A stretch of DNA of 49,750 nt from a virus, in the IMG/VR virus record IMGVR_UViG_3300022920_000011, positions 1 through 49,750 of that record. One strand, given 5' to 3'. The notes beneath the pieces were generated by a model. The model was not told where the DNA came from and made no database searches. It saw only the letters and a program-made list of their open reading frames with translations. Of this stretch, positions 1-49,750 are shown one piece after another; the stretch's first letter is position 1; each line of letters starts with the position of its first letter. The position numbers were made by a program, and so were the translations under genes.

Positions 1-535
1 TGTCTGTTACTGGTTGACCTTGTGCTGTTAGCACTGCGTTACTTACTTGGTCATTTGCAGTTTTTACTGCTTCAAGAGCTGATCCAATTGCTGCTTCTGC
101 TGCGGCATTAAATGCTTCTGCTTCTGCTGTTCCAACTTCTTCTTTCATTGCATTAGTGATTGACATAAGGTCTTCCACTTGCATACTTGCTAAATTTTCC
201 GCCATCTTTTGTAGATCGTCGGCCATTTGTTTAGCTGCTAATAATACTTCGGCCTGATCTAGGTCCGCTGATTCAGTAATGTTGTTCACTGTTTCTTCCT
301 TGGCTGTGCTAATTGCTATTGTTAACCCTTCTTTAATAAGAAGTAATTTTTGATAGTCTTTGTTTGATTGGTCAATACCACTGTCACGCATTTGTTGAAT
401 ACGTGTATCAGTTGATTCTGACATTAATGTTAGTTTGTTTTTAGACGCTTTAAAATTCACGTTTACATCGAACACTTCTGATAGTGTTTTTTGTAGCTTC
501 GCAAATGCGTTCTCTTGCAGATCACTTAAAATCAT
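1..535 (-). CDS. Hypothetical phage protein, 3' end cut by window edge
   Basis: The reading frame starts at ATG 533-535 and stays open for 178 codons to the left edge, so the C-terminus is missing. A GAGGAA ribosome binding site lies about 7 bases upstream, and a late-promoter motif lies at 568-576. The visible protein starts MILSDLQENAFAKLQKTLSE and is largely charged and helical. It turns alanine- and glutamate-rich after about residue 130 (AEAEAFNAAAEAAIGSALEA), which suggests coiled coil. I do not recognise the family. The late promoter suggests a virion or late function. The gene is real by frame length, start signal and position; its function is unknown. Confidence 0.75.
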   Translation of the reverse strand, partial: MILSDLQENAFAKLQKTLSEVFDVNVNFKASKNKLTLMSESTDTRIQQMRDSGIDQSNKDYQKLLLIKEGLTIAISTAKEETVNNITESADLDQAEVLLAAKQMADDLQKMAENLASMQVEDLMSITNAMKEEVGTAEAEAFNAAAEAAIGSALEAVKTANDQVSNAVLTAQGQPVTD

Positions 536-567
536 AGAATTTTCCTCGCTAGTTTCTGTTATAATAG

Positions 568-576
568 TATTTATGC
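568..576 (-). promoter_or_regulatory. Late promoter, GCATAAATA
   Basis: On the minus strand this reads GCATAAATA, close to the T4 late consensus TATAAATA. It sits just upstream of the gene starting at 535. In T4 such sites are read by the gp55 sigma factor with gp33 and the clamp. The same motif recurs before most structural genes here. Confidence 0.6.
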
Positions 577-587
577 AAGGCGGCTAA

Positions 588-1172
588 TTAAAGTAACTTT
601 TTAATGTTTGCTTTAATATTTTTCATTTTACCTACAGAAACACTGTGCTTTGCCATATAAACATCGTATTTTGTACTTTCGGTAATTACTTTAGCACGTT
701 TTTTATAGCCTGCAGCTTCATCAAATTGATTAGAATACTGTGCATCTAGTTCTACAATGCGGGTTACTACTGAACTTGATGACTTATTAGAAAGCATTGC
801 TTTAATAATTGCCATAGTACTTTCAAATAATGCCAAATCAGTATATAATGGAATGTCGTCTTCACAAATAGTATAATATGTTTTTTTATATCCGTATACA
901 CTACGTTTGTCTAGTGTTACGTTAATGCCGCCAATAGTGAAACTTTTATCATTTGTAGAACTAACACTTTCGTTAACAACAGTTTCTACACTCTCTGTAT
1001 TTGCTGTTGCTGATTGTAATTTTTCCAAGATACTATACATCTCTTTAGCGTCTGTACTAACGCTATTAGGTACAACTTTACCGTCTGACGATAATCTTGG
1101 TTCTGGATTAGTATGTGCATTACTAAGTTTATCTAAGATATCTTGCATTGCTTTTGTTTCTGGTGATGACAT
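588..1172 (-). CDS. Hypothetical phage protein (194 aa)
   Basis: This is a 194-residue soluble protein with no signal peptide or membrane segment. The N-terminal 70 residues are polar and repeat a short pattern (MQDILDKLSNA near residue 9, MYSILEKLQSA near 45), so there may be a small internal duplication. The C-terminal half is a compact, basic, helical region ending KNIKANIKKLL. It starts at ATG 1172 with an AGGAG site, 12 bases after the stop of the 75-aa gene upstream, and belongs to the unit running down from 1885. No family was recognised. It is probably expressed late, through the promoter at 1916. Confidence 0.75.
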   Translation of the reverse strand: MSSPETKAMQDILDKLSNAHTNPEPRLSSDGKVVPNSVSTDAKEMYSILEKLQSATANTESVETVVNESVSSTNDKSFTIGGINVTLDKRSVYGYKKTYYTICEDDIPLYTDLALFESTMAIIKAMLSNKSSSSVVTRIVELDAQYSNQFDEAAGYKKRAKVITESTKYDVYMAKHSVSVGKMKNIKANIKKLL

Positions 1173-1184
1173 GGTAGGCTCCTG

Positions 1185-1412
1185 TTAATGATTTCCGCAC
1201 TCACCAAGACTGCTCCTGATGCGACTATAATAAGTTTTCTTTTCTCTGATTGATCTTGTTACTACACCTTTGCGCACAAGTTCTTGTGCTACATGTTGTT
1301 CTCTCTCACTTAGGTCAGCTTTGCATTGTTCGGTGCTAAGTCCTTCCCACATTTTGAATTCTCTATTACTTAAAAATACATTTACACCGCCTGGTGTTTC
1401 AACAAGTTTCAT
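1185..1412 (-). CDS. Small hypothetical protein (75 aa), possible winged-helix fold
   Basis: A 75-aa protein whose ATG overlaps the TGA of the upstream gene (ATGA), a strong sign of translational coupling and of a genuine gene. The middle, with LSTEQCKADLSEREQHVAQEL then VRKGVVTRSIREKKTYY (about residues 25-62), looks like a helix-turn-helix followed by a beta hairpin. That pattern resembles a small winged-helix domain, but this is a guess from predicted secondary structure, not a family match. Function is unknown. Confidence 0.65.
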   Translation of the reverse strand: MKLVETPGGVNVFLSNREFKMWEGLSTEQCKADLSEREQHVAQELVRKGVVTRSIREKKTYYSRIRSSLGECGNH

Positions 1413-1885
1413 CTTTTGGACGCCATCTTGGTTACTAATGATTTAAGACGTTCGATCTCGTCTGCATTTCCTTGGCTTTGTACTGTATTTGTGTCTCTTT
1501 GTCCATCTTCTGGACTTGCTGGTTTTCTTATACCTGTGCCTGATCCTACACCTGCTGTTGTTCTTTCAGCGCCGCCGCCACGTACTGCTCTATCTTTTTT
1601 ATCTGCTCTATTCATTTGGGCATTTAAAGTATTTTGTTTACGTTGGGTGGCTCTACTTGCTGCACCTGTGCCTGCTGATCCGTATGCTTCGTCAATTGTA
1701 ATGTCAATATGTTCTAAGAAACGGTCACTGTCTTCAGTCTTCATAGCATCAACCAGATCCAATGTCTGGGATAGCTTTAACTCTCTAAGCTGTTTACTAA
1801 TTTCTTCTGCTGGTATCTCTCTACCAAACTTCATACTAGCATATTCTATTACTGTGTCAATGATTGAATCGCCTTTAATTTCCAT
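1409..1885 (-). CDS. Hypothetical protein with disordered basic C-terminal half (158 aa)
   Basis: The N-terminal 65 residues look folded and helical (MEIKGDSIIDTVIEYASMKF onward). The rest is low complexity, rich in Gly, Ala, Arg and Thr, and ends in a short helix (ERLKSLVTKMASKR). The arrangement is similar to small head-core or scaffold-associated proteins of T4-like phages, but I have no motif that proves it. It is first in a coupled unit (1885 to 588), behind a late promoter at 1916-1923, with an AAGGAA ribosome binding site. Function is unknown. Confidence 0.7.
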   Translation of the reverse strand: MEIKGDSIIDTVIEYASMKFGREIPAEEISKQLRELKLSQTLDLVDAMKTEDSDRFLEHIDITIDEAYGSAGTGAASRATQRKQNTLNAQMNRADKKDRAVRGGGAERTTAGVGSGTGIRKPASPEDGQRDTNTVQSQGNADEIERLKSLVTKMASKR

Positions 1886-1915
1886 TTTATTATTTCCTTA
1901 GAGCTGTTGTATAGT

Positions 1916-1923
1916 TATTTATC
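1916..1923 (-). promoter_or_regulatory. Late promoter, GATAAATA
   Basis: Minus-strand GATAAATA about 30 bases upstream of the gene starting at 1885. It matches the T4-type late motif found before structural genes throughout the window. Confidence 0.55.
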
Positions 1924-1977
1924 CATAATACAATCATACGCTGTATAATATACGTTGAAAATTATTTAGTTATATGA

Positions 1978-2265
1978 TTATCTTGCTTTATTTAATCTTG
2001 CGGCAATTTTACTTGCTGGATTAGTACGCTTAGTACGTTGTGCTTTTTTAGACATTCTAGCACCTTTACTAGCTTTAGTACGTTTCATTACAAAACGTTT
2101 TTTTAGGTCAAAAGGAGCAACACATGCCTGTGGACTACTTACCACACGACCTTTGCGCTTACCAACAGTACAACGGAATTTCTTAATTACTGATTTGCCA
2201 CGACGAGCAAACACAACTTTTGATTCTGATACTACTGTATTATATGATTCTGTTAAAAATTTCAT
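1978..2265 (-). CDS. Very basic small protein with capsid-targeting-like N-terminus (95 aa)
   Basis: The protein begins MKFLTESYNTVVSES and then becomes extremely rich in Lys and Arg to the end (SKKAQRTKRTNPASKIAAR). The start resembles the capsid targeting sequence of T4 internal head proteins (MKTYQEFIAEA-like), and LTE followed by S fits the known preference of the T4 prohead protease gp21 for cutting after Leu/Ile-X-Glu. A basic internal head protein that binds packaged DNA would suit this sequence, but that is inference. The ATG overlaps the stop of the upstream membrane-protein gene (TAATG), so the two are coupled. Confidence 0.7.
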   Translation of the reverse strand: MKFLTESYNTVVSESKVVFARRGKSVIKKFRCTVGKRKGRVVSSPQACVAPFDLKKRFVMKRTKASKGARMSKKAQRTKRTNPASKIAARLNKAR

Positions 2266-2543
2266 TATGAGCCTATTAGTGGTGATATATTTTGTAAGTT
2301 TAACAACAATAATACTATTGTTGACAATAAGCCAGCAATCACCGTTGCTGCCGCACCAATAACTAATTTGTTACCTGATACTTTATCGTTTACTTGCTTT
2401 TCAGCCATAGTTGCCATAGAATCAGCTAAGTTATCTACCTTGCCTTCTAATCTAATTAATTTCTCTTCCAATACGCGATACCTTTCCGCACACAAATCTA
2501 CATGTGCCTCTAGATTTTCACGCTCCAGTCTTGATATTGTCAT
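2265..2543 (-). CDS. Coiled-coil membrane protein, XhlA/holin-like
   Basis: This 92-aa protein has an N-terminal amphipathic coiled coil (about residues 3-52; heptads around YRVLEEKLIRLEGKVDNLAD) followed by one strongly hydrophobic segment (about 60-86: VIGAAATVIAGLLSTIVLLL) and a short tail. Coiled coil then a single C-terminal membrane helix is the layout of XhlA-type haemolysin/holin accessory proteins and of some spanin-like proteins. A role in lysis or membrane anchoring is therefore plausible, but the sequence does not prove it. It has its own late promoter at 2601 and is coupled to the basic 95-aa gene. Confidence 0.7.
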   Translation of the reverse strand: MTISRLERENLEAHVDLCAERYRVLEEKLIRLEGKVDNLADSMATMAEKQVNDKVSGNKLVIGAAATVIAGLLSTIVLLLLNLQNISPLIGS

Positions 2544-2600
2544 GGTTTAATTCACCTAAGCTGATATTCTCAATAAAGAGCATCAAGCTCAATACATATA

Positions 2601-2609
2601 TATTTATGC
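2601..2609 (-). promoter_or_regulatory. Late promoter, GCATAAATA
   Basis: Minus-strand GCATAAATA followed by an AT-rich stretch, about 58 bases upstream of the membrane-protein start at 2543. Confidence 0.55.
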
Positions 2610-2613
2610 ATTC

Positions 2614-2976
2614 TTATACAATTTTAACATACGTGTTATAGGTATTATTTCCAGTATCAATATACTGCTCTCCCAATGTTACTGGTATGTTATGCAAGTC
2701 ACTATTAATATAATGAATTGGATTATCTCCGCTATTCCATGCTTTACTAATATCACAATCAAATTGCAATATCCAACAATCTCCCAAATGTGGATCATTC
2801 TGTTGAGTTACAGATATATTTAATGGTTGCGCTCGCATACTTAATGTTTGTAAAAAACTATTAAGATTTTGTTGTTGTTTATATTCTAGCGAGTTACCCT
2901 TTGGGTTTGTGCATTTAGTATTAGTAATATCTACCAGTGTTATTATCTGGTAGCTATCTTGTGTTTGTGTTGACAT
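2614..2976 (-). CDS. Hypothetical phage protein (120 aa)
   Basis: A 120-aa soluble protein that begins MSTQTQDSYQIITLVDITNT. It is mainly beta-strand in character, with few charges, a central Cys-Trp (GDCWILQFDCDI) and an Asn/Thr-rich C-terminus. The ATG overlaps the previous stop (TAATG), so it is the last gene of the coupled run 5343-2614. I do not recognise a family. Late expression from the promoter at 5374 suggests a structural or maturation role, but nothing more can be said. Confidence 0.7.
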   Translation of the reverse strand: MSTQTQDSYQIITLVDITNTKCTNPKGNSLEYKQQQNLNSFLQTLSMRAQPLNISVTQQNDPHLGDCWILQFDCDISKAWNSGDNPIHYINSDLHNIPVTLGEQYIDTGNNTYNTYVKIV

Positions 2977-3728
2977 TAAACGTCCAAATTCTTACCTATC
3001 ATATAACCAGCTGCAAACGAACCAGCTTTACGTGCAATTGATTTTGCAATTTTAGCTGTTTTGCTTGGTGTTAGTACTAGTTTATTATCTTTAGCAAAAT
3101 TATTAAAAAGCGGAGCCATATCGCTACGCATTGCATCACTACGATAATATCTAGATAAATGATTACCAACTAACTGGCGTTGTTGTGAATTTAAAGTTGA
3201 CCAATCTTGTCCAAGTCTACGTGTTGCACGTAATTTGGGGTCAGTAATTTTTAAATCTCTTTCAAGCTTCATAAAAAATGAGCTTGCTTGCTGTGGCGTT
3301 AGGTTTCCTGTCTTAATACCATTTAAAAATCTTTTAACTTTTACTTGGTCAACATTAACCTTTCCCATGTGCATTGATGCTTTTGCATCGCCTTTAAAAT
3401 ACTCAGGGTGTTCTAAACTATGAATAGTTTGATACAAATCTGTGCCACCTGGACTAGGTCTACCAAATCCGCCCATAGATGCGGTTTTAGTTGCATACTT
3501 TTTTGCTACAGGAGCATAATTATAATCATTGCTCATAATATACAAGCTTAATAAATTAGCAAACATATGGTTAGTAAGAGTATTTGCACCTGATTTAGAT
3601 ACTTGATCGCGAGTTTTAAACATACGTGCTTCGCCAAGCTCTTGAAAAAACTTTAACCCTTTGTCATCTTCAGGAAGAGGGTGTCCACCTTCAATTAATG
3701 CCCATTCGCTTGCTGTATACTTGTCCAT
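2976..3728 (-). CDS. Hypothetical phage protein (250 aa)
   Basis: A 250-aa protein, largely helical and basic in its C-terminal half. The last 30 residues (TAKIAKSIARKAGSFAAGYM) form an amphipathic, Ala/Lys-rich helix that could associate with membrane or DNA. A Gly/Pro loop (SMGGFGRPSPGGTD) lies near residue 90. There are no recognisable catalytic motifs. It sits between the ligase-like gene and the 120-aa gene and is coupled to both by TAATG overlaps, so the three are probably made together late in infection. Function is unknown. Confidence 0.7.
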   Translation of the reverse strand: MDKYTASEWALIEGGHPLPEDDKGLKFFQELGEARMFKTRDQVSKSGANTLTNHMFANLLSLYIMSNDYNYAPVAKKYATKTASMGGFGRPSPGGTDLYQTIHSLEHPEYFKGDAKASMHMGKVNVDQVKVKRFLNGIKTGNLTPQQASSFFMKLERDLKITDPKLRATRRLGQDWSTLNSQQRQLVGNHLSRYYRSDAMRSDMAPLFNNFAKDNKLVLTPSKTAKIAKSIARKAGSFAAGYMIGKNLDV

Positions 3729-5098
3729 TATCTTTCCCTTGTTGCATTTGCTTTTGTAAATCCAGCACGATTAACTAATTTTACATCCTTGCCAACTACA
3801 TAGCCTTCTCCGCCACGTTGACCGTCTGTGTATGCTTCAATTTCTGCAGGTTGACTATCAAGCATTGCAATCATTTTATCTTTAACAGTAGAAATGCCAT
3901 TGACAAGTTGCCATAATGAATTAAATCCATCTTTGTTGTCTGATACCCATTGTGCTACACGTTGTTTTTTAATATCACTTACCTTTGCATTTTTTAGCCA
4001 CTCAACAAAGCCTGCGCCTGGAGTTTCGCCACTTTTAACCGTACTGTTAATGTATGCATATAATAAGTTTTGGAAATCTTTCATTTTTAGTTCATCTGGT
4101 GGATTAATTAGTGAGTCAATACTAGAACCAGCACTGCCTACCATTTGCTCTAATTTTTGTAACGGTCCAGCAAAGTCTTTAGTATCTTGATTTGAGCTAA
4201 TAGTTACTGGAGGAAGTATTAGTAAGTCTCCTGCTTGGAAATTAGTTGTATCTGGTTTACTTTTATTACCGTCACTATCCATTTGAACATGTACTACAAC
4301 GCCAACTTTACTTTGGCTAATTTTTCCGCCAATATCACTATCTGGATCAACTGAGTACATTGTTGTGTTTGGTTGAAATGCTAATCTGCCGTCTTTAAGA
4401 CCTGGCGTACTAGTATACATAAGATCTCCTGCAATAAATCCACGGAAATCTGCAGGCGTAGCTGATTCAAATGCTGGCCAAATACCTGCCATTTTTTTAG
4501 CAAATGCTTTACGTTCTTCTTTTTTACTTGGATCTTTTAATTTTCTGTTTAAGAACATTTTTTGTAAATCACTTGGACTTTTTACTTTGCCGTCATAACC
4601 TTTTGCACCAAATCCACTTTTATCAGTTAGAATAAATTCTCCTGCATCGTCACGACCAAATACAACGGCTGGCGAGCCGTCCCATTTAATAGTAGTGTCT
4701 TGTGGGCTTGTTTCTAAACTGCGTAATGCATTGACTGCTCGTTGGCCGCCTTGCTTACCATAAAATATTACTAAATCTTCAACGTGATTGATATCACGTC
4801 CTTTAGATTCTTTAAGGTCTGAATTAACACCAGTTTTTTTTCTATAATCAGCTAAATCTTTATCAGCATCTTTAGATCTTTTTTTAGCGGCTTTAGCATC
4901 TTTAACATTATCTGAATGCATTTTGTCTGCATCAATTCCATGCTTTTTTAGCTGTTGTGTAAATGCAGCTCGGCCAAACGCTTCGCCTAAATCTCCTGCA
5001 TCTATAGTATATAAAGAATCACGCTGAACTTTACGATGTTTTCTATTGTCTCTACTAGTGCGTGTCTTTTTGCCGCCTAAAATATCTTTAATTTTCAT
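3728..5098 (-). CDS. Ligase-like nucleotidyltransferase (DUF6267-like)
   Basis: A 456-aa protein that shows the ordered motifs of the DNA/RNA ligase nucleotidyltransferase superfamily: motif I KWDGSP with Lys138 as the predicted adenylated lysine, a second glycine-rich strand TDKSGFGAKG (158-167), motif III-like AGDLMY (Asp225), a hydrophobic strand GVVVHVQM (266-273), motif IV GGEGYVV (Glu431) and motif V VKLVNR (Lys440). The first 100 residues are very basic and probably disordered. I believe this matches the phage family DUF6267, but that name is from memory. Substrate is unknown; nick sealing or RNA end joining are candidates. It overlaps the 82-aa gene upstream by ATGA and is in a late unit, which is unusual for a repair ligase. 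Confidence 0.6.
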   Translation of the reverse strand: MKIKDILGGKKTRTSRDNRKHRKVQRDSLYTIDAGDLGEAFGRAAFTQQLKKHGIDADKMHSDNVKDAKAAKKRSKDADKDLADYRKKTGVNSDLKESKGRDINHVEDLVIFYGKQGGQRAVNALRSLETSPQDTTIKWDGSPAVVFGRDDAGEFILTDKSGFGAKGYDGKVKSPSDLQKMFLNRKLKDPSKKEERKAFAKKMAGIWPAFESATPADFRGFIAGDLMYTSTPGLKDGRLAFQPNTTMYSVDPDSDIGGKISQSKVGVVVHVQMDSDGNKSKPDTTNFQAGDLLILPPVTISSNQDTKDFAGPLQKLEQMVGSAGSSIDSLINPPDELKMKDFQNLLYAYINSTVKSGETPGAGFVEWLKNAKVSDIKKQRVAQWVSDNKDGFNSLWQLVNGISTVKDKMIAMLDSQPAEIEAYTDGQRGGEGYVVGKDVKLVNRAGFTKANATRER

Positions 5099-5343
5099 TT
5101 ATTTGATCTCAGTTTTTTAATACCACGAACAAATCTATCATTGTCACGATTCTTAATACTAAGCATGATACGTTTTTGTAGATCAGAAGCATCTTCTTTA
5201 CTATAGCTATTTTCAATCATTTCTAATAGATTAATAATACTACTGATGGCATTGATGCCTCTACTTTCAAGTAAATGATTTTTATCTCTACTTGGCGTAA
5301 TGCTATTAATTTCTTCTAGCAATGAACGTGTCATTTTTTTCAT
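5095..5343 (-). CDS. Small helical protein with capsid-targeting-like start (82 aa)
   Basis: An 82-aa, all-helical protein that begins MKKMTRSLLEEINS and contains a conserved-looking core, LESRGINAISSIINLLEMIE (residues 25-44), then a basic tail (RFVRGIKKLRSNK). The start resembles the short Met-Lys capsid targeting helices of T4 head proteins, and Leu-Leu-Glu is compatible with gp21 cleavage; both points are inference. It is the first gene of the unit 5343-2614, with a GGAG site and a late promoter GCTAAATA at 5374-5381. It is coupled to the ligase-like gene downstream. Confidence 0.7.
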   Translation of the reverse strand: MKKMTRSLLEEINSITPSRDKNHLLESRGINAISSIINLLEMIENSYSKEDASDLQKRIMLSIKNRDNDRFVRGIKKLRSNK

Positions 5344-5373
5344 TATATCAACTCCGTGGTAACTTATATACTG

Positions 5374-5381
5374 TATTTAGC
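5374..5381 (-). promoter_or_regulatory. Late promoter, GCTAAATA
   Basis: Minus-strand GCTAAATA 31 bases upstream of the gene starting at 5343. The same variant occurs on the plus strand before gp14 (35307-35314), which supports it as a genuine late motif. Confidence 0.5.
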
Positions 5382-5393
5382 ATAAAATGTTTA

Positions 5394-6794
5394 TTAGTCT
5401 TGTTTCTTTAAAATACTACGTAATCGATCTGAATTATCAATAGCTTTTTCAGCCGCTGCATTCTCAGACAAGCTTTCAGCTTTTGCCCCTACTTCTGTTT
5501 TCTTCTTAATTCTGTCGTAGATACTAGTTACTGCATGTGTTTCGTTATCTGCGTCATCTTCATCTAAATCACTAATGCGCAATCCTTCTACATCAAACTT
5601 TAAATCAACCTTTTGTCCAACCCCAGCACTACTACGAGTTTTCATAAACTGGATTTGATAGCGTCCACGTTCACGCATTGCTTGGCTTGTAAAGATACCA
5701 ATAACATTATCTGCTGTATTAACTTTACTAATACCACCTGAAATATGACTATTATCATATTCTACTTCTTCAACAGCACCACGATTCAACTGCGAGGCTG
5801 TTGCAAATAGCAAATCATGTTCTACTGCAAAGTTACGCAATTCCTCTGATACATATTTGTCCTTTACAAACATATCGCTTACGTTAACTTTAACACCAGC
5901 AGGCATCATCAAGTCCAAATAATCCACACACATGGCATCATATCTTACACCATGTTTAATTTCTAACTCACGCTTGTATGCTGTTAGATCATTAATAGTA
6001 ATACCATTTTTAAGTTGTACGATTTGTAAACGTCCACTTTTTTTGCCTTGCATACCTACTTTTAAACTAACATCATCTACATTTTTAAATACATCTTTTG
6101 TGTTAAATCCAGTAAGCATACTGTCGAGACGCATACTACATAGTTCTTCACTAAGCTCTAAACTAACATAGATAACATTATGTCCTTCAGTAGCCCAGTT
6201 CAATGCTAAGTTTTGCAAGAACAAACTTTTACCACCACCTGATACTGCTGCAAATATGTTAAGTTCGCCTCTGTTAACGCCGCCATATAGTTTATGATCA
6301 ATAGTTTTCCAACCAGTACTTGTGCCGCCACGAGCCGCACGTACTTTCTCAATACGCTCTGCTGGATTCTCCCAGTAGTTTGTACCCATATGCTTGGCTA
6401 GTCCAATTTGTACCGCATCTTTGATTATCTTTTCAACACTACCAAACTCACCTTTTTCCAATAAGTCTGCACTGTTTAGGATTGCACGTTCAAGTGCTTT
6501 GTGTTTACAAAACTGTTCAAACTCGTCTACAAACCATTCTTTATGTCGATCATCAATTTGATCCCCTAGCCCTTGCAGTTGTAAGCCTGTTAATGCTTCA
6601 ATTTGCGGCTTTTCTGGAAGAGCATTATAGCCTTCAGCATGCTCTTGTATAAATGTCACTGCCTTACGCAAACTTCTATCAAAGTATTCTGGATCAAGAA
6701 TGCCATTTACTCTAACAAATGAATCTTGGTCATGTGCTAGGAATTCCATAAAGAGCTTTTGTAGCTCTAGTGTATATTCTTTAATCTCGCTCAT
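5394..6794 (-). CDS. gp41: Replicative DNA helicase gp41 (DnaB family)
   Basis: A 466-aa RecA-fold hexameric helicase, the T4 gp41 counterpart, which unwinds DNA 5' to 3' on the lagging strand and partners with the gp61 primase. The N-terminal helical domain covers about residues 1-150. The motor domain shows Walker A AAVSGGGKS (182-190), the glutamate motif SLELSEE (211-217), Walker B MCVDYLDLM (Asp291) and the ATASQLNRG motif (331-339). The linker GGVNRGELNIF before Walker A is typical of gp41. Length is near the T4 protein (475 aa). It has a sigma70-like promoter at 6823-6851 and a leader of about 22 bases with an AAGG site. Confidence 0.95.
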   Translation of the reverse strand: MSEIKEYTLELQKLFMEFLAHDQDSFVRVNGILDPEYFDRSLRKAVTFIQEHAEGYNALPEKPQIEALTGLQLQGLGDQIDDRHKEWFVDEFEQFCKHKALERAILNSADLLEKGEFGSVEKIIKDAVQIGLAKHMGTNYWENPAERIEKVRAARGGTSTGWKTIDHKLYGGVNRGELNIFAAVSGGGKSLFLQNLALNWATEGHNVIYVSLELSEELCSMRLDSMLTGFNTKDVFKNVDDVSLKVGMQGKKSGRLQIVQLKNGITINDLTAYKRELEIKHGVRYDAMCVDYLDLMMPAGVKVNVSDMFVKDKYVSEELRNFAVEHDLLFATASQLNRGAVEEVEYDNSHISGGISKVNTADNVIGIFTSQAMRERGRYQIQFMKTRSSAGVGQKVDLKFDVEGLRISDLDEDDADNETHAVTSIYDRIKKKTEVGAKAESLSENAAAEKAIDNSDRLRSILKKQD

Positions 6795-6822
6795 TGATAT
6801 TACCTTTGTGTTTCCTATTATT

Positions 6823-6851
6823 AATATATAGTATTATTGTATGTCTGTCAA
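6823..6851 (-). promoter_or_regulatory. Sigma70-type early promoter of gp41
   Basis: On the minus strand, -35 TTGACA (6846-6851), 17-bp spacer, -10 TATATT (6823-6828). The predicted start near 6816 gives a short leader before gp41. Confidence 0.75.
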
Positions 6852-7621
6852 ACAAAGTCTTTAAATTTTGGATATAACATTTTATACCACAATTCACGAT
6901 GTCCGTCTTTATTTAAATGGTTGCATTCACAATAGTGGTGTGGATGCATTGGTCCGCCTTGCTCAGGATTAAATTTTAAACATACACTTGATTCCAAGTC
7001 TGCTTGATACTTATCCATTAAATATCTGCCAAATACATTCTTAGGGTTATTTGGATTGGACATTTCTCCTGGAGCATTAAAAGAGAACCAAAATACCTTC
7101 TTACTAACTCGTTCCAATAACATACATATAGCAAGATTGCACGTCCATGTATCTACCATATGCTGATAGCTAAATGTATAATCCACATAATATCCAACAT
7201 ATTCCTTATCTAGACGTTCACTTTGATCCATTGCTGTAACTGGTTGCCAAGTGTTACCCTTTGCAATTCCAATAGTAGATGTATCGTGATCTAACCAACT
7301 CTGATACGTATCACTAAAATTAGGATCTTTATTTTCCATCTCAAATTTTGAGGTAGGGCAACTAACTGCGGTTTCTAAATTTCTGCCTTCTACAATAGCT
7401 AAGTCAAATCTTTCATTTGGGTTATCCATAAGGTACGATGTTAATACTATCATTTGTTGTTGCACGGTACAACCTGCACGACTTAAATTAAGTACTTCAT
7501 AATCATGATCTGTCTTCAAATAGTCATGCCACCTGCCATCTGTTATAGTTTCAGATACGCCATTTGTTTTGCACGATGACTCACTGTGACTAGTTCCTAA
7601 AATAATAGCTCGTTTTTTCAT
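6848..7621 (-). CDS. SGNH/GDSL-like hydrolase domain protein
   Basis: A 257-aa protein starting at ATG 7621; the extra codons upstream would need a TTG start. The motifs fit the SGNH hydrolase fold: block I ILGTSHS with Ser11 in the nucleophile position, Gly50 in LSRAG (block II), VEGRN with Asn81 (block III), and NHLNKDGH near the C-terminus with His235 (block V). The usual Asp three residues before the catalytic His is replaced by Glu/Cys, so activity is uncertain. Family members cleave esters on sugars or lipids. The ATG overlaps the stop of the gp61 primase gene (ATGA), an odd pairing. Modification or removal of acyl groups on glycans is a guess. Confidence 0.6.
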   Translation of the reverse strand: MKKRAIILGTSHSESSCKTNGVSETITDGRWHDYLKTDHDYEVLNLSRAGCTVQQQMIVLTSYLMDNPNERFDLAIVEGRNLETAVSCPTSKFEMENKDPNFSDTYQSWLDHDTSTIGIAKGNTWQPVTAMDQSERLDKEYVGYYVDYTFSYQHMVDTWTCNLAICMLLERVSKKVFWFSFNAPGEMSNPNNPKNVFGRYLMDKYQADLESSVCLKFNPEQGGPMHPHHYCECNHLNKDGHRELWYKMLYPKFKDFV

Positions 7622-8631
7622 TTGCAATACCGCTGTGTCATTACTTTAATTTTTGTTGGATTGGCAATTGTACTATCTAGTATACTTTTTACTGTAAACA
7701 ATCTTCCGTATATTTCCATTGCGTCTCCAGCATCTTTACAATTGCTCCATTCAGGAAATGCAACTCCCCACCCACGCTCAATTGCAGTATCAACAAATTT
7801 TGCTCCAGCACTATCTGCATCTGGTAAAAGTATTACTCGCTTATTTAAACTATCGATGATATTAGCCTGATCATCATTTATGTTATTGCTACCAATAGCA
7901 ACACCATCTGTAACAATTGCATCTAAGATACCTTCAGTAACAATCACTACTCGCTTATCAGCAGTTTGTCTATCTAATCCATATACGAAGTTTTTAGGAG
8001 GCTGTTTGTTATAATACTTAGGCATTCCGTCTGGAGGAGATCCAACCCATCTGCCAGTATAGCCAACTACTCGTTTGTTATAATAAAACGGCAAAATAAC
8101 ACGCCTGTTCATACGTGATGGTATCTTTTCATTTGTAAATTGGAATCTATGATCTTCAACATTAAATCCACGTTCTGATATATACTCAGCCGCTTCAATC
8201 CAAGGGTTGCCAATTTCAGGATGATCCATAAACGGCATAGTACCTTCAGGTAATTGCATTTCTGGCCAATCAATTACTACTGGTGTATCACGCTTGTTTT
8301 GTTTATATAGAATTGATGCTAATTCATCTTCACGCATTAATTCCAATGTTAAACGTTGTACATCGCTTTCGTCAGCACCCAAACGTAGTAATAATTTTTT
8401 TAATCTATGGCTAAGTTTTTTGCCAGCACTCCACCCAGTACTATATCCACAATTAAAGCAATTGTACTGAAACTTTTCTTCTTCAAAGTGAAATCCGCCA
8501 CGTGATTTTGTATCTGGACGACTTTCTCCATTAACCACACACATAGGACAATTACCACTGACCCATCCATTGGGACTGTGTTTCCAATTAACTGGAATCA
8601 GAGTTTTTGCGTAATCTATTATAAGAGTCAT
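7618..8631 (-). CDS. gp61: DNA primase gp61
   Basis: A 337-aa T4-type primase that makes RNA primers on the lagging strand with the gp41 helicase. An N-terminal zinc-binding domain has Cys28/Cys31 and Cys58/Cys61. The Toprim core has VVIVTEGILDA (Glu233) and ILLPDADSAG (Asp271, Asp273). Length is close to T4 gp61 (342 aa). Its promoter at 8638-8666 puts the predicted transcription start exactly on the A of the ATG, and there is no Shine-Dalgarno sequence, so the mRNA may be leaderless. The SGNH-like gene is coupled downstream and gp41 follows. Confidence 0.93.
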   Translation of the reverse strand: MTLIIDYAKTLIPVNWKHSPNGWVSGNCPMCVVNGESRPDTKSRGGFHFEEEKFQYNCFNCGYSTGWSAGKKLSHRLKKLLLRLGADESDVQRLTLELMREDELASILYKQNKRDTPVVIDWPEMQLPEGTMPFMDHPEIGNPWIEAAEYISERGFNVEDHRFQFTNEKIPSRMNRRVILPFYYNKRVVGYTGRWVGSPPDGMPKYYNKQPPKNFVYGLDRQTADKRVVIVTEGILDAIVTDGVAIGSNNINDDQANIIDSLNKRVILLPDADSAGAKFVDTAIERGWGVAFPEWSNCKDAGDAMEIYGRLFTVKSILDSTIANPTKIKVMTQRYCK

Positions 8632-8637
8632 ACATGT

Positions 8638-8666
8638 ATATTACACTCTAATAACTACTTTGTCAA
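8638..8666 (-). promoter_or_regulatory. Sigma70-type promoter of gp61, predicted leaderless
   Basis: On the minus strand, -35 TTGACA (8661-8666), 17-bp spacer, -10 TAATAT (8638-8643). Seven bases below the -10 is 8631, the first base of the gp61 ATG. The -35 lies inside the 3' end of the neighbouring structural gene. Confidence 0.72.
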
Positions 8667-9459
8667 GTGATCCATTTGTTTTTGTGTACACAGGGCGTAA
8701 AAATCTTAAATTGCTGTTAAAGCTAAACGGTTCGATACCAGTAAAGTTAGTAAAGTAATGAAAATAATCTTGTACACCAAGCTCAATCTTAAACCAATCA
8801 TCTTCTGTTGGTGCTGGGCTTGCAGTACCTTCAATAAAGAAGTTACCAGTAAAATCAGTTGCATATGTTCCTACTGTTACCAGGCCTGATGACTTATCAT
8901 AATATCCTGGACCCATCATTATATCACCATAAAATTTATCGTTTTGTTCTATAAAATTTGATACAATTTGGGTGTTTAATGGAATGTATCCTGCACTTGT
9001 AGTTACTTCAACTACATGGCCTGGACGCATGTTTGTATCGCTAAACAGTGGCTTTGTTAATCCACGAGTATCAGTGTAACTTAATACAATTTCATATAAT
9101 CCTGGCTCAATACTTGACACTTTTTCACTGCGAACATAAAACATAATAAGTCCAGATTTGTAATCAACTACTTCGCATTTTCTACTTAGTATTGAACTAT
9201 TAGTAACTGTGTTAATAATTGTTGCAGTAATTTCCATACCACGCAAATCAAAAGGTTTACTGTTTTGTGTTTTTACATAGTAGAAGAACTCATTGTCGAA
9301 TCCTTTATAAAGCATTTGCTTTCTGTAATTCAATGGGGCATTGATTGTGGTTGCACGTGAGCTGGTGTATTTGCTTAAACCTGCTCTATCTGTTTGTGTA
9401 TCAAGTGCATATAAATCGCCTGCCTGATTAATGTTGTAACTTGTGTTATAGTTGCTCAT
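8641..9459 (-). CDS. Putative structural protein, baseplate-upper-protein-like N-terminus
   Basis: A 272-aa, mostly beta-strand protein with no catalytic motifs. Residues about 55-150 read like an Ig-like or BppU-type domain: a strand FFYYVKTQ, FDLRGMEITATI, CEVVDYKSGLIMFYV, then EPGLYEIVLSYTD. Such domains occur in baseplate and tail proteins of marine phages. The C-terminal part (about 165-272) is another beta region with aromatic residues. It has a GGAG site and a late promoter at 9479-9486, which supports a virion role. A baseplate or tail accessory protein is the best guess. Confidence 0.6.
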   Translation of the reverse strand: MSNYNTSYNINQAGDLYALDTQTDRAGLSKYTSSRATTINAPLNYRKQMLYKGFDNEFFYYVKTQNSKPFDLRGMEITATIINTVTNSSILSRKCEVVDYKSGLIMFYVRSEKVSSIEPGLYEIVLSYTDTRGLTKPLFSDTNMRPGHVVEVTTSAGYIPLNTQIVSNFIEQNDKFYGDIMMGPGYYDKSSGLVTVGTYATDFTGNFFIEGTASPAPTEDDWFKIELGVQDYFHYFTNFTGIEPFSFNSNLRFLRPVYTKTNGSLDKVVIRV

Positions 9460-9478
9460 ATTAGTCTCCTACTATAGA

Positions 9479-9486
9479 TATTTATC
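9479..9486 (-). promoter_or_regulatory. Late promoter, GATAAATA
   Basis: Minus-strand GATAAATA just upstream of the structural gene starting at 9459. It is divergent from the plus-strand TATAAATA at 9510, with 23 bases between them. Confidence 0.6.
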
Positions 9487-9509
9487 CAAATTATACCAAA
9501 TTTTAAACT

Positions 9510-9517
9510 TATAAATA
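9510..9517 (+). promoter_or_regulatory. Late promoter, perfect TATAAATA, near-leaderless gene
   Basis: A perfect T4 late motif on the plus strand. With T4 spacing (motif at -13 to -6) transcription would start near 9523, three bases before the ATG at 9526. Confidence 0.65.
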
Positions 9518-9525
9518 CAAGTAGG

Positions 9526-9897
9526 ATGAATACAACATATCAAACATTATTAGAAGAATATCCATTTTTATCGGTTATCGCACATGCTGGCAATGAATAC
9601 TTGGGAATCGTACAGAATGTCGATACTCATATTGCTACGTTATACGTTTATGACCGCTTGGCAACGATGGAAGAAAAAATTAGATTTTTGGAGTTGGGAG
9701 AAACCTGGTGGTGGGAAACAAATAGAAAGTTGCCCATTAATATAGCACTAATGCATAAGTGGAATTTTACACATTGCTGTCAAAGTTTTAATGTAAAACA
9801 AATGGAGATAATTAGCGGTCCTGAAGTAAGACTAAGCAATAGTATTACTAAACGCATTAAACGCAGATCAATTAATCTTATGAAAAAGAATCTTTAA
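9526..9897 (+). CDS. Conserved T4-like phage hypothetical protein (123 aa)
   Basis: One of only four plus-strand genes. The 123-aa protein has a distinctive core, LGIVQNVDTHIATLYVYDRL then FLELGETWWWETNR (about residues 27-67), followed by PINIAL and a basic C-terminus with RIKRRSINLMKK. I recall similar proteins with WWWESNR and PINIFL in T4-like cyanophages, without a known function. It has a perfect late promoter at 9510-9517 and almost no 5' leader. It runs convergently into the gene below and overlaps its 3' end by 20 bases. Late timing and the basic tail suggest a nucleic-acid or virion role. Confidence 0.75.
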   Translation: MNTTYQTLLEEYPFLSVIAHAGNEYLGIVQNVDTHIATLYVYDRLATMEEKIRFLELGETWWWETNRKLPINIALMHKWNFTHCCQSFNVKQMEIISGPEVRLSNSITKRIKRRSINLMKKNL

Positions 9898-10459
9898 CAA
9901 TTTTGTTTAATTGTACAACAATAGCCATAGCGTATGCATGAGCATGTGCTTTCTTAAAAAAGTACCCTTCGTCATTACTTGGCTTTTTCCATACTTCTGC
10001 TAATACAATATTCCAGTCTTTTCCTAGCAAATGTCTCTTAGCAGGTCTTATCACACCTAAAACAGCAGCTAGCTGTCCAATACTCTGCGGGCGCATTCTA
10101 CGTACAACTTCATAATGACTATGAATATGGAACAAACGTTTAACAATATCTTCATGTTCAAATAATTCCCACATGATATCCATTTGTAATAATTCATCCA
10201 TTTCAGTATTGCTTTCAATACCGTCGTATACGCTTACATTAAGAATATCCATTTTAAAATATCCTATGTTTTCTGCTTCCTTGTGATCTATAGTACATAA
10301 TCCATTAAATGGATTTTCAGGTACTTCATGAAAGTATACCCCAGTGTTATGCTTCTTTTCACGATTCTTGTCACTAATCATTGCAGGTGTATTTTTGATA
10401 CAATTTAGTAGTTTGTTTCTATCTGCTGTATCAATATCAATATCTGTAGTAGTAATCAT
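9878..10459 (-). CDS. DnaE-like fragment: C-family polymerase motifs without the palm
   Basis: A 193-aa protein beginning at ATG 10459, which overlaps the previous TGA (ATGA); the ATG seven codons upstream is less likely. Three stretches match, in order, bacterial DNA polymerase III alpha (DnaE): IGYFKMDILNVSVYDGI (65-81) with DnaE GLVKFDFLGLRTLT; SIGQLAAVLGVIRPAKRHL (126-144) with DnaE FEDMVALVALFRPGPL; and YFFKKAHAHAYAMAIVVQLN (166-185) with DnaE FNKSHSAAYALVSYQT. It is far too short for a polymerase, and the catalytic palm motifs are not seen. It may be a primer-template or clamp-binding relic with a new use. The zinc-finger gene is coupled upstream. The similarity is by eye. Confidence 0.6.
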   Translation of the reverse strand: MITTTDIDIDTADRNKLLNCIKNTPAMISDKNREKKHNTGVYFHEVPENPFNGLCTIDHKEAENIGYFKMDILNVSVYDGIESNTEMDELLQMDIMWELFEHEDIVKRLFHIHSHYEVVRRMRPQSIGQLAAVLGVIRPAKRHLLGKDWNIVLAEVWKKPSNDEGYFFKKAHAHAYAMAIVVQLNKIVKDSFS

Positions 10460-11139
10460 TTTAAAATACCTTCTACCCATGCAAAATCTGCTGCATGCGT
10501 TTTTAATTTACGTTGCCAATATGTTGGATCTATATATTCTACAATTAACCCAAGTTGATCATTATTCATTTTATCCAATAAATCCTGAGCTGTTGTACTT
10601 GAATAAATAACCCAAGGACTAATACGACCACTGCATATATGAAATACAATTTGATTAACATTAGCATGTGTCCAGTAGTCAGTCCAATTTTTATTTTCTG
10701 ATTCTGCCCATTCGTTCATAAACATAACAGTACGTTCTACCGCACGATCGCAACTCTCTTTTTTAAGACGTTCTTTATTCCAAGTATTAAAATTCTTATC
10801 ACTTGTCCAACTGTCTAATCTAACACTATTTTTTAGCAACCAAGTAGTGTAACCTTCAAAGTTATCCATTTTTAAATCTATAGCATACAGTCCAAACTTA
10901 ACAAAAGCACTATAATAATTACTGCTGGCAAAATCTTCATAAGACTTTGGCTTTTTACTATTTGTACCAATCCTATAAAACAACTGAAATGCACGATAGC
11001 CCAGACGTACATCTGGGTCATCTTGCTGTAAATGTCTACGTTTACGTTCACAAGTATGCGATGCTAATGTTTTCTCTCTAACAAAACTTTTGTTGCAGTA
11101 TTCACATTTAAATTTAACTATTGTAGTTGTTTTTTCCAT
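10456..11139 (-). CDS. Zinc-finger protein coupled to the DnaE-like gene
   Basis: A 227-aa protein. Residues 9-35 form a C2HC-type zinc finger (KFKCEYCNKSFVREKTLASH: Cys12, Cys15, His28, then Cys30) with basic residues after it, as in nucleic-acid-binding fingers. The remaining 190 residues are helical and Trp-rich (about 11 Trp) with no recognised family. Its TGA overlaps the ATG of the DnaE-like gene, so the two proteins may work together on DNA. A strong promoter at 11146-11174 puts the predicted transcription start on the A of the ATG, with no Shine-Dalgarno site. Confidence 0.7.
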   Translation of the reverse strand: MEKTTTIVKFKCEYCNKSFVREKTLASHTCERKRRHLQQDDPDVRLGYRAFQLFYRIGTNSKKPKSYEDFASSNYYSAFVKFGLYAIDLKMDNFEGYTTWLLKNSVRLDSWTSDKNFNTWNKERLKKESCDRAVERTVMFMNEWAESENKNWTDYWTHANVNQIVFHICSGRISPWVIYSSTTAQDLLDKMNNDQLGLIVEYIDPTYWQRKLKTHAADFAWVEGILK

Positions 11140-11145
11140 ACTTTT

Positions 11146-11174
11146 ATTATAGCACTAAACTATAAATCTTGCAA
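11146..11174 (-). promoter_or_regulatory. Extended -10 promoter, predicted leaderless
   Basis: On the minus strand, -35 TTGCAA (11169-11174), 17-bp spacer ending TGC, perfect -10 TATAAT (11146-11151). Seven bases below is 11139, the first base of the zinc-finger gene ATG. Confidence 0.7.
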
Positions 11175-12048
11175 GTGGATCTTTGTAGTTTTCACCGCAA
11201 CAGAAATCACAAAATCTTTCAAACATGTCATATTGTTCACTCATTGCTGAAGAGTACTCAATATCTAGTTTTGAGCATAGTTCTGGAATATTAAGATTAA
11301 ACAGATCAACATGAATAACAGTTGGGTCTTCTTTAAACAGTTTGTATAAGTTATTAGCTGAAAATATTTCTTCTGCAAAAACCTCATCAATAAATTGTTG
11401 TTTGTTTTCTGGGGTATTGTCTGGCACTACTGGGTATTCATGATGATACGCTGCTTGCAATTGCCAAAACTCTAATTTACCATCTGCTGCTTCTTGTCTA
11501 GCATTGCCCAATCTCCTGCCCAATGCAATTCTGTAATCTTCATTGTCCCCGTGATGATCATGCACATGCATATCAAGACTTTCTACAAGTTCGTTTTGAT
11601 CAAACTTCCTGCTCCAGTATGCCATTGCAAACATTTTTTTATACTTGTTTGTATTTTTATGCTCGTAAGACGGCGGTCCAACAATTATAACATGACAATT
11701 TGGATTATGCCATACACTGCGTTTTGAGTACGCTCCGTAACTAAGTCCAAACACTGTTCGAACATCTAAGCTTGCAACAAAATCATCCATCCAATCAAAG
11801 TCATTATCGTTTTTTTCAATAGCTTGAATATAAGCATGTGTCCAATTATCTGTATCTTCACTATGATTGTCCCAAGGATCAATATCATTCCTATCTCCTG
11901 GTTGCCAGAACTTTTGTTCTCGCTCAAGTTCTAAGTATTCACTAAATTTAAAGTTATGCGATTTGTAAGATGGGCTTTGCTGGATAATCCAACCAACAAT
12001 ACTTGCTGACATACCTTCAAAGCTATAGATATAACAGTGGTCTTTCAT
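11155..12048 (-). CDS. Hypothetical protein, weakly sulfotransferase-like (297 aa)
   Basis: A 297-aa soluble protein. The N-terminus, HCYIYSFEGMSASIVGWIIQ (4-23), has a strand, a Gly/Ser loop and a helix, like the P-loop-type start of the two sulfotransferase-like genes at 14477 and 27117, but it lacks their clear PGxGG loop. A His/Asp cluster, DMHVHDHHGDNED (about 183-195), could bind metal. The C-terminus has a Cys pair (FCDFCCGENYKDP). It is last in the overlapped UvsW unit (ATGA with the gp62-like gene). Function is unknown; sulfotransferase relationship is tentative. Confidence 0.6.
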   Translation of the reverse strand: MKDHCYIYSFEGMSASIVGWIIQQSPSYKSHNFKFSEYLELEREQKFWQPGDRNDIDPWDNHSEDTDNWTHAYIQAIEKNDNDFDWMDDFVASLDVRTVFGLSYGAYSKRSVWHNPNCHVIIVGPPSYEHKNTNKYKKMFAMAYWSRKFDQNELVESLDMHVHDHHGDNEDYRIALGRRLGNARQEAADGKLEFWQLQAAYHHEYPVVPDNTPENKQQFIDEVFAEEIFSANNLYKLFKEDPTVIHVDLFNLNIPELCSKLDIEYSSAMSEQYDMFERFCDFCCGENYKDPLARFIV

Positions 12049-12497
12049 TTGCGATTTCTCTTTTTCTTTTCACTAAGTTCTTCTTGTAGATCTTTGGTTT
12101 GCTTAGTAGTTAGTGTATTTAAGTAAATATTGATCTCATCATCGTTTAGGTGCGGGTATTTTCCAGCAACTAATTCAACCATTTTATCACTTTTCCCTCG
12201 CTTGCCAGGTGCAAGCCATGGATGAAACTGGTTCTTTCCAATACCTACGACCTGCAAAAGTTGCATTTGTAATTCTGGATGATGTCGCAATGTATTAAAG
12301 TGTACATTAACTAGTTCGTTAGTCCACTCTAAGTAATGTTCTTCGAACTCTGTAATATCATGCTTTACACTACTGGCATATCGCATCAGCATCCAAGGAC
12401 TTACTTTTTTCTTTTCTTCGTCAGTGAGACTATTGTACCAAGTACGATTCTTAGTGTCTATTGCTGACATTTCAGTTTTGATGCTTAATCCACTCAT
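12045..12497 (-). CDS. gp62: Probable clamp-loader small subunit, gp62-like
   Basis: A 150-aa helical protein. The pattern SPWMLMRYASS (33-43), then HYLEWTNELVNVHFNTLRHH, then FHPWLAPGKRGKSDKMVELV and a final YLNTLTTKQTKDLQEELSEK, follows the layout of T4 gp62-type clamp-loader subunits: an N-terminal R-x-hydrophobic-S segment, a central K/R-W-x-K region, then a Leu-rich end. gp62 works with gp44 to load the gp45 clamp; those partners are not in this window. The match is by pattern only and is moderate. It is coupled in the UvsW unit. Confidence 0.5.
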   Translation of the reverse strand: MSGLSIKTEMSAIDTKNRTWYNSLTDEEKKKVSPWMLMRYASSVKHDITEFEEHYLEWTNELVNVHFNTLRHHPELQMQLLQVVGIGKNQFHPWLAPGKRGKSDKMVELVAGKYPHLNDDEINIYLNTLTTKQTKDLQEELSEKKKRNRK

Positions 12498-12997
12498 TAC
12501 CAGATTTCATTCATATCTAGTACCTCAGGTATCTTGTTTGCATCCTTAACAATAATAATACATGGACTTTCTGGCTCATCGCTTAACGGCACACAAAGCA
12601 AGTGACCGTATTTTAGTTTTGGAGCATGCCATTTAATATCATTATAAACATTAACAATGTCTACTTGCAAGTATTGTGGCTGAAACCCATTAATAGGATT
12701 CATAACAAAAGTAGTGAACCCTCGATCATTAAGACTCATTAAACTTACTACTTCTGGATCGCCTACTTCTGGATCACAAATAATAATGCTCCAATCAAGT
12801 GGTACGTTTACTGTATACTTACCAATTTGCAAAACTGCTGCAGGGCTGTAAAAGCTTTCCAAAAAGATTAGCGGGATAAAATAATAATCCACATTCTTTG
12901 GATTGGTATAATCTAATACGCCGTATCGTAAGTCTTCAATTGTTTCTGGTATTTCATCCAGTTCATATGTTTCATTGTCTACTGTTAAGATTTTCAT
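12497..12997 (-). CDS. Conserved hypothetical protein in the UvsW unit (166 aa)
   Basis: A 166-aa acidic, beta-rich protein without catalytic motifs. It starts with a beta hairpin (MKILTVDNETYELDEIPET) and contains a patch NPINGFQPQYLQVDIVNVYN (about 100-119) and HLLCVPLSDEP. The fold could be a small barrel. Similar-sized proteins sit next to UvsW in marine T4-like phages as far as I recall, but no function is known to me. The start codon overlaps the UvsW stop (ATGA) and the stop overlaps the gp62-like start (TAATG), so it is made with the replication proteins. Confidence 0.7.
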   Translation of the reverse strand: MKILTVDNETYELDEIPETIEDLRYGVLDYTNPKNVDYYFIPLIFLESFYSPAAVLQIGKYTVNVPLDWSIIICDPEVGDPEVVSLMSLNDRGFTTFVMNPINGFQPQYLQVDIVNVYNDIKWHAPKLKYGHLLCVPLSDEPESPCIIIVKDANKIPEVLDMNEIW

Positions 12998-14445
12998 CTG
13001 TAATTTACTTTCTCGATTGTAAACGGATAGTTTGCCTCTTTATAAAACTTTTTTCTTTCCGTTAAATGTTTTTTGCTGTACTTTGCGGTACTTGTAATGT
13101 CCCAGATTTGTACAAAATCTTTATCTTCTGCTTTACGAACTCCACGTCCAATACTTTGGATAACTCTTACAAAGGACTTCCCAGGCTCCAGAAGAACCAT
13201 GTTAAAGATACGAGGAATGTTAATACCCACGGCAGCAACGCCATAGGTCGCGATAGTAATACTGTTATTTGCTTCATTGATTTCATCATATGCCTCTTTT
13301 CTGTCAGTTGTTTTCATAGAGCCACTTACAAACTTTGCTCCTGGTAGATTTTCTGCAAGTATTTCTCCACTTTTAATTCTATCTACCAATACCAATGTAT
13401 TGCCATCCTCTGAAATCTTTTCAAGCAATTCACTGATGTAATTCATACGAGATTTATCAGTTGTTAAGTAACTTAGTTCACTTTGATAGTTATTGTATTC
13501 TACATGTTCTTTCATTTGTACCACATTAACGTGACACTTACTTAATACTTCCATGTCTTGCAATGTGCTTGCCGCTAGACGATTTACTACTTCTCCCAAA
13601 CAAGCTTGTAAACTTACAAACTCATGCGGTGCTTTTGGTATAGTACCTGTTAATCCCCAACGTAGTGGAATATGTGCAAAATCCTTTGTTAACATTTCTT
13701 TAAGTACATCAGCTTTAGCTTGGTGTACTTCGTCAACAATAACACACACTACATCTTCAGCAAATTCAGCTAATCCTAGTTCGCTCTCGCCTTCACGGAA
13801 ACGCTTCTTAATACTGTTTAAACTTTGCCAAGTACAAATGGTATGCGTCTTTCCAATGTCTTTTTTATCTCCATAATAAACTCCAACATCTAGTCCCAAG
13901 TTGGTATAATCAGCGGCGGTCTGTCTTACTAAATCTTTATTTGGTACAATTACGATACTACGCCCGTAACTTTCAACTTTATAACTTAGTGCGGCTGTAA
14001 TAAGTGTTTTGCCTGCGCCAGTTGCGATCTCCTGCAAACAATGTGGTGTTTCTAAAAACTTGTTTACAATCTCAATTTGATAGTCACGCAATGTAACAGG
14101 TTGTCCTGCAACTGGGTGTTTCTCTGGCCATACTTTATGTTGAAAGGTTTCTAAAGTAACCTTCTCAAATGCCAAATCATGATGGCTTCGCATATCTTCA
14201 ATTTCAGGAGTATACCCTTGGTTTATAATTATTGGCAACACTCGGTCTAGTAAGTTTGTATATGTAACGCCGCCAACACTAAAGTAACTAGCACATCCAT
14301 CCCATCTGCCTAACTTATATGCAGGAACATGATACGCATGTGGCATAAAGAACTTGAGCTCTTTTTCACACTTGCGTCTTGTGTCTAGATCGAGTCCTTC
14401 AATCTTACAGTTAACTTCGTCTTTTAGGATTATTTTACATATCAT
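12994..14445 (-). CDS. uvsW: UvsW-type RNA-DNA and recombination helicase
   Basis: A 483-aa superfamily 2 helicase, the counterpart of T4 UvsW, which unwinds R-loops and branched DNA and shifts replication from origin-dependent to recombination-dependent mode. Motifs: LRDYQ (119-123), Walker A ATGAGKT (141-147), motif II DEVH (238-241), motif III TGT (266-268) and motif VI QSIGRGVRK near 430-440. An N-terminal domain of about 110 residues precedes the motor, as in T4. The promoter at 14452-14480 starts the transcript on the ATG itself, with no ribosome binding site. Three coupled genes follow. Confidence 0.93.
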   Translation of the reverse strand: MICKIILKDEVNCKIEGLDLDTRRKCEKELKFFMPHAYHVPAYKLGRWDGCASYFSVGGVTYTNLLDRVLPIIINQGYTPEIEDMRSHHDLAFEKVTLETFQHKVWPEKHPVAGQPVTLRDYQIEIVNKFLETPHCLQEIATGAGKTLITAALSYKVESYGRSIVIVPNKDLVRQTAADYTNLGLDVGVYYGDKKDIGKTHTICTWQSLNSIKKRFREGESELGLAEFAEDVVCVIVDEVHQAKADVLKEMLTKDFAHIPLRWGLTGTIPKAPHEFVSLQACLGEVVNRLAASTLQDMEVLSKCHVNVVQMKEHVEYNNYQSELSYLTTDKSRMNYISELLEKISEDGNTLVLVDRIKSGEILAENLPGAKFVSGSMKTTDRKEAYDEINEANNSITIATYGVAAVGINIPRIFNMVLLEPGKSFVRVIQSIGRGVRKAEDKDFVQIWDITSTAKYSKKHLTERKKFYKEANYPFTIEKVNYR

Positions 14446-14451
14446 GTTACT

Positions 14452-14480
14452 ACTATACTTTATATAATGGTTAGTGTCAA
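14452..14480 (-). promoter_or_regulatory. Sigma70-type promoter of uvsW, predicted leaderless
   Basis: On the minus strand, -35 TTGACA (14475-14480), 17-bp spacer, -10 TATAGT (14452-14457). Seven bases below is 14445, the A of the uvsW ATG. The -35 overlaps the stop of the gene upstream. Confidence 0.75.
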
Positions 14481-14965
14481 GCTAAATTCGATTGTATCCA
14501 AGATCGGTATACCCATTTAAATGAATCTGTTACTGGTTGGTTATGGTGTATTAAGAAATCACGTATTTGATCTATTCCAGTATGCGGAGATGCAATTAAA
14601 TCTTCAAACATAATCTCTACAAAAGGTCCAGGAGCAAATCTTGTGTTGTATGCATACGCTTTGGGGTCAACATCTTCATGGGTAGAATTTTTTTGCGCAT
14701 TCAATCTAATTCTTAGACTGCTGGGATCTTGTATTACTATAAACAAATGATCGTTATAAAGATCTAGCCACTGGTTTACAGGAGTGGCATGCGGACCATG
14801 TGTTGGTATTACATCAGGATCAATATCATCTTTGGATAGTTGCCATTTGTTTTGGTTAGTAATTTTTGCAATAGTTCGCGGCTTTAGTCCTGGCTGTATG
14901 CTAATAGCCCAACTTAAAAAATCTCCACCACATCCTGGTGGGAACAAAACAACAATTTTTTTCAT
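14477..14965 (-). CDS. Sulfotransferase-like P-loop protein (162 aa)
   Basis: A 162-aa protein whose start, VVLFPPGCGGDFLSW (5-19), looks like the PAPS-binding loop of sulfotransferases (P-x-x-G-x-G-x-F-L plus an aromatic). A conserved-looking FVEIMFEDLIASP (about 116-128) matches the F/Y-E-D-L element often found before the C-terminal helix of that family, and it ends with FKWVYRSWIQSN. It resembles the protein at 27117 in start and end. It is shorter than most sulfotransferases (usually 250 or more residues), so it may be a reduced or divergent form. It follows the AAA+ ATPase and the membrane-protein gene. Confidence 0.55.
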   Translation of the reverse strand: MKKIVVLFPPGCGGDFLSWAISIQPGLKPRTIAKITNQNKWQLSKDDIDPDVIPTHGPHATPVNQWLDLYNDHLFIVIQDPSSLRIRLNAQKNSTHEDVDPKAYAYNTRFAPGPFVEIMFEDLIASPHTGIDQIRDFLIHHNQPVTDSFKWVYRSWIQSNLA

Positions 14966-14966
14966 A

Positions 14967-15302
14967 TTAACTTTTCAGATATAATAGTAGTCCATATAAA
15001 CAGACTAACGTTACTGCAATAGATGTAGATATTGTTGGCCAGAAATTATAATGCATAATCATATATGAAAATATAGGAAAAAATACTAGACTAACAACTA
15101 CAAAATAAACAGTCTCTTTGGCTAATTTTGCAAACGTTGCAGGCTCAATACCTCCACCATAATGCATAAACACTAAACTAATGATAGTACCCAATGGTAT
15201 ACCTAAAATAAGTGCGCCAATAGTAGGGTTACCTCGCTGTGCAGCACTAACCACACTGGCGACAATAATGCCGCCAATGATTGCTTTTATAAGAAATTCC
15301 AT
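14967..15302 (-). CDS. DUF3147-like small membrane protein
   Basis: A 111-aa integral membrane protein with about four hydrophobic helices (roughly 3-20, 28-48, 65-85, 90-109). The pattern SAAQRGNPTIGALILGIPLG near residues 19-38, a GGGIEPATFAKLAKET loop and a later NFWPTISTSI segment match my memory of DUF3147 (GlpM-like) bacterial membrane proteins (AKR.P.LGA....LPL; later NFW). That family is poorly characterised. In a phage it might alter the host envelope or act with the adjacent sulfotransferase-like gene. It starts just after the AAA+ ATPase stop with an AAGGAAG site. Confidence 0.6.
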   Translation of the reverse strand: MEFLIKAIIGGIIVASVVSAAQRGNPTIGALILGIPLGTIISLVFMHYGGGIEPATFAKLAKETVYFVVVSLVFFPIFSYMIMHYNFWPTISTSIAVTLVCLYGLLLYLKS

Positions 15303-15303
15303 T

Positions 15304-16170
15304 CTACTTCCTTTTCATACATGTTACTTCAGCAGTACGCATCCACTTGCTACCCATTGACTTTTTAAGATCTGCAAGTTTAGTGACCATACGCAAACTA
15401 ATCTCACGCATACGATCTTTGTTATTGATCATAAAGTCCATTAGCTGAGTTTCTTCAACTTTAGTAAAGTCATATTCATTTAGCATACCATCTGCAACAA
15501 TCTGCTTACAACGCAATACCTTTTCACGTGTGGTATCCATTGTAAGATCCAAGTAGTGACAACGTGACATAATAGCATCTAAGTGATCTTTAATCTTACC
15601 ACGTACTTTATCAAACTTAAGGTTAGTAATAAAGATAACACTGCCTTTAAATTCAAATGTATCAGGAATACCTTCACGGCGTAGCAATGCACTGTCTGTA
15701 TTCCAGCTTAGTTTACGTTTTTTGCTGGAATCAAGTGCTGCTTTAAGCAAGTTAAGTGATGTTTCATCATACAAAACTGTATCACAATCATCTAGTACAA
15801 GTACATTATTTTTATCTGCATTCTGATATAGTACCTTGTATAGGCCAATTGCAGAACTAGCACCTTTGATAACTGAGTAACGCAATTTGTTTTCAGCCAT
15901 TACATCAAACAATGAATCTTTTTCTAGTACTGCTTCTACACCAAATGACTTACCAACACCTGGAGGGCCAGTTACAACCATACCACGCACTACACCATCA
16001 ATTGATGCTTGTGTCATATCGTCTAGAATACTAAAACGTTCACGCATACGTTCTACAATTTGTGCATCTGTTTCATTTGGATTATCAATAGCTTCTTCTT
16101 GTACCACTTGCATAATTTTAGTAGTAGCTTTTTTAGCACGAGCTGTTTTAAGTTGCATTGCAGTAGCCAT
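15304..16170 (-). CDS. AAA+ ATPase of a phage family (not gp44)
   Basis: A 288-aa AAA+ ATPase: N-terminal helical region (1-60), Walker A TGPPGVGKS (67-75), Walker B VLVLDDCD (123-130), sensor 1 VIFITNL (178-184) and an arginine-finger candidate Arg203 in MSRCHYLDL. The sequence after Walker B (KRKLSWN, FEFKGSVIFITNLKFDKV) is typical of a group of phage and plasmid ATPases that open or remodel nucleoprotein. It is not the T4 clamp loader gp44, which has a different Walker A context. The ATG at 16170 has a GGAGAT site; the promoter is at 16208-16236. Confidence 0.8.
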   Translation of the reverse strand: MATAMQLKTARAKKATTKIMQVVQEEAIDNPNETDAQIVERMRERFSILDDMTQASIDGVVRGMVVTGPPGVGKSFGVEAVLEKDSLFDVMAENKLRYSVIKGASSAIGLYKVLYQNADKNNVLVLDDCDTVLYDETSLNLLKAALDSSKKRKLSWNTDSALLRREGIPDTFEFKGSVIFITNLKFDKVRGKIKDHLDAIMSRCHYLDLTMDTTREKVLRCKQIVADGMLNEYDFTKVEETQLMDFMINNKDRMREISLRMVTKLADLKKSMGSKWMRTAEVTCMKRK

Positions 16171-16207
16171 ATTATTATCTCCATACGTTCTGTTTAATTA
16201 TCTCTTC

Positions 16208-16236
16208 ATTCTATATAAAGATGATATGAATGTCAA
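16208..16236 (-). promoter_or_regulatory. Sigma70-type promoter of the AAA+ ATPase unit
   Basis: On the minus strand, -35 TTGACA (16231-16236), 17-bp spacer, -10 TAGAAT (16208-16213). The predicted start near 16201 gives a leader of about 30 bases with a GGAGAT site. Confidence 0.75.
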
Positions 16237-16281
16237 TCAGAAAGCGAACAAATAAATCGTTGACTTTCAATGGGTTATAAA

Positions 16282-17010
16282 TTAATGTATCTTTACACGA
16301 TTTAGCATAGTTTCTTTTGAATTGCTAAATCGTCCAATTTCATGACGATGTACTGTACCGCGAACCCTGACAGTTTTTCCCTCAATGAGATCATTTATAT
16401 CAGGCTGGTCTCTCCACCAGAATTTAATAATATCTTGGTTGTTGTGAACTGCTGTTATCATATATACACCACTGGACTGAATAAATTTACAATCCAAAAC
16501 ATCTACTGATATATCATAACGATTTTTTAATTCACCAAAGTATGCACTTTTAAATCGCAACTCTTCAATTTTGTCTTCAACTTTTGTACGTTGATCGTCA
16601 ACCTTGTTCATATTTGGAATACTTGCAATAATAGCAATTTGAAATGCAGTTAGTTCGTTTCCTGCATTGAGTGCTTTGGCAACATTGCCTTCAAAATCAT
16701 TAATTGTACCGTTCATTTTTTTCATCATGAACTTGCCTTGAAACTTATCGCAAATTTCCTTTGCTTTATTTAATGATTGTTCTGTAGGCTGTGCCTGACT
16801 AACTATTAGTTGAGATATCATTGTTTTGCTATCTTGTACCAATATGCCGTTTTCGCCGTTGTGGTCTAGTTTTACATAACCCTGTCCACTTCTAACAAAA
16901 CCATGCTTTTCATAAGTTTCGAGAGCCAATGCTAGTACATGTACAGGTGTATATTCTGCAACATTTACTAACAAAGACTCTCGAGTAAGTTCTACTGTGT
17001 GATTTGTCAT
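16282..17010 (-). CDS. Hypothetical protein with OB-fold-like C-terminus (242 aa)
   Basis: The start is ATG 17010 (MTNHTVELTRES), which has a GGAGAT site 7 bases upstream; the open frame above it includes the promoter itself. The N-terminal 130 residues are helical. The C-terminal 95 residues are beta-rich and end GKTVRVRGTVHRHEIGRF, then a segment with ET and LNRVKIH. This reads like an OB-fold, a common single-strand nucleic-acid binding fold, and similar C-terminal domains occur in phage DNA-processing proteins. Its neighbours are UvsY and UvsX, and the early promoter supports a DNA metabolism role. Confidence 0.7.
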   Translation of the reverse strand: MTNHTVELTRESLLVNVAEYTPVHVLALALETYEKHGFVRSGQGYVKLDHNGENGILVQDSKTMISQLIVSQAQPTEQSLNKAKEICDKFQGKFMMKKMNGTINDFEGNVAKALNAGNELTAFQIAIIASIPNMNKVDDQRTKVEDKIEELRFKSAYFGELKNRYDISVDVLDCKFIQSSGVYMITAVHNNQDIIKFWWRDQPDINDLIEGKTVRVRGTVHRHEIGRFSNSKETMLNRVKIH

Positions 17011-17065
17011 TTTGTATCTCCGCATATTTGGGTACATATTTTCAGCACCCTGTGTCCATGTTACC

Positions 17066-17094
17066 ATACTAGCAAACGCTGACAGCAATGTCAA
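17066..17094 (-). promoter_or_regulatory. Sigma70-type promoter upstream of the OB-like gene
   Basis: On the minus strand, -35 TTGACA (17089-17094), 17-bp spacer, -10 TAGTAT (17066-17071). It lies directly after the terminator that ends the UvsX-UvsY unit. Confidence 0.78.
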
Positions 17095-17113
17095 GCATAA
17101 AAGATAAAAAAGT

Positions 17114-17142
17114 CAAAAAAATACCTCCCACTAGGGGAGGTA
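17114..17142 (-). terminator. Rho-independent terminator after uvsY
   Basis: A perfect 8-bp stem TACCTCCC/GGGAGGTA with a 5-base loop (17122-17142), followed on the minus strand by a run of seven T. It ends the gp32-uvsX-uvsY unit. Confidence 0.85.
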
Positions 17143-17167
17143 AGTGCTATACCAAATGTCACAATGG

Positions 17168-17626
17168 TTATAAGCTAATATCTTCTAGGCCTGCGGCCCT
17201 TAGTTTTACAATGTTGTTAATCTGAAACTGTTTTGCTTCTAGTGCTTTGATAACACCAATAAAACGATTCCTGACTAAACTAAAATCATTGATAACGTAT
17301 TGTAAGTTAACAACATCATCTTCGCCATCAACAAATTTTTCTGCATCTCGACTACTCAATGCTCGGTTGTATGTTTCTAAAAACTTACGAAATGTTTTAC
17401 TACGTATTTTTCGCATTTCTGTGTTTAAAAATTCAAGTATCGCTTCTACTTCTTGAAGTTGGTTAAAACGAAACTCAACAATACCAGGCATATCTCTACT
17501 CTGTTTTTCTAAGTTTCCTTTCATACCACATTCAAATCTAGCTGATTCAATCTCACGCTCAAAGTGTGATATTGCTCCAACAATTTCAGACATGTCTGCT
17601 GTAACTTTACGATACCATGCGCTCAT
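17168..17626 (-). CDS. uvsY: UvsY recombination mediator
   Basis: A 152-aa helical protein that matches the T4-like UvsY layout, a mediator that loads UvsX recombinase onto gp32-coated single-stranded DNA. The diagnostic C-terminal stretch RNRFIGVIKALEAKQFQINN then IVKLRAAGLED (about 119-149) agrees with my memory of cyanophage UvsY, where a helix ends in ITKLRAAGMED. Central basic residues (EMRKIRSKTFRKFL) would contact DNA. T4 UvsY is 137 aa. It is directly downstream of UvsX and a small acidic gene, as in other T4-like phages, and it precedes a strong terminator. Confidence 0.88.
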   Translation of the reverse strand: MSAWYRKVTADMSEIVGAISHFEREIESARFECGMKGNLEKQSRDMPGIVEFRFNQLQEVEAILEFLNTEMRKIRSKTFRKFLETYNRALSSRDAEKFVDGEDDVVNLQYVINDFSLVRNRFIGVIKALEAKQFQINNIVKLRAAGLEDISL

Positions 17627-17887
17627 CTATTCGTCCCAATCGCCATAGGCATCTGTTTCCAAATATTCTTCTTCTTCCTCATCTTCAAGAACAATTGACA
17701 TTGCTTTATCCAAATAAGGACAAGTTTCAACAAACTCTTCGATGTGGAATTGAATTTCCACACCTTCTGATTGTAGCAAGTCCAAATATCTAAATGCCCA
17801 GTCTGGTCTATCCTTTACAGGAATTAAACTCTTTGCACTTGCATACATGGACAGGTATACTGCTAATTCAGTATCACTGAGGGTCAT
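17627..17887 (-). CDS. Small acidic protein between uvsX and uvsY (86 aa)
   Basis: The ATG at 17887 lies inside the last codons of uvsX (14-base overlap), and the TAG touches the uvsY ATG, so this gene is tightly coupled to both. The 86-aa product starts MTLSDTELAVYLSMYASAKS and ends in a very acidic tail (EDEEEEEYLETDAYGDWDE). An acidic tail could mimic DNA or bind a basic partner such as UvsY, but this is speculation. Small genes in this position occur in other marine T4-like phages as far as I recall. Function is unknown. Confidence 0.75.
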   Translation of the reverse strand: MTLSDTELAVYLSMYASAKSLIPVKDRPDWAFRYLDLLQSEGVEIQFHIEEFVETCPYLDKAMSIVLEDEEEEEYLETDAYGDWDE

Positions 17888-19010
17888 TTTGCGCCTCCAT
17901 GTCAGCACTACGTTGAGCTTCTAATTCTTCTTGCTCGATTGCATTTAGAACTTCTTCTTCTTCAACTGCGTCGACTACTTCGTCATCCCATTCACTCATA
18001 ATAAGGTCTAGTGCGCCATCTTTGTTGGCATTCCAAGGCTTGCGGAACATTTTAATTACTTCGCCTGTTGTAGGGCTAGTGTATTCTAAACTGTTGCCGC
18101 TTTTCTTGAGTACGTCTTTTGCTTCCAAAAACTCAACAAGTCCACTATATGGGCTCATGCCAGTTTCATATGGAATTTCTACTTGTACACTTTCAAAAGG
18201 TTTAGCGTAGCGTGTTTTCATTACTTTACATGCTGCACGAATACCGTGTACTTGTGATGTTTTGTTGCCGTCTGCATCAGTTTTTAGTTTAAGTTTACGC
18301 ATTGCAACTACAATACTTGATGCATAGATAAAGCCTTGACCGCCTGAGATCTTGTCATCTGGATCAAACATATCTTGTGATGCATAAGTGTGGTTAGTTG
18401 CCATAAGGCCTACATTATATTCACCAAACATATTAACAGTATTGCGAACTAGTGCTGTTAGTGCTTTGGGCTTGCGTCCTAGATCACCTTTCATATCACC
18501 AGCTTCAAACTGCTTAACGTCTGTTGGTGTGAGCATCATGCCCAATGAATCAACTACAAACAATACTTTAGGACGTTCGTCCTTTTCCTTGTCTGCAAAC
18601 TCTTTTTTGTAGTCTTGCATGAAGTCACTAATCACTTTAGCAACATCGTCAATCATTGCTAAGTTAAGTTTTAGCAACTTATCTGGACTTGTATCTACAT
18701 CTAGTGCATGTAGCCATTTTTCATCAAGAGCATTTTCAGTATCAATTAGTACAACAAAAATACCTTGATCTTGTGCTTGCTTTACAATGTTACCAGATGC
18801 AATATATGATTTACCTGCGCCTGATTCACCAGCTAGTACTGATACTTTGCCAAGTGGAATACCTTTGTTAAAGTCTCCACTAATTAGTTTGTTTAGGGTA
18901 AAATTACCCGTCGAGATCCATGTATCTGGATCATTAAACCCGACACTTAGTCCGGGTACCGCTTTAGTAATACTCTTGCGGAATTTGCTTACATCGAATG
19001 GTCGTGCCAT
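17874..19010 (-). CDS. uvsX: UvsX recombinase (RecA family)
   Basis: A 378-aa strand-exchange recombinase, the phage counterpart of RecA, which pairs homologous DNA and starts recombination-dependent replication. Walker A GESGAGKS (61-68), the ENALDE motif (92-97) and Walker B VLFVVDSLG with Asp154 are all present. The DNA-binding loop region near DDKISGGQGFIYASS is typical of UvsX. The C-terminus is strongly acidic (EEEEVLNAIEQEELEA), similar to RecA tails that tune DNA access. Length matches T4 UvsX (391 aa). The ATG has an AGGAG site and follows gp32 after a stem-loop. Confidence 0.95.
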   Translation of the reverse strand: MARPFDVSKFRKSITKAVPGLSVGFNDPDTWISTGNFTLNKLISGDFNKGIPLGKVSVLAGESGAGKSYIASGNIVKQAQDQGIFVVLIDTENALDEKWLHALDVDTSPDKLLKLNLAMIDDVAKVISDFMQDYKKEFADKEKDERPKVLFVVDSLGMMLTPTDVKQFEAGDMKGDLGRKPKALTALVRNTVNMFGEYNVGLMATNHTYASQDMFDPDDKISGGQGFIYASSIVVAMRKLKLKTDADGNKTSQVHGIRAACKVMKTRYAKPFESVQVEIPYETGMSPYSGLVEFLEAKDVLKKSGNSLEYTSPTTGEVIKMFRKPWNANKDGALDLIMSEWDDEVVDAVEEEEVLNAIEQEELEAQRSADMEAQNDPQ

Positions 19011-19036
19011 GTGTATCTCCTGGTTAAAAGGTAGTA

Positions 19037-19051
19037 GGGGGCATTGCCCCC
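19037..19051 (-). promoter_or_regulatory. GC-rich stem-loop between gp32 and uvsX
   Basis: A GGGGGC/GCCCCC stem with a 3-base loop lies in the 57-base gap between the gp32 stop and the uvsX start. No U-run follows, so it is more likely an RNA stability or processing element, or a weak attenuator, that sets the gp32 to uvsX ratio. Confidence 0.5.
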
Positions 19052-19067
19052 CACACGATTGTTTATG

Positions 19068-20090
19068 TTAAGTTTTTGGGCGTGAGCGGATTGCTGCAAG
19101 AATATCTTGCGCTGATGCCTTGCCAGTGTCTGCTTCAGGCGTTGGTGCTGCAGCTACCCAACCTGTATCAGTTACAGTTTCAGCAACTGGAGCTGCTTGT
19201 GCTACTGGAGCAGGTGCCGCTGATGGTGCTGGAGCCGCTGATGGTGCTGGAGCCGCAGTGGTTGCTGATGCCATTGGACGTGGTCCTGATGATGGAGCAT
19301 CTACGCCATATGGACGATAGTAATTAGCAAAACGCTCTGGGTCATACAATTGACCGTCTACACTTGCTTCAAACATTTCAAAGATAGCATTTAGATGTTC
19401 TGCATCTGGCTTCTTAGGAAGGAAGTCATTTAGGTTGTATAACCCATGTGTATTGATTGCTTCACGCTCTGCCTCGTTAAGTGAGCGTTCACGTCGAGCC
19501 CAGTTTGATGTACCATAGTCAGCATACTGACCTTTTTTACCTTTGACTACTTTAAAGTCTGTACCCATTTCATAATCAGTTGGCAGTTCTTGGAATTCTG
19601 GATCCATTAGTGCCGCACTAATAATTTTAAAAATTTGAGGTGAGATAACAAATCGACGAATTGGATTTGCTGGTGCTTCTTCTTGCAATGGGTTCTCTGG
19701 TACAAACCCTTGGAAGATGTAAGAACGTTTTTTCCAGAATCTACGTGCCATATCTTCCATTGAAGGATCTTTAAACCATGGACGGATTTCTGCGTGTACG
19801 GGACATGTATCGCCCCAAGTTTCAATACAAGGTACTTGAATTGTTACTGGTTTGTTTTCGTCGCCGCCTTTTACACCGGAAAATTCCAAACGAATCATTT
19901 GACGTTCTTTCCAAAAGAACGTATTGCTTTCGTCTGCGTCTGGAAGGAATCGCAATGTTGCTGTATCGCCTTCGTTAATATTCCAATGTGTGAAAATTTG
20001 ATTGTCTCCGGAACCCTGTGAGCGGTTATTTCCGTTTGACTTTGAATCTTGTTCGAGCAATTTTGCTCTGATTTCTGCTAGTGATGCCAT
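19068..20090 (-). CDS. gp32: Single-stranded DNA-binding protein gp32
   Basis: The start is ATG 20090 with an AAGGAG site; codons upstream would need GTG. The 340-aa protein is the phage single-stranded DNA-binding protein that coats replication forks and organises UvsX, UvsY, gp41 and gp43. The core begins after a basic N-terminus that mediates cooperative binding. A zinc-type element is suggested by Cys88 and Cys96-Pro-Val-His99 (CIETWGDTCPVH). Residues about 275-325 form an Ala/Pro linker with repeats (APAPSAAPAPSAAPAP), longer than in T4. The last segment (SAQDILAAIRSRPKT) is probably the partner-binding tail, although it is less acidic than T4's. Confidence 0.9.
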   Translation of the reverse strand: MASLAEIRAKLLEQDSKSNGNNRSQGSGDNQIFTHWNINEGDTATLRFLPDADESNTFFWKERQMIRLEFSGVKGGDENKPVTIQVPCIETWGDTCPVHAEIRPWFKDPSMEDMARRFWKKRSYIFQGFVPENPLQEEAPANPIRRFVISPQIFKIISAALMDPEFQELPTDYEMGTDFKVVKGKKGQYADYGTSNWARRERSLNEAEREAINTHGLYNLNDFLPKKPDAEHLNAIFEMFEASVDGQLYDPERFANYYRPYGVDAPSSGPRPMASATTAAPAPSAAPAPSAAPAPVAQAAPVAETVTDTGWVAAAPTPEADTGKASAQDILAAIRSRPKT

Positions 20091-20205
20091 TATATTTCTC
20101 CTTGTGCCTTTATTAGCCTTTAATGGTAGCGGAACACTGTGTTCCACTTTGTAAGTTGTTTGTTTTAAGTAACCTATTGATTACGTTGCCTTTATTAGTA
20201 TATAC

Positions 20206-20234
20206 AGTGTAGTACTTTTATTGCTCACTGTCAA
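20206..20234 (-). promoter_or_regulatory. Sigma70-type promoter of the gp32-uvsX-uvsY unit
   Basis: On the minus strand, -35 TTGACA (20229-20234), 17-bp spacer, -10 TACACT (20206-20211). The predicted start near 20199 gives a leader of about 109 bases, the longest in the window. T4 gp32 represses its own translation through its leader, so this long leader may serve the same purpose (inference). Confidence 0.7.
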
Positions 20235-20253
20235 GCAATTTTTTGACTTCTTA

Positions 20254-21534
20254 TTAAGAAATCTTATTACGCAGTTGTGTTGTTACTTCTGCGTCAATAG
20301 CTGTTGATTTCTCAACAGATTCCGTTTTTGGCGCATACATTGCATAGTTAACAAACTTTGCAAGTGCCATTTTTGTATTTTGATCCATACTATGTACGTT
20401 TTCACTAAGTTGTGCCACTGTGTTTGATAGCTCGTCATTTGTTGAACGTTGTGCAATATATGATAGCATACTACTTAGTTTAGCAGTAATACCTTCGTTG
20501 CCTGAGTACTTTGTTTGGTCTTCATTATTAGGGTTTTCAGGATCGTTTTTATCTATCTGTAGTCCTAGATTTTGCTTTGATTCAATCATTGTAAAAAGTT
20601 TACCAAATAATTCATTATTCATAGTTGTGATCCTTTGTGTCTCTGATACAAGTCTGTTTACACGGCCCAAGACATTGTCTAAGCCGCTTTCCGTAAATGT
20701 ATTATAAGGGAAACGTTCTGCAATGTCAACCCCTAAATCATCTTCTTCTAATGTTTCTTTTACTGTTACTGGTGTAAATCCAGCATAACCTTTGTTAGTG
20801 ATTAATGACTTAATCACTTGCTTGCTTTCTGCAAGTTTGGCTTTAACTAGATCAACGATATCATTGTTTGATTCGCTTACTAGCTTGTTTCTTCTAGTAT
20901 GCATTACAAATTTTGATAAGTCAACTACTTCTTCACATACTGCTAAAATTTGTTTTCCTTTTTCATCGTATGGCGTGCCACCTTCATTAACGTGCTTCGT
21001 CATTGCTTTTGCACCAGCCATATATTTGTGTGGGAAATGGAATTTTTCGCCTTGTGTATTTTCAATGAACAAACTATGAATGTTTCTACTTCTTGCTCCA
21101 CGCTTTTCTTCATTAACACCTTTAGTATGTTTAATAATTAGTTTTGCGTTTGCGCTTGGGATGTAGCTAGTTTTAATGCTACCAAATGCTTTGCCAAATG
21201 CACTCTCATGTACACTTTGGTGGCTAAAGTCTTTTGGTTCTATTTTTTTATCAAAGTTTCTCACTGTAAATTCACCTAAATTGTTATGTGTTACCTTTTT
21301 AATAGCGGCAATCAATTTTGCATTATCTGTAATATCATAATCCAATCCTGCCTGTACTGCTACTTCAAGGTTCTTACTTTCTGTTCTAACTGAAATCATC
21401 AAGTCTTGGTCATACGCATAAAAACGTGTGGCTTCGCTTGGATCTAATGTCTTGGCACCTGCTAGTGTAAACAGACGTAACTTATAGTTTGCGCCTTTTA
21501 ATATATTAAATATTTCGTTAGATATTTGATCCAT
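20254..21534 (-). CDS. Conserved hypothetical, probable structural protein (426 aa)
   Basis: A 426-aa protein. I recall homologues in T4-like cyanophages without a known function. The N-terminal half is beta-rich; the middle has a conserved-looking block HSLFIENTQGEKFHFPHKYM then GAKAMTKHVNEGGTPYDEKG (about residues 148-192). The C-terminal 150 residues are helical, with Asn/Asp-rich linkers. There is no Walker or nuclease motif. A late promoter (21562-21570) and position next to gp17 argue for a virion or assembly protein. It is not clearly the gp22 scaffold, which is more uniformly coiled coil. Confidence 0.75.
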   Translation of the reverse strand: MDQISNEIFNILKGANYKLRLFTLAGAKTLDPSEATRFYAYDQDLMISVRTESKNLEVAVQAGLDYDITDNAKLIAAIKKVTHNNLGEFTVRNFDKKIEPKDFSHQSVHESAFGKAFGSIKTSYIPSANAKLIIKHTKGVNEEKRGARSRNIHSLFIENTQGEKFHFPHKYMAGAKAMTKHVNEGGTPYDEKGKQILAVCEEVVDLSKFVMHTRRNKLVSESNNDIVDLVKAKLAESKQVIKSLITNKGYAGFTPVTVKETLEEDDLGVDIAERFPYNTFTESGLDNVLGRVNRLVSETQRITTMNNELFGKLFTMIESKQNLGLQIDKNDPENPNNEDQTKYSGNEGITAKLSSMLSYIAQRSTNDELSNTVAQLSENVHSMDQNTKMALAKFVNYAMYAPKTESVEKSTAIDAEVTTQLRNKIS

Positions 21535-21561
21535 GTGATAACTTCCTTTTGTTACTATAGT

Positions 21562-21570
21562 TATTTATGC
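21562..21570 (-). promoter_or_regulatory. Late promoter, GCATAAATA
   Basis: Minus-strand GCATAAATA in the gap between gp17 and the 426-aa gene. The predicted leader is about 22 bases with an AAGGAAG site. An 11-base direct repeat flanks it (21545-21555 and 21570-21580). Confidence 0.65.
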
Positions 21571-21576
21571 CTTTTG

Positions 21577-23142
21577 TTACAAAAATACCATTGGCATTGG
21601 GTCATCATAGTCATCATCCCCTGCCGCATCAAAGAATTCGTATGCATCTTCTTCATACTTAGTAACTTCTTGAGCCATTCTAATAATTAATACAAGTGCC
21701 ATTACCAGATCATCATGCTCGCCCTCTTTGGCACTAAAACTATTACCACGTGCAATAAATGTTTTAAGCTCTTTAAGTAAATTTTTACTTGCTACTTCGC
21801 ACTTGCCTGTTTCTACCCATTGCTTTAGTTTAGCACATGCACTAATTTTACTTTTATGCGTTGTAGTAAATCCTCTTCGAAATGACTTTGCATTGCCATG
21901 GGTTTTGCTTTGGCTTAAAAATGTTCCTGGAAAATTTTCTTCGCCCATTTCTTCTACAGTAACTAATCCTGCTTCTCCTAAAGAGTTATTTTCCATACTC
22001 CAATATATTTCACTTCTGCCATTGCTTTCACTTTCAATGTGTTCACATATTTTTTGTATAATTTTAACTTGCTGTTGTATAGGGGTTTTGTTATGTTGCC
22101 ACTCAGCTACCTGTTTCATTCCTGGAAGTTCATATACTTGTATAGCGGCGGCGTCACCACCTGTGCCTAAACTAGGATCTAATGCAATCATGTAAATATG
22201 ACCTGCCGTTACTGGTTTATACCAACGTATTTGTCCCATCTTAATCCAAGGATCTACACCACTCATCATAGCAAGTTTTAAACTATCAATAAGTGTTTCA
22301 TCAAACGCAATAAATTCATTTAAGTGTTCACGTCTAAATCGTTCTTCACCAATTTTACCTTGTTCAATATCTGCCCATTCTTGATCACGATCTGGATGTG
22401 ATGTCCAATCTGCACTATAACTTCTAAATCCATTAATACCAGTTTCCTTTGCATTACCAAAGTCATCCTGACATCTGTTGGCTTCACGCCAAATGTTTGC
22501 AAACTGGTCGTCATCCTGATTTGGTGTACTTGTAATAATACATTTACCACCTGTACTTAATGTAGGTGATAGTGCTGTCCAGAATTCACGAGCAATATTT
22601 GGTCTAACAAATGCAAATTCGTCTAAGTATGCTAACGATATAGACATACCACGTCCAGTATTGTCTGTTGTAGCTTGTGCAATAATACGGCTACCATTAT
22701 CGAATTCGATACTACCTTTGTTATAACTTACAACACCTGCTCTCAGATAGTCTGGCAATGTTTCATATGCAAATCGTATACGTGACATAATCTCCTGCGC
22801 ACCTGCAAATTTGTGTGCTGCAATAAGAATAGTTTGGTCAGGCATAAACATACTATACCACAACAGGTACGCAGCTGCGGCTGTTGATTTTCCCATTTGT
22901 CTACTAATAAGTGCAATACTGTATCTATAATTGTGATATGCATCAATAAGTTCTTCTTGATATCCAAACAAGTCAAACTTTATGCGGCCTTTTGTTGGGT
23001 GTTGAATCCAACAATGCTCTTTAATGAAGTACTTAGGATCTTGCATACATAAAGCTAGTTCTGTTAACTCGTCTTTTGTATATTTTTCCTTCTTGTATGG
23101 TGTTTTTACAAGACTAGTATTTGCTGTACCTTGTGTTGCCAT
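21577..23142 (-). CDS. gp17: Terminase large subunit gp17
   Basis: A 521-aa DNA-packaging motor with ATPase and nuclease domains. Walker A SRQMGKST (80-87), Walker B SLAYLDEFAF with Asp174/Glu175, and coupling motif TSTPN (204-208) make the motor. The C-terminal RNase H-like nuclease shows ALDPSLGTGGD (Asp322), MENNSLGE (Glu384) and EHDDLVMAL (Asp477/Asp478). All key residues are intact. T4 gp17 is 610 aa, so this is a shorter marine-type form. It starts with TAAATG directly after a 2OG-oxygenase-like gene, with an AAGGA site. Confidence 0.95.
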   Translation of the reverse strand: MATQGTANTSLVKTPYKKEKYTKDELTELALCMQDPKYFIKEHCWIQHPTKGRIKFDLFGYQEELIDAYHNYRYSIALISRQMGKSTAAAAYLLWYSMFMPDQTILIAAHKFAGAQEIMSRIRFAYETLPDYLRAGVVSYNKGSIEFDNGSRIIAQATTDNTGRGMSISLAYLDEFAFVRPNIAREFWTALSPTLSTGGKCIITSTPNQDDDQFANIWREANRCQDDFGNAKETGINGFRSYSADWTSHPDRDQEWADIEQGKIGEERFRREHLNEFIAFDETLIDSLKLAMMSGVDPWIKMGQIRWYKPVTAGHIYMIALDPSLGTGGDAAAIQVYELPGMKQVAEWQHNKTPIQQQVKIIQKICEHIESESNGRSEIYWSMENNSLGEAGLVTVEEMGEENFPGTFLSQSKTHGNAKSFRRGFTTTHKSKISACAKLKQWVETGKCEVASKNLLKELKTFIARGNSFSAKEGEHDDLVMALVLIIRMAQEVTKYEEDAYEFFDAAGDDDYDDPMPMVFL

Positions 23143-23967
23143 TTATTCCTTCTCTTTCGCTATTAAATCAATTATAATACTATATCTGGACACTTTTGTT
23201 TCAGTTGGGTTTGGTATAACACGATGATATGTTGGTGTATGCCCAAATTCCACACTATCTTCTCCAAAGAAGAATAATGTACTATTTTTCATTAGATCTG
23301 GAATATACATGTATTCTCCATCTTCTCCAGTATAACTTGCTTGAAATTCTTGTACATCTTCTCCTAGATGCAATCCTCCAAGTGTTTCATCACAATGCGT
23401 TGGTCCCCATATGTTAGTATTAAATACACGTTGCTCATATGCATTTTCAGATGTTGCAAATGGACAATCATACTTTACTGCCATAAAATTTGTATGAAAT
23501 GAATACTTGTCATGTATACCAGGATACAAATTATCATAATAGTATTTCATTACATCGTCGAAATCTGTTTTCATATCTATAAAATATTCACTTAGTTGAT
23601 CTCGATCATTTCCTTGGTCCAAATAACTTTGATATTTTATAATATTTTTATCTTGTATATAAAGTTTCTTACGCTCTGTAAATTCATAATTTTTAACATC
23701 AGTTGCATATATTGATGCATCTTGTACTTTTGTATCAATTGATATATTAAAGTAAGGATGCGAATCATATGAAAAGTTAAACTTGTTTCCTGGCTCCAAT
23801 TCTCCTGGACGTACTACTGATGTTTGTATAAGTTCATTTGACGGATACCTTTGGAAAAACTCATCTAAACGATTCCATCTGTCACTGTATTTAGTTGCCA
23901 ATTCGCTATCTTTACATATGATTGGTTTGTTAGTTTCTATATCTTCTAGCAAAACTATACGTGTCAT
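23143..23967 (-). CDS. 2OG-Fe(II) oxygenase-like protein (274 aa)
   Basis: The C-terminal half has the metal and cosubstrate pattern of 2-oxoglutarate/Fe(II) oxygenases: GPTHCDETLGGLH with His191-x-Asp193, a distal His248 in HTPTYHRVIP, and Arg261 in SRYSIIIDL. The N-terminal 140 residues are a unique helical region. Such enzymes hydroxylate proteins, nucleic acids or small molecules; the target here is unknown. It overlaps the gene upstream by ATGA and directly precedes gp17, so it is produced late with the packaging motor. Virion protein hydroxylation is one possibility. Confidence 0.65.
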   Translation of the reverse strand: MTRIVLLEDIETNKPIICKDSELATKYSDRWNRLDEFFQRYPSNELIQTSVVRPGELEPGNKFNFSYDSHPYFNISIDTKVQDASIYATDVKNYEFTERKKLYIQDKNIIKYQSYLDQGNDRDQLSEYFIDMKTDFDDVMKYYYDNLYPGIHDKYSFHTNFMAVKYDCPFATSENAYEQRVFNTNIWGPTHCDETLGGLHLGEDVQEFQASYTGEDGEYMYIPDLMKNSTLFFFGEDSVEFGHTPTYHRVIPNPTETKVSRYSIIIDLIAKEKE

Positions 23968-24683
23968 TTTAGTTTATTGTCCCATAACCATTCTTGGTAA
24001 TCTCTATCAGTTATAGCCCAGGCAGCCATGCTTGGTTGTGCATTTTTGATAGTATATAATTCAGCAATAAATTCTTCTGGCTGTTTTTCCAAATTCAATC
24101 TTTCACTTTGTGGAGGAGTTAGATCTTTATACAATTCACGATACATTCTTACTTCTCTAAATCCTAAATCTGTTATTAATTCCCTAAACTCAGATATTAT
24201 TTTAAATTTTCCACCGTTTTTACAATTGGTTGTCATTTGCTTGTCTGCGATTTCAAGTACTACACCTTGTGCATGCGTAGACAATGCAGTTAAAAACTTA
24301 TCTAAACAATTGCTTTGAAAAATACTTGCTTCAAAATAACGTGGCCCGTCAGTTAAAGTAGCCATATTGCTTATATGTATTGATATCTTAAAAGTGCAAC
24401 AGCCGTAACCCAATTTATCTTCTGAAACCCTATCCATTTCACTCATAGCTCTTAACTGGTGAATTACTTTTTCATATTCAGGTTGCCATCTTGTATCGCA
24501 CGTTTGTGGTAATTTTATATCGACATGCCTGAACATATTAGCTCTGTCACTCCAAAAAAGAGCTTCTGCCCATTCATCACGTACTACATCATTACATGTT
24601 TCACTATAATTTAAGGTATACGATTCTAAGGGTTCACTTGGTTCTATTACTATTGACGGGAATAAGTCCATTTTAAATGACAT
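23964..24683 (-). CDS. Hypothetical protein upstream of the oxygenase-like gene (239 aa)
   Basis: A 239-aa soluble protein with several Cys (YGCCTFKI about residues 93-100; others at 30, 62, 126, 154) and a Trp-rich C-terminal end (AAWAITDRDYQEWLWDNKLK). There are no recognised motifs. It is first in the unit 24683-21577 (this gene, the 2OG-like gene, gp17), with a perfect TATAAATA late promoter at 24710-24717. It is coupled by ATGA to the oxygenase-like gene, so it could be the oxygenase's substrate or partner; that is inference. Confidence 0.7.
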   Translation of the reverse strand: MSFKMDLFPSIVIEPSEPLESYTLNYSETCNDVVRDEWAEALFWSDRANMFRHVDIKLPQTCDTRWQPEYEKVIHQLRAMSEMDRVSEDKLGYGCCTFKISIHISNMATLTDGPRYFEASIFQSNCLDKFLTALSTHAQGVVLEIADKQMTTNCKNGGKFKIISEFRELITDLGFREVRMYRELYKDLTPPQSERLNLEKQPEEFIAELYTIKNAQPSMAAWAITDRDYQEWLWDNKLK

Positions 24684-24709
24684 AAATATCTACCTCTTTT
24701 ATATATAGT

Positions 24710-24717
24710 TATTTATA
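24710..24717 (-). promoter_or_regulatory. Late promoter, TATAAATA
   Basis: A perfect minus-strand TATAAATA about 27 bases upstream of the gene at 24683. It directly follows the T-run of the terminator at 24721-24751. Confidence 0.7.
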
Positions 24718-24720
24718 TAT

Positions 24721-24751
24721 AAAAAAAGGGAGAAGGTAAAAACCCTCTCCC
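24721..24751 (-). terminator. Rho-independent terminator after the 432-aa acidic gene
   Basis: Stem GGGAGAAGG/CCCTCTCCC with one mismatch and a 6-base loop (24728-24751), followed on the minus strand by seven T. It separates the acidic protein gene from the gp17 unit. Confidence 0.8.
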
Positions 24752-24781
24752 CAAGTTGTCTAGTCTAGCTAGATATTATTT

Positions 24782-26080
24782 TTATTTTTTAGCTTTGTAA
24801 GCTGCTGTCAATGACTGAACAGTGTGACTTTCACTTACTTGTACTTTCATGTCTTGTGCATCTAAGTAGCGTTTTAGTGAAAGATTAACACTTTGTGCCA
24901 TTTCATATGCTTCGCCATGATCAGTTGGATCTATTTCACCAACACCTTCTGGTGTGTTAGCCCACTCTGTTAATTTTTCCTCAATTGCTTCTGCTGTGAA
25001 ACCTGAGTTCTTTAATAGTGTAATTAACTGTGTTGTATCCATTGTTGGTGCTTCTGAAATATCTTCATGTGTATGCGTTGGGCAATCACAACCTGGTTTT
25101 GGATTCATTGGATTACATCCGCAATCACCACATGTTTCATTCATTTGAACATCATCATCTAGCTGGTGTGCTGTATCTTTTTTCATTGTAGTTTTGTGTG
25201 TTTTTCCACCAAACTCAAATGTATCTTTGCCAGCTCTTGCCGCCGCTGCAGCTGCTTGGTTAAATGCATTTTCATCTAAATCAGCTTCATCAATTGTATT
25301 TTCACCCATCCAATGAACCGTACTCATGTCTTGCATAACATCACGTAGTTGCTCTTCGATATCTGCATCGTCGTAATATAAATCGTCTTCTGGGCCAGGC
25401 ATTTGGCCAGTTACTGATAGCTTGCCATCTTTAAGTGTAACTTCTACTTCATGGCTAACTTCGCCGCCATCGCGGTCTGTAAAGAACATTTCTACATGTC
25501 CTACTTTTCCAGCATCTTCGTTTACTGACTCTTCCCAAGGTGCTTTCTTTAGTGATACTTTTTTACGAGTCTCGCCACGCTCTGGTTCATCTGATTTTGC
25601 AAAAGCACGTTTCATTGCTTTTTCTCTGTCTTCTGGTGATGGATCTTCTTTGTGTGCTTTCGCTTCACCAAAGTTTTCATCGTCATCACCCATTGGTAAG
25701 TCATGATTACGTCTAAAGTCTGCAACAAAATCTTCAATTTGGTCGCCACTTAAATAACGAACTAAATCATCAAATACTGGTTGACAGTCGCCTTCAAAAT
25801 GCATATCAATTAAATCATAAATTGGTTCTGCAGAATCGCCTACTGCTTCTGCCATATCTGCAGATACTTTAATATCTGCATCTCCATCGCCATCAACATC
25901 AATGGCAATCCAATGATCGCCATTTTTGTCGTGTGCATCATTTTCACAATCTGATTCTGGATGACCCATTTTGTCACCACAATCTTTGCAAACTTTATTT
26001 GTATTGCTCTCATCTTCAGCTACTGTTGTTTTAAAGCCAAGACCAGCAAGACTTAAGATTCTACCTATATCATCACTCAT
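24782..26080 (-). CDS. Large acidic protein with Cys clusters and an EF-hand-like loop
   Basis: A 432-aa, strongly acidic protein. Near the N-terminus are CKDCGDKMGHPESDC (31-45) and a Ca2+-loop-like DVDGDGDAD (61-69). Near residue 317 is a second cluster, CGDCGCNPMNPKPGCDCPTH (317-336). Both Cys clusters could bind zinc. The rest is low complexity with Asp/Glu-rich linkers; the C-terminal part has a small helical domain. The ATG overlaps the upstream stop by 8 bases. Family and function are not recognised. The acidic, metal-binding character suggests a scaffold or an injected internal protein, but that is speculation. Confidence 0.7.
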   Translation of the reverse strand: MSDDIGRILSLAGLGFKTTVAEDESNTNKVCKDCGDKMGHPESDCENDAHDKNGDHWIAIDVDGDGDADIKVSADMAEAVGDSAEPIYDLIDMHFEGDCQPVFDDLVRYLSGDQIEDFVADFRRNHDLPMGDDDENFGEAKAHKEDPSPEDREKAMKRAFAKSDEPERGETRKKVSLKKAPWEESVNEDAGKVGHVEMFFTDRDGGEVSHEVEVTLKDGKLSVTGQMPGPEDDLYYDDADIEEQLRDVMQDMSTVHWMGENTIDEADLDENAFNQAAAAAARAGKDTFEFGGKTHKTTMKKDTAHQLDDDVQMNETCGDCGCNPMNPKPGCDCPTHTHEDISEAPTMDTTQLITLLKNSGFTAEAIEEKLTEWANTPEGVGEIDPTDHGEAYEMAQSVNLSLKRYLDAQDMKVQVSESHTVQSLTAAYKAKK

Positions 26081-26561
26081 TGTCTTTTTCCTTTGTTTTG
26101 CGTAGCTTTAATAATTCTTGTACAAAGCTAGTGTTGTATTTGTCGCCAAAACTGTCTTCAGCTTTGTTTTTTTCTGCTTCCTTGTATTCAGGATCGGCTA
26201 ATAAGCTTTCTCCTTCACTAGGTGCATCATGCTCATCTGGTTCGTGTGCGCCACGTACCTTCATAATCCCATCATTTAATCCTAACATGTTCTGTAATTC
26301 GATTTGGATTTGATATCCACTTGCTACCATGTTCGTTTCAAATTCGATACAATAGATCTCATAACCACGCAAATGTGGGAAATCTACTGGTGTTGATTGT
26401 AACATTAATTTTTTAGGGGCTGATACTTTTGAAACGTCATATTTGATTAAATGACGTTCGATGCGATCAACATCTGAATCTGATGGCTCGCTTGCCATTT
26501 TAATTTTAAACTTATAAGTCTGCTTAGACTCATTTAAGTATTCTATGTACGACTTCTTCAT
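26073..26561 (-). CDS. Conserved hypothetical with T4 capsid-targeting-like N-terminus (162 aa)
   Basis: The protein starts MKKSYIEYLNESKQTYKFKI. Apart from one extra Lys, this follows the T4 internal-protein capsid targeting signal MKTYQEFIAEA position by position (Y, E, aromatic, hydrophobic, E), and LNE followed by S fits gp21 cleavage. The folded part (20-115) has alternating beta strands and helices like a small ferredoxin-type domain (DVDRIERHLIKYDVSKVSAP). The tail is acidic. A late promoter at 26586 and coupling to the large acidic gene support a head-associated role. I recall related proteins in marine T4-like phages, none with a known function. Confidence 0.7.
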   Translation of the reverse strand: MKKSYIEYLNESKQTYKFKIKMASEPSDSDVDRIERHLIKYDVSKVSAPKKLMLQSTPVDFPHLRGYEIYCIEFETNMVASGYQIQIELQNMLGLNDGIMKVRGAHEPDEHDAPSEGESLLADPEYKEAEKNKAEDSFGDKYNTSFVQELLKLRKTKEKDNE

Positions 26562-26584
26562 GAAATTGTTCTCCAGTATTAATA

Positions 26585-27133
26585 TTATTTATCTTTTTCT
26601 GCCATATTGGCCATGATTTCTGCTAGCATACTACTACGATCGCCAACTACTCTACCTTCGATTGTATCTTCTCTATCATCATCGTCATCTGACATCGATT
26701 TTAGTTTGGCTTTTAGCTCACGTTCTTGCATATCTAACTTTTGTTTACGCATCTGAAGTTCAATCATTTTAAGTTTTTTATCAATTTTGGCTTGTTTTGC
26801 TTGCATTCCTGCTGTAAGCATTTTACTTGCACTATCATATATAGGAGCAACATGCCTATCTTCTACATTTTTACCTAAATCAACTAGTTCATTAAATGTT
26901 TCCATAGCTTGTCTTGCATACTCGTCCATTTCACGTTCTAGCTGATCCATACCATCTACCAATGGTAATGCGGCATCTACCTTTTCACTTAACTCCATTT
27001 TACTTTGGGTTGTTATCATTGTCGACTGAATTTTCTCTAAATCAAGTTCTTCAATTTGTTCTTCAGCTTCTGGATCATATTTTAGATCAGCAATAGATGG
27101 TAGGTCAAATTCTTCCTCAAGTTTCTTTGTCAT
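26585..27133 (-). CDS. gp16: Terminase small subunit, gp16-like
   Basis: The start is ATG 27133 with a GGAGAC site; codons upstream need TTG. The 182-aa protein has the gp16 layout: an acidic N-terminus with EFDLPSIADLKYDPEAEEQ, a long central coiled coil (about 70-145: ARQAMETFNELVDLGKNVED and KIDKKLKMIELQMRKQKLD), and a C-terminal Met-rich end (SSMLAEIMANMAEKDK). gp16 forms rings that regulate gp17 and recognise DNA for packaging. T4 gp16 is 164 aa. It is unusual that gp16 and gp17 are about 3.4 kb apart here. Confidence 0.7.
   Translation of the reverse strand: MTKKLEEEFDLPSIADLKYDPEAEEQIEELDLEKIQSTMITTQSKMELSEKVDAALPLVDGMDQLEREMDEYARQAMETFNELVDLGKNVEDRHVAPIYDSASKMLTAGMQAKQAKIDKKLKMIELQMRKQKLDMQERELKAKLKSMSDDDDDREDTIEGRVVGDRSSMLAEIMANMAEKDK
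26586..26593 (-). promoter_or_regulatory. Late promoter, GATAAATA
   Basis: Minus-strand GATAAATA at the very end of the gp16 gene, 25 bases upstream of the start at 26561. Confidence 0.5.
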
Positions 27134-27728
27134 TGTTTCGTCTCCATGTTTCAACAAACATATTACACATATCTACATCTAGCTCAACCTCAAATTTTTT
27201 GAGATGGCGATTAAGTAAGAATACAGTTTCATTAGTATTATAAAACAGATCGTAGGGATCTAGTGTTATATACTTACGTTTGTCTAGTATCTTAGATGCT
27301 CTTTTCAGCATCAATTTTCTATCTTTTTGCATATGATTTTCTATATACGACTCCAAGTGAGAAAGTTTTTTTAATACATTTTTGTTTACAAAATCTGTAC
27401 CTTTTTCACTGTGTGGAAACATTAGTATTATTAATGATTCGTCCCATATATCATATCTTGTTCTTAAAAATTCATCTGTATCACAACTATGATGAAATAA
27501 TGCATGGTCGTGTTCGCGCAACACATTTAGTCGGTGAGTACAATACTCATGATTATTAAATGCAGTTGGATCTAAATGGAAAAATTCTGGTCCTATAATA
27601 TTCCAACGATTGTTTGATTGCATATATAAATTTGAAGGACACACATTTTCATGTTGCCCTATTAGCCAACTAAAGAACTCCCCGCCGCTTCCTGGAGTAT
27701 ATATTACTGTTAATGACTTATTATACAT
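27117..27728 (-). CDS. Sulfotransferase-like P-loop protein (203 aa)
   Basis: Starts at ATG 27728 (MYNKSLTVIYTPGSGGEF); the longer frame would need TTG. The segment YTPGSGGEFFSWLIG (10-24) is a clear sulfotransferase-type PAPS loop, and the C-terminus FVETWRRNN resembles the end of the protein at 14477. Such enzymes move sulfate from PAPS to a sugar or protein. The middle has many His residues (HDHALFHHSCD). The stop lies inside the gp16 start region (17-base overlap), so this and gp16 are translated together. Substrate unknown. Confidence 0.58.
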   Translation of the reverse strand: MYNKSLTVIYTPGSGGEFFSWLIGQHENVCPSNLYMQSNNRWNIIGPEFFHLDPTAFNNHEYCTHRLNVLREHDHALFHHSCDTDEFLRTRYDIWDESLIILMFPHSEKGTDFVNKNVLKKLSHLESYIENHMQKDRKLMLKRASKILDKRKYITLDPYDLFYNTNETVFLLNRHLKKFEVELDVDMCNMFVETWRRNNDKET

Positions 27729-27729
27729 T

Positions 27730-28167
27730 TTATTTTTCTTTAGCAATTGCCTTTAGTACTTCTTTACGTTCTTGTTCTATACCTTCACGGGTAAGTATAT
27801 CTGCGTTTGGTTCTATTACATTTGGATTACCAAACATAAAATCTTCTGGGCTTACTTCTACATATGTTGGGCCGTCTACTCTAGTAACACTATAATGATC
27901 TTGTTGTGTAAATTCGTTACGTAAAAAACAATCTACCTGTTGTACATAATCCCAACCATAATCAGTAAATATATAAACTTTGGTTATTGTACCATCATCT
28001 TCAAGCTTATTAGTATGCTTCCATATTTGTTTAGTACCCCATAAATGCCGCATCATAAGTACGTTATCTAAATTTGGACTATATGCTACTATAAAATCAC
28101 GCTCCTGGTTTAAACTATCCCAAGGTCCTGTATTTCTAGCATACCTTAATGTAATACTATAGGGCAT
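27730..28167 (-). CDS. Hypothetical protein (145 aa)
   Basis: A 145-aa, beta-rich protein: MPYSITLRYARNTGPWDSLN at the start, a strand-turn-strand core with many aromatic residues (IWKHTNKL, YIFTDYGWDYV), and a helical acidic tail (ILTREGIEQERKEVLKAIAKE). The ATG overlaps the upstream stop (TAATG), and the gene leads into the sulfotransferase-like gene with one base between. It is in the unit 28814-26585 (oxygenase-like, this gene, sulfotransferase-like, gp16). No family recognised. Confidence 0.7.
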   Translation of the reverse strand: MPYSITLRYARNTGPWDSLNQERDFIVAYSPNLDNVLMMRHLWGTKQIWKHTNKLEDDGTITKVYIFTDYGWDYVQQVDCFLRNEFTQQDHYSVTRVDGPTYVEVSPEDFMFGNPNVIEPNADILTREGIEQERKEVLKAIAKEK

Positions 28168-28814
28168 TAGATATTTAAAAACTCGCCCGGCTTCATTCTA
28201 TCCATGCATGTTTGATAATCATCATATATACTAATTTGCAAGTACACTCTTTCAGAAGCTACACTGCCTACATTTCTAACACCATGCACTTTTTCTACAT
28301 TCATGATATTTGCATGTGTATTTGAATATCTAAAAGATCCTAGATAGTATTCTTCATCATGTTCACCGGCTCCTTGGCCGTGTGACATTACTTTTGGCTG
28401 TTCTCCTAATATCTCATTATCATAATAATCTACTAACGCTCCGCCATCAGTTGGAAATATTGGAAACATAATACAACTTCTTCTACTAAAATCAATATGT
28501 GGATGGAATAGAAATCCTGGCTGATATACGGTAACTGCAATATTTCCATGCGTAATTGGTTGTGTAATTGGATTAAATTTTTCTACCAATTCTGCTACTT
28601 CAGGATAATGTAAAAAGCTTCCGCCATCTTCCAAGTCATCAACTTTAATAGACTTGAATAATCCTTTTGTTGCACGTTTTCTTAATGAGCTGTAGTCAAC
28701 TGCATGGTCTTTAACTTTCTCATAAAACTTTTGCAACTTTTCTATGTCATAAGGTATTTGATCAATAGTACAGATTCTATCAACAGCATCTTCTGGTGTT
28801 ATTTCTCTGATCAT
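28167..28814 (-). CDS. 2OG-Fe(II) oxygenase-like protein (215 aa)
   Basis: This protein has the jelly-roll oxygenase pattern: HPHIDFSRRSC with His106-x-Asp108, a distal His177 in VEKVHGVRNVG, and Arg189 in SERVYLQISIYD. Both the metal triad and the 2-oxoglutarate arginine are in place, so an active enzyme is plausible. It resembles small phage and prolyl-4-hydroxylase-like members. The N-terminus (1-50) is helical. It is first in a late unit (promoter at 28840) ending with gp16. The target is unknown. Together with the gene at 23143 it makes two such enzymes in the packaging region. Confidence 0.7.
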   Translation of the reverse strand: MIREITPEDAVDRICTIDQIPYDIEKLQKFYEKVKDHAVDYSSLRKRATKGLFKSIKVDDLEDGGSFLHYPEVAELVEKFNPITQPITHGNIAVTVYQPGFLFHPHIDFSRRSCIMFPIFPTDGGALVDYYDNEILGEQPKVMSHGQGAGEHDEEYYLGSFRYSNTHANIMNVEKVHGVRNVGSVASERVYLQISIYDDYQTCMDRMKPGEFLNI

Positions 28815-28839
28815 TAAAATATTCCTTTTTATATAGTGT

Positions 28840-28847
28840 TATTTATT
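28840..28847 (-). promoter_or_regulatory. Late promoter, AATAAATA
   Basis: Minus-strand AATAAATA 26 bases upstream of the start at 28814, at the end of the gp4-like gene. Confidence 0.5.
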
Positions 28848-29292
28848 TTTTTCTTCTTTTGCTTTTCTGAGGCTTATTAAATATTTCTCGCTCAGTTATA
28901 ACACGAAACCCAAGTCCTTGTGATTTACACCACGCTCTTGCCGCTTCCCATTTCGCTGCATTAACAACTGCTGCTAATTTATCTTGTTGACTTTTTGCTT
29001 CGCCAAGTATTTGAGAGCTAGGTTTAATTTCTATCATCTCTGCATGTTTTTGGCCTTTTTTATCTTGATATACCATAAGTATATCAGGTACATAATTTGT
29101 GTTTTTTCCAGTTAACGGATTTCTATAAGGTATTCTGTGTGTTTCACTTCCCCATCCAATAATAGCAGGATGATTATCACACATACGAAAAACTGTTAAT
29201 TCCCATCCACTACGATAATGTGGAGGGCGTTTACTTAAATACTTTTGAGGGTTTTGTGGAATATATTCTCCACTTTGGAATTTACGTGCCAT
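28843..29292 (-). CDS. gp4: Head completion protein gp4 (nuclease-like)
   Basis: A 149-aa protein that matches T4 gp4 (gp50/65 group), which finishes the head after packaging so that tails can join. The start (KYLSKRPPHYRSGWELTVFR, 18-37) and the segment VPDILMVYQD followed by AEMIEIKPS give a PD-(D/E)xK nuclease signature (Glu in SGWE, Asp in PDIL, ExK in IEIK). The C-terminus is very basic (KPQKSKRRKK). T4 gp4 is 150 aa. Its ATG follows the tail-tube-like gene stop with one base between. Confidence 0.85.
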   Translation of the reverse strand: MARKFQSGEYIPQNPQKYLSKRPPHYRSGWELTVFRMCDNHPAIIGWGSETHRIPYRNPLTGKNTNYVPDILMVYQDKKGQKHAEMIEIKPSSQILGEAKSQQDKLAAVVNAAKWEAARAWCKSQGLGFRVITEREIFNKPQKSKRRKK

Positions 29293-29293
29293 G

Positions 29294-29926
29294 TTATTTA
29301 GATGTCACATCATAGCCTTCATATGCTATTTCAATACGCATTTGGGCCATTGAGCTTTCACTATAGTTTAATGTGTCTCCACTTACACCTGTAATCATTG
29401 GGCTATAAACTGTGATTACATTTTGAGGATCTTGTGCTTCACTATTTAATCCACGTTCAATCTCAATTTTTTCAATAAAATATTTTTTATCAACCATATT
29501 AAGACCTTTTTGACTGCCATTAGTACTAAAATTTTCAGTAATTATATCTGAATAATTAGTCTCAATGCTTCCATCCGAATTCATTGGGCCACCATTATAA
29601 TAGTAAGCCATATATTCAGCTAAAAACTTTTCTACTTCAGCATCGCGAGTATCATAAGCATTAATATATATTGGAGTATACTCTACGCCAATATTCGCTA
29701 TTCTTTTTCTGTTATATTGATTAAGAGTAGTTGTTCGTAAAATGCTACCTGGAAGTTGTATTTCACTTATTCTTTCAATCACCAATGGTGACGGAACCGA
29801 CGATCCGTTATGATAGATAATCGTCTTAAAATCCCAACGGCTTCTTGGAAGGAGCTTGTTATCGCTCCCTCCGCTTGAAGATTGGTTATATGTTGTAGCC
29901 GCTAAAGAACCTAAATAGTTGCCCAT
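29294..29926 (-). CDS. Second tail-tube-like protein (gp19/gp54-like)
   Basis: A 210-aa protein whose beta-strand order follows phage tail-tube proteins: RSRWDFKTIIYHNG (about 28-41), VIERISEIQLPGSILRTTTL (49-68), then VEYTPIYINAYDTRD, a long helix (VEKFLAEYMAYYYNG), IEKIEIERGL, VITVYSPMITGVSGDTLNYS and a final MRIEIAYEGYDV. gp19 itself follows upstream, so this is either a tail-tube initiator (gp54-like) or a terminator/connector with the same fold. Similarity is by pattern only. It sits between gp19 and gp4 in the gp19 late unit. Confidence 0.6.
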   Translation of the reverse strand: MGNYLGSLAATTYNQSSSGGSDNKLLPRSRWDFKTIIYHNGSSVPSPLVIERISEIQLPGSILRTTTLNQYNRKRIANIGVEYTPIYINAYDTRDAEVEKFLAEYMAYYYNGGPMNSDGSIETNYSDIITENFSTNGSQKGLNMVDKKYFIEKIEIERGLNSEAQDPQNVITVYSPMITGVSGDTLNYSESSMAQMRIEIAYEGYDVTSK

Positions 29927-29938
29927 TTAAATTAATCC

Positions 29939-30571
29939 TTATCTTGCGCCGCCGCCTGATGATACTGACGATGCTCTTGCACTTACTGCTACACTAGTTG
30001 ATAAGATATCATTACCTTCAGAAGCGGTTGCGCCTGCGTGATGTGATGCGTTATCATAACGGATAGTTGCAGTAATTTGTACTGCTTCACTCGTTGCATA
30101 GTTTAGGTCACCATACTGAATGTTTGGAATAAAGCAACCTGCTAGTTCCCATACTTCAGTAACTGTTTCAGTACCTGCGTTGCCGCCGTCTAGCATTTCA
30201 ATCGTCATGCCAAATTTATAGTCACCACCTGTGTTTGCAGATGATTGGTCAGCGTGATCAATTTGTTTGTTAAGTTGAGCACCTAGTTCTTTGATAACAC
30301 CACTGTCGATGTCGTCACGAATTACAAGAGTAACATCTTGCCATGTGTGTTTGCCTGCTAGGCGAATTTTTGAGTTGTATGTATCAATTGTTACGTCATC
30401 ATGATCTAATGATGGGCGTGTTACTGACACAACATTTCTTGCTACTACTGTTGCTTTACTGTTATTGCCGATTCCTGCAAATGTTACACGGAAGCGATAT
30501 TGTAGTTTAGGCATTAATGTAGTACCTGAGTCTGCACCTACCGGTACACCAAAATTTTGTAATATAGCCAT
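29939..30571 (-). CDS. gp19: Tail tube protein gp19
   Basis: A 210-aa tail tube subunit that stacks in hexameric rings inside the contractile sheath. The layout fits T4 gp19 (163 aa) with an extended C-terminus: PKLQYRFRVTFAGIG (25-39), NVVSVTRPSLDHDDVTIDTY (47-66), the tube-protein segment WQDVTLVIRDDIDSGVIKEL and the final GDLNYATSEAVQITATIRYD. The last 30 residues (ASSVSSGGGAR) are flexible. It is directly downstream of the sheath gene, as in T4. It has its own late promoter (30608-30616) and a GGAG site, so tube and sheath are set separately. Confidence 0.9.
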   Translation of the reverse strand: MAILQNFGVPVGADSGTTLMPKLQYRFRVTFAGIGNNSKATVVARNVVSVTRPSLDHDDVTIDTYNSKIRLAGKHTWQDVTLVIRDDIDSGVIKELGAQLNKQIDHADQSSANTGGDYKFGMTIEMLDGGNAGTETVTEVWELAGCFIPNIQYGDLNYATSEAVQITATIRYDNASHHAGATASEGNDILSTSVAVSARASSVSSGGGAR

Positions 30572-30607
30572 TTAAACAATCTCCTTATTAAAGTATTCTA
30601 TATAATG

Positions 30608-30616
30608 TATTTATGC
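30608..30616 (-). promoter_or_regulatory. Late promoter of gp19, GCATAAATA
   Basis: Minus-strand GCATAAATA just after the T-run of the sheath terminator, about 37 bases upstream of the gp19 start. Confidence 0.68.
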
Positions 30617-30625
30617 TTTTTAGTC

Positions 30626-30654
30626 AAAAAAATAGGACGGATAATACCGCCCTA
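30626..30654 (-). terminator. Rho-independent terminator after gp18
   Basis: Stem TAGGGCGG/CCGTCCTA (minus strand, one G-U pair) with a 6-base loop at 30633-30654, followed by seven T. It ends the sheath transcript. Confidence 0.85.
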
Positions 30655-30682
30655 CTTTATTTTTATAATTTAAGCGTAATGC

Positions 30683-33058
30683 TTATAATTCGCCTGTATT
30701 AACAATACGTACTGGGATGTAGATAAATTCAGCTGACTTAGTCGGCTCAATTGCTACGTCTACCCATAGCTCGTTACGATCAATACGTGCTGGTGTGTTG
30801 TTTGATTCATCACATGCTACTGCGAAGTCATATACACCACGTTGTGACAAAATGTTACCCATAAAGCCAACAAATGTGCCTTTTACGTTTTTACGTGTGC
30901 CTTCATCATTTGGTTCGAATAGGTATGGACGAGCAATAACTTCGAAACGTTCACGCAAGTAAGCTGATAGACGTGCTACATTAACACGATCCAATGCACT
31001 TGCACCTGCTGCTAGTGTTTTCTGACCAAATACAACAATACCTTCTGCTGGGAATCTTGCGATTGGGTTAAGTTTTGCTTCATACATTGTGTCACGTGAG
31101 CCTTGGCTTAGTGATACTGGAACAAAGTCACCTTCTGCATTTACATAACCAACGTTTGATGCATTTTGTACTGAACCACGTGTTAGGCCTGCTGGAGCAA
31201 ACCATTGGAAACTTACATTATCGTTGTATGCATATGTGTATAGAATTGAGTGTGATGCTGGTGCAACTACACTTGCGCCTGATGTTGGATCAGTTGCTAA
31301 TACACTTGGATAGTATGTTGCTGCATATGTGTTTTTACCTACTAGACCGTCTACACCATTTTCTACTGCATTAGTACCTTGTACCCATGCTACTGCTTCT
31401 GATGGTGCTAGTGTTAGTGGAGTATCAACAATTACAAATGCTGTTTCGTTACGATCTGCATTTAATGCTGTCATTTCATCGAACATTTCTGGATAACCAG
31501 GTGCTGCGATTAGACGGAATTGAATGTTATCTTCACGTAGATCTGAACTACTTGCACTTGCTTGCATTGCATTAACTGCTACTGCTCTTTGTGCTGATGC
31601 ACCAAATGAACCTGCGCCGTTAGCTTGATTGCTTGCTAGGTTACGCCATTTCCATGCTGTTGCTAATGAACTGTCGTATACACGAACAGTACCACCTGAA
31701 CGACACATGTTAATGCCTGTTGTACCTACTGGGAATATTAATGGATTTGGACCATTTTCTAACTCAGTTGCTAGGAATGTACCTGCTGCTTGATCTAAGT
31801 CAGTAATATCGCCAAATGCAACGCCGTTTGATGTTGATTGATCTGTATTATCTTTCTTAACCCATGCTGAACTATTTGAACGGTAAATTACTGGATAACC
31901 AGCTGCATCTGTATCAATCCAATAGTCGCCTACTGCGCCAACTGCTGGTGCTGATGATGAATACGCTACATTAGTTGCACGTTTCCATTTTTGTACGCCA
32001 CCGTCTAATGCTACTTCGTAAATAGCTAATTCGTCTACGTCTGCATCAAACCACATTGAACCGTCTACTGGGTTACCAGTTGGTTGTGCTGTTTGTGTAG
32101 CCATTTCAACATTGCCCCAAGCGCCACTTGCGTAACGTTTGATAGTAATACTGCCGTCAGCTACTGATAACCACAAATCACCTTCATTTAATGAACGTGC
32201 TGCGCCTGCTGAACCGTCTTGCATTATATCACTTGAGATACCTGTTGGTGCTGTACCAGAGTCATTTGCATATAGTACTGCTTGAGCAACAAAATCAGCT
32301 GCTGCTGTTGTATATTCACGGATATCAACACTTACGCCAGAACCTGGTGTAGTTATTTTTACCCAAACATCGCCTGTTGTAGGTGATGTTGGTTCACTAT
32401 AGTGAGTAGCAAATGTTACGTCATCTGCAAAGCCTGCATCCAATACGTCCCATGAGCCTGCAACGCCTTTGAAATAATTCATTGATGTTACTGAGCCAGT
32501 AACATCGATTGCTACTAGGTATGTACCGTCTACAACTGTTGTAGTTGGTGCTGCATTTGCTGTTGTTAGTTCTACTGATGGTGTTTGCTTTGACCAGCCA
32601 TTAGCTGTGTATTCAAAAATACCAAAGTCTGTGTTTGATGGGTTTAACCATTTTGTGCCTACTGCTGCAGGACCTGTTGGTTCTGATGCTTGTGGGCGTA
32701 GTGCTGTTAAGTCTAAGTCTGCACGTACAACATATGCTGCTGATGCTTGGCCTAGGAATGAATAAGCTGCTAACAATCCATAATCATTTGTTTCGTCAGC
32801 CTGTTGCACGGTACCTGATACTGTGCGAAAGTCTGTGTTGCCAAAAAATTGTGTTAGCTCACGCTGTGATGTAACCAATACTGGTTTACCAGCAAATTCT
32901 GGTTTTGTATATTTTGCAATTGTTTCTGTGCCAGTTGGATCTGCTTTGTTCGCACCAGTTGCAATGAATAACATTGGTACTGTGCCTGCTCCTGCTGATC
33001 CGTATACTGACTCGTCTACGATGCTAACCTGTACTCCAGGTGATACTAGATTTGCCAT
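30683..33058 (-). CDS. gp18: Contractile tail sheath protein gp18 with tandem insert modules
   Basis: A 791-aa sheath protein (T4 gp18 is 659 aa). The N-terminus MANLVSPGVQVSIVDESVYG and the C-terminal half (ALNADRNETAFVIVDTPL, RFPAEGIVVFGQKTLA, VNVARLSAYLRERFEVIARP) are clearly sheath. Between residues about 127 and 402 there is a large insert made of five or six copies of a beta module with the pattern P-x-x-G-D-x-W followed by Y-x-x-x-x-W. These probably stick out from the tail surface. It has a TATAAATA late promoter at 33128-33135 and ends at a strong terminator. Confidence 0.93.
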   Translation of the reverse strand: MANLVSPGVQVSIVDESVYGSAGAGTVPMLFIATGANKADPTGTETIAKYTKPEFAGKPVLVTSQRELTQFFGNTDFRTVSGTVQQADETNDYGLLAAYSFLGQASAAYVVRADLDLTALRPQASEPTGPAAVGTKWLNPSNTDFGIFEYTANGWSKQTPSVELTTANAAPTTTVVDGTYLVAIDVTGSVTSMNYFKGVAGSWDVLDAGFADDVTFATHYSEPTSPTTGDVWVKITTPGSGVSVDIREYTTAAADFVAQAVLYANDSGTAPTGISSDIMQDGSAGAARSLNEGDLWLSVADGSITIKRYASGAWGNVEMATQTAQPTGNPVDGSMWFDADVDELAIYEVALDGGVQKWKRATNVAYSSSAPAVGAVGDYWIDTDAAGYPVIYRSNSSAWVKKDNTDQSTSNGVAFGDITDLDQAAGTFLATELENGPNPLIFPVGTTGINMCRSGGTVRVYDSSLATAWKWRNLASNQANGAGSFGASAQRAVAVNAMQASASSSDLREDNIQFRLIAAPGYPEMFDEMTALNADRNETAFVIVDTPLTLAPSEAVAWVQGTNAVENGVDGLVGKNTYAATYYPSVLATDPTSGASVVAPASHSILYTYAYNDNVSFQWFAPAGLTRGSVQNASNVGYVNAEGDFVPVSLSQGSRDTMYEAKLNPIARFPAEGIVVFGQKTLAAGASALDRVNVARLSAYLRERFEVIARPYLFEPNDEGTRKNVKGTFVGFMGNILSQRGVYDFAVACDESNNTPARIDRNELWVDVAIEPTKSAEFIYIPVRIVNTGEL

Positions 33059-33127
33059 AAGGGAGTCTCCTTTTTTTAATACTCTTCTTTTACATGTAAT
33101 AGAATTATATCATAATAATCCTAACTG

Positions 33128-33135
33128 TATTTATA
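33128..33135 (-). promoter_or_regulatory. Late promoter of gp18, TATAAATA
   Basis: A perfect minus-strand TATAAATA between gp13 and gp18; the predicted leader is about 64 bases and ends with an AAAGGAG site. Confidence 0.7.
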
Positions 33136-33190
33136 GCAGATGGGCAGAAAAGGGGCTGATACAGAGTTATGTTAGCATTTAATAGGGGGT

Positions 33191-33928
33191 TTATCCAATA
33201 ACAAAGCCTAAACCAGTACTACCATCATTATACAATGTTAGCTCAGTTTCTAGCTTGTCAATATCTTGTTGGGCATCAGTACGTAATTGGTCTGCGTTCA
33301 TTGTAGTGCCACCTTGTGGGCCAGCAATTTGGCTAAACTTGCCACGTGCTTCGGCTAACATTAAACGTGCATGTGCAAATGCATAATCTCTAACCCATGG
33401 GCCAGCATATGTATCTTCAAGTATGTTTTGATCTGGACGATAATTATATACGGCAAGAATACATTCATCATCAGCTTTAATTTTACGATGAATAATAAGT
33501 TTATGGTCTTGTGGACGCCATGTAAACATTAATTCTGCACCAAATAAACGGCCCATTGTTTCACGATGCTGTTGTAGGAAATCAAATGATGCTAGTCCGC
33601 CACTACGGGCTGAACCTAGTAAGTATGAATTAATATATGCTGCTTGGAATGGTTCAATATCATTTCCGCTACCACTGCTTACTCCAGTTGTACGTCTATA
33701 GATATCTTTAACTTCAATTACATTGGAAGGTAATGTATACTCGCTGATGTCTGCTAGTAATGACAATGAAACGTAACTTTCTTCAACTGCATTTTCTGCA
33801 CGTTGACGGTATTTTTCTAGACTCTTTTTAACCGCCAGTTCATAATGTTCTGGGTCAAGTTCTACATCAACCATTCCGCCACCAAGGCGTAGTTCCATTT
33901 CTTTAATTAAATCATTTATAGCACTCAT
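33191..33928 (-). CDS. gp13: Neck protein gp13
   Basis: A 245-aa protein matching the T4-like neck protein gp13, which with gp14 closes the head after packaging and joins it to the tail. The N-terminus (EMELRLGGGMVDVELDPEHY) and central RPQDHKLIIHRKIKADDECI plus YNYRPDQNILEDTYAGPWVR are typical of marine gp13. The C-terminus is a helical region with an AEARGKFSQIAGPQGG segment. It is on the minus strand, whereas gp14 and gp15 are on the plus strand. Its ribosome binding site is inside an 11-bp inverted repeat that also contains the late promoter (33935-33973). Confidence 0.9.
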   Translation of the reverse strand: MSAINDLIKEMELRLGGGMVDVELDPEHYELAVKKSLEKYRQRAENAVEESYVSLSLLADISEYTLPSNVIEVKDIYRRTTGVSSGSGNDIEPFQAAYINSYLLGSARSGGLASFDFLQQHRETMGRLFGAELMFTWRPQDHKLIIHRKIKADDECILAVYNYRPDQNILEDTYAGPWVRDYAFAHARLMLAEARGKFSQIAGPQGGTTMNADQLRTDAQQDIDKLETELTLYNDGSTGLGFVIG

Positions 33929-33934
33929 GAAAAT

Positions 33935-33973
33935 ATCTCCTACTGCATGTATTTATGCCAAACAGTAGGAGAT
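33935..33973 (-). promoter_or_regulatory. RBS-hiding hairpin with late promoter in its loop
   Basis: A perfect 11-bp inverted repeat, ATCTCCTACTG (33935-33945) and CAGTAGGAGAT (33963-33973), separated by 17 bases. The loop holds the late motif GCATAAATA. The 3' arm on the minus strand contains the gp13 AGGAG site, 8 bases from the ATG. RNA read through from upstream would bury the site; RNA started at the late promoter (predicted start about 33944) lacks the 5' arm and leaves it free. Confidence 0.78.
33950..33958 (-). promoter_or_regulatory. Late promoter of gp13, GCATAAATA
   Basis: Minus-strand GCATAAATA in the loop of the 33935-33973 inverted repeat. With T4 spacing the transcript would start near 33944, at the beginning of the arm carrying the Shine-Dalgarno sequence. 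Confidence 0.72.
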
Positions 33974-33982
33974 GTTATTAGT

Positions 33983-35245
33983 TTATTTGAACACTGCTAG
34001 TAACACAACATCGTTATTGAAACGTCCATTGAGCTTAATATCAGTAGTTTTTAAGAACTCAAACTGCTTAACTGCTTTTGCTTTGGTTGTTTTCTTGTAA
34101 TTGGGCAAAACTTCCAACGGCTTACGGATTGTTTTCTGTAAACTTGTTTCTTCGTTAAAGTTAAGCAATGTTGTACCTCGAACGCCAAATCCATTTGAAT
34201 CAGAAGCTACATACAACCCTAGTTTACGGTTCTTTGTATTGAATACAACTGCGCAAACACCACCTAATAGTTTTGTGGGACTTATACTTGCGATACCATA
34301 ATCTGGATCACTAGCCTTGAACTTAAACTTGGATATAATTTGGTCTGCTGACTTCTCTTTAACTTTACGAGGCTTACGATTTACCTTTTGCTCTGCAATA
34401 ATAATGTCACATGCATTAGTAATTTTATTATACATTTCTAGACTTGCTTTAACATATGCAGTTGATAAATGTCCGTAACCTTCAGCAATTTGTTCCCAAT
34501 TGTCACGTTCAGCATCAGACATTGTTTTGAGTGCGGTTTTGTTTGGCATATCTAAAATAAGTTGCATTTCAGCTTGTTCGCTTTCATAAAACTTACGGAC
34601 AATACGTGCATGATTAGCTTTTGCACCATGCTTATGTAACATTTTAATAGGAGCAAACTTTTTAAGAGCTGCCGTATCTACTTTACTATTACGTATAAAG
34701 TCATCTACAAACTCTTCAATTTCCTCTGTCATTGCCTGACTAGCTTCAAACATTATTTGACGTATAGTAGGCTTATATACGTCTTTCTTTTTATCTTGCA
34801 CAACTGCGACTTCTTCTTTTTTAGCCATGCCGTCAGCAATAGCTGCTTCTAGCATTTCTGCAATGTATTCGTCTACAGGGCGTGGTGTGGTTGTCCCAGT
34901 ACCTGGCAGTGACACCCAATATTCTTGTGCCTTTTCATGTACACTTGGCATTCCTAAATTACGTAAACGACACTGAATAGCAACATTAGGACTAATATAC
35001 TTAGCACGTTTTGCTGCAGCGATCTGCGTTTTATCATAATTGGCATTTTTCATCCACTGGAAGATTGCAGGTGCAACATCTTTAGCATCTGCTTGATTAT
35101 AGTAAAGCCACTGAAATTTACGGACATACGTATGATACTTTTGTCCAGTCCAACGTTCGCAACCGTCAAATACTGGATCTTGAAACCCCATTTTACGATT
35201 TACTTTTTGTTTGTTAGACTTCTTTGGTACTTTTATGCCAGCCAT
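33983..35245 (-). CDS. Conserved phage hypothetical under an early promoter (420 aa)
   Basis: The start is ATG 35245 (MAGIKVPKKSNKQK) with an AGGAG site; the longer frame above runs through the promoter. The basic, Lys-rich 420-aa protein has a helical N-terminal half with many conserved-looking Trp/Tyr (ERWTGQKYHTYVRKFQWLYY). The C-terminal 120 residues are beta-rich: FKFKASDPDYGIASISPTKL, then AVVFNTKNRKLGLYVASDSN and VRGTTLLNF. I recall this C-terminal pattern from marine T4-like phages with no assigned function. It stands alone among late genes with a sigma70-type promoter, so an early DNA or host-takeover role is likely. Confidence 0.75.
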   Translation of the reverse strand: MAGIKVPKKSNKQKVNRKMGFQDPVFDGCERWTGQKYHTYVRKFQWLYYNQADAKDVAPAIFQWMKNANYDKTQIAAAKRAKYISPNVAIQCRLRNLGMPSVHEKAQEYWVSLPGTGTTTPRPVDEYIAEMLEAAIADGMAKKEEVAVVQDKKKDVYKPTIRQIMFEASQAMTEEIEEFVDDFIRNSKVDTAALKKFAPIKMLHKHGAKANHARIVRKFYESEQAEMQLILDMPNKTALKTMSDAERDNWEQIAEGYGHLSTAYVKASLEMYNKITNACDIIIAEQKVNRKPRKVKEKSADQIISKFKFKASDPDYGIASISPTKLLGGVCAVVFNTKNRKLGLYVASDSNGFGVRGTTLLNFNEETSLQKTIRKPLEVLPNYKKTTKAKAVKQFEFLKTTDIKLNGRFNNDVVLLAVFK

Positions 35246-35275
35246 TGTGTTTCTCCTATTACAAACTATGTAATG

Positions 35276-35304
35276 ACAATAATACATTTTTAAACCAATG
35301 TCAA
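35276..35304 (-). promoter_or_regulatory. Sigma70-type promoter of the 420-aa gene
   Basis: On the minus strand, -35 TTGACA (35299-35304), 17-bp spacer, -10 TATTGT (35276-35281). The predicted leader of about 24 bases carries AGGAG. It nearly touches the divergent gp14 late promoter. Confidence 0.72.
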
Positions 35305-35306
35305 TA

Positions 35307-35314
35307 GCTAAATA
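35307..35314 (+). promoter_or_regulatory. Late promoter of the gp14 cassette, GCTAAATA
   Basis: Plus-strand GCTAAATA; with T4 spacing transcription would start near 35320, giving a 14-base leader with AGAGGA before the gp14 ATG. Confidence 0.6.
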
Positions 35315-35333
35315 CATATAAGAGGAAAAAAAT

Positions 35334-36404
35334 ATGCCAAGACTAAGTTTATATAAACCAAACAAGGGAAATGACTATAAATTCATGGATAGAAATATAC
35401 GTGAACAGTTTGATATTGGTGGCACTGCGATACATATTCACAAGTATCTTGGGCCTAAAGAAAGAATCGATAGCCAAGATCCTAGTGAACCAAATTATGG
35501 AAGTGGACTTGAAGTTGATTATATAACTGGCGAAGCTATAAATCCTGAAGGTTTTATTGACGAAACTAATATCCAAGATTTATTGTTTATGGAAAACAGA
35601 GATCGTAAATATGATCCAGACATTTATGATTTGCGTGGTGTATATAATGTAAGTGATAATGACTTTGATTTAAGTCAATTTGGATTATTCCTAACTAACG
35701 ACACACTGTTTATTACATTTCATACAAATGACATGGTTGAGAAATTAGGGCGTAAAATTATGCCTGGTGATGTTTTTGAATTGCCTCACCTAAGAGAAGA
35801 ATTATTGTTAGATAATGAACGTGATGCTGTTAATAAATTTTATGTAGTTACAGATGCTAACCGCGGTAGTGAAGGTTTTAGCCAAACGTGGTTTTCACAT
35901 ATTTGGCGTGTTAAAGTATCGCCACTTACAGATACACAGGAGTATGCTGATATTTTAGGTACTGCTGAAGATCCAGATAGCTTGAAGAACAAAATTAGTA
36001 GTTATAAAACAGAATTAAACATTAGCAATGCAATTGTAGCGAGTGCTGAAGCGGCTGATCCATTAGGTATTCCGCTAATAGAACATTTGTTTGGTAAAGA
36101 TAGTAATGAAGAGCCAGAATACAATCATGGTGAAGTATTAGACAGTGGTGATCAATTTCCACAACAACCAAACGATGGCAAATATTTTATAAGAAATGAC
36201 TTTAACCCTAATAGACTATATGTATACCGCGGAAGCCGTTGGCATAGGTTATATGACAATGTTACTGATGTAACTTGGAGTGATAGAACGTATAATGCAA
36301 GTGGATTTATTAATAATGAATCAACTACTGTCATTGATAACCAAGAATTTCCTGAGCGCCAAGCTATTAGTAAAGTTATTAAACCAAAGAGTGATTTTGA
36401 ATAA
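35334..36404 (+). CDS. gp14: Neck protein gp14
   Basis: A 356-aa protein matching gp14 of marine T4-like phages, which completes the neck with gp13. The N-terminus MPRLSLYKPNKGNDYKFMDR, the segment YDLRGVYNVSDNDFDLSQFG (about 100-119), the strand TLFITFHTNDMVEKLGRKIM and PGDVFELPHLRE are characteristic. T4 gp14 is 256 aa; the extra length is mainly a C-terminal module with GKYFIRNDFNPNRLYVYRGS followed by Arg-Trp, which resembles modules in gp15 and gp18. It is first in a plus-strand unit and overlaps gp15 (TAATG). Confidence 0.88.
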   Translation: MPRLSLYKPNKGNDYKFMDRNIREQFDIGGTAIHIHKYLGPKERIDSQDPSEPNYGSGLEVDYITGEAINPEGFIDETNIQDLLFMENRDRKYDPDIYDLRGVYNVSDNDFDLSQFGLFLTNDTLFITFHTNDMVEKLGRKIMPGDVFELPHLREELLLDNERDAVNKFYVVTDANRGSEGFSQTWFSHIWRVKVSPLTDTQEYADILGTAEDPDSLKNKISSYKTELNISNAIVASAEAADPLGIPLIEHLFGKDSNEEPEYNHGEVLDSGDQFPQQPNDGKYFIRNDFNPNRLYVYRGSRWHRLYDNVTDVTWSDRTYNASGFINNESTTVIDNQEFPERQAISKVIKPKSDFE

Positions 36405-37759
36405 TGACACAACAATATTTTTACGATAAACAAGTTAGACGATATATTCAACAGTTTATAAGACTGTTTAGTGGATTCAGTGTGCAAATGGGAGTTGGTG
36501 AAGATAAACTTCCAATGTTCTTACAAGTACCTGTACGCTATGGTGATATTAACCGCATGGCTGCGCATATACAAAGAGAAAACAGTGAAAATATTACAAA
36601 CACTGTTCCTTTTATTAGTTGCTATGTTACTGATTTGTCATTAGCACCTGAGCGTAGAGTAGAACAGCAACATGTTGACAAAGTGCAAGTTTATGAGAAA
36701 AAAGTAAATGAATTAGGACAATATGAAAATGAGGTAGGAAATACTTATACTATTGAACGACATATGCCAGTGCCATATAACTTAACAATGAACTGCGATG
36801 TGTGGACATCAAACACGCACCAAAAATTACAATTATTAGAACAACTGTTAGTATTATTCAATCCAACATTAGATATTAAAACGTCAGATAATGCATTTGA
36901 TTGGAGTTCATTATCTTATGTTGAAATGACCAATATCATATGGAGTAGCCGCAGTGTTGGAAATAGCGTTGATGATATTATTGATGTTGCTACACTTACA
37001 TTTAACATTCCAATTTTTGTTAATCCACCTGCAAAGGTTAAACATCAAAGAATTATCCATACTGTATTAAACCAGTTGTATAATTTAGACGATAATAACT
37101 TAGACGACTTTAAAGAAGGATTGCCTTTTGATCAGTCAACATTAGAATATACTATTGTAACACTGGAAGGAAGGAAGCTTGAATATATAGATGGCAAGGC
37201 TACTTTGCTAGCACATAGCGGAAGTAATATTAATCCTGAAACAGGTACAATTCTAGAATGGAAAGAACACTTGAAACCGTTTGGAGAATTGCGTGAAGGT
37301 ATCAGTCAATTACGTTTAAAGAAAAACAAAGATCCAGATAGTTTAGATGGAGATATTATTGGAAGACTTGCGTATGATGATAATAATCCAAATAAATTAA
37401 TTGTAGATATTGATGCTGACACATTGCCAGCTAATACATTAGCCCCGCTCAATGGCATTGTTAATCCAGTAATAAATTTTCCTGGAGATGGCACATTGCC
37501 AGATGCAGAGCTTGGGCAACGTTATCTTCTTACACATGCCAATATTAAACAATGGGGAAGTGTAGAAGGCAATGCTCACGACATTATTGAATATAATGGC
37601 AGTGATTGGGTATTAAGCTTTACGAGTAGCACACAAGCAGATACTTCACATTTTGTATTAAATTTACTTACTCAAGATCAATTTGAATGGAATGGTGTTG
37701 AATGGGTTAATAGCTACGAAGGAATTTACAACGAAGGCTTTTGGAGGCTATATCTATAA
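36404..37759 (+). CDS. gp15: Proximal tail sheath stabilisation protein gp15
   Basis: A 451-aa protein. The start MTQQYFYDKQVRRYIQQFIR, the PVRYGDINRMAAHIQRENSE segment and the core MPVPYNLTMNCDVWTSNTHQ (about 125-144) are typical of T4 gp15, the ring that closes the top of the tail and joins the head. T4 gp15 is 272 aa. The long C-terminal extension (about 260-451) is partly beta modules with NGSDW and NGVEW-type Trp motifs, like those in the sheath insert. It is coupled to gp14 (TAATG) and followed immediately by the Nudix gene. Confidence 0.9.
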   Translation: MTQQYFYDKQVRRYIQQFIRLFSGFSVQMGVGEDKLPMFLQVPVRYGDINRMAAHIQRENSENITNTVPFISCYVTDLSLAPERRVEQQHVDKVQVYEKKVNELGQYENEVGNTYTIERHMPVPYNLTMNCDVWTSNTHQKLQLLEQLLVLFNPTLDIKTSDNAFDWSSLSYVEMTNIIWSSRSVGNSVDDIIDVATLTFNIPIFVNPPAKVKHQRIIHTVLNQLYNLDDNNLDDFKEGLPFDQSTLEYTIVTLEGRKLEYIDGKATLLAHSGSNINPETGTILEWKEHLKPFGELREGISQLRLKKNKDPDSLDGDIIGRLAYDDNNPNKLIVDIDADTLPANTLAPLNGIVNPVINFPGDGTLPDAELGQRYLLTHANIKQWGSVEGNAHDIIEYNGSDWVLSFTSSTQADTSHFVLNLLTQDQFEWNGVEWVNSYEGIYNEGFWRLYL

Positions 37760-38212
37760 ATGTTAAATGCAAGTGGATGTGTTTTTCTTGCTGTTGACAG
37801 TGGACGCATTCTATTACAACAACGAAGCGATAAAAGTAGCCATCCACGCAGTTGGGGGTTTTTTGGTGGGAAAGCACATAAAGGCGAATCCCCACTCCAA
37901 GCACTGTTACGTGAGCTAGATGAAGAAGTAGGAATGCTTCCAGATGTTGAAAAAGTTTATCCACTTAATATTTTTACTAGTCCAGATAAAAAATTCATAT
38001 ACAACACATTTGTAGTTGCTGTATTTGAAGAATTTATTCCAGTTCTAAATAATGAAAGTGATGGATATTGTTGGGTTAAAATAAACAACTGGCCAAGGCC
38101 ATTGCACCCAGGTGTAAAAGCACAATTATATAATAAGGATATAATTAAGAAACTTAGAACAATATACCAAAACTGTCCCAAAAATGGAACAGATTGGATT
38201 GAGTCATTATAA
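37760..38212 (+). CDS. Nudix hydrolase
   Basis: A 150-aa Nudix-fold enzyme with a perfect Nudix box from Gly37 to Met59 (G-x5-E-x7-RE-x2-EE-x-G-hydrophobic), including Glu43, Arg51-Glu52 and Glu55-Glu56. Such enzymes split nucleoside diphosphates linked to other groups, such as damaged dNTPs, ADP-ribose or 5' RNA caps. T4 has NudE, which has a different layout. It starts one base after the gp15 stop and is the last gene of the plus-strand unit, ending at a terminator. The substrate cannot be read from sequence. Confidence 0.88.
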   Translation: MLNASGCVFLAVDSGRILLQQRSDKSSHPRSWGFFGGKAHKGESPLQALLRELDEEVGMLPDVEKVYPLNIFTSPDKKFIYNTFVVAVFEEFIPVLNNESDGYCWVKINNWPRPLHPGVKAQLYNKDIIKKLRTIYQNCPKNGTDWIESL

Positions 38213-38238
38213 TAAAAGCAGCGTAATGCTGCTTTTAT
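38212..38238. terminator. Bidirectional terminator hairpin
   Basis: A perfect 11-bp stem ATAAAAGCAGC/GCTGCTTTTAT with a 5-base loop lies between two convergent units. The A-rich and T-rich sides of the stem provide a U-run in both directions, so it can stop the Nudix transcript and the glycosyltransferase transcript. Confidence 0.85.
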
Positions 38239-38240
38239 TT

Positions 38241-39326
38241 TTATCTAATTTGCTTTTTCATGTTAGCAACAAATAGTGTACGTAACCATTCGAAATCATT
38301 AATTTTATTTAATGCGTCCAGATCGTCTTTGAACTCTTCTCCGTATGCTTTACCTTCAATAGCACCCTTAATACAATAACGTCCAAAACGTGCGCCATTG
38401 TCTACAGTAGTCCATGTTTCTAAACGTTGTAATGTGTCAGCACTTGGATTATTTGGATTAATGCCACTTGATAACTTCACACATTCACGGAAAGCACTAC
38501 GCCATGTACGGAATGGATCTTTGTTGAAGCTAGTAATGTTAGCAACATCTTTAACTGGCTGGTAGAAATTAACACCAGTTGTAAAATCTGGAAGTGCATG
38601 CCCCATGTCTAAAATTTGTTGTCTTGGGAATAATTTAATACCGCCATATCCATATTCTAGACCATTAATTGGGTTACGAGCAAACCAACTATAAGTTGTA
38701 TTTTTTCTACTACTTAAAGGAGGGGTATAGTCAAAACTGAAACTTGGCAGGATATCTGCATCAGCGTCTACAATCCATACCATTTCAGTAGTTGCTAATT
38801 TAGCTGCTTCTTTATGAGCTGCGCCAATACCAGTAACATTCTTAACGTGCTTAACGTCAGGAAATCTAGCACTTAGTGCTTGGAATTTTTGGTCTGCTTC
38901 TGCTTCATGATAACTAATCATTACAATATCGAAATCAGCTTCTTGAACAGTTGCTAGTAATTTATTTTTTACGGTTCCCATTGAAACGCCACCTGTTGGT
39001 ACCAATCTCACATCACCGTAACCCATTGCCTTGCGGGTTCTCTTTGTTACTTTTGGAAATTCATGGATGATATGTCTTCCTTCGGCACTTGGTCTATAAT
39101 GCCATGGAAAATCGTCAACAACATTAACGTCTTCATCAACAATCCATACCATGTCTGATTCGTCAACAAAACGTAATGCTACTTCTAGTAAGTTATTTGA
39201 ATCTTGGATCTTTGGACAAGTATGTACTGGATATGAAGGGAAAATATGTTTTTTTAGTCTGTCCCAAGGTGTAACAACATTTTGGCCACGATATGATAGT
39301 AGCTCAGACTTGTTAAAATTAATCAT
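38241..39326 (-). CDS. Glycosyltransferase-like protein with duplicated core
   Basis: A 361-aa protein. The second half has a GT-A-like core: strand FDIVMISYH (132-140), a helix, HVKNVTGIGAAHKEAA, and the acidic metal motif MVWIVDADAD (182-191). Remarkably, the first half repeats the same element, MVWIVDEDV (59-67), followed by similar downstream spacing to a VRLVP / IKLFP strand (106-110 and 230-234). So two related modules appear in one chain, likely from duplication. The protein may add sugars to phage DNA, virion proteins or host surface. It overlaps the next glycosyltransferase-like gene by 8 bases. Confidence 0.65.
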   Translation of the reverse strand: MINFNKSELLSYRGQNVVTPWDRLKKHIFPSYPVHTCPKIQDSNNLLEVALRFVDESDMVWIVDEDVNVVDDFPWHYRPSAEGRHIIHEFPKVTKRTRKAMGYGDVRLVPTGGVSMGTVKNKLLATVQEADFDIVMISYHEAEADQKFQALSARFPDVKHVKNVTGIGAAHKEAAKLATTEMVWIVDADADILPSFSFDYTPPLSSRKNTTYSWFARNPINGLEYGYGGIKLFPRQQILDMGHALPDFTTGVNFYQPVKDVANITSFNKDPFRTWRSAFRECVKLSSGINPNNPSADTLQRLETWTTVDNGARFGRYCIKGAIEGKAYGEEFKDDLDALNKINDFEWLRTLFVANMKKQIR

Positions 39327-39966
39327 TGTTAGTACTTTCTAATGTAAATGCAGTCGAACCAATATGTGATATTTTGTTACTCATATCACAATCGATATAT
39401 ATTTTAAATCCACTTGATCTTGCTTTGTTGCAAAAGTAAAGATCTTCCCCTGTTAAACTAGTATAGTCTTTATTCCATTCTACACTAAAATAAGGAAGAT
39501 CCATATTCTCAAATACAGATCGTTTGATTAACATACACCCAAATCCAACTGCTACAACTGGATGTATTCCATTCTTTTCTTCTAGTCTTTCATCCATATC
39601 TACTGTGCTAGTAAATGCAACTGGACGATAAGGTTTGACTCGTGTACTATAATTACACGCTATGATATCTTTTTTACTTGATAGTAAATTATCTAATATA
39701 CTTGCAGGAAACGTCATATCACTATCTAACCATAAAATATGACTGCAATCAGTTTCAAGTGCTTGCTGTGCTAATTGTTGGCGTTGGCTTGCAATTTCGC
39801 TTCCCATTACCATGTGTAACGTTGTTTTTAATCCAGAATCACCACACTTTTTCATAAGCATGGCGAGACTGAAAGAAAACGCAGCTGTTACTGAATCACG
39901 CACAGGGATGCATATCGCAACTTTTGCATTTGATTCTTTAGTATAATATTTTGGCATTGATACCAT
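39319..39966 (-). CDS. GT-A-type glycosyltransferase
   Basis: A 215-aa GT-A fold glycosyltransferase. It shows the nucleotide-sugar strand KVAICIPVRDS, the metal-binding HILWLDSDMTFP (DSD motif; about residue 80 from the Met at 39957), a FGCMLIKRSVFE acceptor-loop segment and GEDLYFCNKA as the catalytic-acid region. All expected elements are there, so an active enzyme is likely. Two in-frame ATGs (39966 and 39957) are possible and neither has a clear Shine-Dalgarno. It is cotranscribed with the duplicated glycosyltransferase-like gene, next to the fibre cluster, so fibre or receptor glycosylation is conceivable. Confidence 0.78.
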   Translation of the reverse strand: MVSMPKYYTKESNAKVAICIPVRDSVTAAFSFSLAMLMKKCGDSGLKTTLHMVMGSEIASQRQQLAQQALETDCSHILWLDSDMTFPASILDNLLSSKKDIIACNYSTRVKPYRPVAFTSTVDMDERLEEKNGIHPVVAVGFGCMLIKRSVFENMDLPYFSVEWNKDYTSLTGEDLYFCNKARSSGFKIYIDCDMSNKISHIGSTAFTLESTNND

Positions 39967-39977
39967 TTTAAATTATA

Positions 39978-40397
39978 TTAGTCCGCCAATTCTGAGCTTA
40001 ATTCAGCTTCAATTTCACGTACTTGGTCATTTAATGTTTTAGCTAAAGCTGATGCATTTTTAACGCAAGCGCCAAAAGCAGCGTCACCTAATGATGCCAT
40101 ATAATTCATGTGTTCTGGCTGTACTTTGCCAATTGTTAAGATATCAATTGCTGCTAATCGAGCTAGCTTTTGTACCCAGTATTCTTCTTCTGACTCTTCT
40201 ACTGAACTGACAAGACCACTCATTGGTCCGTTTGCCGCTTCAAAGTCTTTTGCAACTGCTTCTAAAATTGGTAGATCTGGATGACCTCCAGCTTTGGCTG
40301 CTTCAAGCTCTGCACTAAGTGCCATGGCCTGTCTTGCTACTGTTGGGTGAGACCCTAACAGAAATGTTTCGATTTCAAATCTTGTTCTAATACTCAT
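39978..40397 (-). CDS. Hypothetical helical protein (139 aa)
   Basis: A 139-aa, all-helical, Ala/Glu-rich protein. The start MSIRTRFEIETFLLGSHPTV contains an SHPT-type turn, and the rest alternates long helices (RQAMALSAELEAAKAGGHPD; VQKLARLAAIDILTIGKVQP). Nothing catalytic is visible. It has a good AGGAG site and a possible late promoter GTTAAATA at 40448-40455, and leads the glycosyltransferase-like pair. A tail-fibre chaperone or structural helper is conceivable, but no family was recognised. Confidence 0.72.
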   Translation of the reverse strand: MSIRTRFEIETFLLGSHPTVARQAMALSAELEAAKAGGHPDLPILEAVAKDFEAANGPMSGLVSSVEESEEEYWVQKLARLAAIDILTIGKVQPEHMNYMASLGDAAFGACVKNASALAKTLNDQVREIEAELSSELAD

Positions 40398-40447
40398 AGT
40401 TTTCTCCTGTGCTTGAGTTTACAATGTTATGATTGTTGTTGTGTTTG

Positions 40448-40455
40448 TATTTAAC
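40448..40455 (-). promoter_or_regulatory. Possible late promoter, GTTAAATA
   Basis: Minus-strand GTTAAATA directly after the terminator at 40461-40494; it would serve the 40397-38241 unit. It is a weaker match than the others. Confidence 0.4.
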
Positions 40456-40460
40456 CAAAC

Positions 40461-40494
40461 AAAAAGCATTGTCAAAATAAAATTTGACAATGCT
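40461..40494 (-). terminator. Rho-independent terminator after the 60-aa gene
   Basis: A perfect 12-bp stem AGCATTGTCAAA/TTTGACAATGCT with a 6-base loop (40465-40494), followed on the minus strand by TTTTTG and more T. Confidence 0.85.
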
Positions 40495-40502
40495 CTTGAT
40501 CT

Positions 40503-40685
40503 TTATGATGACCCTGTTGAATTAGGATTCTGCCATCCGCCAAAAGTAGCAGATAATTTAATGTTGCTCGTTACGCTTGGGGAAATGTAGTTACCTAATG
40601 TACTTAGTGAAATTGTTCCACTTAGTCCAAAGTAATTACGTACTGTGCCCATTGAGATCGTCGATCCCGTTGCTGGTAATGCCAT
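40503..40685 (-). CDS. Small tail-fibre-associated protein (60 aa)
   Basis: A 60-aa protein that starts MALPATGSTISMGTVRNYFG and ends in Gly/Ser/Asn-rich sequence (TFGGWQNPNSTGSS). I recall short proteins starting MALP..G.ISMG.IR near tail fibres in marine myophages and cyanophages; they look like fibre-tip or connector proteins. It has its own perfect TATAAATA promoter (40774-40781) and its own terminator (40461-40494), so it is a single-gene late transcript, which favours a real and abundant product. Confidence 0.72.
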   Translation of the reverse strand: MALPATGSTISMGTVRNYFGLSGTISLSTLGNYISPSVTSNIKLSATFGGWQNPNSTGSS

Positions 40686-40773
40686 GTTGAACTCCTCAGT
40701 TTCTTATTTTAATTAGCTAATTAAAAATTATTTTGGCTAGAGTATAGCCATGTATGCATTTCGCTTACATCTA

Positions 40774-40781
40774 TATTTATA
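40774..40781 (-). promoter_or_regulatory. Late promoter of the 60-aa gene, TATAAATA
   Basis: A perfect minus-strand TATAAATA in the 118-base gap after the 1014-aa fibre gene; the predicted leader is about 83 bases. Confidence 0.65.
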
Positions 40782-40803
40782 CGATTTCAGGTTGTAGTTA
40801 AGT

Positions 40804-43800
40804 CTACACTTTATTTTTTAAATTGTCAACCTCTTGTTTTAACATTTCAATCTGTGTTTGTTGTTCTTTTATTGCCTCGATTAACAATCCAACCATGTTA
40901 CCATGTCTAACTGCTAATATATGATCAACTCCGTCGTCTGTTTCTATCTTATTAGTTTCAAAAACTGCTTCAGGCAATACCGCTTGAACTTCTTGTGCCA
41001 TTACACCAGTCATACGATCTTCACGATTGAGATAATTAAATGTATATCCATTTAATTGATGAACCTTGTCTAGTGCATTTTCCAAACGTTCAATATTTTC
41101 TTTTTGTCTGATATCAGAAATTGTACCATACGCTGTTATGTCTCCAGTAGCAGTAATTGCTCCAGCGTCGATGTGTACTTTGTTAGTTGTATTATTTCCA
41201 AACGTGATGAGGCCGCCCTCTCCTTGCAGGTGTAAATTGCCTGTTGCTCCATTATTTCTAGCCATAATTTCATTAGTGTCAATTATTATGTTCTGACCAG
41301 ATGTTGAGCCTGTTTGAAAGGCATGTCCAGTTGATGTTAAGCTAGCATCAGTAGAGTTGGTTGCTCTTATTGTGGCAAAAGATGGTGAATCAGTTGTACG
41401 TACATTCTGATTCATATTATCTGCATAAACGTTGTCTGTGAAACGACCATCTAGATCAACTGTTAAGCTAGATAATCCTGAACGTTCTAATGTTAGTATA
41501 CCATTTGCAGTACTGAATGTAGCACCAGATATGTAGTTGTTAGTATTTGTATCAGTAAATACTGCACCTGCTGGTACTGCTGTTTTAACATTATCAAATG
41601 CCCAGTTAGAACTAATTGATGTTGTTGTTGCACCATTTACTGGAGTGTCATGAATTGCACGTTGTGTATTCGTATCAGTAAATACTGCACCTGCTGGTAC
41701 ATTGGTTAATACTTGACTATCATCTACTTTTCCATTTAATGCAGTTTGTAATCCAGTTACATTTGCAATTGAATGAGTATGACTATCATCTGCAACAGTG
41801 GCAGTTAATGTTACGTTCTGACTACCATCAATACTTACATTGCCTGATAAGTCTCCGCCAAGTGTAATTGTTCTAGCTGTATTCCATTTACTAGAACTTA
41901 CTGCATTAGCAGTAGCATCTAACTTTGTGTCAGCGTAAGTATTCGCACTTGATAGTGCATTTGCAGATACTGCGTCTGCATATAAATTGTTTGCTATTTG
42001 GTATGATTGGTCAGCAGCGTCTACATATGTTTTGTTAGTAGCATGATTTCCTACTGATGGTAACTGTGATAACTCAACTTCTCTTGCAACAAAACAATCT
42101 GCTTCCATTTCACCTAATACAAAACTTGCATCACCAGTGTTAATATCTCCATTTGGTTCTGGGTCGTATTCACTGAACACTTTCCAAGATGATGCGCTTG
42201 CATCATAAAATACACCAACGTGTGTGTATCCTGGTGCAGATGTACCTGTATTGATATTACTAAAAATACCAGTGTCAATATTTAAAGGTGCTGCTGTGCC
42301 ACTCCAAACATCTCCCAATGTATGCCCAGTTGTTGCACTAGCATGAAATTTAATGTTGTTATCAAGGTCTTGTTCGACACCTGTAATCGCTATACCAGTT
42401 GCTTCAGTTGTTGCAAAATTGTCTTTACTCCATTCAAAAGTGTCAGGAGTTCCTACACTATCAATTCTAACATAATACGTTGTAGTTGTTGTACCTTCGA
42501 AATATCCTTCAAAAGAGGCATCATCTAAACCAGTACCAGTAAATATTGTTCCATCATCTCCGATTGCGTCTCCTTGGTTTAAGTAGATAAAGTTATCATC
42601 TACACTAAGGTTAGCTGCGCCGATACTAACAGTGGTACCAGTAACAAATAAGTCGCCGCCTACAGTTAAATCATTGCCCACTGTTACATTGTTGGGCAAT
42701 CCCAAAGTAACATTTGAGGTTTCTGTTCCACTTCCTATTACTTCTACTTCGTTCAATGTGCCAGAAATAGTTGAAATATAGTTACCAGTGGTGTCTGTTC
42801 CAAGTGTTACGCTGTTTGGATTAACACTAGATGCTTGAATTCCTAGTGAATCGATATATGACTTTGTTGTTTTTCCATCTGTATATGAGTTCGCATCTGC
42901 CTTTGCTGCGTTTGCAGCGGATAATGCGAACGTTGCTGATGTTGAAATTGCATCTGCTTCTGCTGTATCTGCATATGTTTGATATGCAGTTGTGATTGCT
43001 GTTTCACGACCATCTGTGTATGTGTTTGCATTTGATTCTGCTGTGTTTGCTTTAGATGTCGCGTCTATTGCCGATGTTGAAATTGCATCTGCTTCTGCTG
43101 TATCTGCATATGTTTGATATGCAGTTGTGATTGCTGTTTCTCTGCTATCCGTGTATGTGTTTGCATCTGCTTCTGCTGTATCTGCATATGTTTGATATGC
43201 AGTTGTGATTGCTGTTTCACGACCATCTGTGTATGTGTTTGCGTCTGCTTCTGCTTGGTCTGCATATGTTTGATATGCAGTTGTGATTGCTGTTTCACGA
43301 CCATCTGTGTATGTATTTGCATCTGCTTCTGCTTCATCAATTCTATTTTTAATTGTATTACCAATAGTACCATTAACTGTGCTATCACCAATCAGGGTAG
43401 CGTCTCTAAAATCTGTATATATATTTGCTGAACTTATTGCATCTGCTTCTGCTTGGTCTACATATGCTTCGGTTGCATAACCAGTTAGGTCAGTTTGCAA
43501 TGCTGATAAATCAACAGAGTTACCATTGCTTATCGTTAAATCAGGAGATACAAAACTTAATGTTTGATTATCGGTTTCGCTTGTAATATATCCAACATCA
43601 TTTACAAATGCACTAATGTTAGTAGGTACCTCTCCTGATGCATCAATTGAAATAACACCATTAGATTCAGTTACTGAAGTTGCACTAGTGCCTGAAAAGG
43701 TAAGTGTTTGCCCTCTGTTTATGGAAGTTGAATTTGTTCCATCTGATACTACTATTACACCGTCTAATACATTTGTTGTATCAATTGTGGTATTTGTTAC

Positions 43801-43848
43801 ATCACTTGTATTTGTGATTACTACATTATTTAAAACCTTAAAAGCCAC
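40804..43848 (-). CDS. Tail fibre with repeats and S74 chaperone (1014 aa)
   Basis: The start is a GTG at 43848 (MAFKVLNNVVITNTSDV) with a GGAG site; two ATGs just upstream are out of frame and open a 7-codon reading frame. Residues about 140-310 contain 26-residue repeats with the pattern YTDGRETAITTAYQTYAD. The C-terminus (911-1014) is a peptidase S74 intramolecular chaperone: SDIRQKENIE with likely catalytic Ser911 and Lys916, and GVMAQEVQAVLPEAV. It folds the trimeric fibre and then cleaves itself off. A host-recognition fibre is the likely role. Confidence 0.88.
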   Translation of the reverse strand: MAFKVLNNVVITNTSDVTNTTIDTTNVLDGVIVVSDGTNSTSINRGQTLTFSGTSATSVTESNGVISIDASGEVPTNISAFVNDVGYITSETDNQTLSFVSPDLTISNGNSVDLSALQTDLTGYATEAYVDQAEADAISSANIYTDFRDATLIGDSTVNGTIGNTIKNRIDEAEADANTYTDGRETAITTAYQTYADQAEADANTYTDGRETAITTAYQTYADTAEADANTYTDSRETAITTAYQTYADTAEADAISTSAIDATSKANTAESNANTYTDGRETAITTAYQTYADTAEADAISTSATFALSAANAAKADANSYTDGKTTKSYIDSLGIQASSVNPNSVTLGTDTTGNYISTISGTLNEVEVIGSGTETSNVTLGLPNNVTVGNDLTVGGDLFVTGTTVSIGAANLSVDDNFIYLNQGDAIGDDGTIFTGTGLDDASFEGYFEGTTTTTYYVRIDSVGTPDTFEWSKDNFATTEATGIAITGVEQDLDNNIKFHASATTGHTLGDVWSGTAAPLNIDTGIFSNINTGTSAPGYTHVGVFYDASASSWKVFSEYDPEPNGDINTGDASFVLGEMEADCFVAREVELSQLPSVGNHATNKTYVDAADQSYQIANNLYADAVSANALSSANTYADTKLDATANAVSSSKWNTARTITLGGDLSGNVSIDGSQNVTLTATVADDSHTHSIANVTGLQTALNGKVDDSQVLTNVPAGAVFTDTNTQRAIHDTPVNGATTTSISSNWAFDNVKTAVPAGAVFTDTNTNNYISGATFSTANGILTLERSGLSSLTVDLDGRFTDNVYADNMNQNVRTTDSPSFATIRATNSTDASLTSTGHAFQTGSTSGQNIIIDTNEIMARNNGATGNLHLQGEGGLITFGNNTTNKVHIDAGAITATGDITAYGTISDIRQKENIERLENALDKVHQLNGYTFNYLNREDRMTGVMAQEVQAVLPEAVFETNKIETDDGVDHILAVRHGNMVGLLIEAIKEQQTQIEMLKQEVDNLKNKV
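42950..43345 (-). repeat. 78-bp coding tandem repeat in the fibre gene
   Basis: Copies of a 78-bp unit (26 codons) begin near 43085, 43163, 43241 and 43319, with one more near 42950 after a diverged spacer. The copies are close to identical in DNA, more than coding needs, which indicates recent expansion or gene conversion. Confidence 0.8.
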
Positions 43849-43871
43849 ATCATATCTCCACTTTATATATG

Positions 43872-43879
43872 TATTTATA
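43872..43879 (-). promoter_or_regulatory. Late promoter of the 1014-aa fibre, TATAAATA
   Basis: A perfect minus-strand TATAAATA, overlapping the end of the ParB-like gene; the predicted leader of the fibre is about 18 bases. Confidence 0.7.
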
Positions 43880-44342
43880 CAAAATTATCATATTGCTTTA
43901 TAAGATGGTATACATCATCAAGTGTCTTAGCGCCTGAATCTTCAACAAACATTGCAATTAGATCAGCTAACTGGCCGTTGTCAAATTTCTCTATAGACGG
44001 TACTTGCTTAAAATCCAAATTATCACATTTATATACTATGCAGGGTATATTATTAAGTCCAGCTAACCAATTTACTGTGGCACTATGCTGTCCTTCCCAT
44101 AGTATATATTTGTCACCTATATGTGCAACACTACTAGTTCTAACAATTGCTGGATGATATTCTTTACAGATATCTGCTACATGATTAGGGTCAAAAGTAT
44201 CAAGTTGATTTTGAGTTACTAATAAATCTTCAAATGGTATCCACTCAAGCGATAAGTTATTTACCCGGTCATCAGATGATCTAGTTAAATTATATTTCTT
44301 TAATGATTCACTATGATTATAAAGTTTTGATATATTGGACAT
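43875..44342 (-). CDS. ParB/sulfiredoxin-like domain protein (155 aa)
   Basis: The best start is ATG 44342 (MSNISKLYNHSES); the ATG six codons earlier lies upstream of the predicted transcript start. The sequence LEWIPFEDLLVTQNQLDTFD (30-49) then ADICKEYHPAIVRTS and YILWEGQHSATVNWLAGLNN (82-101), NIPCIVYK follows the ParB/sulfiredoxin fold, where the loop is usually GERR or DGHHR. Some ParB-like domains are nucleases or CTPases; the motif here is EGQH, so activity is uncertain. The TATAAATA motif at 44348 gives a leaderless late mRNA. It lies alone between fibre genes. Confidence 0.6.
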   Translation of the reverse strand: MSNISKLYNHSESLKKYNLTRSSDDRVNNLSLEWIPFEDLLVTQNQLDTFDPNHVADICKEYHPAIVRTSSVAHIGDKYILWEGQHSATVNWLAGLNNIPCIVYKCDNLDFKQVPSIEKFDNGQLADLIAMFVEDSGAKTLDDVYHLIKQYDNFV

Positions 44343-44347
44343 ATAGT

Positions 44348-44355
44348 TATTTATA
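44348..44355 (-). promoter_or_regulatory. Late promoter, TATAAATA, predicted leaderless
   Basis: Minus-strand TATAAATA; with T4 spacing the transcript would begin at 44342, the A of the ParB-like gene ATG. It follows the T-run of the terminator at 44361-44390 directly. Confidence 0.65.
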
Positions 44356-44360
44356 TTCAT

Positions 44361-44390
44361 AAAAAAAGAGAGGCAATAATGCCCCTCTTT
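44361..44390 (-). terminator. Rho-independent terminator after the 486-aa fibre
   Basis: Stem AAAGAGAGGC/GCCCCTCTTT (one mismatch) with a 6-base loop at 44365-44390, then a run of T on the minus strand. Confidence 0.82.
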
Positions 44391-44410
44391 CTATTATTAG
44401 TAATTAAAAA

Positions 44411-45871
44411 TTACTTCTTTAGATCTTTAACTTCTGCTGAAAGTTCTTTCACTGCTTCAATTAGTAGACCAGTAATGTTACCGTATGCTACTGAGTGAAC
44501 GCCGTCTGCGTCTGTGTGTACTGCTTCTGGTAGAACTGCTAGCAATTCTTGAGCAACAACACCAGTTGATGTTGAGCCGTCTGCGATACGATCAAATGTA
44601 ACACCACGCACTGCTTCAACTTTGCCTAATGCGCCGTCAATAGTTTGGATGTTAGTTTTTAATGATTCATCTGAATAAGCTGTTACATCACCAGTTGCTG
44701 TAAAGCTACCTGTGAATGAACCACTCATTGCAATACCGTCTGCACTTACTGTCATACCATTACCACCACCAACGTGAATTGTACGTGATGCTGCTAGTGT
44801 ACCACCACCAGTTAAGCCGTTACCAGCTACAATACTAGTACCTGATGCTGCATATGAACCTGCTGGTTGGAAACGTCCGTCTAGATCAACTGTTACTGAA
44901 CCTGAGTTCTTAGTTAATGTTAGAACACCTGTAGAAGTTGCAAATGATGCGCCAGTTAAGTATGTGTTTGAGTTAGCATCTGTTGTTGTTACTGATTCTG
45001 ATGTACCGTCACCTTTGTGGATTGTGATTGTATCATTTGAAACTGTAATTGCATCTGTTGCACGTAGTGCTTGTGCTGATGTTTTAGCAACTTTTCCTGC
45101 AATACTACTGTTAACTGTTGCTGCAAAGTTTGCATCATCGCCTAGAGCTGCTGCTAGTTCGTTAAGTGTGTTTAACGTGCTTGGTGCTGCATTTACTACT
45201 GCGTTGATATCTGCATCAATTGCTGCATCTACTTGAGCTTTTGTATAATAACGAGTATCGTGTGTGTGAGAATCGTTACCCACTGCAACTGTTAGTGTTG
45301 TGTTAGCTGAACCGTCAATTGATACTGAACCTGATGCATCGCCAGCAAGTGTAATAGTACGTGCTGATGACCATTTTGGTGCTGAAGTAACCGTAAAGTC
45401 GATTTCACTACCTGTATCATCATATGTTACAGTAATACCTGATTCAGTATTGCCTGTTAGCATTGGTGAAACAACTGCGTCTTGAATTGCTTCTTTAGCT
45501 GATGTACCCAATGTTAATGGACCTTCAATACTTAATGTACCAACGACATCAATTTCATCACTTGAGCCATTACCTAGTCGCACATCTTTCTTGAACTTAG
45601 TGTCTTTGTTAACAACTGTATCAAAGCTATCATCATTGTCGTCTGATGCTTCACCGTCTGTTGTTGTAAGTTTTGTTGCTAGAATTGAGATGTTACGCTC
45701 CATGTCAGCCATTCTACGTAGAGATGACTTTGAGCCTGAAATTACAATATCGTCATCGGCGATAACTGTTGCTTCAACCAGTGAACCTGATTTGTCGTAT
45801 TTGTATTTTTTGTTTTTATTAAACGAGAACTTTGTTTGTGAACCGTTGTGTTTTACTTTTCTTGATGACAT
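44411..45871 (-). CDS. Tail fibre with S74 chaperone (486 aa)
   Basis: A 486-aa fibre. The N-terminal 60 residues are basic, then a beta-rich shaft. The C-terminus is an S74 chaperone: YSDESLKTNIQ with predicted Ser400 and Lys405, and GVVAQELLAVLPEAV, cleaved off after trimer folding. The middle has LNELAAALGDDANFAATVNS, which nearly matches LNELAAAMGDDANFAATVSN in the 964-aa fibre, so these genes share modules. The start at 45871 has an AGGAG site. No late promoter lies in the gap above it, so it may depend on read-through from the 964-aa fibre gene. Confidence 0.87.
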   Translation of the reverse strand: MSSRKVKHNGSQTKFSFNKNKKYKYDKSGSLVEATVIADDDIVISGSKSSLRRMADMERNISILATKLTTTDGEASDDNDDSFDTVVNKDTKFKKDVRLGNGSSDEIDVVGTLSIEGPLTLGTSAKEAIQDAVVSPMLTGNTESGITVTYDDTGSEIDFTVTSAPKWSSARTITLAGDASGSVSIDGSANTTLTVAVGNDSHTHDTRYYTKAQVDAAIDADINAVVNAAPSTLNTLNELAAALGDDANFAATVNSSIAGKVAKTSAQALRATDAITVSNDTITIHKGDGTSESVTTTDANSNTYLTGASFATSTGVLTLTKNSGSVTVDLDGRFQPAGSYAASGTSIVAGNGLTGGGTLAASRTIHVGGGNGMTVSADGIAMSGSFTGSFTATGDVTAYSDESLKTNIQTIDGALGKVEAVRGVTFDRIADGSTSTGVVAQELLAVLPEAVHTDADGVHSVAYGNITGLLIEAVKELSAEVKDLKK

Positions 45872-45945
45872 TTTAACTCTCCTGTTTTATGAGTTGTTTG
45901 GCGCGAAAGGTATACTCTGTATTCCCCACTGTTCTTGCGAACTAA

Positions 45946-45971
45946 GTGAGGGGCTGTCTCTAACCCCTCAC
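45946..45971 (-). promoter_or_regulatory. Stem-loop between two fibre genes
   Basis: A perfect 8-bp stem GTGAGGGG/CCCCTCAC with a 10-base loop lies in the 116-base gap between the 964-aa and 486-aa fibre genes. No U-run follows on the minus strand. It may be a partial attenuator or an mRNA end-protecting element that lowers the amount of the downstream fibre. Confidence 0.5.
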
Positions 45972-45987
45972 CGTTGGCCAAAAATTA

Positions 45988-48840
45988 TTATGAACTAAAA
46001 CCTGTTACTTCTAATTCATCGTCTGTTGATAATACACCAGTTTGAATAGTTAGTGTTGTACCACTTACTGAATATTCTGATGGTCTTAGTATTAGTCTGT
46101 TTAGCAATACTACATAATGTCTAGCGTTTGATAACTCACTGAATGTAAAAGTTACTGAACTTGACGAGTTTGTTGCTGAAACTGCTGAAGTTACATCTAC
46201 TAATGAACTATGGAAGTGTGTTAAACTTGCTTCTAGTTGACCAATACCAGTATCTGCATATGATTGTGATTGTGAAATCGCTGCCGCTTGTGCCGCATTT
46301 GCTTTGTTAGTTGCGTCTGTTGCCGCTGTAGCAATTGCGTCTGCTTCTGCTGTATTTGCATATGATTGGTATGCAGTTGTAATCGCATTTTCACGACCAT
46401 CTGTATATGAATTAGCTGATGATAATGCTGCGTTGGCTTTAGATGTTGCGTCTGCTGATGCTGCTGATGCACGTACTACGTCTTTTGCTTCTGCTGATGC
46501 AATTGCATCTGCTTCTGCTGAGTTCGCTTTTGCTGTTGCGTCTGCTGATGCTGCTGATGCACGTACTACGTCTTTTGCTTCTGCTGATGCAATTGCGTCT
46601 GCTTCTGCTGTATCTGCATATGATTGGTATGCAGTTGTAATAGCTGTTTCACGACCATCTGTATATGTTTCTGCTGATGCAATTGCGTTAGTTTCTGCTG
46701 CATCTGCTTTAGATGTTGCGTCTGCTGATGCTGTTGCTGCACGTACTACGTCTTTTGCTTCTGCTGATGCAATTGCATCTGCTTCTGCTGCGTCTGCTTT
46801 TGTAGTTGCATCACTTGCTGCTGTTGAAATAGCATCTGCTTGTGCTTTAGCTACAGAACCTACTACAGTGTTTGCACCTTCAATAACATCTAAACGACCA
46901 TCTAATGCTGTATCAGCATTTGATCTTGCTGTTGCTTCAGTTGCTACTTCTGTATCAGTATATGCTTTAGCTGATACTAGCGTTGCTGCATCACCATTTA
47001 CACGAGCTGTTGATTCTGCTGCAAGGTTATTTGAAACTGTTGCTGCAAAGTTTGCATCATCACCCATAGCTGCTGCTAGTTCATTTAGTGTATCTAGCGC
47101 ACCTGGTGCTGCATCAATTAGTCCAGCAATTTCTGCATCTGCATGCGCAATTGCGTTAGTTTCTGCTGCATTTGCTTTTGAAGTTGCGTCTAATGCCGCT
47201 GCTGCAATTGCCGCCACTCGTGCTGCATCTGCTTTAGATGTTGCATCTGTTGATGCTGTTTGAATAGCGTTATCTTCTGCTGTGTCTGCTTTAGTTTCTG
47301 CTGCTGCAATTGCCGCCGCTTGTGCTGCATTTGCTTTAGCTGTTGCATCTGCTGATGCTGTTGCTTCTGCCGCTGATTGTGCTGCGTCTGCTTTTGTAGT
47401 TGCATCAAATGCCGCTGCTGTTGCACGTACTACATCTTTTGCTTCTGCCGCTACTAATGCTGCATCTGCTTTGTTAGTTGCGTCTGTTGCCGCTGCTGTT
47501 GCACGTACTACGTCTTTTGCTTCTGCTGATGCAATTGCATCTGTTTCTGCTGTGTCTGCTTTTGTACTTGCATCTGTTGATGCCGCTGCAATTGCCGCCG
47601 CTTGTGCTGCGTTTGCTTTTGAAGTTGCGTCTGCTGATGCTGTTGCTTCTGCTGCTGATTGTGCTGCATTTGCTTTTGAAGTTGCGTCTGCTGATGCTGC
47701 TGATGCACGTACTACGTCTTTTGCTTCTGCTGATGCAATTGCTGACGCTTCTGCTGCGTCTGCTTTTGCTGTTGCGTCTGCTGATGCATCATTTGCTGTT
47801 TTATTAACTGAGCCTACGCCAGTACCTTCAATTACGTCTAGACGTAAATCAAGTGCTGCATCGCCTGATGCACGTAGTGTATTTGCTGAATCAATGTTAA
47901 CTTGCAATGCTGAGTCGCTTGATACACGATTTGAAATCTCTGTACCTAGTAGTCCGTCATTTACAGTATCAACTGAGTTAATCATTGTTACGATTTCTGC
48001 AAATGTATCTGCATCTGATGTTGATGCTGACATGATTGCGTCAATACGTGATGCTTCTGATTGTACTGCTAATGTTAATGCAGTGTCTGCCGCTTCGTAT
48101 GCTGTTGTAATAGCTGTTTCACGACTATCTGTATATGTTTCTGCTGATGCAATTGCGTCTGCTTCTGCTTGGTCTGCGTATGCTTCGTTAGCAAGTGTTG
48201 CGCCATTAACTGTTACTGGAACAGTAAAAGCTGCTGCTGCTGCACTTAGTGCTAGTTTTTGTACGCCGTCTACTGTGATACCAACTGTGCCAGTACCTAA
48301 GTCTGCGATTGCAACTTCTGAGTCACCAGCTGTAATTGCTGATTCTGAAATGCCGCCAACTAAGCTGTCTACATATGCTTTTGTTGCTGCATGCTCGTTT
48401 GCTGTTGGTACGCCAACGTTGATAATTTGATTGTTGTCCATGTCAACTTTGTCGCCAAATACAACTGCGTTGCCGCCTTGATCAGTAATTTTCTTACCAG
48501 TTTGCATTTGTACTGTAGCTGCCATATTAACTGTTGTTGCTGATTCTAGTGTCATTACACCAGCGCCAGAAACTTTAGTTGTTAGTGATTGACCAGCATC
48601 AGCTTGTACAACGATTGTACCGCTGTTTGATTCAATAACTTTTTGTCCATCAATGTATAATGAACCTTGTGATAGATAAAGATCACGCCATTTGAAATCA
48701 GGTGAACCAAGATCATAACCAGTTGTACCGTTTGAATCAACTGTTGGAATAATGTGACCTGTCATGTCCAAGTTGCCTGTTAGGCTTGAGTCAGCGTTCG
48801 TTGTGAATCCGCCGTCAATAATAAATTTTCTTTGTGCCAT
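45988..48840 (-). CDS. Long repetitive alanine-rich tail fibre (950 aa)
   Basis: The start is ATG 48840 (MAQRKFIIDGGFTTNADSSL) with a GGAG site; the ATG 14 codons upstream lacks one. The N-terminal 180 residues resemble the conserved start of marine fibres (DSNGTTGYDLGSPDFKWRDL, IDGQKVIES). Residues about 220-870 are Ala/Asp/Thr-rich repeats such as ADATSKANAAQ and AIASAEAKDVVRA, which would form long trimeric coiled coil. The C-terminal 80 residues are a beta tip (VTFTFSELSNARHYVVLLNR). There is no S74 domain. It is a likely long fibre with its own late promoter. Confidence 0.85.
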   Translation of the reverse strand: MAQRKFIIDGGFTTNADSSLTGNLDMTGHIIPTVDSNGTTGYDLGSPDFKWRDLYLSQGSLYIDGQKVIESNSGTIVVQADAGQSLTTKVSGAGVMTLESATTVNMAATVQMQTGKKITDQGGNAVVFGDKVDMDNNQIINVGVPTANEHAATKAYVDSLVGGISESAITAGDSEVAIADLGTGTVGITVDGVQKLALSAAAAAFTVPVTVNGATLANEAYADQAEADAIASAETYTDSRETAITTAYEAADTALTLAVQSEASRIDAIMSASTSDADTFAEIVTMINSVDTVNDGLLGTEISNRVSSDSALQVNIDSANTLRASGDAALDLRLDVIEGTGVGSVNKTANDASADATAKADAAEASAIASAEAKDVVRASAASADATSKANAAQSAAEATASADATSKANAAQAAAIAAASTDASTKADTAETDAIASAEAKDVVRATAAATDATNKADAALVAAEAKDVVRATAAAFDATTKADAAQSAAEATASADATAKANAAQAAAIAAAETKADTAEDNAIQTASTDATSKADAARVAAIAAAALDATSKANAAETNAIAHADAEIAGLIDAAPGALDTLNELAAAMGDDANFAATVSNNLAAESTARVNGDAATLVSAKAYTDTEVATEATARSNADTALDGRLDVIEGANTVVGSVAKAQADAISTAASDATTKADAAEADAIASAEAKDVVRAATASADATSKADAAETNAIASAETYTDGRETAITTAYQSYADTAEADAIASAEAKDVVRASAASADATAKANSAEADAIASAEAKDVVRASAASADATSKANAALSSANSYTDGRENAITTAYQSYANTAEADAIATAATDATNKANAAQAAAISQSQSYADTGIGQLEASLTHFHSSLVDVTSAVSATNSSSSVTFTFSELSNARHYVVLLNRLILRPSEYSVSGTTLTIQTGVLSTDDELEVTGFSS
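46280..48170 (-). repeat. Imperfect alanine-rich coding repeats in the long fibre
   Basis: Many imperfect copies of GATGC/GCTGC-type codons for ADA.AKA.AA and AIASAEAKDVVRA. A unit containing the minus-strand coding for AEAKDVVRA recurs at least eight times. On the opposite strand it creates long false reading frames. Confidence 0.8.
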
Positions 48841-48896
48841 TGTTTTATAGCTCCTTCTTTTCGCGAAAAAAGCGGAAACCATTGGGTTCCCATTAT

Positions 48897-48905
48897 TATT
48901 TATGG
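48897..48905 (-). promoter_or_regulatory. Late promoter of the long fibre, CCATAAATA
   Basis: Minus-strand CCATAAATA about 57 bases upstream of the ATG at 48840; the leader includes a small palindrome TTTTCGCGAAAA. Confidence 0.58.
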
Positions 48906-48970
48906 GTCACGCAAGTTGATTAACTGCTTTGAAAACTTAATATTCTTTTTATAAGTTGTTTACTAGTCAT

Positions 48971-49003
48971 AGAAAAAGGGCGCAACAATTAAGTTACGCC
49001 CTT
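48971..49003 (-). terminator. Rho-independent terminator after the fibre-assembly-like gene
   Basis: Stem AAGGGCGTAAC/GTTGCGCCCTT (minus strand, one G-U pair) with a 6-base loop at 48976-49003, followed by TTTTTCT. Confidence 0.85.
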
Positions 49004-49020
49004 GCTTAGTTTTATATTAA

Positions 49021-49407
49021 TTATTCTGGCTTAGTAGGCCAAATTATATTATTTGGAAAGTTTGCTTGCTCTGTAAGGTCTAGCAGAGAAATCCTGTAAG
49101 CAGCCCACTCGTCTTGCTTCTCTGTTGTTAAGCTATCCCAGCGTAGAGGGTTAGACACAAGAGGATCTACCACAGTAGATAAAATATTGGCACGCTCTGC
49201 ACGAACCTGTTGAGATTCTGCCTCAATTTTCTTAGCTTCATCTAATACCCATGTTGTACCTTCTAAGTTATGAAACGCAGATGGCTTCACCTCTATTACC
49301 TGAGTGCCTTCTGGGTAATTATCCAAATCAACAGAATCACCTGACGCCTGCACATAACCCTGTCCAGGTATTAGTAACCCAGTTTCTATTATTGTTTGAT
49401 TTATCAT
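49021..49407 (-). CDS. Tail fibre assembly / tail assembly chaperone-like protein
   Basis: A protein of about 128 aa. The C-terminal region RWDSLTTEKQDEWAAYRISL then LLDLTEQANFPNNIIWPTKP closely follows the phage tail assembly chaperone pattern (W..YR..L.D...Q..FP....WP..P), which assists folding or joining of tail fibres. The N-terminal part is a beta hairpin domain (IIETGLLIPGQGYVQASGDS). ATG 49407 has a GGAG 9 bases upstream; an ATG five codons earlier (49422) touches the upstream stop (TAATG), so both starts are possible. Its place just after a collagen-like fibre gene fits the role. Confidence 0.72.
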   Translation of the reverse strand: MINQTIIETGLLIPGQGYVQASGDSVDLDNYPEGTQVIEVKPSAFHNLEGTTWVLDEAKKIEAESQQVRAERANILSTVVDPLVSNPLRWDSLTTEKQDEWAAYRISLLDLTEQANFPNNIIWPTKPE

Positions 49408-49421
49408 TTCTTTATTCTCCA

Positions 49422-49750
49422 TTATGTTAATTCAACCCAGTATGCGTAGCTAGTACCAGAGTATCTGTAGTAGTGTCCGGGTGAGACAATAAGGGTTGTA
49501 TGGTTCATCTCATACGTACCAGTGCCGCCAGAAGTGTTGTAAACTGTGTACCAACTACTATTGTTGGGCGATACAGATATATAGTCAACGGAACCGTGAC
49601 CGCCTATGTAGACGATTCTTACATTACTAGAGGTGTTTTGATAAGCAGTATTATAACCAGATCTGCTGGGACTTGAGTATGAAGTACCTATACCTACACC
49701 AGCGGCATCATCACCTGCAGGTCCTTGTGAACCTTGTGGGCAGTTCCGCC
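49422..49750 (-). CDS. Collagen-like tail fibre, C-terminal part only
   Basis: An open frame enters from the right edge and ends with a stop at 49422-49424; the last 109 codons are visible and the N-terminus is outside the window. The visible part starts with collagen-like Gly-X-Y triplets (PQGSQGPAGDDAAG), then a beta-rich tip rich in Tyr, Ser and Thr (YISVSPNNSSWYTVYNTSGG; HYYRYSGTSYAYWVELT). A collagen shaft with a compact tip is typical of receptor-binding fibres. The stop overlaps the possible upstream ATG of the assembly-like gene, so the two are coupled. Confidence 0.72.
   Translation of the reverse strand, partial: RNCPQGSQGPAGDDAAGVGIGTSYSSPSRSGYNTAYQNTSSNVRIVYIGGHGSVDYISVSPNNSSWYTVYNTSGGTGTYEMNHTTLIVSPGHYYRYSGTSYAYWVELT

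Follow-up and report, generated by a model that had tools for sequence, protein, structure and literature searches.

The virus genome record studied here carries a T4-type late promoter motif between the two arms of an inverted repeat, and the arm closer to the neck gene gp13 contains the Shine-Dalgarno sequence of that gene. The question that this locus raises is whether the repeat acts as an RNA switch of the kind demonstrated for gene e of phage T4, where repression is reported to be approximately 100-fold (PMC3014915). An earlier note on the window (the whole stretch of DNA that was analyzed, 49,750 nt in length) had read the locus in this way. Our sequence-level analysis largely supports that interpretation, and we consider it likely that the gp13 ribosome site is hidden by an RNA hairpin that is split by a late promoter, as in T4 gene e.

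Organization of the gp13 leader

The genes and signals of the leader are as follows:

33191-33928, minus strand: gp13-type neck gene, head-tail adaptor Ad2 (phrog_211, E 2.3e-31)
33932-33945, minus strand: 3' arm of the hairpin, CAGTAGGAGATATT, with its perfect part at 33935-33945
33937-33941, minus strand: gp13 Shine-Dalgarno sequence AGGAG, within the 3' arm (read from the sequence)
33944, minus strand: predicted late transcription start, placed by T4 spacing (PMC2988020)
33950-33958, minus strand: late promoter motif GCATAAATA in the hairpin loop (read from the sequence)
33963-33976, minus strand: 5' arm, anti-Shine-Dalgarno CATCTCCTACTG, with its perfect part at 33963-33973; predicted to fold onto the Shine-Dalgarno region of gp13
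33983-35245, minus strand: upstream gene, 420 aa (phrog_11903, E 1.9e-51), with its start at 35245
35276-35304, minus strand: sigma70-like promoter of the upstream gene, TTGACA-17-TATTGT (promoter scan, 10/12)

Read on the minus strand, the order before the gp13 start is 5'-AACATCTCCTACTG TTTGGCATAAATACATG CAGTAGGAGATATTTTC ATG, with 8 nt between AGGAG and the ATG at 33928. A repeat finder recovered the perfect 11-bp inverted repeat that had been described previously (33935-33945 and 33963-33973), with its arms 17 nt apart, and found 93% complementarity over 14 nt when the arms were extended (33932-33976). The late motif does lie between the arms as claimed (minus strand 33958-33950), and AGGAG was likewise located in the 3' arm (minus strand 33941-33937). 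In T4 late promoters, approximately one helical turn separates the TATA box from the start (PMC2988020), and this spacing predicts initiation near 33944, as the earlier note had proposed.

The isolated gp13 hairpin has a predicted folding energy of -20.5 kcal/mol. A 111-nt minus-strand fold around it gave z = -1.87, which makes the region overall just mildly unusual; the local stem is what stands out. Based on 100 dinucleotide shuffles, perfect 11-bp repeats with a spacer of 3-30 nt are expected 0.60 times per window, or 0.06 times if the arm has to contain 5 G+C or more. The real window contains the gp13 repeat, which has 5 G+C, plus a few perfect repeats with 0-4 G+C. That the loop also contains a late box, and the arm a Shine-Dalgarno sequence, makes a chance origin even less likely. 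ATAAATA itself is not over-represented in the window (18 sites, with 25.8 expected), so that its meaning rests on its position, and the minus-strand sites are found mostly just 5' of gene starts. An Rfam search of 33000-36000 returned just one weak miRNA match, far under the cutoff.

The gene upstream of gp13 had been claimed to have an early promoter. A candidate promoter of the TTGACA type is indeed present, and of 41 distinct relatives, 20 have TTGACA at the corresponding position, as counted by eye, while the sigma70 promoter scan as a whole was at chance level. Beyond the upstream gene, a virion structural gene is found at 35334 in the opposite direction; in the L201 family, gp13 is directly faced by a gene that begins identically (MPRLSLYK). 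Searching the phage collection at the nucleotide level with gp13 and the upstream gene gave no match. The 49.75-kb record, possibly a fragment, yielded no sigma factor of Pfam family PF04542, and this was counted against the switch.

Predicted folding and comparison with known switches

To score leaders, we used the cost of freeing the Shine-Dalgarno sequence, both in a long RNA reaching 90 nt upstream and in a short RNA whose 5' end is placed according to the late box (paired values below are given as long/short). For gp13 of the window, the predicted opening cost is 12.6 kcal/mol in read-through RNA and 1.3 kcal/mol in the predicted late RNA, which is the largest difference among the late genes of the window that were scored. 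The predicted folding fits the block and release of translation that had been proposed: the long RNA would lock the site in a stable stem and the short one would leave it free, and the T4-type late box is placed such that RNA from the inferred start would lack the 5' arm. Another late gene leader in the window (9459-9485, minus strand) shows a moderate difference, at 6.0/2.2 kcal/mol.

The same kind of script gave 13.7/0.8 kcal/mol for T4 gene e, nearly the same opening costs as for gp13, indicating that the method recognizes the known case. T4 soc, at 1.7/1.0 kcal/mol, was missed by the Shine-Dalgarno measure, because the predicted pairing in soc, unlike that in gp13, is over the start codon. 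The earlier note had named e and soc as T4 precedents; the literature agrees on both (PMC3014915), while the energetics recovered e and not soc.

Gene e resembles gp13 of the window in having its Shine-Dalgarno sequence in the 3' arm and a late box between the arms (PMC3014915). Its late RNA lacks the 5' arm, as is predicted for gp13, and e has internal late promoters. Gene e is a lysis gene, however, whereas gene 13 of the window is a neck gene. T4 soc and gene 49 are also late genes, whose start region is blocked on longer transcripts (PMC3014915), in which they resemble what is predicted for gp13. The leader hairpins of I-TevI, I-TevII, I-TevIII, segB, and Aeh1 mobE, of which late RNA alone is translated, share with gp13 the arrangement of late box and ribosome site (PMC2988022), but these leaders control homing endonucleases, whereas gp13 is a virion assembly gene.

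gp13 leaders in marine and metagenomic relatives

A total of 80 gp13 loci were collected through protein similarity. Nearly all window-type relatives shown carry an ATAAATA or TAAATA box before gp13. Retention of arm pairing in close relatives, which the earlier note had set as a test, was seen in the closest relative (L002) and in L017, in which TCCTGCTA/TAGCAGGA replaces TCCTACTG/CAGTAGGA, altering both arms; most other marine relatives, at approximately 80% gp13 identity, are without the full hairpin. L006/L096 and L157/L162 instead carry an intrinsic terminator whose end adjoins the late box; in L020/L023/L024, a separate hairpin, GGGGACAC, is present. These elements look like other means to stop upstream transcription from yielding gp13.

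A long-short difference of at least 7 kcal/mol was found for 21 of 219 metagenomic gp13 leaders, compared to 3 of 95 other late genes; judged by sequence, the top entries of this control list resemble homing endonucleases, GIY-YIG-like ones included. A rank test between gp13 and the other late genes gave p = 2e-6, a value that is overstated, as the sequences are related and three families entered through pattern-scan hits. By these predicted energies, gp13 is enriched for the split hairpin, though not uniformly.

Other repeats were seen before gp13 as well. Many leaders in the L175 family (L448-L527) contain a compact repeat around the Shine-Dalgarno sequence, such as GGGGAC-GGA-GTCCCC; its 5' part comes after the late box but ahead of the expected start, and by eye the variants differ on both sides. 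In L008-type loci, a perfect 7-bp repeat (TACTATG-ATAAATA-CATAGTA) flanks the late box, with the Shine-Dalgarno sequence not wholly covered. The inverted repeat of the L201 family was not counted as strong support, since it consists partly of two divergent late boxes, with gp13 and a gp14-like gene head to head.

Two DNA patterns composed of an anti-Shine-Dalgarno, a late box, and a Shine-Dalgarno sequence, with no gene named, were also scanned against IMG/VR. Of the matches listed, 35 had a stem of 10 bp or more in front of a gene, and in 12 of these the gene was of the gp13 type. The gp13 matches listed came from the window clade (L087, L091, L092), L175, and the L218/L224 group; stems in the L201 group were weaker than those of the other gp13 groups. 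The other genes among the matches listed included HNH-type and nuclease genes, and use of the split-hairpin device by homing endonucleases is already on record (PMC2988022).

The scans also brought up strong split hairpins, of 14-16 bp, before a gene with a CxxC-type start (L084:1170-2474, minus strand), a phrog_3060 gene (L088:2397-3662, minus strand), and an SNase-like nuclease gene (L195:9171-9611, plus strand). At L240:4759-5451 (minus strand), an ORF for a homing endonuclease (NUMOD3, phrog_655) is found directly behind the gp13 hairpin and Shine-Dalgarno sequence. This ORF has the first residues of gp13 (MATITN), and a separate gp13 start follows; the endonuclease has apparently appropriated the signals for gp13 expression.

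gp13 leaders in cultured jumbo phages

Split hairpins were found at gp13 relatives in the phage collection, in a range of cultured jumbo phages: GAP32, CBB, XbC2, Kaldavass, and SNUABM_19 (CCCCTAAA..TTTAGGGG), XaC1 (CCTCTAAA..TTTAGAGG), Munch and fENko-Kae01 (GCACCCCTAT..ATAGGGGTGC), and Hallingskeid, 121Q, K64-1 and RaK2 (GCACCTC..GAGGTGC). In the six that were tested, opening costs ranged from 13.4 to 17.8 kcal/mol for the long RNA and from 0.2 to 3.4 kcal/mol for the short RNA, while PA5oct and Vibrio phage 2.275.O gave just 4.8/1.5 and 5.2/2.7 kcal/mol, respectively. Whole-genome scans ranked gp13 second of 62 late-type genes in GAP32 and among the top three of 67 in 121Q. In the jumbo phages, the arm always covers the Shine-Dalgarno sequence. 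Several of their hairpins are followed by a U-tract, such as GGGGTATTTTTTATG in GAP32, which suggests that they may double as terminators; a comparison of T-runs in jumbo late genes was discarded because of its poor stem criterion.

The genome paper of CBB gives ATAAATA as the late motif, and a term search turned up no mention of a hairpin or stem-loop in it (PMC5259590). Nor was any report of such a switch at a neck gene or gene 13 found in the literature searched, most subscription journals being outside its scope. This agrees with the novelty that the earlier note had claimed for a neck gene in marine T4-like phages, but the design is not specific to marine phages, as the same split hairpin occurs at gp13 in freshwater and cultured jumbo phages. 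The putative gp13 switch is more widespread than the note had supposed.

Several other late genes of these phages also have split hairpins or large long-short differences. The orthologous KTSC-domain genes (phrog_8113) of GAP32 (L561:15913-16443; GAP32 235913) and 121Q (L569:15078-15620; 121Q 35078) scored 14.1/1.5 and 13.6/0.7 kcal/mol, respectively, with two-sided change between the phages. Large differences were also seen for tail-sheath-like genes, at 11.0/3.6 in GAP32 (L555:17516; GAP32 117516) and 14.8/2.3 in 121Q (L581:2851; 121Q 262851). In GAP32, the scan found its strongest split hairpin, CCCCTAAAT..AGGGG (16.3/2.4), at a virion structural gene, phrog_16530 (L550:16348-16866).

Covariation of the hairpin arms

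As MAFFT misaligned the arms when applied to whole metagenomic leaders, the arms were anchored by hand and joined through a fixed spacer. The 15 distinct arm sets from jumbo phages showed 86.7% pairing and 21 cells altered on both sides, compared to 6.6 in shuffles. Their covariation score of 0.297 was reached by none of 500 shuffles, and dropped to 0.07 or less when the partner was slid by one base. One arm position was found as U-A, C-G, and A-U. The nine arm sets from the window and metagenomic loci showed 93.5% pairing and 14 two-sided cells, compared to 5.8 in shuffles; again, 0 of 500 shuffles reached the score, which was lost on a one-base slide. In this second set, the six core pairs out of 12 were fixed by the search pattern for most members, leaving the remaining six positions as the source of the signal. 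Neither set had more pair types than its shuffles. Since related sequences can exceed shuffles, the slid controls weigh more. Both sets, and the comparison of L017 with the window, indicate that pairing is kept through compensatory change.

Alternative explanations

The hairpin could be mainly a terminator or 3'-end protector of the upstream gene, in which a late promoter is embedded and the hiding of the ribosome site is a by-product. The clear intrinsic terminators that end at the late box in L006/L096 and L157/L162 fit this explanation, as do the jumbo phage stems with a U-tract. The stem of the window, however, is followed by just ATATTTTC and closes a 17-nt loop, and does not show the G+C-rich stem, short loop, and U-tract of an intrinsic terminator; a scan covering loops of 3-8 nt called no minus-strand terminator in 33000-36500. 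L218-type hairpins also have no U-tract. In addition, termination leaves unexplained the exact overlap of arm and Shine-Dalgarno sequence in the jumbo phages, which were fetched by protein similarity, and we regard this explanation as unlikely.

Two further explanations appear less probable still. The symmetry of the arms around the late box would suit a palindrome acting on the late promoter at the DNA level, as a protein-binding dyad or a cruciform with no RNA switch, and covariation alone cannot separate DNA pairing from RNA pairing. A fixed protein site would not be expected to vary in sequence between lineages with its pairing kept, however, nor does a palindrome account for the constant position of the jumbo phage arm over the Shine-Dalgarno sequence, and we give it very little credence. 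Translational coupling, by which ribosomes ending the upstream gene would open the hairpin and allow joint production of gp13 and the upstream protein, is suggested by the upstream stop codon, just 6 nt before the extended 5' arm. Yet when a ribosome was modelled on this codon, the predicted opening cost was still 9.8 kcal/mol, and coupling leaves the late box inside the hairpin unexplained, making it highly improbable.

Implications for gene 13 expression

In the promoter-split switch that we favor for gp13, transcripts from the upstream sigma70-type promoter would run into gp13 early in infection, and the hairpin in this read-through RNA would block translation. Late RNA polymerase would then start inside the hairpin, near 33944, omitting the 5' arm; as the late RNA would lack this arm, gp13 would be made only late. 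Some lineages may silence gp13 early in infection through a terminator in this position, and in jumbo phages, the hairpin may both terminate transcription and block translation.

More broadly, promoter-split RNA switches may recur at gene 13 throughout T4-like and jumbo phages, different lineages having gained the hairpin, rebuilt it, or replaced it by a terminator. We put this forward tentatively, as somewhat short of an even chance. If so, neck protein made early would be harmful or wasteful and would have to be shut off, and jumbo phages would combine a terminator, a translation block, and a late promoter in one element. Covariation supports the switch in cultured phages (121Q, GAP32, CBB, Munch, K64-1). 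A textbook T4 device that serves lysis, capsid-decoration, and mobile genes would be extended to a neck gene, and the same sequence signature would make it simple to look for further switches in phages that have not been cultured. The finding bears on why phages would keep their head-tail joining protein silent early.
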